Assembly: GCA_001628005.1 (NCBI GenBank)
Contig: LUQU01000050.1
Span: forward strand, 1-55,543
From: SAR86 cluster bacterium REDSEA-S09_B4
GTDB taxonomy: Bacteria > Pseudomonadota > Gammaproteobacteria > Magnimaribacterales > Magnimaribacteraceae
DNA: 55,543 nt
Direction of reading: 5' to 3'
A program made the position numbers and the translations under genes. The notes beneath the pieces were generated by a model. The model searched no databases and was not told the origin of the DNA. It saw only the letters and a list, made by a program, of their open reading frames with translations. Positions 1 to 55,543 of the stretch are shown in pieces (the first letter of the stretch is position 1; each line of letters starts with the position of its first letter).

Positions 1-37
1 CTTGGTGGTTTCTTACGACATCTGAAGAATAGAACCA

Positions 38-1009
38 TTAAGCTGTTTTATTTTTCTTTTTCTCCCTTCTTTCTTCTCTTTTCTTCCAATAAGGGTAAAA
101 GTCTTCTTCGCCTTCGGGTCTATTTTTAAACCTTCTGTGCATCCAGAAGTATTGTGTGGGTTCCTTTAAAATAGCTTCTTCATAAGTTTCGTTCATTAGC
201 TTTAAGAAATTTTCTTCATTGGCCTTAGAACCTATGTCCTTCAGGGTAATTTCGTAACCAGAGCCGACCCGCACAACATTAAAAAAGAAAATCTTAGTGC
301 CTTTTTTAAATAGATCTGATGGGAGGGTTACCGTAGCCGCTGGTACTCCAAAAAAGGGCACAAATTCTGCACCGTTAGTGCCATAATCCTGATCGGCTGC
401 GTACATAAATTTCAAGCCATTATTAAGAAACCTGATACCTCTTCTGGTTTGACGATTGGTAAAGGTACCGAATAAGTATTTATTTCGGGCTTTAATCATC
501 AAGTAATTCATCACCTTATTTGTCTGGTCTTTATACATGCCGCCTGCTTCAAAAATACTTGAAGTCATTCTTATATCCAACTCCGCATGAGTGGAGTGTT
601 TGAGCAAGATAATGCAACCTTCATTAACCGCATCTAGAAGTTCAAAGTTCGATTGCTTGGTTATCAGCTTTTCAATGAATTTATCTGATCGCCACCAGGC
701 TATCCCGGTTTCCAGTAACCCTTTACCCATGTCCTTAAATACCTCCTTAACCATTTCCTTTCGGGTTCCTTCGGTTATGTTAGGAAAGCAAAGCTTAAGG
801 TTTATCTCGACAATTTTTTTTCTGTGGGTGCCTGATGCATAGAGGATCCAGCCTAAAAGCTTTCCTAGGAATAATTGCAATTGAATTGGTAAAAGACTGG
901 TTAGATAAAGAAGCCCCATTCCCAACCAAGTTAGAAAGTACCTTGGGCTTAGCATGACAGCCTCAAAACTTACTTCGTTGTTGTAAGGTTCGTTTTTATC
1001 AACTTTCAT
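38..1009 (-). CDS. Lipid A biosynthesis late acyltransferase (LpxL/LpxM family)
   Basis: Transfers a secondary acyl chain to Kdo2-lipid IVA at the inner membrane. The 323-residue length fits the family. An N-terminal hydrophobic anchor (about residues 24-56) is followed by the HxxxxE catalytic pattern inside KHSTHAELD, and later by the family block ADQDYG...VPFFGVPAATV. The C-terminus is very basic (runs of K, R and E). It overlaps the upstream hldD by 11 bases, so the two are co-transcribed leftward; together with waaA across the divergent gap they form an LPS block. Whether it is the LpxL (lauroyl) or LpxM (myristoyl) type cannot be decided from sequence alone, so no symbol is given. Confidence 0.9.
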   Translation of the reverse strand: MKVDKNEPYNNEVSFEAVMLSPRYFLTWLGMGLLYLTSLLPIQLQLFLGKLLGWILYASGTHRKKIVEINLKLCFPNITEGTRKEMVKEVFKDMGKGLLETGIAWWRSDKFIEKLITKQSNFELLDAVNEGCIILLKHSTHAELDIRMTSSIFEAGGMYKDQTNKVMNYLMIKARNKYLFGTFTNRQTRRGIRFLNNGLKFMYAADQDYGTNGAEFVPFFGVPAATVTLPSDLFKKGTKIFFFNVVRVGSGYEITLKDIGSKANEENFLKLMNETYEEAILKEPTQYFWMHRRFKNRPEGEEDFYPYWKKREERREKKKNKTA

Positions 1010-1961
1010 TTTTAGGCCAGTTACTCAGTTTCTCTAGATAAAGTTGGACTCCGGTTTGAACATCCAAAAAGTCGTCCTGATAACCCGCAGTTCTTAGCTT
1101 ACTTATATCGGCTTCCGTAAAACTTTGGTAGGAACCGACTAGCTCTTTGGGGAAGGGGATGTATTGAATTGAGCCTTTGCCGTGGAAATTGATAACGGAA
1201 TTGGCGACTTCGTTAAAAGTCTGGCTCTTGCCAGTCCCGACGTTAAAAATCCCCGAGACCTCTGGATTTTCCTTGAACCAGAGATTAACTTTCACCACGT
1301 CATCTACGTAGACAAAATCACGTCTTTGTTCTCCGGCTTCGTAGCCATCAGAGCCTTCAAAAAGCTTAACTTCATCTCCCTTTTCTAATTGTTTATGGAG
1401 ATGGTAGGCGACGCTCGCCATATGGCCCTTGTGCGCTTCATTGGGACCGTATACATTAAAGTATCTCAAACCGACTATCTGTATCTTGCTTTCATTAATT
1501 TTCTGCCTGATTAATTGATCAAATAGGTATTTAGAAAAAGCATATAAATTGATGGGGTTTTCGTTTTCTCGCTCCTCTGCAAATTGTTTGCCGTCTCCGT
1601 ACACGGAAGCCGAAGACGCATAAATAAATGAAACTGAATTTTTTTCCGCTAAATCCAGCAGTTTTTGCGAAAACGAATAATTGTTTTTCATCATGTATTC
1701 GGCATCCCACTCCATGGTGTCAGAGCAAGCGCCTTGATGGAAAATATGGGTTACCTGGTCAATGTTCTTATTCTGGTCCAGATAGTCATTTTCAAAATCT
1801 TTTAAATCCAGAAGTTCCGCGAGTTCACAATGGGCGATATTGGCAAGATTGTCTTTCTTGGACAGGTCATCCACTCCGATAATATCTTTAATACCGAGTT
1901 CGTTAAGTTTTACAACTAAATTTGAACCGATAAAGCCGTTGCAACCAGTTACTATGATCAT
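999..1961 (-). CDS. hldD: ADP-L-glycero-D-manno-heptose 6-epimerase
   Basis: Epimerises ADP-D-glycero-D-manno-heptose to the L-glycero form, the last step in making the heptose donor for LPS inner core. This is an extended SDR fold of 320 residues: the N-terminal NADP-binding loop TGCNGFIGSN at residues 5-14, YAFSK as the catalytic YxxxK, and the HldD signature FNVYGPNEAHKGHM followed by EGSDGYEAGEQRRDFVYVDD. Length and motifs match E. coli HldD well. It is the first gene of a leftward pair with the acyltransferase and faces waaA across a 44-base divergent spacer. Confidence 0.96.
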   Translation of the reverse strand: MIIVTGCNGFIGSNLVVKLNELGIKDIIGVDDLSKKDNLANIAHCELAELLDLKDFENDYLDQNKNIDQVTHIFHQGACSDTMEWDAEYMMKNNYSFSQKLLDLAEKNSVSFIYASSASVYGDGKQFAEERENENPINLYAFSKYLFDQLIRQKINESKIQIVGLRYFNVYGPNEAHKGHMASVAYHLHKQLEKGDEVKLFEGSDGYEAGEQRRDFVYVDDVVKVNLWFKENPEVSGIFNVGTGKSQTFNEVANSVINFHGKGSIQYIPFPKELVGSYQSFTEADISKLRTAGYQDDFLDVQTGVQLYLEKLSNWPKNES

Positions 1962-2005
1962 GGGGTGGGTCGTTTGCCTAAGGTTTGATATGTTAGCATA
2001 GACTG

Positions 2006-3292
2006 ATGCTGAGACTGATCTACACAGCTATCTTTTATTTAGCTCTCCCTTTATATTTTATTCGGTTAATAATAAGGGCCGTTCAGAATCCTGACTACTT
2101 AAAGAGATGGGGGGAGAGACTGGGGTATGGATCTAATTTACCGACTGAAGGAAAGACTGTTTTATGGATTCATGCCGTTTCTGTAGGCGAAGTTAACGCC
2201 TCAATACCTCTGGTCAGGAGTCTTTTAGATACTTACAGTAATTCTGAAATATTAGTCACAACCAGCACTCCTACGGGGTCTAAAATTCTTCTGGATAAGA
2301 TGGGTGCCCGAGTAAAACATCAATATGTACCCTTGGATCTCCCTGCTTGTCTTAATGTATTTTTAGACCGATGGAATCCCAAAGCGGTTATCGTTTTGGA
2401 AACGGAAATTTGGCCAAATATCCTTGCCGTCTGTAAAGAAAGGGGAATTTTTACGGCCTTGGTTAATGCCAGGTTGTCTGAGAAATCGAAAGATAAATAC
2501 AACGTGATTCAACCGTTGGCTGCGGAAGCCTTAGGTAATTTAAATCTGTTAATCGCTCAATACGACTCGGATGCGAACAGATTTAAAGAGATAAACACTA
2601 ATTTAAAAATTGAGGTGTGTGGTAATTTAAAATTTGATCAACAAGTGCCTGAAGAAATGCATTCCATTTCAAGTTCCATCAGAGATTCTTGGTCTGAGGG
2701 TGAACAAAGGCCTACTTTAATTGCTGCCAGTACCCATGAAACTGAAGAGGAGTTTGTTCTGGATGCGTTTCTTGAAATTCTTGAAGAAGCTGAAGATGCT
2801 CTACTCATTATCGTGCCGAGACACCCTGAAAGGTTTGAGACCGTATTTGAATATATTCAGAACAGAGATCTGTCAGTCGCGAGACGCTCTCAAAAGGACG
2901 ATGTGACACCTGAAACAAAGGTTCTTCTAGGAGACACCATGGGAGAGTTAAATTTTCTTTACTCGGTTTCAGACGTGGCCTTTGTCGGAGGCAGTTTAGT
3001 GGATCACGGGGGTCAAAATTTACTTGAACCGGCTTCTCTTGGATTGCCCTTGAGTTCAGGAAAGAGCTTGAGAAACTTCCAAGAAATCGCAGATGAACTG
3101 CAAGAGGACAAAGCCCTCTTTTTAATTGAACAACAAAAAGAACTTTCCGACTTTTTTATCGAAATGATTTCTAAGCCTCGAAAAAGGGCAAGAATAGGAA
3201 AAGCTTCAGCTAAAGTTTTTGAAAAGAATAGGGGAGTTTTGATCGAGATAAATAAATTCCTTAACAAGCCTTTATCCAAATTATTATCTTAA
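2006..3292 (+). CDS. waaA: 3-deoxy-D-manno-octulosonic acid (Kdo) transferase
   Basis: Adds Kdo residues from CMP-Kdo to the lipid A precursor at the cytoplasmic face of the inner membrane. The 428-residue protein has an N-terminal membrane anchor (about residues 4-22), the HAVSVGEVNA block carrying the catalytic Glu, ETEIWPN in the first Rossmann half, and the GT30 donor site block GGSLVDHGGQNLLEPASLG near residue 330. The start ATG lies in the 44-base divergent spacer with hldD, which must hold both promoters. No strong terminator separates it from the nitrogen-control region downstream; only a weak imperfect inverted repeat is present (3345-3380). Confidence 0.95.
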   Translation: MLRLIYTAIFYLALPLYFIRLIIRAVQNPDYLKRWGERLGYGSNLPTEGKTVLWIHAVSVGEVNASIPLVRSLLDTYSNSEILVTTSTPTGSKILLDKMGARVKHQYVPLDLPACLNVFLDRWNPKAVIVLETEIWPNILAVCKERGIFTALVNARLSEKSKDKYNVIQPLAAEALGNLNLLIAQYDSDANRFKEINTNLKIEVCGNLKFDQQVPEEMHSISSSIRDSWSEGEQRPTLIAASTHETEEEFVLDAFLEILEEAEDALLIIVPRHPERFETVFEYIQNRDLSVARRSQKDDVTPETKVLLGDTMGELNFLYSVSDVAFVGGSLVDHGGQNLLEPASLGLPLSSGKSLRNFQEIADELQEDKALFLIEQQKELSDFFIEMISKPRKRARIGKASAKVFEKNRGVLIEINKFLNKPLSKLLS

Positions 3293-3305
3293 CTAGGTAA
3301 CCTTC

Positions 3306-3322
3306 TGCCTTAACTTGGTGCA
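3306..3322 (+). promoter_or_regulatory. Candidate NtrC binding site 1 upstream of glnK
   Basis: The 17-base stretch TGCCTTAACTTGGTGCA agrees at 13 of 17 positions with the E. coli-type NtrC site TGCACCAACATGGTGCA, including the whole right half TGGTGCA. It is centred about 105 bases before the predicted sigma-54 transcription start, a normal enhancer position. Confidence 0.6.
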
Positions 3323-3335
3323 ACCTAATCTTTTT

Positions 3336-3352
3336 TGCACTCAAGACTCACT
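3336..3352 (+). promoter_or_regulatory. Candidate weak NtrC site 2 (left half-site)
   Basis: TGCAC at 3336-3340 is a clean left half of an NtrC site, but the right half is degenerate. It starts exactly 30 bases after site 1, close to three helical turns, so two NtrC dimers could bind on the same DNA face. It is weaker than site 1. Confidence 0.35.
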
Positions 3353-3380
3353 TGGATAGCTTTTCTATCCTTGAAGAGTC
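3345..3380. repeat. Imperfect inverted repeat between waaA and glnK
   Basis: GGATAG (3354-3359) and CTATCC (3365-3370) pair around a 5-base loop, with an outer GACTC (3345-3349)/GAGTC (3376-3380) pair. There is no run of T directly after it, so it could be a weak waaA terminator or a protein site between the NtrC sites and the promoter. Confidence 0.4.
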
Positions 3381-3391
3381 TATATTTCTAA

Positions 3392-3409
3392 TTGGCACAA
3401 TAATTGCAT
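3392..3409 (+). promoter_or_regulatory. Sigma-54 (-24/-12) promoter of glnK-amtB
   Basis: TTGGCAC (3392-3398) and TTGCAT (3404-3409) match the sigma-54 consensus TGGCAC-N5-TTGCW, with the invariant GG and GC pairs exactly 12 bases apart. Transcription should start near 3420, leaving a leader of about 40 bases before glnK. Together with the NtrC-like sites this predicts induction under nitrogen limitation. Confidence 0.85.
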
Positions 3410-3440
3410 ATAAATATATGTAGAAATACGTTTTTTTTAA

Positions 3441-3797
<357 letters not shown>

Positions 3798-3820
3798 AGA
3801 TTTAATTTTGAGAGGTATTT

Positions 3821-5104
3821 ATGTTTAAGAAATTTTTATTAATTACTCTGGGTCTATTTTCAATATCGGTATCCGCCGAAGGCCTAGATACTGGAGACAC
3901 GGCTTGGATGTTGACTTCAACGGCATTAGTCCTTTTTATGACTTTGCCTGGGTTGGCTTTATTTTATGCCGGTTTAGTTAGAAGCAAGAACGCTGTTTCA
4001 GTTTTGATGCAATGTTTTGCCATCGCATGTATTGCTTCTATTATTTGGGTCGTTTACGGCTACAGTCTCTCCTTTAGTGGCGATGGAGCTTTTGTTGGTG
4101 ATCTAAGTGCCGCTTTTCTTTCGGGCATTGGTAGGGACAGTATGTCTGGAACGATTCCAGAGACCGTGTTTGTTATGTTCCAAATGACTTTTGCCATTAT
4201 CACCCCCGCTTTGGTGGTCGGCGCTTTTGCTGAGAGGATGAAGTTTTCAGCCATGTGTCTTTTTTCAGCTTTGTGGTTAACACTGGTTTATTTCCCTGCT
4301 TGTCACATGGTTTGGGGAGGCGGACTATTGGCTCAATGGGGCGTAATTGATTTTGCTGGAGGACTGGTCGTTCACTTAACTTGTGGAGTCGGCGCGTTAG
4401 TCGCAGCTTTAGTCTTGGGTAAAAGAAAAGGCTTTCCGGGATCACCCATGCCACCTCATAACAGAAGTTTAGTCGTTATGGGAGCTGCCATGCTTTGGGT
4501 TGGATGGTTTGGCTTTAATGCCGGAAGTGCTGTTGCTGCGAGTACTGATGCTGGCATGGCTATGCTGGTTACTCATATAAGTGCTGCCTTGGGCGCTTTT
4601 ACTTGGATGGCACTTGAGTGGATAAAACAAGGAAAACCGACTGTAGTAGGTATCGCAACAGGAATGGTTGCCGGCTTAGCTACCATTACACCGGCTGCGG
4701 GTACTGTAGGACCAGAAGGCGCTCTTTTAATAGGATTATTAGCAGGGTCAGTTTGTTATTACGCTACCCAAGCAGTGAAAGGAGTCTTTGGTGTTGATGA
4801 TTCCCTAGACGTATTCCCTGTGCACGGAGTCGGCGGAATGTTAGGTATCATTATGATAAGTTTTGTCGGCACGGAAGGTGGTTTCTTAGGATCTGGAGCC
4901 AGCGGTATAGCCGAAGGTGGCCCAATGGTCCAATTAGTAATCCAACTTAAAGGTATTCTGGTCATAGGTCTTTGGACCGCTGTTGCTTCTTGGGTGATTT
5001 TGAAACTTGTTGGTCTAGTAACTGATTTAAGAGTTTCAGAAGAATCTGAGAACGAAGGATTAGATGTAACGGAACACGAAGAAAGAAGTTACGACTTAAC
5101 TTAA
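3821..5104 (+). CDS. amtB: Ammonium transporter AmtB
   Basis: Trimeric inner-membrane ammonium channel. The first 19 residues look like a cleavable signal peptide (cut after SVSA), followed by 11 membrane helices; total length 427. The twin pore histidines are His185 (VVHLTCG) and His335 (VFPVHGVGG), and the conserved Asp177 corresponds to E. coli Asp160. The C-terminal tail after about residue 400 is rich in Glu/Asp and is the part that usually contacts GlnK. It follows glnK by 23 bases in the same sigma-54 transcript and is closed by a strong terminator. Confidence 0.97.
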   Translation: MFKKFLLITLGLFSISVSAEGLDTGDTAWMLTSTALVLFMTLPGLALFYAGLVRSKNAVSVLMQCFAIACIASIIWVVYGYSLSFSGDGAFVGDLSAAFLSGIGRDSMSGTIPETVFVMFQMTFAIITPALVVGAFAERMKFSAMCLFSALWLTLVYFPACHMVWGGGLLAQWGVIDFAGGLVVHLTCGVGALVAALVLGKRKGFPGSPMPPHNRSLVVMGAAMLWVGWFGFNAGSAVAASTDAGMAMLVTHISAALGAFTWMALEWIKQGKPTVVGIATGMVAGLATITPAAGTVGPEGALLIGLLAGSVCYYATQAVKGVFGVDDSLDVFPVHGVGGMLGIIMISFVGTEGGFLGSGASGIAEGGPMVQLVIQLKGILVIGLWTAVASWVILKLVGLVTDLRVSEESENEGLDVTEHEERSYDLT

Positions 5105-5120
5105 GATTGCAGCTAAAAAA

Positions 5121-5162
5121 CCGACTACAAATAATTTAATTTGTGGTCGGTTTTCTTTTATT
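5121..5162 (+). terminator. Rho-independent terminator after amtB
   Basis: CCGACTACAAAT (5121-5132) pairs with ATTTGTGGTCGG (5139-5150): 12 base pairs with one G-U pair and a 6-base loop, followed by TTTTCTTTTATT. A run of A just before the stem could let it work weakly in the other direction too. It insulates glnK-amtB from the next gene. Confidence 0.93.
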
Positions 5163-5232
5163 GCTAATTACTTAAGAAGAAAAGAGTGAAATTAAAGAAG
5201 AATCTTTAGATTTTTGATTTAAAATTAAGAAC

Positions 5233-6465
5233 ATGAAAAAAGTTTCGTCATATATACCTCCCTTTGAGCTTACGGTGGGGCAGCCGGCTCCCTTTGCTGC
5301 GAACGGAGGCTTATCCTACATGTCATTTGATCAGGATGGGGATGCAGGAACTGCTGCTGCAACAGAAGCAGCTCTCAAACAGATAGCTACAGGAGAAGGG
5401 CAGGCTTTTATGGACAAGCTTGAAAACGCACCCCCAGGACCGATTGAGACTGAGTGGGGGGTTGGTTTTCGAAACTACTCAGAGTGTTTGGCGCATATTC
5501 AGGCCAACAATATAAAAGCTCCAGAAGGCGGCTTAGCGCTCCCGCTACGCTATACCATTTATGAGCAACCGTCGTACTCCATTGTCTCGTCGAATGCAAT
5601 CTGGAAAGACCCTTTACGTAAAGACGAAGCAAAAGCTTTGGGGAAGGAAGAACAAGATCAGGGGAGGCGATGCCTCTACTTTCCACAGGTATTACGGGAT
5701 GCTAGAAGAATTGCGGAGTACCATGCTGGACTCTCACCAAACAGTCCAGAATGCATGGATAAACTAGGGGTTTCATTGGCACACTGTGAATCACAGTGCC
5801 AGAATTTTTATGATGCAGAAGAGGTAGAGCGAGTTTTCTATCCGGAAATGGAGAAACTTCTCTTGAATTTTTTTCCAGATGCGACTGATGCGTTTGTCTA
5901 CAACCATGATGTGTTTGATAAGGACTACGAGGGCGACCGTACTGAAGATCAGGATAATAAGAATCCAGGAGTCAATGCCTTTTACGCAAACCTTGTGCAC
6001 AACGATCTAAACGATAATAGCGGCAGGGTACGTTGTCGTGAGCTGCTTACAAAAAACCTTCGTAACTTTGGGCGCGAGCAACACTATACCGAAGAAGAAG
6101 CTGACGCGAAGATGTCACGACGATTCATGTCAATCAATCTAGCCAAACCCATGGAGACAGTGCAACAGAATCCCTTTGTGCTTTGTGCCTGGCCTTCTTT
6201 CGCCAATCAACCCTACATCACTAACTATCGTGTCTACGACGACCGGGTTGGTGAGACCACACGATTTACCTATCGCCCCGAGCACGATTGGTATTGGTTT
6301 CCCCAACAAAAACCCACCGAGGTTTCTATGCTCAAATGCTATGACTCTATTACTGATGGTTCAGTGTCACGCTGGTCTTTTCACTCCGCCTGCATTGACC
6401 CAACTGCGCCAGAAGACGCCCCCTGCCGCAGAAATGTAGTGGTGCGATCATTTGTCTTCTTCTAA
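5233..6465 (+). CDS. CmcJ/NvfI/AsaB-like putative Fe(II)/2-oxoglutarate oxygenase
   Basis: A 410-residue protein related to the family containing cephamycin 7-alpha-methoxylation protein CmcJ, fungal GA4 desaturase, AsaB and NvfI. Family features seen: NLVHND around His256/Asp258 (an HxD iron pair), NLAKPMETVQQNPFVLCAW (310 region), HDWYWFPQQKPTEVSMLKCYDS (351-372), SFHSACIDP with the likely distal His384, and a C-terminal RRNVVVRSF that can supply the 2-oxoglutarate Arg. The roughly 230 residues before HxD are longer than in typical members and contain several Cys. No signal peptide is seen. The gene is visibly richer in G+C than its neighbours (33/60 in bases 5281-5340 against 21/60 in bases 7201-7260), has no clear Shine-Dalgarno, and stands alone between a terminator and miaA, which suggests acquisition by transfer. 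Substrate unknown. Confidence 0.72.
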   Translation: MKKVSSYIPPFELTVGQPAPFAANGGLSYMSFDQDGDAGTAAATEAALKQIATGEGQAFMDKLENAPPGPIETEWGVGFRNYSECLAHIQANNIKAPEGGLALPLRYTIYEQPSYSIVSSNAIWKDPLRKDEAKALGKEEQDQGRRCLYFPQVLRDARRIAEYHAGLSPNSPECMDKLGVSLAHCESQCQNFYDAEEVERVFYPEMEKLLLNFFPDATDAFVYNHDVFDKDYEGDRTEDQDNKNPGVNAFYANLVHNDLNDNSGRVRCRELLTKNLRNFGREQHYTEEEADAKMSRRFMSINLAKPMETVQQNPFVLCAWPSFANQPYITNYRVYDDRVGETTRFTYRPEHDWYWFPQQKPTEVSMLKCYDSITDGSVSRWSFHSACIDPTAPEDAPCRRNVVVRSFVFF

Positions 6466-6474
6466 GAGATTTAA

Positions 6475-7416
6475 ATGACTGACGAGAGATTGCCTCTTGT
6501 AACTATTATGGGCCCGACCGGGGTTGGCAAAACCGATTTGGCTATCTCACTAGCTAAATTAGTTTCATCGGAGATTATCAGTGTTGATTCCGTGCAAGTT
6601 TACAAAGGTATGGATATTGGAAGCGGTAAAGCTTCAAAAGATATTTTGGATAAATACCCACATAAACTAGTTAGTTTTATAGATCCATGGAAATCGTATT
6701 CGACTGCTCTTTTTATTCTGGACGCGACCCGAGAAATAAATTTATGTGACAGATCAAACAAAGTGCCATTGTTAGTGGGTGGAACCATGCTTTATTTCAG
6801 ATCTTTACTCAGCGGGATTTCCAGGATGCCTGAAGCTAACCAAGAGGTAAGAAATGAAATATCTGATCAGGCAGAAAAATACGGATGGGGGTTCTTGCAC
6901 AAAAAATTATTGAAAGTTGATCCAGAATCTGCTCAAAGGATCCATCCCAACGACTCTCAGCGAATACAAAGAGCCTTGGAAGTCTATAGGGTTAGCTCGA
7001 AAACCATGACTGAATGGAGAAAGAGAGATAAGGGAAGCGACTTAGTAAAAACAAAAAGGGTTATTCAATTTGCTGTTGAACCTAAAAGTAGAGAATCTTT
7101 AAGAGAAGATATTAAAACTAGGTTCTTATTAATGTTAGAAAGAGGACTAGTGAAAGAAGTTGAAAAATTGCTGGACTTAAAGCAGATGGATTTAACGAAA
7201 AGTTCTATGAAAAGTGTAGGATACAGGCAAATATGTGATTATTTAGAGGGCAAGTCTACTTACGAAGAAATGACAGCAAAAGCAGTGAACGCCACAAGAC
7301 AATTAGCTAAGCGCCAAATGACTTGGTTGAGAAAATGGAAAAATTTACATTGGGTAAATCAAGACACTGAAGGCGCACTTGAATTGATACAAGAAAAGTT
7401 GAGGCTAACCAGTTGA
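6475..7416 (+). CDS. miaA: tRNA dimethylallyltransferase
   Basis: Puts the isopentenyl group on N6 of A37 in tRNAs reading UNN codons. 313 residues. The P-loop GPTGVGKTD is at the N-terminus, then SVDSVQVYKGMDIGS, GGTMLYFRSLL, and C-terminal SVGYRQI and ATRQLAKRQMTWLR, all standard MiaA blocks. It starts 9 bases after the oxygenase gene and its stop overlaps the first possible hflX codon. In most Gammaproteobacteria hfq sits directly after miaA; here there is no room for it. Confidence 0.96.
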   Translation: MTDERLPLVTIMGPTGVGKTDLAISLAKLVSSEIISVDSVQVYKGMDIGSGKASKDILDKYPHKLVSFIDPWKSYSTALFILDATREINLCDRSNKVPLLVGGTMLYFRSLLSGISRMPEANQEVRNEISDQAEKYGWGFLHKKLLKVDPESAQRIHPNDSQRIQRALEVYRVSSKTMTEWRKRDKGSDLVKTKRVIQFAVEPKSRESLREDIKTRFLLMLERGLVKEVEKLLDLKQMDLTKSSMKSVGYRQICDYLEGKSTYEEMTAKAVNATRQLAKRQMTWLRKWKNLHWVNQDTEGALELIQEKLRLTS

Positions 7417-7424
7417 TACAGGAA

Positions 7425-8720
7425 ATGTTTGAATCCGTTGATCAGAAAGCCGTAATAGTTCAGATTGAGTTTGCTAAAGGAAGAGATGATTTTTCTCCTT
7501 TAAATGCCTTCGATGAGTTTAAAGAGTTGGTTGTGTCTTCAGGAGCAGAAATAGCTCGTGAAGATTTTTCTAAACAGGCCAAACCTACAGCGGGTTTATT
7601 TATAACTAAAGGAAAAGCTGAAAGAATAAAAGATTTTATAAATGAAACCGAATCAGAATTAGTTATCTTTAATCATGAATTAACGCCTTCTCAAGAAAGA
7701 AATCTTGAAAATATATTCAAAGCTCGAGTTTTAGATAGAACGGGGCTGATTTTAGATATATTTGCAAAAAGAGCATCCAGTCACATCGGTAAGCTCCAAG
7801 TAGAGCTTGCCCAGTTATCGCATCTCTCTACTCGACTAGTAAGGGGATGGAGTCACTTAGAAAGACAAAAAGGCGGTATAGGCTTAAGGGGCCCAGGAGA
7901 AACTCAGTTAGAAACAGATAGAAGGCTCATCAATCAAAGAATAAAAAATATAAAAAATAGGTTAAACAAGTCTCACAAACAAAGAGAAGTAAATCGTTAT
8001 TCAAGGAATAAGGGCAATCAAACCTTGGTTGCTTTAGTTGGTTATACCAATGCGGGTAAGACAACCTTATTTAACTTATTGACTGAAAGTCAGCTATACG
8101 CTGCAGATAAACTTTTTGCTACGCTTGATTCAGTGACTAGAAAAAATTCTGTTACGGGTTTAGACGATATTCTGTTTTCAGACACAGTTGGGTTTATATC
8201 CAACTTGCCCACTGAATTAATCGAGTCCTTTAAAGCTACTTTAGATGAATTGAAGTCAGCTGACCTTTTAGTTCATGTGGTTGATATTTCTGATCCTGAC
8301 TTTATTTATAAAACTGAACAAGTTTCTTTGATTTTGAAAGAATTGGGAATATCCGATATACCCTGTATTCGTGTTAACAATAAATCTGACAAAGTAGATA
8401 TGGAGATAAATGGTAAAAAAGTTACTAGTAGCAATACTGAGGTTTGGATGTCTGCTTTAAATAATATCGGCATGAATGATCTTATAAACTCGATCCAGCT
8501 CAACAGAAAAAAATCAATGGTTAAGGAATGGGTTGAATTACAACCAAATCAAGGAAAAATTAGAGCCCAACTTTATTCTCTTGGTAGGGTGTTAGAAGAG
8601 ACAACAAGTGATACAGGTCTGATACAATTGCAGCTTGAAATAGATGAAAAGGAACTAGGCAATCTAATTTCTGATAAAGATATAAACTTAAAGAAAAATA
8701 ATATAAAGGAAGTAATTTAA
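7425..8720 (+). CDS. hflX: GTPase HflX
   Basis: Ribosome-binding GTPase that splits or rescues 70S ribosomes under stress. An N-terminal HflX domain is followed by GLRGPGETQLETDRR and a G domain with P-loop GYTNAGKTT, DTVGFI (G3) and NKSD (G4). The frame opens with TTG at 7413 inside miaA, but the ATG at 7425 gives MFESVDQKAVIVQ, which lines up with the E. coli start MFDRYDAG, so I chose it (431 residues). Its stop overlaps the hflK start by one base, indicating translational coupling. Confidence 0.93.
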   Translation: MFESVDQKAVIVQIEFAKGRDDFSPLNAFDEFKELVVSSGAEIAREDFSKQAKPTAGLFITKGKAERIKDFINETESELVIFNHELTPSQERNLENIFKARVLDRTGLILDIFAKRASSHIGKLQVELAQLSHLSTRLVRGWSHLERQKGGIGLRGPGETQLETDRRLINQRIKNIKNRLNKSHKQREVNRYSRNKGNQTLVALVGYTNAGKTTLFNLLTESQLYAADKLFATLDSVTRKNSVTGLDDILFSDTVGFISNLPTELIESFKATLDELKSADLLVHVVDISDPDFIYKTEQVSLILKELGISDIPCIRVNNKSDKVDMEINGKKVTSSNTEVWMSALNNIGMNDLINSIQLNRKKSMVKEWVELQPNQGKIRAQLYSLGRVLEETTSDTGLIQLQLEIDEKELGNLISDKDINLKKNNIKEVI

Positions 8721-9832
8721 TGTCTTGGAATGGAAATGATAATAAAGACCCTTGGGGCAGAAAAGATGGTCCTCCTGACATAGATGAGGCCATTAATAAA
8801 TTTAAAGAAAGATTAAATAGTATTTTAGGCGGATCTTCTGGAGGGTCTGGACCTGGATTCTCAAAAAAGAATATTTTTACTGGCTTCATACTAGTTGTTC
8901 TTATCTGGGTTGGTATGGGAATTTATCAGGTAGAACAAGCGGAGCGATCAGTGGTCTTGAGACTGGGTGAATACATGGAAACCAAAGGTCCGGGCTTACG
9001 CTGGAATCCTCCAATCATTGATAGTTGGACAATCGTCGATGTCGTTAGAGTAAGGCCCCATAGACACGATGCTTTGATGCTTACAAAAGATGAAAATATT
9101 GTCGAAGTTACTATTTCAGTCCAGTACCAGATTAATAATCCTGAAAAATACGTTTTAGACATCCGAAACCCTGACGACAGTTTAGCTCAAGCGACAGAGA
9201 GTGCCTTGAGGCACGTTGTAGGTAGTTCAATTATGGATGACGCCTTAACCACTGGAAGGGAGCAAATAGCACAATTAACCAAAGCCAGACTCCAGGACTA
9301 TCTGGATCGATATGAGACAGGTTTACAGGTGGTAATTGTAAACATTGAAGATTCAGCCCCACCAGATCAAGTTCAAGAAGCTTTTGATGATGTTATTAAA
9401 GCCAGAGAAGACGAGGTCAGGGTTAGAAATGAAGCGGAGACTTACGCCAATGGACTGGTTCCAGAAGCCAGAGGTCAAGCACAAAGGATGATCCAAGATG
9501 CGGAAGCCTACAAAGCTCAAGTTGTGGCTGAAGCCCAAGGTGAAGCTACCAGATTTGATTTATTACTTTCTGAGTATCAAAAAGCTCCGGAGGTAACAAG
9601 AAATAGACTTTATCTAGATGCACTGCAAAACGTAATGTCTAACAGCACAAAAGTTATGGTGGATGTTGAAGGGGGAAACAATATTCTTTATTTACCACTG
9701 GATAAGATAGCCAGACAAAGTGAAGAAAGTGTGTCGGTACAACCTTCAGGTTCCAGCCCAAGCGGCAGTACATCCATTAGAGAATTAACTGATCGTGTGA
9801 TTGAAGAGATCAGAAAAAGAAACAGGCAATAA
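8720..9832 (+). CDS. hflK: FtsH protease modulator HflK
   Basis: SPFH/prohibitin-family partner of HflC; together they form a large periplasmic cage around FtsH and tune its proteolysis. A Gly-rich cytoplasmic N-terminus (residues 1-50) precedes one membrane helix (about 52-72) and then the SPFH domain (QAERSVVLRLGEY onward) and a long Ala/Glu-rich helical region. The C-terminal tail is Ser/Gly rich. The 370-residue length is normal. Coupled to hflX by a 1-base overlap, with hflC 13 bases later. Confidence 0.95.
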   Translation: MSWNGNDNKDPWGRKDGPPDIDEAINKFKERLNSILGGSSGGSGPGFSKKNIFTGFILVVLIWVGMGIYQVEQAERSVVLRLGEYMETKGPGLRWNPPIIDSWTIVDVVRVRPHRHDALMLTKDENIVEVTISVQYQINNPEKYVLDIRNPDDSLAQATESALRHVVGSSIMDDALTTGREQIAQLTKARLQDYLDRYETGLQVVIVNIEDSAPPDQVQEAFDDVIKAREDEVRVRNEAETYANGLVPEARGQAQRMIQDAEAYKAQVVAEAQGEATRFDLLLSEYQKAPEVTRNRLYLDALQNVMSNSTKVMVDVEGGNNILYLPLDKIARQSEESVSVQPSGSSPSGSTSIRELTDRVIEEIRKRNRQ

Positions 9833-9845
9833 GAGGAGTTTATAA

Positions 9846-10718
9846 ATGAAAAAATCTAACTTATTTATTTCGGCTTTTAGTCTTATTGCGGTCATATTTG
9901 TTTCACAATCTCTATTTGTGGTAAGTGAAGTTGAAAGAGCAGTAAAACTCAGATTTGGAGAGATTGTGCAGTTCGATGTTGAACCCGGATTACACTTTAA
10001 GTGGCCAATCATTAACTCAGTGCGTTATTTTGATTCAAGAATATTGACTTTAGATGCTCAACCTCAGAGGTATCTTACTTCAGAAAAGAAAGCGCTAATG
10101 GTTGATTCCTTCATTAAATGGCGAGTTAAAGACGTAGCTAAATATTTCACTACAACCGGAGGGGATGAAGAAAGAGCTAAGCGTCTTCTGAGCCAAAGGG
10201 TGGATACTGGTTTGAGAAATGAATTTGGTGTTAGAACTGTAAAAGAAGTTGTTTCAGGAGAAAGGGACCAGCTTATGAATTCCTTAACCTCTATGTTAGA
10301 CGGGATAGCCCAGAATGAACTTGGTGTTGAAGTAATAGATCTTCGGGTTAAAAGAATAGATTTACCCCTTGAAGTAAGCGAATCTGTGTACAACAGAATG
10401 CGTACAGAAAGAGAAAGGCTGGCCAGAGAGCTAAGAGCTCAAGGAAATGAGGTAGCTGAGAAGATAAGGGCTACTGCTGACAAAGATAAAACAGTCATTT
10501 TGGCGGATGCTTATAGGGAAGCTCAGGAAATTAAAGGAGATGGCGACGCCGAGGCTACCGCCACTTATGCTTCAGCCTATACTAAAGATCCAGAATTTTA
10601 TGATTTCACCCGAAGCTTAAAAGCTTATCAGTCTACTTTTGAAACAAAAGGGGACATTTTGTTAATTGACCCTGATAGTGACTTTTTTAAATATCTGGAT
10701 AACTCTAAAGTAGAGTAA
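9846..10718 (+). CDS. hflC: FtsH protease modulator HflC
   Basis: Second subunit of the HflKC cage. 290 residues with an N-terminal signal anchor (about 5-24), SPFH domain starting VVSEVERAVKLRFGE, and the conserved RMRTERERLARELRAQG helix. A strong AGAGGAG ribosome site lies before the ATG. The gene between hflC and purA that is present in E. coli (yjeT) is missing here; 66 bases lead straight to purA. Confidence 0.95.
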   Translation: MKKSNLFISAFSLIAVIFVSQSLFVVSEVERAVKLRFGEIVQFDVEPGLHFKWPIINSVRYFDSRILTLDAQPQRYLTSEKKALMVDSFIKWRVKDVAKYFTTTGGDEERAKRLLSQRVDTGLRNEFGVRTVKEVVSGERDQLMNSLTSMLDGIAQNELGVEVIDLRVKRIDLPLEVSESVYNRMRTERERLARELRAQGNEVAEKIRATADKDKTVILADAYREAQEIKGDGDAEATATYASAYTKDPEFYDFTRSLKAYQSTFETKGDILLIDPDSDFFKYLDNSKVE

Positions 10719-10784
10719 TAATCTGACGAGAACAGGATCTGGATTTGTTAGCGACTTCAGAGATATCTTTATTGAGTGCTAATA

Positions 10785-12074
10785 ATGAGTAAATCTATTT
10801 CTCTGTTAGGTTTGCAATGGGGAGATGAAGGAAAGGGGAAAGTAGTTGATGTTTTATCCAAAGACATTGACGCAGCTGTTAGATACCAAGGTGGCCACAA
10901 TGCCGGCCATACTTTAATTGTTGATGGAAAGAAAATAGTATTCCATTTACTGCCCTCATCTATTTGTCATAAAAATATTAAGTGTTTCTTAGGAAGGGGT
11001 GTGGTCATAAGTCTGGACGCCCTTTTTTCTGAAATAGATGATGCTTTCGAGTTCATAGGAGACATAAAAGAGAGACTCGTAGTGAGTAACGCTGCGTGTC
11101 TTATTCAGTCTTATCATATAAAGATTGACCAACTCAGGGAAAGATCAAGAAGTGGAACAAAAATTGGCACAACCGGAAGAGGAATAGGCCCTGCTTACGA
11201 AGATAGGGTTGGCAGAAGATCAATAAGGGTAGCTGATTTATTCGATCCAAAGGTGCTGAAAATAAAGTTAGAGGAAGCCTTAGACATATATAACTTCTTA
11301 ATCAAAAGGCACGATGAATCCCAACTAGAAGACCTGAATGAGTTACTCGATCGAAATCTTCAGCAAGCGGAAAGATTAAAGCCATTTGTCGGTAATGTAA
11401 TATCAGAATTAAAACAATACAAAGACGAAGACAAGACGGTACTTTTCGAAGGAGCTCAGGGCGTTCTATTAGACTATAGTTTAGGCACTTATCCTTTCGT
11501 AACTTCAAGTAACTCTTCTTTGGGCGGTATAGCAACAGGCGCTGGAGTAAGTGCAACAAGCATTGATTATTCACTGGGGATTTCTAAAGCATATACAACA
11601 AGGGTTGGAGAGGGTCCATTTCCAACTGAACTAAACGAGGAAATAGGCAATTACCTTGCTGAAAAAGGCGGTGAAGTTGGAGCTTCGACAGGAAGACCGA
11701 GAAGATGCGGTTGGTTAGATGCGGTGCTGTTATCGCATTCAGTTTACTTAAACGGTATCGATGGAATCTGTCTTACAAAAATTGACGTTCTAGATGGATT
11801 GGAAAAAATCAAGATATGTTCTGATTATTCCAGTGCACTGACGAGAGAAGAAATTATTGAATCAATGGCCCTAAATGATGTTGAACCTAAGTACATAGAA
11901 TTAGAGGGATGGCAGGAACCCACGGCCGGAATTCAAAATTTTAATGATTTAAATGATCAGGCAATTCTCTTCATTGAGAAAGTAGAGGAACTTTGTGGAG
12001 CTAAAGTAGTAATGATTTCTACCGGACCTAGACGGGAAGATATAATTATCAGAGAATACCCTCTTAAGAAATGA
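10785..12074 (+). CDS. purA: Adenylosuccinate synthetase
   Basis: Joins IMP and aspartate with GTP in the first step from IMP to AMP. 429 residues from the ATG chosen here. N-terminal LLGLQWGDEGKGKVVD holds the P-loop and catalytic Asp, then GGHNAGHT and GTTGRGIGPAYEDR; C-terminal STGPRRED. A GTG nine bases upstream (10776) is in frame, but the ATG start matches the normal N-terminus MSKSISLLG. The stop overlaps the next gene by four bases (ATGA). Confidence 0.96.
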   Translation: MSKSISLLGLQWGDEGKGKVVDVLSKDIDAAVRYQGGHNAGHTLIVDGKKIVFHLLPSSICHKNIKCFLGRGVVISLDALFSEIDDAFEFIGDIKERLVVSNAACLIQSYHIKIDQLRERSRSGTKIGTTGRGIGPAYEDRVGRRSIRVADLFDPKVLKIKLEEALDIYNFLIKRHDESQLEDLNELLDRNLQQAERLKPFVGNVISELKQYKDEDKTVLFEGAQGVLLDYSLGTYPFVTSSNSSLGGIATGAGVSATSIDYSLGISKAYTTRVGEGPFPTELNEEIGNYLAEKGGEVGASTGRPRRCGWLDAVLLSHSVYLNGIDGICLTKIDVLDGLEKIKICSDYSSALTREEIIESMALNDVEPKYIELEGWQEPTAGIQNFNDLNDQAILFIEKVEELCGAKVVMISTGPRREDIIIREYPLKK

Positions 12075-12448
12075 AATACTTAATCCTATCAGTCCTGTTA
12101 ACGCTAACACTTTCTTTAGCTGCTAAAGAAAAGGTAGTTTATGAAGTTGGCGACGAACTCAAACTGAAGAGGGACAACTCGGTCGTTCTGTTTTATTTCA
12201 AACATGATGCCATAGAACTTAATCTGAATAGGGAGTTTATTGATTCTCCATACGATCTTTTTATTGATGCAAGAGATCTGTATAGGATAAAAAAAGGCGA
12301 AAAAATTAGGTTAGTTGAAAGTTTTAGAGACGGAAAGATTTTTAAGGTAGAACTCTTAAAGGAGAAACCAAGAAGAGATCATTATTTCATCGAACTTGAT
12401 AGCTTGAGAAGTTATAACCTAATTAAAACTGAAACCGCTTCCGGTTAA
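12071..12448 (+). CDS. Small exported protein of unknown function
   Basis: A 125-residue protein with a clear signal peptide (residues 1-18, cut after LSLAA) and no lipobox Cys. The mature part is short, charged and beta-strand-like (EVGDELKLKRDNSVVLFYF..., then FIDARDLYRIKKGEKIRLVESF). I do not recognise a family. It starts inside the purA stop codon (ATGA overlap) and is followed 8 bases later by the DUF3604 gene, so it is probably translated with purA. Confidence 0.75.
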   Translation: MKYLILSVLLTLTLSLAAKEKVVYEVGDELKLKRDNSVVLFYFKHDAIELNLNREFIDSPYDLFIDARDLYRIKKGEKIRLVESFRDGKIFKVELLKEKPRRDHYFIELDSLRSYNLIKTETASG

Positions 12449-12456
12449 GTTTAGAA

Positions 12457-14694
12457 ATGGCAAAACGCTTTAGGAGGTGGCTACTGTACGCCCTAGCTTC
12501 CATTCTTTCCCCAATCCTAATTCTTTTTATCGGTATTTTCTTTAACTGGTTTGGAACCTATCAAGGACCTGGAGAGGTAGCTGAGTTTAGTAAAATTAAT
12601 TCATCTAGCATCGAACAAGACCAAGAAACCACTGAACTGCCACCAAAACAAATACTTTTTGGAGATTTGCATGTCCACACTACGTACTCTCTGGATGCCT
12701 TAACGCTAAACCTTCCGATAGCTCAAGGAGAAGGAACTCATCCAGTGGCTGATGCATGTAACTTCGCTAGATTCTGCTCTAACTTAGATTTTTTTGCTGT
12801 TACTGATCATGCCGAATGGTTAACTAGAAGAGAATGGCAAGATAGTTTACGCTCTATTCAACAGTGTGAAAGTGTTTCTGGAGATCTAGATGAGCCTGCA
12901 ATAGTTCCGTTCTTAGGGTGGGAATGGACCCAAAACTCTCTGGATAAAAGTACTCATTACGGTCATAAAAATATAATTATTAAGGGCATTAAAGACAATG
13001 AAGTCCCTCTTAAACCCATTTCAACTAATTCAGGAAATTTCGATGGAGCAGCTAGTGTAAATACACTTCTGACTTCAATCGCAGTGGCTTTAGACTTCCC
13101 TAATCGTAAACATTATCTGGATTGGAGATACAAGTCTCTGGTTGCCAAATCTTATAAAAATTGCGAAGAGGACGAAGAGATAGGCTCTTACGATTGTTAT
13201 GTTAAAGCTGATACCTCACAAGAGCTTTTCCGAAAACTTGAAAAGCTTGATTCTGATCTTCTGGTTATACCGCATGGCAGTGCCTGGGGAGTGACTTCTC
13301 CACCCTTGTCTTCTTGGGATCTTCAACTTAGTTCAACTGCTCATAATTCTTCTATGAATAGACTCATTGAAGTTTATTCGGGTCATGGCAATTCTGAGGA
13401 GTATAGGTCTTGGACTCCAATTGAAATGCAAGGCAATGGAGAGATGTCCTGCAATTTACCCAGTCAGGGCTACTTGCCAGATTGTTTTCAAGCAGGAGAG
13501 ATTATAAAAGAGAGGTGTAGGGTTGCCGCTGGTTCTAATGAAGAGTGCACAAAGAGAGCAGGGGATGCGAGACAACTTTATGCTAACTCTAACCCTTTTG
13601 GTTTATTGACGGTTCCTGGATACGATCCGATGGAGTGGAAAAACTCAGGACAATGCCAAGACTGTTTTTTACCCGCTTTTGATTACCGACCACAAATGTC
13701 AGTTCAGTATGCTTTGGCTTTAACGGATTTTTCTTCGGAAGAAGTTATCAGATTTAAATACGGATTTATCGGCTCTAGTGATAATCACCAAGCCAGACCG
13801 GGCCCAGGTTATAAAGAGAATTTAAGGAAGTTAAATTCTGAGTCACGTGCAGACATGAGCAACGAAATAGGAAGGAACTTACTTAACCCTAGGTTATCTG
13901 ATCCTAAATTACCTTCGGCACAAGAAATTGACCCTGAAAGAGATCAAGTTTTTATGAGCAGTTTGCCTCTTCAATCCGAGAGAGGATCCTCTTTTCTGTA
14001 TACAGGTGGTTTGGCAGCTGCTCATGCAAAAACAAAGGATAGACAAGAAATTTGGAATTCATTAAATAATAGGGAAGTTTACGCTACCAGTGGTGAAAGA
14101 ATCCTATTGTGGTTCAATTTAGTGAACCATCCAGATGGATCGAAAATTCCTATGGGCGGAGAAACTGAAATGTCTTCTTCTCCTAAGTTTCAAGTGAAGG
14201 CATTGGGTGCTCAGAAACAATTGCCTGGTTGCAGTGCTTTGGATAAAGAAAACATAAGTTCTGAAGTTCTGGACAGACTTTGTAAAGGCGAGTGTTTTAA
14301 TCCTTCTGACGAAAGAAAGAATATATCGAGGATTGAAGTAATAAGAATAAGACCTCAAGTTTATGAAGGAGAGCCGATTAATGCCTTAATAGAAGACCCG
14401 TGGAAAACCTTTGAGTGTGAACCCTCCCAAGAGGGCTGTCAGGTTGAATTTATCGATGAGCAGTTTGAAGGCAGCAATAGAGAAATAGTCTATTACGTCA
14501 GGGCTGTACAAGAACCTACCGATGCTATTAACGGCAGCGGGCTTGATTGTAATTTGGATGAAAATGGTCGATGTATAAAAATCAATCTTTGTGGTGATCC
14601 TGAAGGTAAGGGTATTGGGGACTGTTTGTCTCCAACAGAAGAAAGAGCGTGGTCTTCGCCAATATTTGTAAGATTTGAATCTAGTGCGCTTTAA
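12457..14694 (+). CDS. Membrane-anchored DUF3604 protein (PHP-like metal site)
   Basis: A 745-residue protein of the DUF3604 family. The N-terminus has one membrane helix (about residues 9-32) after a basic start, so the large domain is probably periplasmic. The family metal-site motifs are visible: GDLHVHTTYSLDA (Asp70, His72, His74), FAVTDHAEW (Asp117, His118), and later GSSDNHQARPG. These resemble the PHP phosphoesterase metal centre, so hydrolase activity is plausible but unproven, and the natural substrate of the family is not known to me. It contains many Cys pairs, as expected for an exported protein. Its end overlaps the convergent nusB by 14 bases. Confidence 0.85.
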   Translation: MAKRFRRWLLYALASILSPILILFIGIFFNWFGTYQGPGEVAEFSKINSSSIEQDQETTELPPKQILFGDLHVHTTYSLDALTLNLPIAQGEGTHPVADACNFARFCSNLDFFAVTDHAEWLTRREWQDSLRSIQQCESVSGDLDEPAIVPFLGWEWTQNSLDKSTHYGHKNIIIKGIKDNEVPLKPISTNSGNFDGAASVNTLLTSIAVALDFPNRKHYLDWRYKSLVAKSYKNCEEDEEIGSYDCYVKADTSQELFRKLEKLDSDLLVIPHGSAWGVTSPPLSSWDLQLSSTAHNSSMNRLIEVYSGHGNSEEYRSWTPIEMQGNGEMSCNLPSQGYLPDCFQAGEIIKERCRVAAGSNEECTKRAGDARQLYANSNPFGLLTVPGYDPMEWKNSGQCQDCFLPAFDYRPQMSVQYALALTDFSSEEVIRFKYGFIGSSDNHQARPGPGYKENLRKLNSESRADMSNEIGRNLLNPRLSDPKLPSAQEIDPERDQVFMSSLPLQSERGSSFLYTGGLAAAHAKTKDRQEIWNSLNNREVYATSGERILLWFNLVNHPDGSKIPMGGETEMSSSPKFQVKALGAQKQLPGCSALDKENISSEVLDRLCKGECFNPSDERKNISRIEVIRIRPQVYEGEPINALIEDPWKTFECEPSQEGCQVEFIDEQFEGSNREIVYYVRAVQEPTDAINGSGLDCNLDENGRCIKINLCGDPEGKGIGDCLSPTEERAWSSPIFVRFESSAL

Positions 14695-15079
14695 TTATCT
14701 TATCCAGGACCGCATTAACTAACTTATACCCTTCAACGGAACCGTATTTTTTAGCCATTCTGATGGCTTCGTTAATGACTATTGATGAGTCCAATTCCTT
14801 TTTCTTGATTTCATATAAAGAAATCCTGAGAATATTTTTTTCAATTACATCGAGTTGCTGAATTGGTCTATCCACATGGTCTTGTATGGTTTCATCAAAT
14901 CCCTCTAGATTTTCAGACACTCCCTTAAGTATTTCTTTATAAAACTTATTAGATTTCTCAGATGAATGATTTTTAAGAACTTCTTTTAGCTCTTCACCCC
15001 CTAATTCTAGTTCGTATAGAGTTTGCAAGACCTTGTCTCTTGATCTTGTTGGGGAAGTGGTCTTAGCTGACTTGGTCAT
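14681..15079 (-). CDS. nusB: Transcription antitermination factor NusB
   Basis: Binds boxA RNA with NusE for rRNA antitermination. 132 residues, all helical; TSPTRSRDKVLQTLYELE at the N-terminus and ILRISLYEI and VINEAIRMAKKYGSVEGYKLVNAVLDKI in the C-terminal half are the family blocks. It overlaps ribH by 4 bases, the usual rib-nusB coupling, and its last 14 bases overlap the end of the DUF3604 gene on the other strand. Confidence 0.94.
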   Translation of the reverse strand: MTKSAKTTSPTRSRDKVLQTLYELELGGEELKEVLKNHSSEKSNKFYKEILKGVSENLEGFDETIQDHVDRPIQQLDVIEKNILRISLYEIKKKELDSSIVINEAIRMAKKYGSVEGYKLVNAVLDKIIKAH

Positions 15080-15549
15080 AAAGAGGCGAATTGTTCCAGA
15101 AGCTCCATAGCGCTTTGGGCTACTTCTGCACCTTTATTGCCGTCTTTAGGATCAGCTCTTTGAATTGCTTGCTCTTCTGTCTCAGTTGTCAATACTCCGA
15201 AAAGAACCGGTTTATTAGCATCCAGTGAGACTCTTGTTAATCCATTGGCACAACTGCTTGAAACAAAGTCAAAATGGGGTGTTTCTCCCTTAATTACTGC
15301 GCCTAAAGCTATGACCGCGTCTATGTCCTTTTCAAGCATTCTTTTAGCTGCCAGAGGAAGTTCATAGGCTCCTGGCACTTCAATTTTTACTATATTGCTT
15401 GATTTAACTCCTTGTGACATCAGTTCCTTTTCTGCGTTGTCGAGCATGACATCCACGACGAACTTATTCCATTGAGTTGACAGTAATCCGTATCTAGCAT
15501 TCATAGAGGTTTTGGATGCTTTAAAAGCTTTTTTTCCTTTGGGTGTCAT
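15076..15549 (-). CDS. ribH: 6,7-dimethyl-8-ribityllumazine synthase
   Basis: Condenses 3,4-dihydroxybutanone phosphate with the ribitylamino-pyrimidine to make lumazine, the second-last riboflavin step. 157 residues. Visible blocks: the aromatic substrate site in STQWNKFV, VPGAYELPLAAKR, and ALGAVIKGETPHFDFV with the catalytic His; FGVLTTETEEQA follows. It sits between ribB(A) and nusB with a 4-base overlap into nusB. Confidence 0.95.
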   Translation of the reverse strand: MTPKGKKAFKASKTSMNARYGLLSTQWNKFVVDVMLDNAEKELMSQGVKSSNIVKIEVPGAYELPLAAKRMLEKDIDAVIALGAVIKGETPHFDFVSSSCANGLTRVSLDANKPVLFGVLTTETEEQAIQRADPKDGNKGAEVAQSAMELLEQFASL

Positions 15550-15557
15550 AGTCTTAC

Positions 15558-16649
15558 CTAATTTATAAATTCCGTTATTTCTAAATCAAACCCTGCTAAA
15601 GGGTATTTTACTTCTGAGCCAAGCAGTTTCATCTTTTTTACACCTAGATCTCTTAGAATTTGTGAACCAATTCCTATGATTCTATTATCCACAGCTTCAG
15701 ATCTTGTATGTTTTCTTTCTCCCTTAAGAAACTTCAAGTTATTTAGTATTTCTTCAGGGGACTCTCTGTCCGAGAGTAAGAGGAGTATACCTGTTTTCTC
15801 TGATTGCATTTTTTTAAGAGTTTGCGAAGAAGAAAATCTACTCCCAAACTCATTTATTCCCATGACATCGTGAAGGGTATTAATTGTCTGTACCCTAACC
15901 AAAGTATCTTTGTCTGAAGATATTTTTCCTTTTACTAAAGCCAAATGCACTTGGTTAAAGATCGTGTCTTGATAAGCAACCAATAAAAATTCTCCGTATT
16001 CATTTTTAATCTTCGTTGAATCAATCTTTTCAACACTCTTTTCATTAATATTTCTGTAATGGATTAGATCGGCAATTGTTCCAATCTTAAGCTTATGTTT
16101 CTTAGCAAACTTTTCTAAATCTTTTCTTCTGGCCATACTCCCATCTTCATTCATGATTTCCACAATCACGGCGGATTCCTCAAGACCCGCTAATTTAGCT
16201 AAATCAAGACCTGCTTCAGTATGGCCTGCACGAGTTAGTACACCTCCGTTGGCTGCCATTAGAGGAAAGACATGTCCTGGTTGAACTATATCCTTGGGAG
16301 AAGCATTCTTTTTGACCGCAGCTAAAATTGTAGTAGTTCGATCGGCTGCTGAAATGCCTGTTGTCACGCCTTTTGCAGCTTCAATAGACGCTGTGAAGGC
16401 TGTTCCCTGTTGGGCTCCATTGTCCTTGACCATGGGTTCCAGATTAAGCTGCTGACATTTTTCTTGATTCAGAGCTAAGCAAATCAACCCTCTTGCATGC
16501 GTGGCCATAAAGTTAATGGCTTCCGCTGTTACTTTTTCCGCTGCTAAAATTAAATCGCCTTCATTTTCCCTGTCTTCATCATCCATGAGAATAATCATCT
16601 TCCCATCTGAGATATCTGATATTAAATCTTGGATCTTATTAAGTTCCAT
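15558..16649 (-). CDS. ribB: 3,4-dihydroxy-2-butanone-4-phosphate synthase with degenerate GTP cyclohydrolase II domain
   Basis: The N-terminal half (about residues 1-200) is a complete RibB domain: DDEDRENEGD at 23-32 and RAGHTEAGLDL with His143. The C-terminal half (about 215-363) has the outline of a RibA domain (GEFLLVAYQD..., VHLALVKG) but lacks the zinc site: no cysteine occurs after residue 65, whereas active GTP cyclohydrolase II needs three in a CxxxxxxxxxxCxC arrangement. This RibBX form is known in several Proteobacteria. A separate ribA should therefore exist elsewhere. It overlaps ribD by 11 bases. Confidence 0.93.
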   Translation of the reverse strand: MELNKIQDLISDISDGKMIILMDDEDRENEGDLILAAEKVTAEAINFMATHARGLICLALNQEKCQQLNLEPMVKDNGAQQGTAFTASIEAAKGVTTGISAADRTTTILAAVKKNASPKDIVQPGHVFPLMAANGGVLTRAGHTEAGLDLAKLAGLEESAVIVEIMNEDGSMARRKDLEKFAKKHKLKIGTIADLIHYRNINEKSVEKIDSTKIKNEYGEFLLVAYQDTIFNQVHLALVKGKISSDKDTLVRVQTINTLHDVMGINEFGSRFSSSQTLKKMQSEKTGILLLLSDRESPEEILNNLKFLKGERKHTRSEAVDNRIIGIGSQILRDLGVKKMKLLGSEVKYPLAGFDLEITEFIN

Positions 16650-17760
16650 CTTTTGAATACACCGGTTTGGTAATTAGTTTTTTGTCAGGTCCTATTTTAC
16701 TGATTTCTTTTAATTCAAGATCAATTGTACCTATCTTTGAAAAAGAACTTTCAAATTCTGAGAAATTTATCTTATCTTTACCAAGCTTTACTGGTGCTAT
16801 ATAAAATATAATTTCGTCTATTAATTCTGAAGCAATAAAACTCGTATTTACTTTTGATCCGGCTTCAATCATAAGAGTATTGCATTCTTCCTTATTTAAA
16901 TAATCCATTACTTTTTGCAGGGAAACCCTTTTTGATTTACCTGGAGCTTTAACTATTTTAATCGGAGGCTTGTCATAGCTAACTGTCCTTAAGTCATTAC
17001 AAAAAATTGTGGTTCCTAAGCCATCAGTTAACAGATGTTCATTGCCTTGCATTCTCAATGAGCTATCTAATACATACCTTCGGGGATGAATCTCACCTTC
17101 TAATTTACTTAAAGTTTTGTCTCTTACAGTCAATCTGGGATTGTCAGCTAATACAGTTTCCACTCCTGTCAAAATAGCATCTGAAGCAGCCCTTAACTTA
17201 TGCACGTCCTCTCTAGATTTTTTTGAAGTTATCCACTTATCACCACCAGTAGTGAGTCCTATACCTCCATCTTCTGAGCAAGCTATCTTGCAGGTAATAA
17301 AAGGGCGTTTACGTTCTATTCTCGAAAAGAAACCCCTATTAAATTCAGTACACTTATCTTCGAGTAAACCGGATTTGACTTTCAGTCCTGCTTTCTGCAG
17401 CTCTTCAATTCCTTCTTGTAGGGGATCCTTACTCCCTATATAAATCTCCTTGATGCCTTCTTCTATTATCGCCCGAGTGCAAGCAGGGGTTCGTCCTTGT
17501 TTACTACAGGGTTCTAAAGTCACATAAATTGAACTGTTATTAAGTTTTTGGCTAGCCTCATTTTTAAATTTTTTATAAACGTCTTTGATAGCGTCTATTT
17601 CAGCATGATCACTACCTGGTGTGTGTGTAAATCCAGTGCCGATTATTTGGCTATCTTTAACAATCACAGCTCCTACCATTGGGTTAGGTGAAGCTATGTA
17701 TCTAGCTTTTTCAGCAACTGATAGAGCACTTAGCATGTGCTCTTGGTGAAGGTCTTTCAC
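16639..17760 (-). CDS. ribD: Riboflavin biosynthesis deaminase/reductase RibD
   Basis: Bifunctional pyrimidine deaminase and reductase of the riboflavin pathway. 373 residues: deaminase domain at about 1-145 with the zinc motifs DHAEIDA and EPCSKQGRTPAC, then the reductase domain beginning KRPFITCKIACSEDG and including GVETVLADNPRLTVR. The ATG overlaps the nrdR stop. Riboflavin synthase (ribE/ribC), which usually follows ribD in this cluster, is missing; ribB(A) comes straight after. Confidence 0.95.
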   Translation of the reverse strand: MKDLHQEHMLSALSVAEKARYIASPNPMVGAVIVKDSQIIGTGFTHTPGSDHAEIDAIKDVYKKFKNEASQKLNNSSIYVTLEPCSKQGRTPACTRAIIEEGIKEIYIGSKDPLQEGIEELQKAGLKVKSGLLEDKCTEFNRGFFSRIERKRPFITCKIACSEDGGIGLTTGGDKWITSKKSREDVHKLRAASDAILTGVETVLADNPRLTVRDKTLSKLEGEIHPRRYVLDSSLRMQGNEHLLTDGLGTTIFCNDLRTVSYDKPPIKIVKAPGKSKRVSLQKVMDYLNKEECNTLMIEAGSKVNTSFIASELIDEIIFYIAPVKLGKDKINFSEFESSFSKIGTIDLELKEISKIGPDKKLITKPVYSKDGT

Positions 17761-18215
17761 TAATCTTTGGTTAGCTTTTCAACTTCTTCGCTGAATTCAG
17801 TTATGTCTTCAAATCTTCGGTATACGGAAGCAAATCGAATAAAAGCAACCTCATCTAAGCGTCTTAAGCGCTTCATAATTACCTCACCTATCAGTCTAGA
17901 TCTAACTTCTCTTTCTCCATAAGATCTAATATCTTTTTTAATATCTTCGATTAGGGTTTCAACCTCTTCTTCTCCAACTGGTCTTTTTTCTAATGCCCTA
18001 TAAAGACCTTCTCTTAACTTCTGTTCATTGAAGGGTTCACGCATATCGTCCCTAGACTTGATTATTTTCGGCATTAATAATTCCGCTGACTCAAAGGTAG
18101 TGAATCGCTCACCGCAATCTGGACATTCTCTTCTTCTTCTGGTTTGCGAGCCTTCAGCAATCAATCTGGAATCAATAACTTTGGTATCAGTGTGGCTACA
18201 AAAAGGGCAGTGCAT
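17760..18215 (-). CDS. nrdR: Transcriptional repressor NrdR
   Basis: ATP/dATP-sensing repressor of ribonucleotide reductase genes. 151 residues: zinc ribbon with Cys3, Cys6, Cys31 and Cys34 (MHCPFC...[13 protein letters not shown]), then an ATP-cone domain ([23 protein letters not shown]...). It lies two bases after glyA and overlaps ribD, the standard place in this gene cluster. No NrdR box pair was recognised in the window, so its targets lie elsewhere. Confidence 0.96.
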
Positions 18216-18217
18216 AA

Positions 18218-19480
18218 TTAGTTTTTCAAAGCATAAACGGGGAATTCTTTACAGAGTTCCTTCACTTCTGATTTTACTCGTTTAATTTCATCTTCACTAT
18301 TTAAATCTTTAAGTACATCGCAAATCCATGTCGCAACTTGAGAAGCTTCTTTTTCTTTGAATCCTCTAGTGGTTATTGCTGGTGTGCCAATTCTTAGTCC
18401 GCTTGTCACAAATCTGGATTGAGGGTCATTAGGCACTGCATTTTTATTCAAAGTAATATTGGCTCTACCTAAACTTTCCTCAACATCTTTTCCTGTGATG
18501 TCTTTATTTATAAGGTCAACTAAAAACATATGATTCTTAGTGCCTTTAGAAACAATCTCAACGCCTCTTTCTTGGAAAACCTGGCACATTGTGTTTGCAT
18601 TTTTTAATACTTGAGCTTGATATGAGGCAAATTCTGGTTCTAATGCTTCCTTAAAACAAACTGCTTTTGCAGCTATGACATGCATTAAGGGCCCACCTTG
18701 AGACCCAGGAATTATTGCAGAATTTATTTTCTTTTCTATTTCTTCATTTTGTTTACCAAGAATGAGACCTCCTCGAGGCCCTCTTAAAGTTTTATGCGTC
18801 GTGGTTGTGATCACATCTGCAAACGGAACCGGTGAAGGATATAAGTTTGTGGCTACTAACCCTGCCACATGGGCCATATCTACTAGTAAATAGGCACCGA
18901 CCTCATCCGCAATCATTCTAAATTTTTTCCAGTCTACTATTCCTGAAAAAGCAGAAAAGCCAGCAATAATCATTTTAGGTTTGTGTTCTTTTGCTAAGGA
19001 TTCAACTTGCCCATAATCAATGTCACCCGTTTTTTTATCTAATCCATATTGAAAACTTTGATAAGTTTTACCTGAATAGTTCACACTAGTTCCGTGGCTA
19101 AGATGGCCGCCGTGATCAAGACTCATGCCAAGGATCACATCTCCGGGTTCACACAAGGCTAAATAAACAGCTAAGTTTGCGCTTGAGCCTGAATGGGGTT
19201 GAACGTTTGCGTAATCTGCTCCAAACAACTCCTTAGCTCTTTCGATAGCAAGGGTTTCTGCTTCATCAACAAATTCGCATCCACCGTAATATCTTTTGCC
19301 AGGGTATCCTTCCGCATATTTATTGGTCAAAACAGAACCTTGGGCTTCCAACACCCTCATCGACGTATAGTTTTCAGAAGCTATGAGTTCTATATGATCT
19401 TCTTGCCTTCCTAACTCTCCTTTTAGAGCTTTCCAAAGATCTGGATCATAATCTTTTATAGATTGATTATTTAAGAACAT
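18218..19480 (-). CDS. glyA: Serine hydroxymethyltransferase
   Basis: PLP enzyme converting serine and tetrahydrofolate to glycine and methylene-THF. 420 residues. Blocks seen: [36 protein letters not shown]-like [12 protein letters not shown], and the PLP-lysine site [14 protein letters not shown]. It is the first gene of the leftward glyA-nrdR-ribD-ribB(A)-ribH-nusB operon and has its own -10 element just upstream (19500-19505). Confidence 0.97.
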
Positions 19481-19499
19481 AATTTTTTTGAGAAGTGCA

Positions 19500-19505
19500 A
19501 TTATA
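19500..19505 (-). promoter_or_regulatory. -10 element of the glyA operon
   Basis: Read on the minus strand, GGTATAATTGC gives a perfect TATAAT hexamer 20 bases before the glyA ATG. No good -35 hexamer sits 16-18 bases further upstream, so activation or an upstream AT element may be needed. The leader would be only about 13 bases long. Confidence 0.55.
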
Positions 19506-19536
19506 CCTAACGACCCAAAACATCTCAGCGGTTAAT

Positions 19537-20190
19537 TCATGGTTTCTTTGTTTTTATTGGTCGTTTTCTGTTGGCATTAATCTTTGAACAAATATTGCAT
19601 ATAAGTCCATCACATCCTCTTGCTGTGCAGAATTCTCTGCCGTACATAATTATTTGTATATGCAGTTTGTTCCACTTTTTTTCAGGAAACAGTCTTTTTA
19701 AATCTTTTTCAGTTTGCTTTACATTTTTGCCGTTTGTTAAACCCCATCTCTGTGCCAACCTATGAATGTGCGTGTCTACAGGAAAAGCATAGTGGCCAAA
19801 GCCCTGACTCATAACCACGGATGCGGTTTTATGTCCCACACCCGGTAATGTTTCTAGCGCTTCAAAAGAATCCGGTACTTGGCCTTTAAATTCTTTAATA
19901 AGAATTTTTGAGAGTTCAAATAAAGATTTAGACTTTTGCGGTGACAATCCGCAGGGTTTGATGATTCTTCGTATTTCTTTTCTACCGAGTTTTATCATTT
20001 TTTTAGGGCTGTTGGCTTTTTTAAATAACTCAGGTGTAACTAAATTTACTCTTACATCTGTGCACTGGGCTGAAAGGATTACGGCTATTAATAGAGTAAA
20101 AACCGAATCATGATCTAGTGGAATAGGGGGGTTTGGGTAGAGTTTATTTAATGACTCAGATATGAATTCAACTTTTTCAGATTTATTCAT
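19537..20190 (-). CDS. nth: Endonuclease III (DNA glycosylase/AP lyase)
   Basis: Removes oxidised pyrimidines and nicks the abasic site. 217 residues. The helix-hairpin-helix LETLPGVGHKTASVV carries catalytic Lys121, and VDTHIHRL carries catalytic Asp139. The C-terminal iron-sulphur region is unusual: Cys188, Cys193, Cys198 and Cys201, that is C-x4-C-x4-C-x2-C, whereas E. coli Nth has C-x6-C-x2-C-x5-C. The protein continues 16 residues past the last Cys with a basic tail. It reads away from the ExbB-like cassette and lies 56 bases upstream of glyA. Confidence 0.93.
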   Translation of the reverse strand: MNKSEKVEFISESLNKLYPNPPIPLDHDSVFTLLIAVILSAQCTDVRVNLVTPELFKKANSPKKMIKLGRKEIRRIIKPCGLSPQKSKSLFELSKILIKEFKGQVPDSFEALETLPGVGHKTASVVMSQGFGHYAFPVDTHIHRLAQRWGLTNGKNVKQTEKDLKRLFPEKKWNKLHIQIIMYGREFCTARGCDGLICNICSKINANRKRPIKTKKP

Positions 20191-20270
20191 GTATAGAACT
20201 GTTAGTGATAATTAGTTATTCTACAAGATAGGGACAGAAATTAATGAGTCACCGGTATCAATAAAATTCA

Positions 20271-20870
20271 GTGATAAAAACAGCTAAACCTCAATATCTT
20301 TTGCAAAGATCAATTATCTTACTTACCGTAATATTTTTTGCTTTTTATGTGCTTTACGATCTCAATCTTTTAAAACTAATATTTGAATCAGACAGAAGCA
20401 AGATCTCCATTCTCATTTTAGGTATTTATACAGCTGCTACTTTCCATTGGATTTACATTGCTAGTAATTTAGATTACGAAATAAAAGGAGAGGGCAAGGT
20501 TGCAGATTTCTTGAATGCAGTCGGGTCAAAGTCTTCTTCAGAAAGTCAAAGCCTTTTAAGGATACTTGAAGACGAACTATCGAATAGGCATGCACTGGGT
20601 CATATGATTTCCGATGTTTTATTAAAACTCGGCTTAACGGGGACAGTTGTTGGATTTATTCTCATGCTTTTGCCTATTGGTGAAATGAAAGACTTTGATC
20701 CAGAAAAAATACAACCTTTACTTTCCTCCATGAGTGGAGGAATGGCTGTTGCCTTGTATACCACGCTTTCTGGTTTGATCACCAGCACCATGCTCAAGTT
20801 TCAGTATTTTTTGCTTGATTCATCGCTTAGTAAATTAATTAATGGTCTTACTTCTGGAGACTTGGATTAA
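20271..20870 (+). CDS. MotA/TolQ/ExbB-like proton channel protein
   Basis: A 199-residue membrane protein with four predicted helices: about 14-33, 45-66, 116-136 and 150-172, with a cytoplasmic loop of about 50 residues between the second and third. The last two helices carry the channel family pattern GLTGTVVGFILML (121-133) and GGMAVALYTTLSGLI (156-170), close to MotA and ExbB/TolQ. The GTG start at 20271 is the best placed. The next gene encodes an ExbD/MotB-like partner 10 bases downstream, so the pair should form an ion-driven motor complex in the inner membrane. It is not tolQ or exbB of a standard cluster: no tonB, tolA, tolB or pal is nearby. Confidence 0.78.
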   Translation: MIKTAKPQYLLQRSIILLTVIFFAFYVLYDLNLLKLIFESDRSKISILILGIYTAATFHWIYIASNLDYEIKGEGKVADFLNAVGSKSSSESQSLLRILEDELSNRHALGHMISDVLLKLGLTGTVVGFILMLLPIGEMKDFDPEKIQPLLSSMSGGMAVALYTTLSGLITSTMLKFQYFLLDSSLSKLINGLTSGDLD

Positions 20871-20879
20871 GGGATTTAA

Positions 20880-21518
20880 ATGAAACACAGAATCCTTAAT
20901 AACGGGGAAGGGCAAGACGCTTTCACAGATTTACTTTTTAATTCCCTTTTAGGATTTGCCTTCATGTTCGCCATTGCGTTCATGTTGATTTCAGATCCCA
21001 GCGATGGCGGCAAGATAGACTCTAAAGCAGAAATTCTTATTTCTGTTAGATGGCCAGATCAGCACCCTGATGACGTAGATGCCATAGTAGAAAGTCCTCA
21101 AGGAGGATTAGTTTGGTATCACAACCGAGACACTGGACTTATGCATTTAGATAGGGATGACAGAGGAATATTTGCAGATAAGATGAATGTTAATGGGGCT
21201 ACGATTTCGAACCCCATCAATCAAGAAACGATTACCATTAGAGCACTTCAATCAGGTGAATACGTAGTTAACCTTCTTCACTACCAAGCAAATTATGATA
21301 AGCCTCTGTCTGTGGATGTTAAGGTAGAAAAACTTAATCCTGAAGTCGAGCTGGTTTATTACGGTAGCCATGAATTGAAGGGAGTGGGGGATGAGAAAAC
21401 TGCTGTTAGATTTTCAATCGACTCAAAAAAGAATATATCTGATGTAAATCAGATTCAGAAAAGGTTGCTTACAAAAGCTTTAGGCAGAAATTCCTTAATA
21501 GAAAATAAAAGTGATTGA
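20880..21518 (+). CDS. ExbD/MotB-like stator protein with beta-rich periplasmic domain
   Basis: A 212-residue protein with one membrane helix near the N-terminus (about 15-37). Asp17 in DAFTDLLFNSLLGFAFMF sits where ExbD, TolR and MotB have their proton-carrying Asp. The periplasmic part (about 45-200) is unlike the short ExbD/TolR fold or the OmpA domain of MotB: AEILISVRWPDQHPDDVDAI, then ESPQGGLVWYHNRDTGLM and a later GEYVVNLLHY strand, resembling the DUF2135/YfaP-type beta-sandwich. That resemblance is by eye. It is coupled to the third gene by an 8-base overlap. Confidence 0.7.
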   Translation: MKHRILNNGEGQDAFTDLLFNSLLGFAFMFAIAFMLISDPSDGGKIDSKAEILISVRWPDQHPDDVDAIVESPQGGLVWYHNRDTGLMHLDRDDRGIFADKMNVNGATISNPINQETITIRALQSGEYVVNLLHYQANYDKPLSVDVKVEKLNPEVELVYYGSHELKGVGDEKTAVRFSIDSKKNISDVNQIQKRLLTKALGRNSLIENKSD

Positions 21519-22071
21519 AGAAAGGGTTTTTTTGATTTTAGGCTATGTAGCCATTTCGGCTTTACTTTTAATATTCATACTTTATTCATCTTTCTCAGGT
21601 AAATTAAAAACGCTTGTTGTTTTCATCATGGCTTCCTTTTATGTATTCACCTGGATGGGCTATAAGCAAATATTGGGATGGCCATCTACACAAGTGATTC
21701 CTGATGAATTTAGACTTGTTTGGGTCTCTATAGACGAGCCAGATAAATTTACTAAACGGGAAGGTGAAATTCACTTTTGGATAAGGTACCAAGATGATGC
21801 GGGTATACCAGTAGGAAGACCAAGGGCTTTTAGCCTAATCTGGAGCGAAGAAAATCATAAAATGGCACAATCTGCTTTACTTCAACTTAAAGAAGGAACT
21901 CAACTTAATGGTAAAAAAACTTATGGAGTTCTTGATGCCAATAAATTCGATGAAAACGCAAATCCTTATGAAGAGTCAGAATCTATCAATACTCAGGCAG
22001 GAAATCCTTCTTTCGAATTTCAAGAAGTAGCTCCGCCAAGCTTACCTCCTAAGACTAAATTCGAAAACTAA
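21511..22071 (+). CDS. Two-helix membrane protein of the ExbB/ExbD-like cassette
   Basis: A 186-residue protein with two membrane helices (about 7-26 and 33-49), then a periplasmic-facing or cytoplasmic soluble part of about 135 residues with alternating strands (FRLVWVSIDEPDKF, GEIHFWIRYQDD) and a Pro-rich end. I do not recognise a family. It begins with GTG eight bases before the previous stop, so it must be translationally coupled and is probably a subunit of the same complex. It ends 4 bases from the convergent PQQ dehydrogenase gene. Confidence 0.68.
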   Translation: MIEERVFLILGYVAISALLLIFILYSSFSGKLKTLVVFIMASFYVFTWMGYKQILGWPSTQVIPDEFRLVWVSIDEPDKFTKREGEIHFWIRYQDDAGIPVGRPRAFSLIWSEENHKMAQSALLQLKEGTQLNGKKTYGVLDANKFDENANPYEESESINTQAGNPSFEFQEVAPPSLPPKTKFEN

Positions 22072-22075
22072 TCAA

Positions 22076-24316
22076 TTAGTCCTCTTCTTCACCAAACCAA
22101 GTGAATTGAGGAGCCTCCATATTTCCTAAAGCCACCTCTCTGTCTTCATAAGCTCTGGCTCTGACATAATGGTGAATATTATCTACTTCTTCTTCTGAGA
22201 GAACATCTGAAAAACCAGCCATGCCATTGCTTCCCAGTATTCCTTCTAGAACTATTTTATTAAATAGGTCATGGGTTCCTGTAGTCATCTTTCTTAAATC
22301 TGGTAACCCGCCAGCAGATTTAACTATAAAACCATGGCATACCGCACAATATTGATTGTAATTACTCTCACCATTTCGGATTTGAGCTACATTGACATCA
22401 GCAAGTTTTTGTTCAGGAATAGTTGTATCTCTTACATCAGGTATAGGAAGCTTCTCATTGCCACCTAGTTTAAAAACTAACAATCTACCAAAATTATTGT
22501 AGGTAAGAGAAGCTTGTATTTCTATCGGCGGTAAAGGCTCTCCTCCAAATAGATCCCCCCCACCAGATCCTGTTAAAACTGACACATACTGTTCTCCATC
22601 TATTTCAAAAGAAATTGGAGGGGCAAGCATGGAAGTATAGGTGTTAAATTCCCATAAACGTTCTCCTGTTTCCTTATCGTAAGCAGAGAACATGCCTAAG
22701 GCATCTCCTTGAAAAACTAGTCCTCCAGCAGTACCGAGAACTCCTCCATTCCAGTAATGTGGGATAGGTACTGACCATTTAGTTTCACCAGTTAGAGGGT
22801 TAAAAGCCTTAAGAAAACCTCCTGGTTCAGGCATTGATTCTAGGTTTGCAAGTACATTTTGGGCTAAAGAACTCATTTCTATACCCATATTCCATCTGCC
22901 CGGATTTCTTTTATATATGCCTGTCTTCTTATAGTTGTCATCAATTGCATAGAAGAAGGCATTTTCTTGGGCAGGTATGTAAACAAGGCCTGAATCCAAA
23001 TCTACTGACATTGCTTGCCAATTATGAGCACCTAAAGGTCCTGGCAGAACAAAAGATCCATTTTTAGAGTAATCCACATCAGGATTTTCAACTGGTCTTC
23101 CAGTTTCCAGATCAACATGAGTAGCCCAGGTAACAGCTGCAAAAGGGTGAGCCCTTAGCACCTTTCCATTGGATCTATCTATGACGTAGAAAAATCCGTT
23201 TTTTGGTGCTTGCAGTAATACTTTCTTCTGTTCTCCATCTACCTCCATATCAGCCAAAGCCATATCTTGCACAGCTGTGTAGTCCCAATTATCTTCAGGA
23301 GTAGTTTGATAGTGCCATTTGTATTTACCGGTATCAGCATCAACAGCAACTATAGAAGCTAAGAATAAATTATCTCCTCCTCCAGGAGATCTAATTTCTC
23401 TTGTCCATGGAGATCCATTGCCAACCCCTAAATAGACATTATTAAAATCTGGGTCATAGACAATTGAGTTCCAAACAGTACCTCCGCCACCAAATTCCCA
23501 CCAATTAGTACCTTTCCAGGTCTTGGCAGCCATTTCCATAGCGGGATCTTCAAACCCTAAAGACGGATCCCCTGGAACAGTAAAAAATCTCCATACTTGT
23601 TCGCCCGTTTCACTATCGTAGGCTGTTACATAACCCCTGACACCGTACTCAGCACCGCCATTACCTATAAAAACCTTGCCTTTTGCTACTCTAGGAGCAC
23701 CAGTAATCGTATAGGCTCTAGAGCGATCAGTAATGGTGTCTACTTCCCATATCTTTTCTCCTGTTTCGGCATTAAGTGAAAATAATCTTCCATCTAGGCT
23801 TGCAAAAAAGACTTTTCCTTCATAAACAGCAACCCCTCTATTAACTATGTCACAACAGGCTTTGCGTGCCCATTCACCTGGAACTTCTGGATCAAATTTC
23901 CATATAGTTTTCCCAGTTTTAGCTTCTACTGCATAAACCCGACTCCAGGTACTAGTAAAGAACATAATGCCATCAACAACAATTGGCGTAGCTTCAAGAG
24001 CCCTGTTGGTTCCCATATCTTTGTACCAAGCCAATCCTAGATCAGAAACACTATCTTTATTAATTTTTAATAAAGGAGAAAATCTTTGTTCTTCATAAGT
24101 TCTTCCGTGAGCTATCCAGTTTCCTGGTTCGCTTTCTGCATTTATAATTCTTTCATCATCTATGAGTCCAACTGAAGGCGAAGACTCTATTGGAGAGCTA
24201 ATCTCTTCTTTAACAATATTCTCTTGAGTAGGCTCTTCAGTATCCGCAAACAGGTAATAAAGAACTACGATTACAATTGCACCTAAAGTAAATGCAAATG
24301 GGAAAGGTTTATTCAT
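22076..24316 (-). CDS. Membrane-anchored PQQ-dependent alcohol dehydrogenase with haem c domain
   Basis: A periplasmic quinohaemoprotein of 746 residues. The N-terminus is an uncleaved-looking anchor (about 6-23) and a 40-residue acidic linker. An eight-bladed PQQ propeller follows (about 65-620): vicinal cysteines Cys154-Cys155 in KACCD, metal ligands Glu223, Asn300 and catalytic Asp345 in NWDYTA. The residue two after Asp345 is Thr, not the Asp seen in lanthanide enzymes, so calcium is expected. A C-terminal cytochrome c domain has CAVCH at 657-661 and a likely distal Met699. It should oxidise an alcohol or aldehyde and pass electrons to a cytochrome c or quinone. No PQQ synthesis genes are in the window. 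Confidence 0.9.
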   Translation of the reverse strand: MNKPFPFAFTLGAIVIVVLYYLFADTEEPTQENIVKEEISSPIESSPSVGLIDDERIINAESEPGNWIAHGRTYEEQRFSPLLKINKDSVSDLGLAWYKDMGTNRALEATPIVVDGIMFFTSTWSRVYAVEAKTGKTIWKFDPEVPGEWARKACCDIVNRGVAVYEGKVFFASLDGRLFSLNAETGEKIWEVDTITDRSRAYTITGAPRVAKGKVFIGNGGAEYGVRGYVTAYDSETGEQVWRFFTVPGDPSLGFEDPAMEMAAKTWKGTNWWEFGGGGTVWNSIVYDPDFNNVYLGVGNGSPWTREIRSPGGGDNLFLASIVAVDADTGKYKWHYQTTPEDNWDYTAVQDMALADMEVDGEQKKVLLQAPKNGFFYVIDRSNGKVLRAHPFAAVTWATHVDLETGRPVENPDVDYSKNGSFVLPGPLGAHNWQAMSVDLDSGLVYIPAQENAFFYAIDDNYKKTGIYKRNPGRWNMGIEMSSLAQNVLANLESMPEPGGFLKAFNPLTGETKWSVPIPHYWNGGVLGTAGGLVFQGDALGMFSAYDKETGERLWEFNTYTSMLAPPISFEIDGEQYVSVLTGSGGGDLFGGEPLPPIEIQASLTYNNFGRLLVFKLGGNEKLPIPDVRDTTIPEQKLADVNVAQIRNGESNYNQYCAVCHGFIVKSAGGLPDLRKMTTGTHDLFNKIVLEGILGSNGMAGFSDVLSEEEVDNIHHYVRARAYEDREVALGNMEAPQFTWFGEEED

Positions 24317-24413
24317 TTTTCTGACTCCAGAAGGTTTTATTAATTTTTTTAGTTCTTTGTTAGTATCTTATGAATATTTGTAAAAAACAAGGAACTGAGA
24401 GTTAAATGAGATT

Positions 24414-24710
24414 ATGTTTGGAAGGAATATAAGAAGAGCCCTGGTTTTATTAAAAATTACTTTAGAGCAAGATTCTGAGAGTACTAAGGAAATGCTAAAA
24501 ACTTATTATGCATACTCCCAAGGGAATGCCAAAAAAGAAGACCTTGATAAAGCAAATAAGCAACTAAATGTACTATCTAAGGAATTAGGATTTGGATTTC
24601 TAACTTTTATGCCTTTTGCGCCTATTACAATTCCCTTGTTAGTTAAACTGGCTAAAAAACATGAGATTGATATCGTTCCTGAATGGTTTAAAGACTCATT
24701 GAATAAGTAA
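24414..24710 (+). CDS. Small LETM1-like protein
   Basis: A 98-residue protein. The first half is helical and charged; residues 59-92 (GFGFLTFMPFAPITIPLLVK, then HEIDIVPEWF) resemble the membrane-proximal core of LETM1 family proteins, where a conserved proline-rich hydrophobic segment leads into a xxLPSxF-like end. The match is by eye and short. It is free-standing, divergent from the PQQ dehydrogenase and 93 bases ahead of the thiolase gene. A GGAACTGAGAG stretch before the ATG may serve the ribosome. Role in bacteria unknown; ion handling or membrane stability would be guesses. Confidence 0.6.
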   Translation: MFGRNIRRALVLLKITLEQDSESTKEMLKTYYAYSQGNAKKEDLDKANKQLNVLSKELGFGFLTFMPFAPITIPLLVKLAKKHEIDIVPEWFKDSLNK

Positions 24711-24803
24711 CTTCTAAGAAGCTATTTTATTTTCTTGCCAATTTCTCAACTCTAACCTAACATCTCTCGCCCGATAATAAAAAATTAGTTTTAAGGAGAA
24801 ATT

Positions 24804-25997
24804 ATGGCCGAAGCAGTAATAGTAGATAGTGTTAGAACTGGTCTAGCAAAGTCTTTTAGAGGAGGCTTTAATCAAACTAGAGCGGATAATATGACAGCCC
24901 ATCTTGTTGATGCGCTAATGGATAGAAACCCTGAAGTGGATCCCTCTACAGTAGAAGATATGATTTTAGGCTGTGGTGCTCCGGAAGGTGCTCAAGGTCA
25001 CAATATTGCCAGAAACGTTGCGGTGTTGTCTAAACTTCCTATAGAAGTTGGAGGTACAACGGTAAACAGATATTGTTCTTCCGGTCTCCAGACTGTTGCT
25101 ATGGCAGCAACTCAAGTACAAAGTGGTTTCGCAGATTGCATTATTGCCGGCGGGGTAGAGTCGATCAGCACAACCCAGGGTAAAAGTAACACACATATGT
25201 ATGTGAATGAAAAACTGGCAGAAGAAGCTCCAGGAATCTATCACGCCATGGGAACCACAGCTGAAACTGTAGCAAAAAGATATGGAGTAACTAGAGAGGC
25301 TCAAGATGAGTACGCCCTATCAAGTCAGGAAAGATGTGCCAAAGCACAAGATCAAGGTCTTTTTGATGATGAGATTATTCCTATGGAAACTAAAATGCTG
25401 TTAGTCAATAAAGAAACTGGAGCTGAAAAGGAAGTGGATACTGTGGTGGATAGAGATAACTGCAACAGGCCTGAAACAACATTAGAAGGGCTTGCAAGTC
25501 TCAATCCAGTATTTGATCCAGAAGAAGGATCTGTAACAGCAGGTAACTCTTCTCAGTTATCAGACGGTGCTTCTGTGACTATGGTTATGAGTGAAGATAA
25601 GGCAAATGAGTTAGGAGTTAAGCCTTTGGCTTATTTTAGAGGATTTACAGTAGTGGGTTGTCAGCCTGATGAGATGGGCATAGGGCCTGTTTATTCAATA
25701 CCTAAATTATTGAAGTCAGCTAACCTAACTGTAGATGACATTGATCTTTGGGAACTAAACGAAGCATTTGCTTCTCAGGTAGTTTACATAAGAGATCAAC
25801 TGGGATTACCAACTGAAAATCTAAATGTTAACGGCGGTTCTATAGCAATAGGCCATCCTTTTGGCATGACTGGATCTAGACAGGTAGGTCATTTAACCAG
25901 AGAGCTCAGAAGAAGAGGTGGAAAATACGGAATAGTAACCATGTGTGTTGGTGGAGGCATGGGAGCTACCGGTTTGTTTGAATCAATACCTGAGTAA
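24804..25997 (+). CDS. Acetyl-CoA C-acyltransferase (thiolase)
   Basis: Thiolase superfamily enzyme of 397 residues, joining or cleaving acyl-CoA thioesters. The nucleophilic Cys lies in [16 protein letters not shown], the His in [16 protein letters not shown], and the second catalytic Cys in [10 protein letters not shown] at the C-terminus. The set looks like the degradative FadA type, but the fadB partner is not adjacent, so its pathway is open. A clear AAGGAG ribosome site precedes the ATG. thiL follows with its start within a few bases of this stop. Confidence 0.92.
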
Positions 25998-26004
25998 AAT
26001 TAAT

Positions 26005-26955
26005 TTGGTTAAAGGTCTCGATAATTTAAACGAGCACCAAATAATAAAGGAATATTTTTCTGATGTCGGTTCTGCATATCTAGCAGAACATGGCATCAGA
26101 GTTCCCGTGGGGGATGATGCAGCAGTGCTTGCTCCTCCGAAAGGAAAAGAAAGTGTCATTTCTGTAGATACATCAATAGAAGGAGTGCATTTTTTAAACT
26201 CTATGAGTGCTTCAGATATTGCTTATAGGTCTGTCTCAGTTGCTCTCAGTGATCTAGCTGCTTGTGGAGCAACTCCTTCATGGTTTACTTTGGCTCTTAC
26301 TCTAGAAGATTATGACTCTGTATGGTTATCAGGTTTTAAAAGAGGACTTGAAGATATATCTAGCGAGCTGAAGATACCTCTAATTGGCGGCGATATGACT
26401 AAAGGCAATCTTTCAATTACTGTCCAGGTAGGAGGTTATGTTGAAAAAGGCAAGGCCTTAACTAGGAAGGGAGCTAAAGTAGGTGATTTAATCTATTTAA
26501 CTGGAGCAATAGGTGAGGCTTCTTCTGCTCTTGAGGACATAAAAAAAGATAATTTAGTAGACATAAAGAAAAGCAGGTATCTAAGACCAGAAATAAGATT
26601 TGGGGTAAGTAATAAATTAAAAGGAATTGCAACTTCAGCTATTGATGTCTCTGATGGGCTGTTTCAGGATTTAAATCACATTTGTACAGCAAGTAAAGTT
26701 GGAGCAAATCTTTACCTAGAAAAGGTCCCAACTTTTTTATCTAAATCATTATCTTTGGAAGAAATGAATAAAGGTGATGATTACGAGATTCTTTTTACTT
26801 CAGATAAAACAAACAAAGAAAAAATAGAAGAGATATCTAAACAGGAAAAAGTACCAATTTATGAAATCGGCTTAATAATAAAAGGGGACGAAGTGCAGAT
26901 TATTAACCAAGAAGGGGATTCTCTAAAAGCTTCTTCAGGATTTCAGCACTTTTAA
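26005..26955 (+). CDS. thiL: Thiamine-monophosphate kinase
   Basis: Phosphorylates thiamine monophosphate to the active diphosphate. Blocks seen: VGDDAAVL near the N-terminus, SVDTSIEGVHF, LIGGDMTKG, and AIDVSDGLFQDL. The frame is open from an ATG at 25945 inside the thiolase gene, but that would add 20 residues unlike ThiL; the TTG at 26005 gives a start a few residues before NEHQIIKEYF, which aligns with the usual N-terminus (317 residues). An ATT two codons earlier is also possible. It is followed 4 bases later by pgpA, the usual gene order. Confidence 0.9.
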   Translation: MVKGLDNLNEHQIIKEYFSDVGSAYLAEHGIRVPVGDDAAVLAPPKGKESVISVDTSIEGVHFLNSMSASDIAYRSVSVALSDLAACGATPSWFTLALTLEDYDSVWLSGFKRGLEDISSELKIPLIGGDMTKGNLSITVQVGGYVEKGKALTRKGAKVGDLIYLTGAIGEASSALEDIKKDNLVDIKKSRYLRPEIRFGVSNKLKGIATSAIDVSDGLFQDLNHICTASKVGANLYLEKVPTFLSKSLSLEEMNKGDDYEILFTSDKTNKEKIEEISKQEKVPIYEIGLIIKGDEVQIINQEGDSLKASSGFQHF

Positions 26956-26959
26956 AAAG

Positions 26960-27460
26960 ATGGCTTATAACAGAGTCAACTTCAAAAAACCTTTAACTTG
27001 GTTTGCGATTGGTTTTGGTAGCGGGTTATCTCCATTTATTCCTGGAACTGCAGGAACCCTCTTAGCAATTCTTATTTTTTATTTCTTGATAATTCCTTTT
27101 CTTAGGCCTTTTGCCTATATCTTTATTCTTACTGCGTATGTTCTTTTAGTAATAACCAGTTTCTTTTTTGGATTATATTTATACAGAAAAACAATGGCTG
27201 CTCAAAAGGATGCAAAAATATTTGTTTGGGATGAATTTGTTGGAATGTGGATAGCTTCTTTTCCACTGGTTGTTTTTGAATCTTTTTGGCCGTGGATTAT
27301 TCTCTCTTTTGCTTTGTTTAGAATTTTTGATATTTGGAAGCCACAACCTATCAGACACTTTGATAAATTGGACAGCCCTTACGGAGTAATGATGGATGAT
27401 GTTATCGCTGGTTTACTCTCGGCTCTAATTCTTACTATAATTTTTCTAATCTTTTATTAA
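26960..27460 (+). CDS. pgpA: Phosphatidylglycerophosphatase A
   Basis: Inner-membrane phosphatase that makes phosphatidylglycerol. 166 residues with about four hydrophobic helices. Family motifs: GFGSGLSPFIPGTAGTLLA near the N-terminus, VWDEFVGMW in the middle and FDKLDSPYGVMMDDVIAG with the acidic active site near the C-terminus. thiL-pgpA adjacency is conserved widely. The last 26 bases overlap the end of dxs on the opposite strand. Confidence 0.95.
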   Translation: MAYNRVNFKKPLTWFAIGFGSGLSPFIPGTAGTLLAILIFYFLIIPFLRPFAYIFILTAYVLLVITSFFFGLYLYRKTMAAQKDAKIFVWDEFVGMWIASFPLVVFESFWPWIILSFALFRIFDIWKPQPIRHFDKLDSPYGVMMDDVIAGLLSALILTIIFLIFY

Positions 27461-29324
27461 TCTTTTCCATTATCTCTTCTATACCTAAACCAGAGCTCAC
27501 TTTTTGATGATCTGGACTACCATGTTCCACGAACTCATCTGAAATGCCAAAATTAAGAAGGGAAACATTTAGATTATTATCTGCTAGGAATTCTGCCACA
27601 GCTGACCCGGCACCCCCTTTAACGACATTTTCTTCAAGGGTAATTAACAATTTATATTTTTCAGCCAAGTCTTTAATTCTTTTGTGATCTAAAGGCTTTA
27701 CGAAATTCATATCAATCAGGCAAGCGTTGTATTTTTCTGACAACTCATCTGCTAGTTCTAGTGTGCTACCAAAGTTCATAATCGCTATTCTTGACTCTTG
27801 AGAATCCTTGATAAGAGAACTTTTGCCTAATTCAATAGTGGTATCATCTTTTTCTACTTTAGAACCTGGACCCGAACCTCTGGGGTATCTGATTGAAACT
27901 GGTCCTGCGTAATCAAATCCTGTATTTAGCATTTTCCAAGTAACGTTTTCATTAGAGGGAGTCATGATTACCATGTTTGGTATACAGCGCAGATAAGAGA
28001 TATCAAAAGCACCTTGATGAGTCGGACCATCCGCTCCCACTAAGCCAGCTCTGTCTATGGCGAATAGTACATTAAGATTTTGTAAGGCTACATCATGTAT
28101 AAGTTGGTCGTAAGCTCTTTGTAGAAAAGTACTATATATAGCCACTACCGGTTTAAGTCCCTCGCATGCCATTCCAGCTGCCAAGGACACACTATGCTGC
28201 TCAGCTATAGCGACATCGTAATATCTATCTGGAAATTTTTTTGAGAACTCGACTAACCCAGACCCTTCTCTCATGGCTGGAGTTATAGCTGTTAGAAGAT
28301 TGTCTTCTTCTGCTTTGTAGCATAACCATTCTCCAAAGATTTGAGAGTAAGTTGTAACTTTTACAGCTTCGTCCTTTTGTTTTTTTAGGGGTTTTATTTT
28401 ATTGATGGCATGGTAACCAATAGGATCAAGCTCGGCCGGCAAGAACCCTTTCCCCTTCTGTGTGATGATATGGAGAAGTCTTGGTCCTTCCATGCTTTTT
28501 AGGTCATTTAATATTTTTACCATTCCCACACTATCGTGACCATTAACTGGTCCAATGTAAGAAATTCCAAGTTCTTCAAATAGGGTTCCTGGGGTAAGCA
28601 GTCCTTTCGCCTGGATTTCAGCTTTTCTAGCTATTCTGCTTGCAGCTGGAATAAATCTTAGAACGGTTTTACCTCCTTCTCTTATTTGGTTGTAAAGAGG
28701 ACTTGCCCAGATTTTTGCTAAATAATTTTTCAGTCCTCCCACATTCTCAGAGATAGACATCTGATTATCATTTAGTACAACAAGAATGTTTTCATCAATA
28801 GAACCGGCATGAGATAGTGCTTCATAAGCCATACCTGCAGTCATGGCTCCATCACCTATTACAGCGACAATTTCTTTGTCTTCTCCTTTCAATTTAGCCG
28901 CAGAAGCCATGCCTAACGCTGCGCTAATTGAAGTACTAGAATGTCCTACTCCGTAAGTGTCGTATTCGCTTTCCGACCTTGAAGGGAAGGGTGCCAAACC
29001 ATTAGTTTGTCTAATGGTATCCATGGCTTCCTTTCTTCCTGTAATTAACTTGTGGGGGTAAGCTTGGTGACCTACATCCCAAACAATCTTATCCTTAGGT
29101 GTATCAAAAACGTAATGAAGAGCGGTAGTCAGTTCTACTACACCTAAACCAGCTCCAAAGTGACCTCCGGTTTGTCCCACGCTATAAAGGAGATACTCCC
29201 TTAATTCATCAGAAAATTTTGGGAGATCCTTTAAATCTAAGCCCCTTAAGTCCTTAGGAAAATTAATTGATGGGAGAAATTCACCTGAGGGTTCTTGGGT
29301 TGGTATTTCTTCAAAAATCTTCAA
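27435..29324 (-). CDS. dxs: 1-deoxy-D-xylulose-5-phosphate synthase
   Basis: Thiamine-diphosphate enzyme for the first step of the MEP isoprenoid pathway. 629 residues. VWDVGHQAYPHK is the substrate His region, IGDGAMTAGMAYEALSHAG...LNDNQMS the ThDP motif, and FAIDRAGLVGADGPTHQG the second-domain block with the catalytic Glu region before it. It is the last gene of xseB-ispA-dxs, starting 2 bases after the ispA stop. The ThDP need fits with thiL nearby. Its end overlaps pgpA by 26 bases. Confidence 0.97.
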   Translation of the reverse strand: MKIFEEIPTQEPSGEFLPSINFPKDLRGLDLKDLPKFSDELREYLLYSVGQTGGHFGAGLGVVELTTALHYVFDTPKDKIVWDVGHQAYPHKLITGRKEAMDTIRQTNGLAPFPSRSESEYDTYGVGHSSTSISAALGMASAAKLKGEDKEIVAVIGDGAMTAGMAYEALSHAGSIDENILVVLNDNQMSISENVGGLKNYLAKIWASPLYNQIREGGKTVLRFIPAASRIARKAEIQAKGLLTPGTLFEELGISYIGPVNGHDSVGMVKILNDLKSMEGPRLLHIITQKGKGFLPAELDPIGYHAINKIKPLKKQKDEAVKVTTYSQIFGEWLCYKAEEDNLLTAITPAMREGSGLVEFSKKFPDRYYDVAIAEQHSVSLAAGMACEGLKPVVAIYSTFLQRAYDQLIHDVALQNLNVLFAIDRAGLVGADGPTHQGAFDISYLRCIPNMVIMTPSNENVTWKMLNTGFDYAGPVSIRYPRGSGPGSKVEKDDTTIELGKSSLIKDSQESRIAIMNFGSTLELADELSEKYNACLIDMNFVKPLDHKRIKDLAEKYKLLITLEENVVKGGAGSAVAEFLADNNLNVSLLNFGISDEFVEHGSPDHQKVSSGLGIEEIMEKINKRLEKL

Positions 29325-29326
29325 AA

Positions 29327-30199
29327 CTAGTAATTCCTATGTGATATAAATTCTGATAGTTTAATCAATTTAGTAGAGTCTCCTGATAATTTTCTTACAG
29401 TTTCTCGTGCCTCTTCGCATAATTCTATGGTTCTTTTCTTAGAATGTTCTATTCCTATCAGATTGGGATAGGTAGTCTTCTGTTGCAATATATCTGCACC
29501 CTGTGTTTTCCCACTTATTTCGGTAGGCGATTGTAAGTCAATGATGTCATCTCGAATTTGAAAAGCAAGGCCTACCTTTTCACCATACTCTGAAAGGAGA
29601 TTAATCTCCTCGTCTGGTAAATGAGATATTAAACCACCCATCTCCAGACAAGTTTTTATCAAACAACCGGTCTTTTTACTATGCATATAGTCTAAATCTT
29701 CAATGGAAAGAGATTTGTTTTCTGAAATATCTAAGATTTGTCCTTCAACCATTCCGTTTTGGCCACAAGCTTCAGCTAACATTCTTACTAGGCTAACTTT
29801 ATGTTTATCTTCTATTTCTTTAGAGTTAGTTAATGAATAATAAGCCATGGGTTGGATCGCATCGCCAGCCAATATTGCAACTGCTTCCCCAAACTTTTTA
29901 TGACAAGTTGGCATTCCTCTCCTTAATGAATCATCATCCATAGAGGGAAGATCATCATGAATTAGTGAGTAGCAATGAATTAACTCTACAGCACAACTTA
30001 CTGAGTTTTGGGCTTCAGGTGGAGAGCTACCCAGTTCTGAGGATAGATAAACTAATAGAGGCCTTAGTCTCTTCCCACCATTTAAAACTGAATAACGTAT
30101 GGCTTTACTAAGAACACTGTCGTCATCAGGAAGCAAAGATCCTAAAGCAGAATTTATCCTTTTTTCATATGGAGTAATCCAGTTAGGTGAATTAGTCAT
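29327..30199 (-). CDS. ispA: Farnesyl diphosphate synthase
   Basis: Prenyltransferase that makes C15 farnesyl diphosphate from IPP and DMAPP. 290 residues. The first Asp-rich motif is IHDDLPSMDDD and the second QIRDDIIDLQ; GGKRLRP is the IPP-binding block near residue 45. It overlaps xseB by 8 bases and is next to dxs, the standard xseB-ispA-dxs order. Confidence 0.96.
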   Translation of the reverse strand: MTNSPNWITPYEKRINSALGSLLPDDDSVLSKAIRYSVLNGGKRLRPLLVYLSSELGSSPPEAQNSVSCAVELIHCYSLIHDDLPSMDDDSLRRGMPTCHKKFGEAVAILAGDAIQPMAYYSLTNSKEIEDKHKVSLVRMLAEACGQNGMVEGQILDISENKSLSIEDLDYMHSKKTGCLIKTCLEMGGLISHLPDEEINLLSEYGEKVGLAFQIRDDIIDLQSPTEISGKTQGADILQQKTTYPNLIGIEHSKKRTIELCEEARETVRKLSGDSTKLIKLSEFISHRNY

Positions 30200-30425
30200 T
30201 AGTTAGAGGCTTAGTTTTAAGCTCTCCATTTTCTTCAACTAACTTTTTAACTTTAAGTTCCGCTTTTTCAAGCTCTCCCTGACATTGACGTGTTAGCTTA
30301 ATTCCTTTTTCAAAGGTTTTAAGGGATTGTTCTAAGCTTAGTTCGCCAGACTCTAAGTCTTCAACAATCTTTTCAAGATCTTTAATTGCTTTCTCAAAAT
30401 TTACTGCAGTTTTCTTCTCAGCCAT
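30192..30425 (-). CDS. xseB: Exonuclease VII small subunit
   Basis: Small helical subunit of ExoVII. 77 residues with the family core FEKAIKDLEKIVEDLESGELSLEQSLKTFEKGIKLTRQCQ (shown in part). It heads the leftward xseB-ispA-dxs operon. The large subunit xseA is not in the window. Confidence 0.95.
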   Translation of the reverse strand: MAEKKTAVNFEKAIKDLEKIVEDLESGELSLEQSLKTFEKGIKLTRQCQGELEKAELKVKKLVEENGELKTKPLTND

Positions 30426-30471
30426 AAGACCTAGAGTGTATCTAATTTTTCAATAAATTTTTATGTTTATT

Positions 30472-32526
30472 TTAAAATGAGTATTCCCAACTAATATAAA
30501 TTTGCCTTGGAAGGCCTGGAAAATATCTATCTCCACCAAAAGCATTGAAGTCAGCGCGTTCAGCATAATCCTCATCCAATAGGTTGTGAACTCTGATAAT
30601 TTGTCTGAGATTATTTCCATAAAGATAAACAAAGCGTGAATGGATTAAAGTGTGACCTTCGTATTCATGTAAATTAGCGGCATCGGTATAGTACGACCCA
30701 AGTCTTTCTGCTTCTATTTCGAATTTCATAGTGTTTGAAAGTGTATTAAGCCATCTTAGGTTAAATGATGTTTTAGGCGATGTATCAACATAATTACCTG
30801 AAATAATCTGCTCTTTCATAGACGTTTCAGTTGAAAAGTCATATTTATGATTCTGAAATGTCCCAGCAAAGAATAAGGAATTCTTTTCGTTAATTCTTAA
30901 TCTTGTGAAAAGCTCTAATCCCTTGTGATCAGTTTTACCATTATCTTGAATGAAATTTTCAGCGTCCCTAAAAATAGAGTCTCTTTTTTTACCCGCATAG
31001 ATGCTTATTGATGCTTCAAAATAATCCGATAGAAATTGACCGCCTATTTCCAACATAGTTAATTTCTCTGAATCTATATTTCCCACAGTTTGTTTCTTTT
31101 GTAGCCTATACAATTCGGTCATTTGCGGTGGGCGAAAGCCCATACTTATCTGCGAAAATACAGTTAAAAGGTTTACTTCTTTTTGTAGCCCTAATCTAAA
31201 GCTGATTTCATCAAAATTGTCATCCCGGTCTTCTGGTCTCGAGTAATAACATCCACCAAATCCGCATGGCGTCCCATCATCTTTAGAGTTTCCTGCTAAT
31301 ATTTTGTTGTCATAAGAGTATGCATTGTGTTCTAGCCTTAAATCTCCGAATGCGGAAGAATTCTCTCCTATAAAAAATTCATCAAAACCAAAGAAAACTG
31401 CTACTGACCTTGAGTCAACCCCGTAGTTATAATGAAATCCTTGAGGCCTAACAGCATTGTTGAAAGCTGTACTTGTAGTTAAAGAGAATTTTTGAAATTC
31501 TTCTAATTTAACTTTAGCGGTTTCAGCCTGAACACCGGAGGTGAATTGAATTTTATCTAATTTAGTTACATACGAAGTTATTATTCCAAAACTTGTATGC
31601 GAGTTATTTTCAACTGGTGTTCCTGGAAGATAGTGTTGCAGGAATTCCATCCTGGTTTTTCTGAAATAAGGTATAAGTGAAACAATGTTATTATTAAGCT
31701 CCCATAAGAATTTAAGATTTGATTTTAAAGAGTAAGCATCTCTATAAGCTTCAGGATTAAGATTCTTTTCGCTTTCTTTTTTATCTTTATAGATATCTTT
31801 TCCTAATATATATCCTGCTGTTTCTTGGTTTAAGTTAGTCAGCCTTAAATTAAAAGTTGCATCGGCGCTGTAATAACTAAATTTATTTTTTAAATGAAAT
31901 TTTTGTTGATCATACCCAGATTCTTTTCTGAATCCATCATCGCTGGAAAATAAAGTATTTATTCTCCAGTTTTCAGAATCCCCAATAGATGACTTGAAAT
32001 TCGTATATTTATTAGGGCCAACATTCGAAGATAGGGTATTTATATCTTCTATAGATTTAGAGACGACATTTATGACGCCATGCATAGCATTGCTTCCGTA
32101 CCTGGCACTAGCAGGACCTCTAATAACTTCTAGACTGGAAGCGGTTTCAGTCTGAGTTTCAAAAAGTCCGTTTACATTACAAAACCCATTGGGCCTTACT
32201 GGTATTCCATCCTCTAGTATCAAGAAAGATCCACATGCCCCTGGACCTGTAAGGACTGGGGATCTGATAGAAGTTAAATGTTCTTGTCCTGATCCTCTAC
32301 TTATCCAAATTCCAGGGACTCTACTGAATACTTGCTTTGGGTGCTGCGCATCTATCAAAGAAATTTCTTCCGAGTTAAGACTGGTGGAAGAAACTTCTTC
32401 TTTCCAATCTGAGATGCTATCTACCTTCTTCGCTTCAACAATTATTTCTTCTTCAACTTCTGAAGAAAGTAAGAAAGAAAAAAATAAAATAGATAGAAAA
32501 GATATTTTCCATGTCCTCTTAAGCAT
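30472..32526 (-). CDS. TonB-dependent outer-membrane receptor
   Basis: A 684-residue receptor. Signal peptide at residues 1-21; TonB-box-like EEEIIVEAKK directly after; plug domain with SRVPGIWISRGSGQEHL, LEDGIPVRPNGFCNVNG and the conserved LEVIRGPASARYGSNAMHGVINVVS; then a beta-barrel ending YISWEYSF with a terminal aromatic residue. The plug has two Cys (GACG and GFCN) and the barrel has a CGFGGCYY loop, suggesting disulphides. The substrate cannot be told; siderophore, vitamin B12 or other ligand. It lies 82 bases downstream of the RND gene and may share its transcript. tonB/exbBD of the usual kind are not adjacent. Confidence 0.9.
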   Translation of the reverse strand: MLKRTWKISFLSILFFSFLLSSEVEEEIIVEAKKVDSISDWKEEVSSTSLNSEEISLIDAQHPKQVFSRVPGIWISRGSGQEHLTSIRSPVLTGPGACGSFLILEDGIPVRPNGFCNVNGLFETQTETASSLEVIRGPASARYGSNAMHGVINVVSKSIEDINTLSSNVGPNKYTNFKSSIGDSENWRINTLFSSDDGFRKESGYDQQKFHLKNKFSYYSADATFNLRLTNLNQETAGYILGKDIYKDKKESEKNLNPEAYRDAYSLKSNLKFLWELNNNIVSLIPYFRKTRMEFLQHYLPGTPVENNSHTSFGIITSYVTKLDKIQFTSGVQAETAKVKLEEFQKFSLTTSTAFNNAVRPQGFHYNYGVDSRSVAVFFGFDEFFIGENSSAFGDLRLEHNAYSYDNKILAGNSKDDGTPCGFGGCYYSRPEDRDDNFDEISFRLGLQKEVNLLTVFSQISMGFRPPQMTELYRLQKKQTVGNIDSEKLTMLEIGGQFLSDYFEASISIYAGKKRDSIFRDAENFIQDNGKTDHKGLELFTRLRINEKNSLFFAGTFQNHKYDFSTETSMKEQIISGNYVDTSPKTSFNLRWLNTLSNTMKFEIEAERLGSYYTDAANLHEYEGHTLIHSRFVYLYGNNLRQIIRVHNLLDEDYAERADFNAFGGDRYFPGLPRQIYISWEYSF

Positions 32527-32608
32527 AGATCACTTCTCCAAATAGTTATGTTTATTCAGTTAAATTTAAAAAAAGACGCAGTTTAGGTGGGAGGATTTTA
32601 ATATAGTT

Positions 32609-35600
32609 TTAAGCTTGCGTAGATTCTTTACTAAAGATCTTTTTTTCTGCCTTATTTAAGGAGCCCTTAACTTTGCCATAAATATTTCTTAAAGCTTCTG
32701 GAACCACCAGTGCACAAGGAGTTACTACCAGAGTAAGCACTGTTCCTACGGCTAATCCTACTGCAAGTGCTCCAGCCATTTGTTCCCAATAACTAGATAT
32801 GAAAGAACCTGCTTTCAAAGTCCTGTCGAGAAGATCAACGCTATATCCCAAGGCAATTGGTAGTAATCCTGCAATGGTTGTAAAAGAAGTAAGAAAAACA
32901 GGCCTTAGTCTCAAAACAGCAGTTCTCAAAGCTATGTCTTTAATATCACTTCCTGGATTGTTCCTCTTTAGAACATTAAAAGTATCTACTAAAACAATAT
33001 TGTTATTAACAATAATTCCAGTAAGGGCAATAAAGGCTATTCCTGTTTGCATAGTACTTATAGGCCTATTAAAGATTAATAAAGAAAGGAAAACTCCTCC
33101 AAAAGAGAGAACTATTGCAGAAAGAATAACCACAGCTTGATAGAAGCTATTAAATTGAGCCACCATCATTATCATCATTAAGAATAAAGTTAATATAAAT
33201 GCGTTTACTAAATAGTTTGTTGCTTCAGCATTGTATCTTTCAAACCCGCCATAATTAATTGAGATTCCTTGTCCTAAATCAGTGGTGGACATCCATTCTT
33301 TAATTTGACGCATCTTTTCTGAAACAACAACTCCCTTTTCTTTTTCTGCAGAAATTTTATAGACCCTTTTTCCGTCCATTCTTTGTATTGAGGTAGTTTC
33401 AGGTACAGCCTGTGATTCTAAAAAGCTACTTACTGCTACAAGTCCCTTATTGGTTTTAACATTAAGTTTCTCAAGTTGATCTATATTTCTTTCTGATTTG
33501 GGAAATCTAACTCTGATATCTAATTCTCTGTCAGCATCCAGAGGCCTATATTCTCCAACTTTGATACCGCCGGTCACCATCTGAACTGCGGCACCGACAT
33601 CATTCAAACTAGCACCAAATTGTGCTGCTCTTGTTTTATCTATATCCAGTTTCCATTCAAGACCTCTCTTGGGTAAATCATTCTCAACATCTATAAGTCC
33701 ATCAACCTCAGTTTCAATAAAGCTAGTAATTTTTTGAGTTGCTGCTTTAAGAATTCTGGGATTTTCTCCTAGAACATTAATATCAATCGCTCGACCAATT
33801 GGTGGACCATGTTTCTCAGATTCTACTTGGACCAAGATTCCGGAATGGCCTTTTGTGACTTCTCTAACTTCATTTAGTATGGCGTAACCATCTTTACCAG
33901 AAGGCCTTTCATCTTGATCGTAATAGTCAGTTGTTATAGAAGCTATTCGGTCTGGAGATGATCCTCTACCAAACCTACTTCTTCCTTGGCCAGTTTTAGT
34001 ATAAGAAGTTTCAATGTCTTCAACTTGGAGTACATCTTTTTCGACATCAAGAGCTAAAGCCAAAACCTCATCAACTGAAAAATTTCCTCTTGCAGATATA
34101 TTTATGGTGCCGTATTGCGGGGCTACATCTGGAAAATAAACTGTTCCTTTACCGTGATCTGGCCAGATCTTAAAGATAATTAAACAGATAGAGAAAATAA
34201 TCAAAAATATTATTTGTATTGGGTGTTTTAGGAAATTAGAAATTTTCCTTGCATAAGCTCCAGTAAAACCTGGTAGAGAAGTTGGTTCATCACTTTCTAA
34301 TCTTCTAACTTGATCAATCTGTTCTTTAGAGCCTCTTCCTTTAGCCAGTCCACCAAACAAAGCACCTAAGACGGGTGCAAAAAATAGGGCATAGAGAAGC
34401 GAACCGGAAAGAACGAAGAAAACAGTAGTAGGCATATCACGAATAAAAGAGCCCATACCGCCCCAGAACATCAATGGAGTAAAGGCAACTAGTGTAGTTG
34501 CAGTGGACGTAACAACTGGCCAAAACATTCTACTAACAGCACTGGTGTAGGCATTAACTCTATCCATACCCTCAGCCATTTTCCTATCTGCATATTCTGT
34601 AACAACAATGGATCCATCAATAGTCATACCCATCGAAATAAGCATTCCAAACATAACCATAAAGTTAAATTCTTTGCCTACTATAGACATAATCATTAAT
34701 GCAAAAAGATAACTAAAAGGGATTGCCATACCTACTAGCATTGAAGTCCTGAATCCAAGTGCTGCAAGGACTACTATCATTACTATAACCACTGCAGTTA
34801 AAACATTTCCTTCTGTTTCGGAAATCATATCCAGAGCCCAGTCTGCATTATCCCTTGAATAAACAACATCAACTCCTGGAGGAAATGATTTTTGTTGCTC
34901 AGCAATTAATTCTTTAACCTTTTTGTTGGTATCAATGACGTTAGTTCCACTTCTTTTCTTTATGTCTATTGAAACAGCAGGCATACCATTTACCCTTGAA
35001 TAACCACCTCTGTCTTTAAATGTTCGTCTTACTTCAGCTACATCAGTTAAGGTCACAACAGAGTTTCCTGATACCTTAATGGGTAAGTTATTTATGTCTT
35101 CCAAGCTATCAAACACACTTGGAACATTTACTTGAAAGCTTCCTTTACCTGTATCCTGAGATCCTGCAGGGATTACTCGGTTGGCATTTGAAATTGCCTG
35201 CAATAACTCATTCATTGAGATACCATAAGACTCAAGATCAGATTTTCTGACTAGAGCTTCCAGCATCTCCTCTGGAACTCCTTGAAGATCAGCTTCAAGT
35301 ACTTCAGGTATGGTTTCAATCTCATCTTGAAGGTCTTCAGCAAGGTTTCTTAAAACTCTTTCTGATACAGAATCACTTAATAGGCCTACAGTTAAAATAG
35401 GCTCATCACTAGTTGAAAACTCTAGAACATTAGGCTCCCTGGTATCAGCGGGGAGCAGGGGTCTGATTTCATCAACCTTAACTCTCACGTCGTAAAGAGC
35501 TTTGTCCATATCCCAGTCTTGATCAAATGCAACTGTTAGAAAAGCATACCCAGTAGTTGCAGTTGCTCTAACTTCCTCAACGCCCTCAATAGTTCTTAAT

Positions 35601-35812
35601 CCGGTTTCAAGTGGTTTAGCGAGTAGTCTTTCTGAATCCTGGGGGGAAACACCCTCGTAAACCACTGAAACTCCAACACCCGGAAACTGAACATCCGGTT
35701 CAGTAGCTTTTGGTAAGCTTCCTAGGGCATAAATACCCCATAAACTGAGTAATATGAATACACTTACTGAAGCTTTGTTTTTGTTAATTGCTGCTAGAAC
35801 AATATTCTTCAT
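32609..35812 (-). CDS. RND-family efflux transporter, inner-membrane subunit
   Basis: A 1067-residue resistance-nodulation-division pump with the usual 12 membrane helices and two large periplasmic loops (about 40-330 and 570-870). N-terminal helix, then KATEPDVQFPGVGVSVVYEGVSPQD...PLETGL is the family start. The TM4 region reads MLISMGMTIDGSIVVTEYADRK, with one Asp instead of the Asp-Asp pair common in drug pumps, and TM10 reads GIIVNNNIVLVD. Its ATG overlaps the adaptor stop by 4 bases, so both are co-translated. No outer-membrane factor gene follows. Substrate unknown. Confidence 0.92.
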   Translation of the reverse strand: MKNIVLAAINKNKASVSVFILLSLWGIYALGSLPKATEPDVQFPGVGVSVVYEGVSPQDSERLLAKPLETGLRTIEGVEEVRATATTGYAFLTVAFDQDWDMDKALYDVRVKVDEIRPLLPADTREPNVLEFSTSDEPILTVGLLSDSVSERVLRNLAEDLQDEIETIPEVLEADLQGVPEEMLEALVRKSDLESYGISMNELLQAISNANRVIPAGSQDTGKGSFQVNVPSVFDSLEDINNLPIKVSGNSVVTLTDVAEVRRTFKDRGGYSRVNGMPAVSIDIKKRSGTNVIDTNKKVKELIAEQQKSFPPGVDVVYSRDNADWALDMISETEGNVLTAVVIVMIVVLAALGFRTSMLVGMAIPFSYLFALMIMSIVGKEFNFMVMFGMLISMGMTIDGSIVVTEYADRKMAEGMDRVNAYTSAVSRMFWPVVTSTATTLVAFTPLMFWGGMGSFIRDMPTTVFFVLSGSLLYALFFAPVLGALFGGLAKGRGSKEQIDQVRRLESDEPTSLPGFTGAYARKISNFLKHPIQIIFLIIFSICLIIFKIWPDHGKGTVYFPDVAPQYGTINISARGNFSVDEVLALALDVEKDVLQVEDIETSYTKTGQGRSRFGRGSSPDRIASITTDYYDQDERPSGKDGYAILNEVREVTKGHSGILVQVESEKHGPPIGRAIDINVLGENPRILKAATQKITSFIETEVDGLIDVENDLPKRGLEWKLDIDKTRAAQFGASLNDVGAAVQMVTGGIKVGEYRPLDADRELDIRVRFPKSERNIDQLEKLNVKTNKGLVAVSSFLESQAVPETTSIQRMDGKRVYKISAEKEKGVVVSEKMRQIKEWMSTTDLGQGISINYGGFERYNAEATNYLVNAFILTLFLMMIMMVAQFNSFYQAVVILSAIVLSFGGVFLSLLIFNRPISTMQTGIAFIALTGIIVNNNIVLVDTFNVLKRNNPGSDIKDIALRTAVLRLRPVFLTSFTTIAGLLPIALGYSVDLLDRTLKAGSFISSYWEQMAGALAVGLAVGTVLTLVVTPCALVVPEALRNIYGKVKGSLNKAEKKIFSKESTQA

Positions 35813-36717
35813 GCTTCCGGAGACTCTGAGATTTCTTTAACGTTTACAGTTTGACCTTGGAATACATATTCCTGACCAATAGTAATAATTCTTGTATTTT
35901 TGGGCAGACCCGTTATCCAAATACCTTCCATGCTATCTTCTAAAATTTCTATTTTCTTGAACTCAACCTGATCATCTTCATTTACAGTTCTTATGCCCAG
36001 TTCTCCAGCTTCACCAAGCATTAGGATAGAAGGGGATATTTTGTGCGCAAGGATTGTGTCACCCTCTATTGATATTTGAGCAGATACACCATCTCTTATT
36101 GACCTATCAGAGTTTTTCACATCTATTTCTACCCTGAAAGTTCGCGTTCCTTTATTTGCAGATGTACTGACAAAGGAGACGACTCCTTCAACTTCTTTCC
36201 CAGAAATTAATTCGGCCACAGCTTTAGCGCCAACTTTAACGAAATTTATTTCCTTTTCAGAAACTTCCCCGATTAATCTCATGGGATCTGGATCAATTAT
36301 GGTTGCACAAACAGCCCCAGTATTTAAGTAATCCCCCTCTTTAACTGAAAAAGTTTCTAAATAACCATCAAAGGGTGCTTTTACTTTTGGATAAGAAGTC
36401 CTTCCCGCATTGTATAGCTGGCAAATTAATTGATCTTTTTTTACAAATTGACCTTGTTTTACAGGTCTGGATACAACGGTTCCGCTTGCTTCAGCTCTTA
36501 TTTTAATGAGTTTATCTGCTTCGGTAGTTCCGCTGACCTTAATTTTTTTAGCTTTTTCTAACGCACTACTGTTTAAGACTGTTACAGAAGAAATGGTTTC
36601 AAGTTGGGTCTTAGCTTTAACTTCAAATTCTTCGTCAGCAAGCATTCCAGATAACATCCAGAGAATGGCTATAACCAAAGTTATAAATGAAGTAATGTAG
36701 GTTTGTCTGATTTTCAT
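35809..36717 (-). CDS. RND efflux periplasmic adaptor (membrane fusion protein), hairpin-less
   Basis: A 302-residue adaptor with an N-terminal membrane anchor (about 7-26). The two halves of the lipoyl domain are ASGTVVSRPVKQGQFVKKDQL (76-97, shown in part) and KAPFDGYLETFSVKEGDYL (113-131). They are separated by only about 15 residues, so the long coiled-coil hairpin that normally reaches the TolC-type channel is absent. Beta-barrel and membrane-proximal domains follow. Coupled to the RND gene by a 4-base overlap. A perfect 9-base inverted repeat ends 9 bases before its ATG. Confidence 0.88.
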   Translation of the reverse strand: MKIRQTYITSFITLVIAILWMLSGMLADEEFEVKAKTQLETISSVTVLNSSALEKAKKIKVSGTTEADKLIKIRAEASGTVVSRPVKQGQFVKKDQLICQLYNAGRTSYPKVKAPFDGYLETFSVKEGDYLNTGAVCATIIDPDPMRLIGEVSEKEINFVKVGAKAVAELISGKEVEGVVSFVSTSANKGTRTFRVEIDVKNSDRSIRDGVSAQISIEGDTILAHKISPSILMLGEAGELGIRTVNEDDQVEFKKIEILEDSMEGIWITGLPKNTRIITIGQEYVFQGQTVNVKEISESPEA

Positions 36718-36726
36718 AAATTAATA

Positions 36727-36750
36727 GGTGTTATACCTTACTATAACACC
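36727..36750. repeat. Perfect inverted repeat just upstream of the efflux adaptor gene
   Basis: GGTGTTATA (36727-36735) and TATAACACC (36742-36750) are exact inverted copies around a 6-base spacer. The repeat ends 9 bases before the adaptor start codon and lies downstream of the DnaT-repeat gene. No T-run follows on either strand, so a repressor operator or an RNA hairpin over the ribosome site is more likely than a terminator. Confidence 0.75.
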
Positions 36751-36768
36751 AAAATAGTAGTAATAAAA

Positions 36769-37860
36769 CTAGATTAAATGCTTTTTCTTGAGTTCTTCTA
36801 ACTTAGACTTAATTTTCTTTTTAGGAATTAACTCAATATCTTCAGTCTTTTCCTCAGGCTTTAAGTCCCAACTTGACTGAATTCTTTGATCTACATCATT
36901 CAAAGGTTGGGATTGATTGAATCCTTGTTGTCGTTGCCATTGATATTTGACATGTTGGAAGAATTTACTATTCCAAGAATTATGTGCTTGACCCGTTTCC
37001 TTCCAATAGAGAATAAATTCGTTTAATACGGAATCAGCAAAAGTCTTATCGATTTCAGTAAGAGCTAAAACTTCATAAAAGTCTTGATTTGGTTTCCAAT
37101 CAGGTGAAATGGGTTCCGGAAGTTCAGAATTATCAATTAAATGCTGTGTTTTTGCCCATTGCCTTCTGACTTGGCCAATAAACTTACTATTCCAAGTGTC
37201 TGACACATCACCTTTTTCACTCCAGTATAAAATAAACTCAGGCAGTTCATTTTTGATAAATTCTTTACTAATTCCAGCCTTCGTTAAGATCTCTATAGCC
37301 TCTTCATCGGGTTGCCAAGATTGATTTATGGGTTTTCTTTTTAATTTTTTAAAGTCTGATATTTCCTGCGAACGCCATTTTTTTATTACAAATCTTAAGA
37401 ATTTAACTCCCCAAGAATAACTGGTGTCACTTTTTTCTCTATGCAGAAGAATAAACTCATCCAGCTGAGATAATACAAAAGATTTAGAAATCCCATATTC
37501 GCTAGCTTGATCGATTAATGCGGCGTCGGGTTCCCAGTTCTTTTCCATGAAAGACTCAGTTCTTTCTTCAAAACTTTTTCTATTAACATTTGTATCTTTG
37601 GCTTTCTTTTCGGATAAGACCAAAGAAATTCTTTTTTTATCTTTATCGAAGTTAACTAGTCCTCTCAGTTGTAGTTTTGATATTAAGGTTATTGTTTTTT
37701 TCTCATCCCAAAAAATGGTTTCCTTAAGAACTGAATCCAATTCTATAAATTGATTATTCTGCGATTGTATTTTGGTTTTTATAGTTTCTAGCACAACAGC
37801 TTCGGAGAGTCCGAGAGTTTTAGCTGCATCTTTTGAGAAAGAGAGAAAGTTATCCGCCAT
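36769..37860 (-). CDS. Protein with three DnaT-type DNA-binding repeats
   Basis: A 363-residue protein. Residues 1-80 look like a small winged-helix-like domain (LGLSEAVVLETIKTK..., LISKLQLRGLVNFDKDKK). Then come three copies of a 54-residue unit at 109-162, 182-235 and 255-308, each starting W-x-P-x and holding EFILxxxE, a Trp-Asn/Gly-x-KF core and ending in xxW. The repeat spacing is exactly 73 residues both times. The units match the DnaT C-terminal domain pattern (DnaT_2), which binds single-stranded DNA and helps primosome loading. A basic tail (KKKIKSKLEELKKKH) ends the protein. Other primosome genes are not nearby; aroG is upstream and the efflux pair downstream. Confidence 0.75.
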   Translation of the reverse strand: MADNFLSFSKDAAKTLGLSEAVVLETIKTKIQSQNNQFIELDSVLKETIFWDEKKTITLISKLQLRGLVNFDKDKKRISLVLSEKKAKDTNVNRKSFEERTESFMEKNWEPDAALIDQASEYGISKSFVLSQLDEFILLHREKSDTSYSWGVKFLRFVIKKWRSQEISDFKKLKRKPINQSWQPDEEAIEILTKAGISKEFIKNELPEFILYWSEKGDVSDTWNSKFIGQVRRQWAKTQHLIDNSELPEPISPDWKPNQDFYEVLALTEIDKTFADSVLNEFILYWKETGQAHNSWNSKFFQHVKYQWQRQQGFNQSQPLNDVDQRIQSSWDLKPEEKTEDIELIPKKKIKSKLEELKKKHLI

Positions 37861-37919
37861 ATCTTTTTACCGGATTATTGAGATTAGATTATCTGTAAAC
37901 TATTAACAAGCAGTAGTTT

Positions 37920-38975
37920 TTATTTTTGTCTTCTTTCTATTACGGCTTCTGATAAAGATTCCAAACAACCCCTTGTGTCTTCCCAGCTCAGGCATGCATC
38001 AGTTATGCTTTGACCATAAACTAGGTCTTGTTTTTTTGTTATGGATTGGTTTCCTTCAACTAAATTACTTTCAATCATAACTCCTGTGATGCGACTTTCT
38101 CCTGAAAGTAATTGACTACATATACTTTTACACACCTCAATCTGTTTTTTATGCTGTTTAGAACTATTTCCATGACTCATATCAACCATCATAGAGGCTT
38201 TCAAACCTGCCTCAGTTAATAAGTTTGAAGTGTCTTCAATGGATTCAGATTTATAATTAGGCTCTTTACCTCCCCTCAAGATTACGTGACAGTCTTCATT
38301 TCCAGCAGAAGAGAAGACAGCTGAACGACCTTCTTTAGTAACTGATAAAAACATATGAGGCATTTTTGCAGATTTAAGAGCATCAACAGCAACCTTTACA
38401 TCTCCTTCTGTAGTGTTCTTGAAGCCAATTGGACAAGACATACCTGAAGCCAATTCTCTGTGAACTTGACTTTCAGTTGTTCTTGCACCAATTGCTCCCC
38501 ATGAGACTAAATCTGCTAAGTATTGTGGAGTAATAACATCTAAGAATTCTGTCCCAGCACATACACCTAAATCATTAAGATCTCTTAGCAGTTGTCTTGC
38601 CAGTGAAATACCTTTGTTGATATTAAAAGAGTTATCAAGATCTGGGTCATTTATTAAACCCTTCCAGCCGACAGTAGTCCTGGGTTTCTCAAAGTAAACC
38701 CTCATAATAATTTGTAAAGCTTCCTCGTATGTCTTAGAAGCCTCAAGTAAATTTTCTGCATAATCTAAAGCTGCATCTGGATCATGAATCGAACAAGGAC
38801 CCACAACAACTATCAATCTGTCATCATTTTGATTAATAATTTCTGAAATCTTATTTCTTGATTCAAAAACCAGTTTTGAAGAAGGTTTAGAAATAGGTTG
38901 TTGCTCCATAAGTCTCTCAGGAGGCAATAACTCCTGCATTCCGGAGATTCTTATGTCATCTGTTTGATATTCCAT
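37920..38975 (-). CDS. aroG: 3-deoxy-7-phosphoheptulonate (DAHP) synthase, AroG type
   Basis: First enzyme of the shikimate pathway, condensing PEP and erythrose 4-phosphate. 351 residues, class I alpha (AroF/G/H) form. The N-terminus MEYQTDDIRISGMQELLPPERL is close to E. coli AroG; VVVGPCSIHDPDAALDYA, RVYFEKPRTTVGWKGLINDPDLD and MVDMSHGNSSKQHKKQ are core blocks. The feedback specificity is not clear from these. It is separated from nadE by 150 bases that include a perfect palindrome. Confidence 0.94.
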   Translation of the reverse strand: MEYQTDDIRISGMQELLPPERLMEQQPISKPSSKLVFESRNKISEIINQNDDRLIVVVGPCSIHDPDAALDYAENLLEASKTYEEALQIIMRVYFEKPRTTVGWKGLINDPDLDNSFNINKGISLARQLLRDLNDLGVCAGTEFLDVITPQYLADLVSWGAIGARTTESQVHRELASGMSCPIGFKNTTEGDVKVAVDALKSAKMPHMFLSVTKEGRSAVFSSAGNEDCHVILRGGKEPNYKSESIEDTSNLLTEAGLKASMMVDMSHGNSSKQHKKQIEVCKSICSQLLSGESRITGVMIESNLVEGNQSITKKQDLVYGQSITDACLSWEDTRGCLESLSEAVIERRQK

Positions 38976-39025
38976 TTTTTTCTTCGATAAAAAGGGTTTT
39001 GCATTTTACCTAGATAATTAATAGT

Positions 39026-39047
39026 TTGTAGTATTAGAATACTACAA
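39026..39047. repeat. Perfect 10-base inverted repeat between aroG and nadE
   Basis: TTGTAGTATT (39026-39035) and AATACTACAA (39038-39047) are exact inverted copies with a 2-base centre. On the plus strand GTTTTTTT follows. The site is about 50-75 bases before the aroG start, in the divergent aroG/nadE control region, so it is a good operator candidate. No plus-strand gene ends here, so a terminator role is less likely. Confidence 0.7.
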
Positions 39048-39125
39048 GTTTTTTTAAAAGATGATTACATTCGTTTTTTCCTTACATATTTAATGAATTT
39101 AATTAGCCTTATCAATTCAATCTGA

Positions 39126-40736
39126 ATGAAAATAAGCATTGTTCAAGAAAATCCTGTAGTTGGAGATGTAAAGGGAAATTTAGCCCTTGCACTTAATGCA
39201 ATTGAAGATTTAAAGAAGGAAAAACCAGACTTAGTTCTTTTCTCTGAAATGTTTTTAACTGGTTACCCCCCAGAAGATTTACTTTTGAGAGATGATTTAT
39301 TTGTTTCTTTAGATCAAGCCTTAAATCAGTTAGCAAGTCATTGCCCAGATTTAAATTTGATCATTGGCTATCCAAGGAAGAAGAATCAGCATATATATAA
39401 TGCAGCAGGTTTAATTTGTGGAGGAGAAATTAAAGCTGAGTACTTTAAGCAGGAACTTCCTAACTATAAGGTATTTGATGAGAAAAGGTATTTTTCACCC
39501 GGTAAAGGTCCTTGTTTAATAAACATTAAAGACAGGGTTTTGGGTATAACTATATGTGAAGATATTTGGTATACAAAGGCCATAAGACAGGCTACCAGAA
39601 GGGGAGCTGAGCTTATTCTTAATTTAAATGCTTCTCCTTTTCACAAGAGTAAACTTGAAGAAAGGAAAACAGTTTTAATAAGTCATGCCAACAAGTTTTC
39701 TGTCCCCATCATTTATGTAAACCAAGTTGGAGGTCAAGATGAACTTGTCTTCGATGGATCTTCATTAGTAGTCTCGCCTGGATCAGGTGTTGATTTTCAA
39801 TTACCCAGCTTTAAAACAGCAATTGCTACTCTAGATTTTGACAACGAAGAAAGTGGTTTTCAGTTAAAAAACAAGAACAAGGTAGTAGAGTCTGTAGAAG
39901 CAAAGACTTTATATGATGCCATTGTTTTAGGCACCAAGGATTATATAGAAAAGAATGGATTTACTGGGGCCTTGATTGGCTCGTCGGGCGGTATTGATTC
40001 TGCTTTGACAGCTGTCATAGCAGCTGATGCAATAGGTGCAGATAGAGTTAAGACAGTTATGATGCCCTTTAAATATACTTCCGATATGAGTGTGGAGGAT
40101 GCAGAACTGCTTGCTCAAAATCTAAATATTCAACATGAAGTAATTGAAATTCAAGACATCTATAATTCATTTGAAAAATCTCTTAAGAAAGAGTTCAAAG
40201 ATAAGAAAAAAGATAAGACTGAAGAAAATCTTCAATCTAGAAGTAGAGGTGTATTACTTATGGCCATCTCTAATAAGTCGGGTTATTTAGTCCTAACCAC
40301 TGGAAATAAGAGTGAAACGGCAGTTGGGTATTCAACCCTTTACGGAGATACAGCAGGTGGCTTTGCTGTCCTAAAAGATGTTCCTAAAACCTGGGTTTAT
40401 GAATTAGCAAATTATAGAAATTCTATCTCTCAAGTAATACCTCAAAGAATTATAGATAGGCCTCCTTCAGCTGAGTTAACTCCTAATCAAAAGGATTCTG
40501 ACAGCTTACCGGATTACAAAATACTCGATGAAATTATAGAGCTTTATGTCGAAAAAGATTTAAGCCTAGTCGATATAGTAGAGAAAGGATTTGAGAAAAA
40601 GACAGTAAAAAAGGTAGTCAAGTTAATTGATAAAAGTGAATACAAAAGGAGACAGGCTCCTCCAGGAGTGAGGATTACTGCCAGAGGTTTTGGAAAAGAC
40701 AGACGTTACCCCATTACAAACAAATATTTTCAATAA
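39126..40736 (+). CDS. nadE: Glutamine-dependent NAD+ synthetase
   Basis: Makes NAD+ from nicotinic acid adenine dinucleotide with glutamine as ammonia source. 536 residues in two domains. The N-terminal nitrilase-type glutaminase (about 1-260) has FSEMFLTGYPPEDLL with Glu, the Lys region in YFKQELPNYKVFDEKRYF, and GITICEDIWY with the Cys nucleophile. The C-terminal synthetase (about 275-536) has the ATP-pyrophosphatase loop SSGGIDSALT and TTGNKSETAVGYSTLYGD. Length and domains match the bacterial two-domain form. Confidence 0.96.
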   Translation: MKISIVQENPVVGDVKGNLALALNAIEDLKKEKPDLVLFSEMFLTGYPPEDLLLRDDLFVSLDQALNQLASHCPDLNLIIGYPRKKNQHIYNAAGLICGGEIKAEYFKQELPNYKVFDEKRYFSPGKGPCLINIKDRVLGITICEDIWYTKAIRQATRRGAELILNLNASPFHKSKLEERKTVLISHANKFSVPIIYVNQVGGQDELVFDGSSLVVSPGSGVDFQLPSFKTAIATLDFDNEESGFQLKNKNKVVESVEAKTLYDAIVLGTKDYIEKNGFTGALIGSSGGIDSALTAVIAADAIGADRVKTVMMPFKYTSDMSVEDAELLAQNLNIQHEVIEIQDIYNSFEKSLKKEFKDKKKDKTEENLQSRSRGVLLMAISNKSGYLVLTTGNKSETAVGYSTLYGDTAGGFAVLKDVPKTWVYELANYRNSISQVIPQRIIDRPPSAELTPNQKDSDSLPDYKILDEIIELYVEKDLSLVDIVEKGFEKKTVKKVVKLIDKSEYKRRQAPPGVRITARGFGKDRRYPITNKYFQ

Positions 40737-40747
40737 CCTCATTTTTA

Positions 40748-40775
40748 TTGGTAAATAGGGCTCCTAGGCTATAAT
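40748..40775 (+). promoter_or_regulatory. Sigma-70 promoter of scpA-scpB-rluB
   Basis: TTGGTA (40748-40753), 16 bases, then a perfect TATAAT (40770-40775). Transcription would start near 40782, only about 21 bases before the scpA ATG, and exactly at the base of a small hairpin. Confidence 0.65.
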
Positions 40776-40781
40776 GACGCT

Positions 40782-40799
40782 CCAATACAAGGGTATTGG
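40782..40799 (+). other. Hairpin at the predicted 5' end of the scpA mRNA
   Basis: CCAATAC (40782-40788) pairs with GTATTGG (40793-40799) around the loop AAGG, which is the only ribosome-site-like sequence before the ATG at 40803. It could protect the 5' end of the mRNA or present the ribosome site in the loop. Confidence 0.5.
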
Positions 40800-40802
40800 C
40801 AA

Positions 40803-41609
40803 ATGTCTGAAAGCAAAGTACCTCGTCAAGAGGAGATAGTATTAGCTACCGTACAAGGTAAGGAAGTGACTTCTTTGCCAGAAGACCTTTATGTTCCCCC
40901 AAATTCATTAAAGATTTTTCTAGATACTTTTGCTGGTCCTTTAGATCTTTTGTTATATCTCATAAGAAAGCAAAATCTTGATATTTTAGATATTGATGTA
41001 GCAAAAATAACAGAACAATATGTCTCTTACATTGATCTCATGGAGGCATTTCAGATTGAGTTGGCAGGGGATTATCTTGTTATGGCAGCATATTTGGCTG
41101 AATTAAAGTCTAGGATGCTATTGCCCAGACCTTCTGACAATGAAGAAGAGGAAGACCCTAGAGCAGAATTAATGAGAAGATTACAGGAATATCAAAGATT
41201 TAAGGAGGCTGCATCAAAGATAGATTCACTACCTAGGCTTAATAGAGATTTCTTTTTGGCAGGTGCAAAACTGCCTGAATTTGAAGCTATTACTCCAATA
41301 GTCGACTTACCAATGGAAGAACTGAGCTTTGCTTTAGCAGAAGTAATGCGTCGTGTAGATCAATCAAAAGCGCATCTTATTAATTTTGAACAACTCTCGA
41401 CAAGGGAGAGAATGACAGAGATTCTTGAAAGAATGAGGAATGAGACTTTCATAGAATTTTCTACCTTGTTTAAGACTAAAGAAGGCAGGATGGGAGTTGT
41501 CGTTACCTTCCTAGCTGTTTTAGAATTATTGAAAGACTCATTAATTGAAATTGTTCAATCAGAAGAGTTTGGACCAATACACATTAAAGGAATTGAGGAG
41601 GTGCACTAA
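40803..41609 (+). CDS. scpA: Segregation and condensation protein A
   Basis: Kleisin partner of SMC and ScpB in the bacterial condensin. 268 residues with an extra 25-30 residue N-terminal lead before the core IFLDTFAGPLDLLLYLIRKQNLDILDIDVAKITEQY; MAAYLAELKSRMLLP is the other N-domain block, and the C-terminal winged helix (VTFLAVLELLKDS...) binds the SMC head. It shares one base with scpB. The smc gene is not in the window. Confidence 0.95.
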   Translation: MSESKVPRQEEIVLATVQGKEVTSLPEDLYVPPNSLKIFLDTFAGPLDLLLYLIRKQNLDILDIDVAKITEQYVSYIDLMEAFQIELAGDYLVMAAYLAELKSRMLLPRPSDNEEEEDPRAELMRRLQEYQRFKEAASKIDSLPRLNRDFFLAGAKLPEFEAITPIVDLPMEELSFALAEVMRRVDQSKAHLINFEQLSTRERMTEILERMRNETFIEFSTLFKTKEGRMGVVVTFLAVLELLKDSLIEIVQSEEFGPIHIKGIEEVH

Positions 41610-42211
41610 TGGAAAATAAGTTGATACAAATCATAGAAGCCGCCCTTTTGTCTGCCTCTAGGCCTCTTACTATAAAAGAGATTCAGAGACTTTTCCCTAA
41701 GGATCAAACTCCAGATAAAGAAGATATTAAAGAAACACTAAATGAGATTGAAGAGCTATGTACTAATAGAGGTGTGGAGTTAAAGAGAGTCTCTTCCGGT
41801 TACAGGATGCAAGTTAAACAGTCCTTGTCAGAATATATAGCTAAACTTTGGGAAGAAAAGCCACAAAAATATACAAAAGCTACTCTTGAGACTTTAGCCC
41901 TTATAGCCTACAGGCAACCCATCACTCGTGGAGAAATCGAGGAAATAAGAGGTGTGTCTGTAGGAACTCAGTTAATCAGAGGAATTTTAGAAAGGGGTTG
42001 GATCAAAATTGTGGGTCAGAGAGATGTTCCAGGACGTCCATCTTTGTACGCTACTACTAAAGAGTTCTTAGATTATTTTGATCTTCAGCATCTTAGGGAA
42101 TTGCCGGATCTTCCTGACTTACCTGATGTGGCTTCTTTAGATATGGAACTTCCTCTTGAAGAAGAAAAAGAACAAACAGAATCGCAATCAGAATTACAAG
42201 CTCCTCATTAA
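41609..42211 (+). CDS. scpB: Segregation and condensation protein B
   Basis: Forms the ScpB dimer that binds ScpA in the SMC complex. 200 residues with two winged-helix domains: ALLSASRPLTIKEIQRLFP, then LEELCTNRG-like and YTKATLETLALIAYRQPITRGEIEEIRGVSVG and RGWIKIVGQRDVPGRPSLYATT. The C-terminal 35 residues are acidic and low in complexity. It overlaps scpA by one base and is followed 20 bases later by rluB, a conserved order. Confidence 0.95.
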   Translation: MENKLIQIIEAALLSASRPLTIKEIQRLFPKDQTPDKEDIKETLNEIEELCTNRGVELKRVSSGYRMQVKQSLSEYIAKLWEEKPQKYTKATLETLALIAYRQPITRGEIEEIRGVSVGTQLIRGILERGWIKIVGQRDVPGRPSLYATTKEFLDYFDLQHLRELPDLPDLPDVASLDMELPLEEEKEQTESQSELQAPH

Positions 42212-42231
42212 AAAACAGAAAGTAAATTCCT

Positions 42232-42966
42232 ATGAAAGAGAGGATTCAAAAAATCCTGGCTAACGAAGGAATTGTTTCTCGAAGACAGGCTGAAAACCTT
42301 ATAAGAGAGGGCAGAATTAAAGTAAATGGACAAGAAGCCATTTTGGGAATGTCTATTTCTCGTCGTGACTTAATAGAAATTGATGGCAAGGCTGTTGAGA
42401 TTTCAGAGGGCACTAATCCTTTAAGAGTTTTAATGTATAACAAGAAAGTAGGGGAAATTTCTTCTACAAAAGACCCTGAAGGGCGGCCTTCAGTGTTTCT
42501 TGCCCTACCTAAAATAAGCAAAGGAAAATGGATATCTGTAGGTAGACTGGATATTAATACTTCAGGCTTAATGTTGTTTACCAATAACGGAGAACTGGCG
42601 AATAAATTAATGCATCCATCATCTAAAATTGAGAGAGAATATGTTGCTAGAATTCGAGGACAGGTAGAACCAGATCATATTAGAAGACTTTTGGAAGGGG
42701 TAAATTTGGAAGACGGCAAAGCCAGTTTTTCTGACATACAGCCGGGTAGAAAAGGAAAATCTAACCAATGGTTTGCTATGGTTATTATGGAGGGCAGGAC
42801 AAGGGAAGTCAGGAGGATGTGGGAAAGCCAGGGCTTTGCTGTTTCGAGATTAAAACGAGTCAGAATTGGTGGATTATTCCTTCCAGCAAATCTTAAACAA
42901 GGAAATTATAAAGAGTTGGCAGAGAAGGAGATTAAATCTATTGGGCCTCAATTGACTTCCCTGTAA
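42232..42966 (+). CDS. rluB: 23S rRNA pseudouridine synthase (RluB type)
   Basis: RsuA-family pseudouridine synthase of 244 residues. An N-terminal S4 RNA-binding domain (IQKILANEGIVSRRQAENLIREGRIKVNG) is followed by the catalytic domain with GRLDINTSGLMLFTNNGELANKLMHP, holding the catalytic Asp, and later GRTREVRRMWESQG. The place after scpAB identifies the RluB branch, although it is shorter than E. coli RluB, mainly at the C-terminus. Its end overlaps the convergent SDR gene by 29 bases. Confidence 0.92.
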   Translation: MKERIQKILANEGIVSRRQAENLIREGRIKVNGQEAILGMSISRRDLIEIDGKAVEISEGTNPLRVLMYNKKVGEISSTKDPEGRPSVFLALPKISKGKWISVGRLDINTSGLMLFTNNGELANKLMHPSSKIEREYVARIRGQVEPDHIRRLLEGVNLEDGKASFSDIQPGRKGKSNQWFAMVIMEGRTREVRRMWESQGFAVSRLKRVRIGGLFLPANLKQGNYKELAEKEIKSIGPQLTSL

Positions 42967-43687
42967 TGTTTAAGCTATCTATTCCCATTAGGAAAAGATA
43001 TGCATTCATTACTTCTTTTGGACTTTTTAAAGTTTTTGGGTCTTCAGCTGGATAAGCTTGAGCTCTCATCTTAGTTTCTACTGGTCCTGGGTTTATGGCA
43101 TTCACTCTAATACCAGATGTTTTTTCAAGCTCTTCACTAAGAATTTGAACCAACCCCTCAGTAGCAAATTTAGAAATAGCATAAGCTCCCCAATAGGCTC
43201 GTCCCTTTTTTCCAACTCCTGAAGAGGTAAATACAATTGAAGAATTATCTGGTATTTCCAACACCGGGAACAAAGATCTTGTTAGTAGGAGAGCTGACTC
43301 AAAATTAACTTTTGATACACGTCTCCATTCTTCTAAATCATAATTCAGGATTGAAGTCTTAGTACCTAAAATGCCTGCATTGTTAAGAAGACCATCCAAT
43401 TTACCAAATTCTTTAAGCACCTCATTGGAAATTTTTTTAAAGTCATCTTCTTGAGCTGTTTCTAGATCTATGACTTGCAAAATTGGTTTTTTAAGACTGT
43501 TTTTTTCATAAAGACCATATGTCTCTTCTAAGTTTGAAGGGTCTTTGCCTAATAAAATAGTCTCTGCTCCAAAAGAAGAAAAAGTAAGACCTGCCTCTCT
43601 TCCAATACCGGATCCTCCCCCGCTTATTAAGATAACCTTGTCTTCTAGTAATTTATCTGGAGCTTTGTAAGTAGAGGCTTTAATCAT
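42938..43687 (-). CDS. YciK-like short-chain dehydrogenase/reductase
   Basis: A 249-residue SDR. The cofactor loop is SGGGSGIGREA at about residues 22-32, NNAG at about 100, a Ser in VFTSSGVGKKGRA, and YAISK as the catalytic YxxxK. It matches the YciK branch, which often sits next to ubiG and a HAD phosphatase, as here. The substrate is unknown. It begins where the phosphatase gene stops, sharing one base. Confidence 0.87.
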   Translation of the reverse strand: MIKASTYKAPDKLLEDKVILISGGGSGIGREAGLTFSSFGAETILLGKDPSNLEETYGLYEKNSLKKPILQVIDLETAQEDDFKKISNEVLKEFGKLDGLLNNAGILGTKTSILNYDLEEWRRVSKVNFESALLLTRSLFPVLEIPDNSSIVFTSSGVGKKGRAYWGAYAISKFATEGLVQILSEELEKTSGIRVNAINPGPVETKMRAQAYPAEDPKTLKSPKEVMNAYLFLMGIDSLNITGKSIEAQ

Positions 43688-44352
43688 TATAAGTTAGGTA
43701 TAAAATCCTTGATTTGGATGGGGGTTTCTGCAATGAAGTCTGCATTCCAATCTGAGCAGCTTTGCCCTATAGGTATGTAACCATATGCAGCAGCTACTGT
43801 TCTTATGTTAGCTCTCTTGCCAGCTTCAATGTCTATGGAGTGATCTCCGATGTATATGGAAGTGCTTGGTTCTGACCCCACAAGCTGGCACGATTTCAAT
43901 AATCCTTTTGGGCTAGGTTTTCTTTCACCTACATGTTCCGGGCAAATTAAGCATGAAGGTTCAAGGGAAGCAAAAAAATGATTAACTATTTTATTTGCAA
44001 AGTCTTTTGGTTTGTTGGTCACTATTCCCCATTTCAAACCAGCCTTATTTATTTGTTTTAATAATTCAGTTATTCCTTCAAAGGGAGTTGTTTCATTAAG
44101 ACAGCAAGAATCATAAATCTTTAAAAGCTCCTGTCTACGAACTTCAATTTTATTTTTGTCATCAGAATCTAGATTAAGAGCATATCTTGCTAAACTAATT
44201 GCACCTTCAGAAACTCTGCTTCTTACTTCATTAAATTCACATGGTTCTAATTGGTAATTGGACCTAAGTTCATTTACTGCTATAAAGAAATCCTTTGCTG
44301 TATCTAATAAGGTACCATCCAAATCAAAAGCAATGAAATCAATCGAGTTCAT
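43687..44352 (-). CDS. HAD phosphatase, MupP/Gph-like
   Basis: A 221-residue HAD hydrolase with a cap domain. Motif I is FDLDGTLLDT at residues 9-18, motif II VTNKP, motif III/IV KPSPKGL and IYIGDHSIDIEAG. LICPEHVGERKPSP and the ubiG-phosphatase-YciK order are as in Pseudomonas, where this gene is mupP (N-acetylmuramic acid 6-phosphate phosphatase of peptidoglycan recycling). Phosphoglycolate phosphatase (gph) is the alternative. It overlaps ubiG by 14 bases. Confidence 0.87.
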   Translation of the reverse strand: MNSIDFIAFDLDGTLLDTAKDFFIAVNELRSNYQLEPCEFNEVRSRVSEGAISLARYALNLDSDDKNKIEVRRQELLKIYDSCCLNETTPFEGITELLKQINKAGLKWGIVTNKPKDFANKIVNHFFASLEPSCLICPEHVGERKPSPKGLLKSCQLVGSEPSTSIYIGDHSIDIEAGKRANIRTVAAAYGYIPIGQSCSDWNADFIAETPIQIKDFIPNL

Positions 44353-45058
44353 CTTCTTTTTTGATATACATCATGTAATTTACTCCCACATCTTTTCCTA
44401 ACCAATAAGTGTCTGAAATTGGGTTATAGCTAAGACCTATGGTTTCTTTAAGTACTAAATTGGATGACCTGATCCACCTAGAAATTTCAGAAGGTTTTAT
44501 AAATTTAGAGTAGTCATGAGTTCCTCTTGGTAAAAGGTTGAGAATATATTCGGCCCCTATGACGGCAAATAAATAAGAACGAGGGTTTCTATTAATTGTT
44601 GATATGAAGAGATTTCCTTTTGGAGACAGTAAAGATGAAAATTCATTAATGGTTTGTGAGGGGTCTGGGACATGTTCAAGCATTTCAAGGCAGGTAATGA
44701 CATCAAACTTCTGATTTAATTTATTGCTTAACATATCTTCAGTTGTAGTATGTAAATATGTAACTGGGCTTTTAACCTTTTTTGCGTGAGCTTTTGCAAT
44801 ATTTATCGTCTTTTCAGAAGCATCTATAGCAGTTACTTCAGCCCCTAAACTGGCTAAGGATTCTGACAAAATACCTCCTCCGCAGCCGACATCAAGAACT
44901 TTTTTTCCTCTTAAATTAATTCTTTCTTTAATAAAATTAACTCTTAAAGGGTTAATTTGATGCAGCGGTTTAAAATCACCTTCTTCATCCCACCAGTCAT
45001 TGGCTATTTCATCAAATTTTTGAATTTCTTCGGAATCTATATTTTGCTTTATCGTCAT
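44339..45058 (-). CDS. ubiG: Ubiquinone biosynthesis O-methyltransferase
   Basis: Does both O-methylations in ubiquinone synthesis. 239 residues, class I SAM-dependent fold. FDEIANDWWDEEGDFKPLHQINPLRVNFI is the UbiG start, VLDVGCGGGILSE the SAM motif I, and DVITCLEMLEHVPDP motif II region. It is first in the leftward ubiG-phosphatase-SDR operon and faces pntA across a 75-base divergent spacer. Confidence 0.96.
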   Translation of the reverse strand: MTIKQNIDSEEIQKFDEIANDWWDEEGDFKPLHQINPLRVNFIKERINLRGKKVLDVGCGGGILSESLASLGAEVTAIDASEKTINIAKAHAKKVKSPVTYLHTTTEDMLSNKLNQKFDVITCLEMLEHVPDPSQTINEFSSLLSPKGNLFISTINRNPRSYLFAVIGAEYILNLLPRGTHDYSKFIKPSEISRWIRSSNLVLKETIGLSYNPISDTYWLGKDVGVNYMMYIKKEDELD

Positions 45059-45133
45059 AAAAGAGTAAGGCGACTTTCTTTATATTGTGTTAAATTAAAA
45101 AGGGCTCCCAACATTAAATAACAGTTCATAAAA

Positions 45134-46261
45134 GTGCAAATATTTTTTCCTAAAGAAAAGGAGTCTGAGAGCAGAGTTAGCATCCTTCCAGAGACAGTAA
45201 AAAAGCTAGTTGAGTTAGGAATTAGTGTAGAAGTTGAGGCCTCCCTAGGCAAAACAGTTCATGTTTCCGATGATTTATATGCTTCCTCTGGTGCTTCCAT
45301 AAGCAACGATAGAAATTCTTCTTTATCCTCATCGGATGTAACTTGCAGGATAAATAAACCAGAAAAAGAAGAAATTTCTTTTCTCAAAAAGAATTCAATA
45401 CATATTAGTTTTTTAGATCCTTTTAATGAGATCGAATTAGTAAATGAATTTGCAAATTCTAATATCAGTGCCATCAGCATGGAATTAATCCCCCGAATAA
45501 CCAGAGCCCAAAAAATGGATGCCTTAAGTTCTCAAGCTAATTTAGGTGGGTATGCAGCAGTCATTGAAGCTTCGAGATGCCTGGGAAAATCTTTCCCAAT
45601 GATGATGACTGCGGCAGGGACTATTTCACCAAGTAAGATTTTTGTTATAGGGGTTGGGGTCGCAGGTTTACAAGCCATTGCTACTGCAAAAAGATTAGGT
45701 GCCAGAGTTGAAGCCTTTGACACTAGACCTGTAGTTGAAGAGCAGGTCAGGTCACTTGGTGCAAGATTTGTTCAAATTGACATAGGAGAAACAGAGGAAA
45801 CGGAACAAGGTTATGCTAAAGAACTCTCTAAGGAGCAAATAAAAATGCAACAAGAGGGTATGAAAAAGATTTGTTCTCAATCAGATGTAGTGATTACCAC
45901 CGCCCAGGTTTTTGGACGACCTGCGCCTAGAATAGTTACAAAAGAAATGATAGAAGTTATGAAACCAGGTAGTGTCATTGTTGATATGGCTGTTAGTACT
46001 GGAGGTAATGTGGAGGGTTCATTAGCTGAAGAGACTGTTATCCAAAATGGAGTAACCATTGTAGGGCTGTCTAACCTACCAGGTGAGGTTGCTTTTGATG
46101 CATCACTGGTTTATGGAAATAACTTATTTAATCTCATAGAAGAATATTGGGATTCAGAAAATAAAAAATTTGACTTTGATATAACAGACGAAATTTTATC
46201 TGGGTGCGTAGTAACTCACGAAGGCGATATAGTTAACAACATGGTTAAGGACAGGATTTAA
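45134..46261 (+). CDS. pntAA: NAD(P) transhydrogenase subunit alpha part 1
   Basis: NAD(H)-binding domain I of proton-pumping transhydrogenase, 375 residues, GTG start giving MQIFFPKEKESESRVSILPETV. Blocks seen: the Rossmann loop GVGVAGLQAIATAKRLGA, DTRPVVEEQVRSLGA, and VDMAVSTGGNVEGS. It ends after domain I, so the membrane part is a separate gene (46265), as in Rhodospirillum rubrum and unlike the two-subunit E. coli enzyme. Divergent from ubiG. Confidence 0.95.
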   Translation: MQIFFPKEKESESRVSILPETVKKLVELGISVEVEASLGKTVHVSDDLYASSGASISNDRNSSLSSSDVTCRINKPEKEEISFLKKNSIHISFLDPFNEIELVNEFANSNISAISMELIPRITRAQKMDALSSQANLGGYAAVIEASRCLGKSFPMMMTAAGTISPSKIFVIGVGVAGLQAIATAKRLGARVEAFDTRPVVEEQVRSLGARFVQIDIGETEETEQGYAKELSKEQIKMQQEGMKKICSQSDVVITTAQVFGRPAPRIVTKEMIEVMKPGSVIVDMAVSTGGNVEGSLAEETVIQNGVTIVGLSNLPGEVAFDASLVYGNNLFNLIEEYWDSENKKFDFDITDEILSGCVVTHEGDIVNNMVKDRI

Positions 46262-46264
46262 TTT

Positions 46265-46561
46265 ATGGAAACACAATTAACCTTATTATTTTTTGTATTA
46301 GTTCTAAGTATTTTTCTGGGTTTCGAACTGATTTCAAAGGTACCTTCAACACTTCACACCCCTTTGATGTCAGGTGCAAATGCAATTTCAGGAATAACCT
46401 TAGTTGGCGCCTTGCTAGCATCAGGTTCAGGTTTTGTGTCACAACCATTGACAGTCTTGTTAGGAACTGCAGCCGTAACTTTTGCAACCATTAATGTGGT
46501 GGGAGGCTATCTAGTAACCAACCGAATGTTGTCTATGTTTAAAAAGAAAAAAGCAGAATGA
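46265..46561 (+). CDS. pntAB: NAD(P) transhydrogenase subunit alpha part 2
   Basis: A 98-residue membrane piece with three helices (about 6-22, 34-52 and 60-80) and the conserved STLHTPLMSGANAISGITLVGAL segment. It forms part of the proton channel with the pntB helices. It starts 3 bases after pntAA stops and overlaps pntB by 4 bases. Confidence 0.95.
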   Translation: METQLTLLFFVLVLSIFLGFELISKVPSTLHTPLMSGANAISGITLVGALLASGSGFVSQPLTVLLGTAAVTFATINVVGGYLVTNRMLSMFKKKKAE

Positions 46562-47967
46562 TTCTCTTTGAACAGTTTAACTCTGAGATAGTTGTAAATT
46601 TAATTTACATTCTGGCAGCCATGTTATTTATCTTTGGCTTGAAGATGTTAGGTTCTCCAGAAACAGCTAGGAGAGGAAATTTAGTTTCTGCTTCTGGAAT
46701 GTTTTTGGCAGTGGTAGTTACTTTATTGGATCAAAGCATAATTGATTTTTCTTTTATCTTAATTGGAGTTTGTATAGGGTCACTAATAGGATTTTTTGCT
46801 GCCACTAGAGTAAAGATGACCGCAATGCCAGAGATGGTGGCCCTTTTTAATGGTTTTGGAGGTATAGCCAGTCTGTTAGTTGGCTCATCTGAATATTTGG
46901 TAGGATTTGATCCTAACTCCGCTCTTTTAATAGCCATCTATCTAACTGTTCTAATTGGTGGAGTTACTTTTTCAGGAAGTTTAATCGCTTGGGGAAAACT
47001 CTCTGAAACTATTAGCGGTAAGCCTTTTCTATACAAAGGACAACAATTTGTTAATGCTCTTTTACTTGGCTTTATATTGCTATCTGGCTTGGAAATGATC
47101 TTCTTTCAAGGCCTTTTTACTGAAAATCAATTTCAAATACTTGGAATAATTTGTTTGCTCGCATTTACCTTAGGGATACTGTTTGTAATTCCTATAGGGG
47201 GAGCTGATATGCCAGTGGTTATAGCTCTTCTGAATAGTTTTTCAGGGTTAGCAGCTTGTGCGGCTGGATTTGTTATTTTAAACAATGTTCTGATTGTATC
47301 AGGAGCACTGGTAGGTGCCAGTGGACTAATTCTTACAAATATTATGTGTAAGGCTATGAACCGATCGTTAGCAAATGTCTTATTTAGTGGATTTGGAGCA
47401 GTAACAGACACTGCAACCGGAGAAACAGCAGATCAAGGAGAGGTAAGACCAGTTAACACTGCCGACGCATATCTCATTCTGGAAGCAGCATCATCTGTTC
47501 TAATTGTTCCAGGCTACGGCATGGCTGTTGCTCAAGCTCAACATTCAGTTAGGGAGTTGGGTGAACTTTTAGAAGATAATGGAGCAGAAGTTAAATATGC
47601 CATTCATCCTGTTGCAGGTCGTATGCCAGGTCATATGAATGTTCTTCTGGCTGAAGCAAATGTTTCTTATGATGTTTTGGTTGAACCGGAAGATGTAAAT
47701 CCAATAATGGAAACTGTAGATGTTTGTATGGTTATTGGTGCCAACGATGTGGTTAATCCCGATGCAAAAGAGAATGAAGGGAGTCCGATTTATGGAATGC
47801 CAATTATTGAAACAGATAGAGCCAAAACAGTTTTCGTTTTGAAAAGATCAATGGCGTCAGGATTTGCAGGAATACAAAACCCTTTATTCTTTAAATCTAA
47901 TACCAGAATGTTGTTTGGAGACGCTAAAGAATCTGTCTCAAATTTAGTGGCCGAATTCAAAGGCTAA
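46558..47967 (+). CDS. pntB: NAD(P) transhydrogenase subunit beta
   Basis: Membrane domain plus NADP(H)-binding domain III of transhydrogenase, which uses the proton gradient to make NADPH from NADH. 469 residues: about nine helices (1-270), then domain III with VPGYGMAVAQAQHSVRELGELL, HPVAGRMPGHMNVLLAEA and GANDVVNPDA. ATG overlaps the pntAB stop. Confidence 0.96.
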   Translation: MILFEQFNSEIVVNLIYILAAMLFIFGLKMLGSPETARRGNLVSASGMFLAVVVTLLDQSIIDFSFILIGVCIGSLIGFFAATRVKMTAMPEMVALFNGFGGIASLLVGSSEYLVGFDPNSALLIAIYLTVLIGGVTFSGSLIAWGKLSETISGKPFLYKGQQFVNALLLGFILLSGLEMIFFQGLFTENQFQILGIICLLAFTLGILFVIPIGGADMPVVIALLNSFSGLAACAAGFVILNNVLIVSGALVGASGLILTNIMCKAMNRSLANVLFSGFGAVTDTATGETADQGEVRPVNTADAYLILEAASSVLIVPGYGMAVAQAQHSVRELGELLEDNGAEVKYAIHPVAGRMPGHMNVLLAEANVSYDVLVEPEDVNPIMETVDVCMVIGANDVVNPDAKENEGSPIYGMPIIETDRAKTVFVLKRSMASGFAGIQNPLFFKSNTRMLFGDAKESVSNLVAEFKG

Positions 47968-47996
47968 ACACTAAAAAAATAGCCAATTTTGAGCCC

Positions 47997-48022
47997 ATTT
48001 TAGCTGTAAAACATGCTAAAAT
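47997..48022. repeat. Inverted repeat between pntB and gyrA
   Basis: ATTTTAGC (47997-48004) and GCTAAAAT (48015-48022) are exact inverted copies 10 bases apart. There is no T-run after it, so it may be a weak terminator of the pnt operon or an operator. Confidence 0.5.
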
Positions 48023-48033
48023 TCTGGTCTAAG

Positions 48034-48061
48034 TTGACACTTCTTTTAATACCAAGAAAAT
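48034..48061 (+). promoter_or_regulatory. Possible gyrA promoter
   Basis: A perfect TTGACA (48034-48039) is followed after 16 bases by GAAAAT (48056-48061), a weak -10 with four of six matches. It would leave a leader of about 57 bases before gyrA. The -35 is strong but the -10 makes the call tentative. Confidence 0.4.
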
Positions 48062-48124
48062 CTTTATTTATAGGCCTTTTAGCACTATTTTTTATAGATA
48101 TTTTCGTAAAAAAAATGGGGAAAC

Positions 48125-50671
48125 ATGGGTGAAATAGCAGCAAAAGAAATTGTTCCAATTAATCTAGAGGAAGAACTCAAAGAATCCTATCTAAATTATG
48201 CAATGCACGTAATTGTTGGCAGGGCTTTACCCGATGCCAGGGACGGGCTAAAACCCGTTCATAGAAGAATTTTATACGCCATGCATGTGATGAATAATGA
48301 TTGGAATAAACCACCAAAGAAATCCATGAGAATAGTTGGTGATGTTACTGGAAAATATCATCCTCATGGAGATACAGCCGCTTACGAGACAATAGTAAGA
48401 ATGGGGCAATGGTGGAGTTTGAGATATATGCTCGTTGATAAGCAAGGTAACTTTGGTTCTATGGACGGTGACCCTCCAGCGGCGGCAAGGTATACGGAAG
48501 CAAGAATGTCAAAAATTGCCCACGAACTTTTAGAAGACCTAGATAAAGAAACCGTTAAATTTATTGAGAATTATGACGGCCAGGAAACTATGCCTGATGT
48601 TTTGCCAACGCGGATTCCTAATTTACTTATAAATGGCTCTTCAGGAATAGCAGTGGGAATGGCTACGAACATGGCACCACACAATCTGTATGAGTCCATT
48701 TCTGCTTGCCTTGCTTTTATCAACAATCCTGAAATTTCATTGGACGAACTTATAAATCTCATTCCAGGACCAGACTTTCCTACAGGAGGAATAATCAATG
48801 GAAAATCTGGAATTCGTAATGCTTACGAGACAGGAAAAGGGAAAGTTAAATTAAGGGCTAAGACTGTAATCGAAGGAGAGGAAGAAGGTAAGCCACAGAT
48901 AGTAGTTTCTGAGATACCTTATATGGTCAACAAGGCTAGACTTGTTGAAAATATTGCTCACTTAATGAGAGATAAAAAGATAGAAGGAATTAAAGAAATA
49001 AGAGATGAATCCGATAAAGATAATCCTGTGAGAATAGTTATTGAGCTAAGATCGGGAGCCATTGCTGATGTTATTTTAAACAATTTGTTCAAACAAACTC
49101 AGATGCAAACTGTTTTTGGCATCAATAACGTTGCTCTGGTAGGTACTGAGCCTAAGCTTCTTAATTTAAAAGATATTTTAGGCATATTTTTTGATTTTAG
49201 AAAAGAGGTTGTTTCAAAAAGAACCATCTATGAATTGAGAAGAGCAAGGGAAAGGGGTCATATCTTAGAAGGCTTAACCGTTGCGTTATCAAACATAGAT
49301 GCCATGATCAATCTGATAAAAAAATCTAAAGATGGGGCTGAAGCCAAAAGCAAACTTCTTAAAAAGAAATGGAAAGCTGGGAAAGTTACGAAAATGTTAA
49401 AAAAGGCTGGAGCGGAAGCATGTCGCCCAGATGATCTTGATAAGAGTGTTGGCTTGAAAGGAAGAAGTTACCAATTATCTAAAAACCAAGCTCAAGCAAT
49501 CTTAGATATGAGGCTCCAGAGACTGACTGGATTAGAGCAAGACAGATTAATAAAGGAATATGAGGAGATTGTAGATTTAATTACTTCATTGATAGAAATA
49601 TTATCTGATAATACAAGGTTAGTTGAAGTTGTTTGTGAAGAATTAAAAGAGATTCAAACTCAATACAAAGACGAAAGAAAAACAGAGATTCAAGATTCTG
49701 TTGGAGATCTTAATACCGAAGATCTAATTACTCCTGAAGATAGAGTAGTAACCATTTCTCATGAAGGTTATGCAAAAACACAACCTTTAGATGAATACAG
49801 GTCACAAAGAAGAGGGGGTACAGGAAAAACTGCCGCTTCAGTAAAAGAAGAGGATTTCGTTGAACAGTTATTAGTAGCAAATACTCATACAACGCTTTTG
49901 TGTTTCTCAAATCTTGGACAAGTATATTGGTTAAAAGTCTATGATATTCCCTCTGCCGGTAGGTCAGCTAAAGGACGTCCTTTAGTTAATTTGATTCAAC
50001 TTAACAAAGGTGAACGCATTACAAGTATGGTACCCGTGGATAATTATAAGGACGGGAATTTTGTTTTAATGGCCACTAAATCAGGTACCGTCAAAAAAAC
50101 TCCTTTAACCGAATTTTCTAATCAAAGAAAAGGCGGGAAGAGGGCTATTACTCTTGTTGCCGATGATGAGTTGGTTGGAAGTACGGTAACCAATGGTAAA
50201 AAGTTTGTTATGTTGGTTTCCAATGCTGGAAAGGCTGCTCATTTTTCAGAATCAGAAGTAAGATCTATGGGCAGAAGCGCTCAGGGAGTAAGAGGCATTA
50301 AACTTGATAAAGATCAGGAAGTTATTTCTTTAATAATTCCGGAAAAAGAAGCTGCAATATTTACTGTAAGTGAAAATGGATATGGGAAGAGATCTGTATC
50401 AAGTGATTTTAGGAAGACAAAAAGAGGAGCAAAAGGAGTTATAGCTATGCAAACCTCAGAACGAAATGGCCAACTAATTGGGGCAGCTCAAGTTTCTGAC
50501 GAAGATCAAGTTATGTTAATAACCAATAAAGGGATGTTAGTTAGAACTCAAGTTTCTGAGATAAATGTCATTGGAAGAAACACTCAAGGAGTGACTGTTA
50601 TTAGATTAAAAGAAGGAGAAAAGTTAGTAAGTTTAGCGCCTATAAGTGAAGAATTTATAGATAATGCGTAA
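48125..50671 (+). CDS. gyrA: DNA gyrase subunit A
   Basis: Cleavage and rejoining subunit of gyrase. 848 residues. The catalytic Tyr is Tyr123 in [42 protein letters not shown] is the winged-helix region. In the quinolone-contact helix [12 protein letters not shown], Thr84 and Glu88 stand at the E. coli Ser83 and Asp87 positions, both common wild-type residues elsewhere. The GyrA-box QRRGGTGK is at the start of the C-terminal DNA-wrapping domain. It overlaps serC by 8 bases, so gyrase is tied to an amino-acid operon, as in Pseudomonas. Confidence 0.97.
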
Positions 50672-51749
50672 CAATAGAAAATATAACTTTGGTGCCGGTC
50701 CTGCAACTCTTCCAACAAGTGTCTTAGAGGAAGTCAAAGAAGAATTACTAGATTGGAAAGGTAGGGGCCTTTCAGTATTGGAAATCAGTCACAGAACTGA
50801 TGAGTACAATGAAATTGCTGTTGAAGCAGAGCAAGATTTTCGTGATTTACTAACTATTCCAAGTACTTACGCAGTTTTATTTACTCACGGCGGGGCTACT
50901 TTACAAAATTCAGCAGTTCCATTAAATCTATCTAGTCCTACTGGAGAAGTAAGCTATGTAAATTCAGGTCATTGGGCTCGTCTTTCGATTCAAGAAGCTA
51001 AAAAATATACTAATGTAAAAATAGCCGCTAGTTCAGAAGAAGATAATTTTTCTTTTTTTCCTCCTCAATCAACTTGGGAGTTATCGGATAAACAGGATTA
51101 TATTCACATTACTCCAAACGAAACTATCGGAGGAATTGCTATACGTAAAGTTGATAAAGAAGACATCCCAATCGTTGCAGATTTTTCTTCAAGTATTCTT
51201 TCTGAATATGTAGACATAGAATCTTTTGGGTTACTCTACGGTGGAGCCCAAAAAAATATTGGTCCTGCAGGACTGGGTTTTGTCATAGTCGATAAAGAAT
51301 TACTAGGTTCTGCACAAGAAATTACTCCGTCACCTATGAATTATTTTAAGTTGGATGAAAGTTCTTCAATGTATAACACTCCACCAACATTTTCATGGTA
51401 TGTGGCAGGTAAAGTTTTTAAATGGCTTAAAGGCAAGGGCGGAGTGAAGGCAATTGGCCAAGTAAATGAAAGAAAAGCAAAGAAATTATATGAATTCATA
51501 GATAAATCTGATTTTTATTCAAATAAAATTGAAGAATCTTCTAGATCTATTATGAACATACCTTTTTTACTGGAAAAAGAAGAATTAAACAGCAAATTTT
51601 TAACAGACTCATCTAATAATGGCTTTTTAGCTTTAAAAGGCCATAGATCAGTAGGAGGTATGAGAGCTAGCATTTACAATGCCATGCCGGAAGAAGGAGT
51701 AGACGATCTTATAGAGTTTATGAAACTCTTTGAAAAAGAGAATCTATAG
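50664..51749 (+). CDS. serC: Phosphoserine aminotransferase
   Basis: PLP enzyme making 3-phosphoserine for serine, and a step of PLP synthesis. 361 residues. [11 protein letters not shown] at the N-terminus, [22 protein letters not shown], and [18 protein letters not shown] with the PLP Lys are family blocks. It starts 8 bases before the gyrA stop and pheA follows 5 bases after its end. Confidence 0.96.
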
Positions 51750-51754
51750 TTTTT

Positions 51755-52831
51755 ATGTTAAACAAGAAAGAACTAAAAAGAATTAGAGAAAAGATTAATG
51801 AGTTAGATGCAGAACTTCTGAAATTAATAAATCAAAGATCTTCTCTAGCTATAGAAGCAGGTGAAGCCAAAGAAGATAAAGTTATTTACAAGCCCGAAAG
51901 GGAAGCTACTATTCTAAGAAATTTAAAAAAGAATAACCCTGGACCTTTAAACGAAGAACAAATATCCAATATTTTTAAAGAAATAATTTCTAGCTGTAGA
52001 GCTCAAGAAGATGAATTAGATGTAGCTTTTTTGGGACCCGAAGGGACTTACTCAGATTCTGCAGTAAAGAAAAATTTTGGTAGTTCAGTTAATAAATCCG
52101 CTACAGAAACAATAAAAGATGTCTTCAAAGCAGTAACTGATGGCACTAGTGATTACGGAATAGTCCCAATAGAAAACTCTACAGAAGGTCCCATTAATCA
52201 GACTTTAGATTGTCTAGCAGATTTCAATTTAAAAATTTGTGGTGAAGTGGAAATGTTAATTCATCACAGTTTGATGGGATCAAACCAAGCTTTCCCCACG
52301 AAAGGATTTGAAATACACGCTCATGAACAAACTCTAGCACAGTGTAAAAATTGGTTGGATTCTCATTGTCCAGATGTGAAAAGAGTTTCTGTATCCAGTA
52401 ATGCTCAAGCAGCCAAGAATGCTAAAGAAAATTCTGGAATACTCGCTATAGCAGGGTCCTTGGCTTCAGAAAAATATGGACTAGAGATATTAAAAAACAA
52501 TATAGAAGATTATTCTGACAATACAACTCGTTTTATAGTTGTTGGATCGCAAGAAGTTGAAAGTACAGGAGAAGATAAAACTTCTCTTTTGGTCACTACC
52601 AAGAATGAGTCAGGTGCTTTATATAATTTATTGAAACCTATACAAGAAAATGGTTTGAATCTTACTCACATAACTTACAGACCTTCAAAAATAGATAAAT
52701 GGCATTATTCTTTCTTTTTTGATTTTGAGGGGCATAAGAACGATAAAAAAGTAAAGAGCTTGTTAGATGAACTATCTACAACTAATTCTGAAATAAAACT
52801 ATTAGGTTCTTACCCAAATTCTGTGAAATAA
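51755..52831 (+). CDS. pheA: Bifunctional chorismate mutase/prephenate dehydratase (P-protein)
   Basis: Two steps from chorismate to phenylpyruvate. 358 residues: AroQ chorismate mutase (1-85; LRIREKINELDAELLKLINQR-like start), prephenate dehydratase (88-265; AFLGPEGTYSD, SNAQAA, and the TTRF motif at 257-260), and a C-terminal ACT domain (275-350). The Phe-binding motifs of the ACT domain are GALY (287-290) and TYRP (307-310); the second differs from the usual ESRP. Confidence 0.95.
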   Translation: MLNKKELKRIREKINELDAELLKLINQRSSLAIEAGEAKEDKVIYKPEREATILRNLKKNNPGPLNEEQISNIFKEIISSCRAQEDELDVAFLGPEGTYSDSAVKKNFGSSVNKSATETIKDVFKAVTDGTSDYGIVPIENSTEGPINQTLDCLADFNLKICGEVEMLIHHSLMGSNQAFPTKGFEIHAHEQTLAQCKNWLDSHCPDVKRVSVSSNAQAAKNAKENSGILAIAGSLASEKYGLEILKNNIEDYSDNTTRFIVVGSQEVESTGEDKTSLLVTTKNESGALYNLLKPIQENGLNLTHITYRPSKIDKWHYSFFFDFEGHKNDKKVKSLLDELSTTNSEIKLLGSYPNSVK

Positions 52832-52834
52832 AAA

Positions 52835-53938
52835 ATGGATTTAGAAATTAAGGATTTAATTAATTCTAGTATTAAGAGTCTCACTCCTTATGAACCTGGG
52901 AAGCCGATTGAAGATTTAGAAAGAGAATATGGAATAAAAAATGCCGTAAAGTTAGCAAGTAATGAAAGTCCTCTAGGTCCTAGTCCTAAAGTTTTAACAG
53001 CTTTAGAAGAAGTAATTTCTGGAATTCATCGTTACCCCGACGGTAATGGATTTCGATTGAAGGAAGCACTTAGTTCAAAACATTCAGTCGATATGTCAGT
53101 TCTAACTTTAGGCAACGGGTCTAACGACATTATTGAGTTTGTAGCTAGATGTTTTTTAAGCCCGAAAGATAACGCAATATATTCAAAATATGCTTTTGCT
53201 GTTTACCCACTTATTGTTCAAGCTTTGGGGGCAGAGGGTATAGAAGTTGAAGCTAAAGATTGGGGTCATGACCTTCAGGCAATGTTGGAAGCAATTAATA
53301 AAGAAACAAAGATTGTTTTTATCGCAAATCCTAATAATCCAACAGGCACTTTTATAGAAAAGAATGAGATGATTAGATTTCTGGAGAAGGTTCCAAGCCA
53401 AGTAATAGTTTTGTTAGATCAAGCTTATTTCGACTATTCAAATTATGAATCAGAGGATGTCTCCTTTAGTTTAGTAGAAGATTTTCCTAACTTAGTAATT
53501 TCGAGAACTTTCTCAAAGGCATATGGCTTGGCAGGATTAAGGGTGGGTTACTCTGTATCTTCAAGCAATATAGCAGATTATTTAAATAGAGTAAGGCAAC
53601 CATTCAATGTTAATTCATTGGCCTTGGCTGCTGCAGAGTCTGCTCTAAAAGATGATGAGCACTTAGAAAAATGTCTCAGAATCAATAAAGATGAAAAGGA
53701 AAGGCTTTATAAGTACTTTATTTCTCATGGGTATGACTATATAGAATCATTTGCTAATTTTGTGTCTTTTAATTGCAAAGATAATTCTACTGAAGTTTTT
53801 AAAAGCCTTCTTCCAAAAGGGGTTATAGCTAGATCTATGGATATCTACAAAATGCCGCATCATCTTAGGATTACCATAGGTCTGCCTGAAGAGAACTCTA
53901 TATTTATGGAGAGTTTAACCTTGTTAAACGAGTCCTGA
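52835..53938 (+). CDS. hisC: Histidinol-phosphate/aromatic aminotransferase
   Basis: Class I/II PLP aminotransferase of 367 residues. KLASNESPLGPSPKV and YPDGNGFRLKEAL at the N-terminus, ANPNNPTGTF with the PLP Asn, and SRTFSKAYGLAGLRVGY with the PLP Lys. Sitting between pheA and tyrA, it is the HisC2 type that probably also serves phenylalanine and tyrosine synthesis. Genes on both sides are 1-3 bases away. Confidence 0.93.
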   Translation: MDLEIKDLINSSIKSLTPYEPGKPIEDLEREYGIKNAVKLASNESPLGPSPKVLTALEEVISGIHRYPDGNGFRLKEALSSKHSVDMSVLTLGNGSNDIIEFVARCFLSPKDNAIYSKYAFAVYPLIVQALGAEGIEVEAKDWGHDLQAMLEAINKETKIVFIANPNNPTGTFIEKNEMIRFLEKVPSQVIVLLDQAYFDYSNYESEDVSFSLVEDFPNLVISRTFSKAYGLAGLRVGYSVSSSNIADYLNRVRQPFNVNSLALAAAESALKDDEHLEKCLRINKDEKERLYKYFISHGYDYIESFANFVSFNCKDNSTEVFKSLLPKGVIARSMDIYKMPHHLRITIGLPEENSIFMESLTLLNES

Positions 53939-53939
53939 C

Positions 53940-54812
53940 ATGGAACTTTCTTTTAAAAATATTCTAGTAGTTGGGTTAGGTTTAATTGGAGGGTCTATCC
54001 TCAAAACCATAAAAGAATTAAATATTCCTCTTGAAGTTTATGGCTTAGATTTAGATGAAGAAGTAACGAAGAAAGCCAATAATATAGGTCTAATCAATAA
54101 CATTGATAATCAACTGAAAAAAATAGAAGAGGATAGTTTAATTGTTTTTTCTGTACCAAGTTTAAGTATTGAAAGGGCTTTTAAATTGATTGAAGACTCT
54201 TTCAATGATGAAAAAGTCATTTTTACTGATACTTTTAGCTCAAAATCTAAGCTGCTTGAGTTTTTAGAATCGAATACCAAAGTTGGGGAAAAATTTGTTA
54301 TGTCTCATCCCATAGCTGGGTCCGAAAAGAGTGGATTAGCTAATTATAATTCTCTACTTTTTAAAGATAAACTTGTTGTTTTATCAGCTGTAAATGGAGA
54401 TAAAGATAATAAGAAATTAGATAGAGTTAAGAATTTTTGGGAACTACTTGGCTCAAAAGTTACATTCTTAGATCCTGAAGAGCACGACAAAGTGTTTTCA
54501 AGAACCAGCCACTTACCTCATATTATTGCCTTTGCTTTAATGCATTATCTAGAAAAAGAATTGGGTGATGATGTATTTAAATATTCAGGAGGTAGTTTAG
54601 AGAGTTATACAAGAATCGCTTCAAGCGATCCTTTGATGTGGAAGGATGTTGCTGTTTCTAACAAGGAAGCAGTCTTAGAAGCAATTAAAGGATTTAAGTC
54701 TTCCTTAAATCAAATGTCTAAGTTAGTAGAATCAGAAGAAGAGGAATCTATTCTTGAGTATCTAAGATTTGTAAAGGAAGTGAGAGATAAAAGACTAAAA
54801 AAGGATTCTTAA
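53940..54812 (+). CDS. tyrA: Prephenate (cyclohexadienyl) dehydrogenase
   Basis: Oxidative decarboxylation on the way to tyrosine. 290 residues. The NAD loop GLGLIGGSILK is at residues 12-22; SHPIAGSEKSGL and FSRTSHLPHIIAFAL carry the active-site residues. No ACT domain is present. It ends 2 bases before aroA; in Pseudomonas and relatives the two are fused, here they are separate. Confidence 0.95.
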   Translation: MELSFKNILVVGLGLIGGSILKTIKELNIPLEVYGLDLDEEVTKKANNIGLINNIDNQLKKIEEDSLIVFSVPSLSIERAFKLIEDSFNDEKVIFTDTFSSKSKLLEFLESNTKVGEKFVMSHPIAGSEKSGLANYNSLLFKDKLVVLSAVNGDKDNKKLDRVKNFWELLGSKVTFLDPEEHDKVFSRTSHLPHIIAFALMHYLEKELGDDVFKYSGGSLESYTRIASSDPLMWKDVAVSNKEAVLEAIKGFKSSLNQMSKLVESEEEESILEYLRFVKEVRDKRLKKDS

Positions 54813-54814
54813 AA

Positions 54815-55543
54815 ATGGACCTAATAGTTAAGCCTGCAAAAGCACTAAAAGGTGAGATTTTAATACCTGGTGATAAATCTATTTCTCACCGTTCAATTAT
54901 GTGCGCATCTCTTGCTGAAGGTGACAGCACAATAAGGGGTTTCTTAAAAGGTGAGGATTGTTTAGCAACACTCGATGCATTCTCTAAAATGGGGGTTAAT
55001 ATTGATGAACATGACAACGAAATAGTTGTGCATGGGGTTGGAATACATGGCTTAAAAAAGCCAACCTCAGATATTTACTTAGGTAACTCGGGAACATCAA
55101 TGCGTTTAATGAGTGGTTTGTTATGTGGACAAAGTTTTCCAAGCACCTTAAAGGGAGATGCTTCTTTATCTTCTAGACCAATGAAAAGAATAGTTACGCC
55201 TCTTACAGCTATGGGTGCAAATATATCAAGTGACAAAGGAGGTTGCCCACCTTTGGAAATAAATCCTTCTGGGAAGTTGAAGGCTTTCTCATATGAGTTA
55301 CCTATAGCAAGTGCACAGGTTAAATCATGTCTTATGTTTGCAGGTCTCTATGCAGATGGCCCTGTTGTTATAAAAGAAAAGATACAGACTCGAGATCATA
55401 CTGAGCTTTTGTTTAAGAAATTTGGTGTAGATGTCTCCATTGAAGAAGCAAAAGGTTTAAAAGAGATCCGTGTTCTCCCTCCTAAATCTATGGATGCAAC
55501 TAATATTAATATACCAGGAGATTTTTCATCTGCTGCTTTCTTT
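54815..55543 (+). CDS. aroA: 5-enolpyruvylshikimate-3-phosphate synthase, partial (cut at window end)
   Basis: Adds enolpyruvate from PEP to shikimate 3-phosphate. The first 243 residues are present and open to the right edge. GDKSISHRS at 19-27, LGNSGTSMRL at 89-98, GDASLSSRPM at 114-123, SAQVK at 166-170 and RDHTE at 193-197. The last two and GDKS are markers of class II enzymes (Bacillus/Agrobacterium CP4 type) rather than the E. coli class I type. The ATG lies two bases after the tyrA stop. Confidence 0.95.
   Translation, partial: MDLIVKPAKALKGEILIPGDKSISHRSIMCASLAEGDSTIRGFLKGEDCLATLDAFSKMGVNIDEHDNEIVVHGVGIHGLKKPTSDIYLGNSGTSMRLMSGLLCGQSFPSTLKGDASLSSRPMKRIVTPLTAMGANISSDKGGCPPLEINPSGKLKAFSYELPIASAQVKSCLMFAGLYADGPVVIKEKIQTRDHTELLFKKFGVDVSIEEAKGLKEIRVLPPKSMDATNINIPGDFSSAAFF

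Follow-up and report, generated by a model that had tools for sequence, protein, structure and literature searches.

What work does a three-gene cassette with the marks of an ion-driven motor perform in a SAR86 bacterium, and for which client? The cassette lies in the window, the whole of the 55,543-nt contig LUQU01000050.1 of SAR86 cluster bacterium REDSEA-S09_B4, where three genes are packed tightly on one strand within a 1.67 Mb draft genome. A sequence-only reading of this stretch had proposed an undescribed proton-driven complex for envelope transport, mechanical or defence work. Our analysis confirmed the observation and partly supported the interpretation, and it brought to light three elements absent from that reading: a convergent PQQ alcohol dehydrogenase, the occurrence of the cassette in phages, and a fusion of gene 3 to a lysozyme in some of them. 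The features of the locus are as follows.

20271..20870, + strand: gene 1, MotA/TolQ/ExbB-family channel subunit (199 aa, GTG start) with a short cytoplasmic loop, the motifs GLTGTVVGF and GGMAVALYTTLSGL, and invariant D41, G121, G124, T165 and G168
20763..20765, + strand: Thr165 codon of gene 1, in the motif of the fourth TM helix, invariant in 69/69 homologues
20880..21518, + strand: gene 2, a single TM helix (residues 9-37) followed by a periplasmic beta-sandwich (52-190) (212 aa, ATG start)
20928..20930, + strand: Asp17 codon of gene 2, candidate ion carrier, invariant in 69/69 homologues
21511..22071, + strand: gene 3 (186 aa, GTG start), two TM helices with a small alpha/beta domain behind them and a tail rich in proline
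22076..24316, - strand: PQQ-dependent alcohol dehydrogenase with a C-terminal PedF-like cytochrome c, convergent neighbour (TIGR03075)

As the sequence-only reading had stated, no Tol (TolA, TolB, Pal), Ton (TonB) or flagellar gene adjoins the trio. The other MotA_ExbB and ExbD matches of the genome are located on two further contigs, one carrying TolQ-TolR-like genes (C55) and the other ExbB-ExbB-ExbD-like genes (C31), and the trio is therefore an additional system in this organism.

Its sequence places gene 1 in the MotA/TolQ/ExbB ion-channel superfamily. The Pfam MotA_ExbB family (PF01618) matched it with 34.5 bits, above the curated cut-off of 22.9 (E = 2e-8), and a profile built from 69 gene 1 sequences matched the solved chains of MotA (8gqy, 4e-7), TolQ (9kpz, 4e-6), ExbB (5sv0) and PomA (8brd), with E values between 4e-7 and 6e-3 over the four. 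The five invariant residues listed above were found in all 69 diverse rows and T125, G128 and A161 were kept in at least 67 of them, so that the pore-helix motifs G..GT..G and A...T..G are both conserved. The MotA/ExbB pattern that had been recognized by eye (GLTGTVVGF and GGMAVALYTT) thus holds at the level of family. More specific assignments were weak: the NCBIfam PomA model scored far under its cut-off (21.9 vs 341 bits), and ZorA profiles matched only at E = 1e-4.

The AlphaFold2 model of gene 2 (mean pLDDT 83.7) comprises one TM helix at residues 9-37 and a periplasmic beta-sandwich. Asp17 is positioned in the membrane helix, in agreement with the single helix and stator-like aspartate read from the sequence, and gene 2 therefore has what a 5:2 motor requires of a partner subunit, a single TM helix with a conserved Asp. 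The remaining residues invariant across the 69 rows were W58, D65, D67, L90, D93, D94, G96, E116, R121 and G126, and the acidic cluster among them looks, from the sequence, like a metal site. Neither the ExbD/TolR family (PF02472) nor an OmpA-like peptidoglycan-binding domain was detected in gene 2 by Pfam search or by fold, as had been proposed. The further suggestion of a DUF2135/YfaP-type domain held in part: the beta-sandwich was predicted and a weak resemblance is real (9 of 65 gene 2 homologues, best E = 0.0039), but the protein of the window itself gave no DUF2135 match, no profile match exceeded the curated cut-off, and PF09906 had zero matches across 41 genomes including the window's own, leaving a weak lead only. 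When searched against the PDB with Foldseek, the gene 2 model returned Ig-like noise and nothing confident. Its fold also resembles a domain of large uncharacterised phage proteins in BFVD (models S0A5K4 and I7JBZ3, from Cellulophaga phage phi4:1 and Campylobacter phage CP21; Foldseek E values of 1e-5 to 1e-4).

Gene 3 was modelled (pLDDT 84.3) as a helical hairpin of two TM helices (2-25 and 30-55) with a small alpha/beta domain. The loop between the two helices is basic, suggesting that both ends of the protein lie on the outside. The two helices had been noticed before; the accompanying claim that gene 3 is translated from within gene 2 did not stand, since the genes share only an ordinary 8 bp overlap (gene 3 start at 21511, gene 2 stop at 21518) and gene 3 is not nested. 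No relative of gene 2 or gene 3 was found by profile searches of the PDB, and Foldseek gave no match for gene 3. The periplasmic domains of both proteins are thus apparently new, as judged from these searches and from models whose input alignments were built without GenBank phage rows.

The trio is conserved as a unit. Gene order was kept in 28/28 SAR86-family loci uncut by a contig end. A GTDB search, in which 488 of 536 candidate stretches encoded relatives, yielded 80 bacterial loci; all three genes were present in 78, the remaining two being cut by the contig end at gene 1. Among viral loci the full trio was found in 262/271, with gene 1 present wherever there was room for it and gene 3 absent despite room in three only; many of the loci counted here are MAG or predicted viral contigs. 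The neighbourhood survey that had been set as a refuting check on the sequence-only reading therefore did not refute it. Insertions into the cassette do occur: locus L103 has an extra gene between genes 1 and 2, and Sinorhizobium phage NV1.1.1 carries at the same place a gene that by eye resembles a GIY-YIG homing endonuclease (L032:4312-5049). Among congeneric SAR86 genomes dN/dS was 0.02-0.13, and this constraint, together with the gene order shared by bacteria and phages, argues against a chance arrangement or a pseudogene, an explanation we rejected.

Only one family of the SAR86 order has the cassette, in 9 of 10 genomes at least 85% complete, as compared with 0/65 in three other families. 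We also rejected a prophage remnant as its origin in SAR86, given that the cassette is flanked by nth-, glyA-, nrdR- and ribD-like genes and is fixed across the family. In a 91-row gene 2 tree, the chromosomal bacterial copies formed one clade (support 88/99), and the viral copies were more diverse and did not form one. This pattern, in a tree rooted only at its midpoint, suggests that the gene passed long ago between viruses and bacteria, in either direction. Myxococcota MAGs that carry the cassette may be misbinned or may be recipients of transfer. Divergent cassettes that are prophage-like or chromid-borne were also seen in alphaproteobacteria (L242-L244 and L195), branching separately from the chromosomal clade, and no PQQ dehydrogenase over the cut-off was found in the three sampled genomes of L242-L244.

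In the bacterial setting, the most consistent neighbour is a quinoprotein. The convergent gene at 22076..24316 matched TIGR03075 with 629 bits (cut-off 480), and the same PQQ alcohol dehydrogenase is convergent with gene 3 in 68 of the 80 bacterial loci; outside SAR86 the remaining neighbours vary from clade to clade. Quinoprotein-associated NCBIfam families occur near the cassette at L228, L231 and L238, those recorded in related loci being a SoxYZ-like carrier (TIGR04557), a MoxJ-like protein (TIGR03871) and PedF (TIGR04494). At L232 the cassette is part of a co-directional array in the order PQQ alcohol dehydrogenase, PedF-like cytochrome c, MoxJ-like, SoxYZ-like, metallohydrolase, rhodanese-like, genes 1, 2 and 3, and a lipoprotein, in which the dehydrogenase and the rhodanese-like protein were matched to families and the rest assigned by eye because they resemble proteins that were tested in other loci. 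Across the 397 sampled genomes of the phylum, a PQQ alcohol dehydrogenase over the cut-off was present in all 21 genomes with a strong cassette match and in 116/397 overall, a hand count from two tables that ignores relatedness, 11 of the 21 genomes belonging to one family. The four genomes with weak cassette matches only had none.

From this linkage we infer a functional tie between the cassette and the dehydrogenase. The enzyme does not always need the cassette: eight genomes of the SAR86 order encode a PQQ alcohol dehydrogenase and lack the trio, so that any dependence would be one-way. The dehydrogenase is mostly non-adjacent in a family that is tentatively Bradyrhizobium-like (f60), and at L229 and L234 an L,D-transpeptidase stands upstream of gene 1 instead of a PQQ neighbour. 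In these two loci (L229:8357-10845 and L234:7635-11253) the cassette is situated downstream of the YkuD L,D-transpeptidase, called by family match in L229 and by similarity in L234, and of a small exported protein. A vWA-FHA gene occurs downstream of the cassette in L229, and L234 has a tandem duplicate of gene 3.

A tblastn search of phages with gene 1 returned no phage match even though phage homologues exist, their sequences being too divergent, and a single-protein query of viral contigs likewise found nothing; relatives emerged with alignment queries, four scans of IMG/VR giving 152, 432, 114 and 42 (overlapping sets). Sequenced Rhizobium and Sinorhizobium phages encode gene 2 relatives at 40% identity (E = 5e-28) within a full trio. 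In these rhizobial phages the trio comes after the lysis region: of 23 phage or prophage loci, 22 have an exported trypsin-like protease abutting gene 1 and 18 have an upstream wall hydrolase (GH19-like, GH24 or amidase, the GH19 match being under the Pfam cut-off). Rz-like proteins coexist with the trio in 10 of the 23, and the trio is therefore not a simple spanin replacement. In 101 nonredundant complete viral loci, serine proteases made up 21/401 of the nearest genes as compared with 9/763 farther off, an enrichment that is overstated because search seeds were taken from neighbours and the loci are related. A serine protease was lacking within two genes in 80 of the 101 loci, and lysis genes, present in rhizobial phages and in the fusion lineage described below, are absent near many marine phage loci, so a role at the wall may fit some phages only; no neighbour is common to all viral loci. 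In several large phages (L137, L160, L179 and L184) a ClpS adaptor gene lies directly 3' of gene 3, and an Hsp20-like gene is frequently close by.

Thirteen marine viral contigs (L192, L194, L251-L259, L261 and L262) have gene 3 joined in frame to a GH24 lysozyme, two of these fusions lying at the following positions:

L192:2460-3353: gene 3-lysozyme fusion
L194:2388-3278: gene 3-lysozyme fusion

In the seven contigs tested with Pfam, the lysozyme portion gave a full-length match to PF00959 (E = 1e-45 to 3e-49); the others were assigned by alignment. At the junction, a start codon was kept in 13/13 contigs (ATG in 11, GTG in 2), preceded in 13/13 by a Shine-Dalgarno-like AAGGAGAT or TGAGGAT. 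This conserved internal start suggests that these phages make the lysozyme in both a tethered and a free form, and, provided that the wall is its target, the fused lysozyme is consistent with gene 3 ends on the outside. A ClpP-like gene occurs just upstream of gene 1 wherever the fusion contigs cover that region.

On balance, we favour a reading in which the cassette encodes a three-subunit inner-membrane complex driven by protons (or sodium), whose client differs by lineage. Gene 1 would form a channel ring of the MotA/TolQ/ExbB type, presumably in a 5:2 complex. By homology, ions would pass between the helices of gene 1 and Asp17 in the single-helix partner, gene 2, with Asp17 acting as the ion carrier and the beta-sandwich being moved in the periplasm relative to the ring; the hairpin and periplasmic domain of gene 3 would couple this motion to the client. 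In some phages the client would be the cell wall or envelope, given that gene 3 can bear a lysozyme and that lysis and protease genes are neighbours, and it is for the wall in these phages that genetic support for a client is most direct. In this bacterial clade linkage points to the periplasmic PQQ alcohol-oxidation system, for which the cassette probably performs energised envelope work, namely cofactor or metal loading, or substrate access. More tentatively, and as a possibility we would not yet bet on, tailed phages may have a PMF-driven motor unit of their own as part of the programme by which they break or remodel the host envelope, with one lineage having its endolysin both tethered to the third subunit and free via the internal start, and with one ancient bacterial lineage sharing the machine in a rewired form that energises PQQ alcohol oxidation in the periplasm.

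A single tree and a single architecture with differing partners would also be expected of a machine that serves envelope integrity in general and, as an analogue of Tol-Pal, acts in every carrier on peptidoglycan or the outer membrane, in which case the quinoprotein linkage would merely reflect the envelope stress or regulation that accompanies periplasmic alcohol oxidation. The gene 3-lysozyme fusions agree with such a machine, as do the L,D-transpeptidase upstream of gene 1 (L229 and L234) and the vWA-FHA gene downstream (L229). We nevertheless regard this explanation as rather unlikely, with TolQ-TolR-like genes already in the genome and a quinoprotein linkage (in-operon at L232; co-occurrence in 21/21 genomes) tighter than a stress response predicts. 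That linkage would also be expected if the cassette were dedicated to handling PQQ, calcium or lanthanides, with the gene 2 acidic cluster (D65, D67, D91, D93, D94 and E116) binding the metal or chelate and the PMF driving its delivery or insertion into the dehydrogenase. The conserved residues are of metal-site type, and according to one report (PMC11996626) PQQ alcohol dehydrogenases need Ca or lanthanides. However, phage copies without a neighbouring quinoprotein keep the same acidic residues; the site is therefore not peculiar to metal handling for PQQ, and we consider this alternative improbable.

Carriage of the trio by phages and the weak ZorA matches of gene 1 (E = 1e-4) could instead speak for an ion-leak device, either an anti-phage one resembling Zorya or one for superinfection exclusion by phages. 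We give this very little credence: there is no OmpA-type ZorB, no long ZorA tail and no effector gene, and in SAR86 the operon is fixed among metabolic and housekeeping genes, unlike mobile defence islands. Nothing thus points to defence, which the sequence-only reading had named among the possible roles.

We found no description of the cassette in the open-access literature searched, including papers on how MotAB evolved, on the ped cluster, on lanthanide metabolism in the ocean and on rhizobial prophages. Only a few MotA/TolQ/ExbB motors have been characterised (Mot, Ton, Tol, gliding and Zorya), and their periplasmic partners form a small common set. If the favoured reading is true, the superfamily gains a motor whose two periplasmic domains are apparently new and which is found both in hundreds of viral contigs and, as a resident operon, in bacteria abundant in the ocean. 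The reading would also provide a testable link between the PMF and wall degradation by phages, and add an energised component to quinoprotein alcohol oxidation. We know of no earlier phage-carried motor unit of this superfamily, of which the cassette would be the first.

How, then, does the cassette compare with known systems? Tests for the second-subunit domains or partners that define Tol/Ton, flagellar stators and Zorya found none of them, and we therefore rejected all three assignments. As compared with DUF2135/YfaP-like proteins, which it resembles in the beta-sandwich and the weak profile matches, the gene 2 domain is TM-anchored within a motor-like operon, and no solved structure matches it confidently. 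The position of the trio behind the lysis region in rhizobial phages and the union of gene 3 with lysozyme in one lineage recall phage lysis modules (holin, endolysin, spanin); to our knowledge, no lysis system has a channel of the MotA/TolQ/ExbB type. The likeness to ZorA-ZorB is confined to gene 1, which at 199 aa has no long cytoplasmic tail, whereas genes 2 and 3 have no profile match to that system. MotA-MotB and PomA-PomB share with the cassette the profile matches of gene 1 and the membrane Asp of gene 2, and differ in the peptidoglycan-binding domain that gene 2 lacks and in the cytoplasmic loop, which is short in gene 1. There is also a correspondence with TolQ-TolR and ExbB-ExbD: gene 1 is a homologue of their A subunit, the single TM helix of gene 2 with its invariant Asp has its equivalent in ExbD and TolR, and the set is rounded off by a third envelope protein, in the manner of TolA or TonB. 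Here a beta-sandwich takes the place of the ExbD/TolR domain, gene 3 combines a hairpin with a new domain, the neighbours are not tol or ton genes and phages are among the carriers; by its likeness to all three kinds of motor, the cassette may work as they do.
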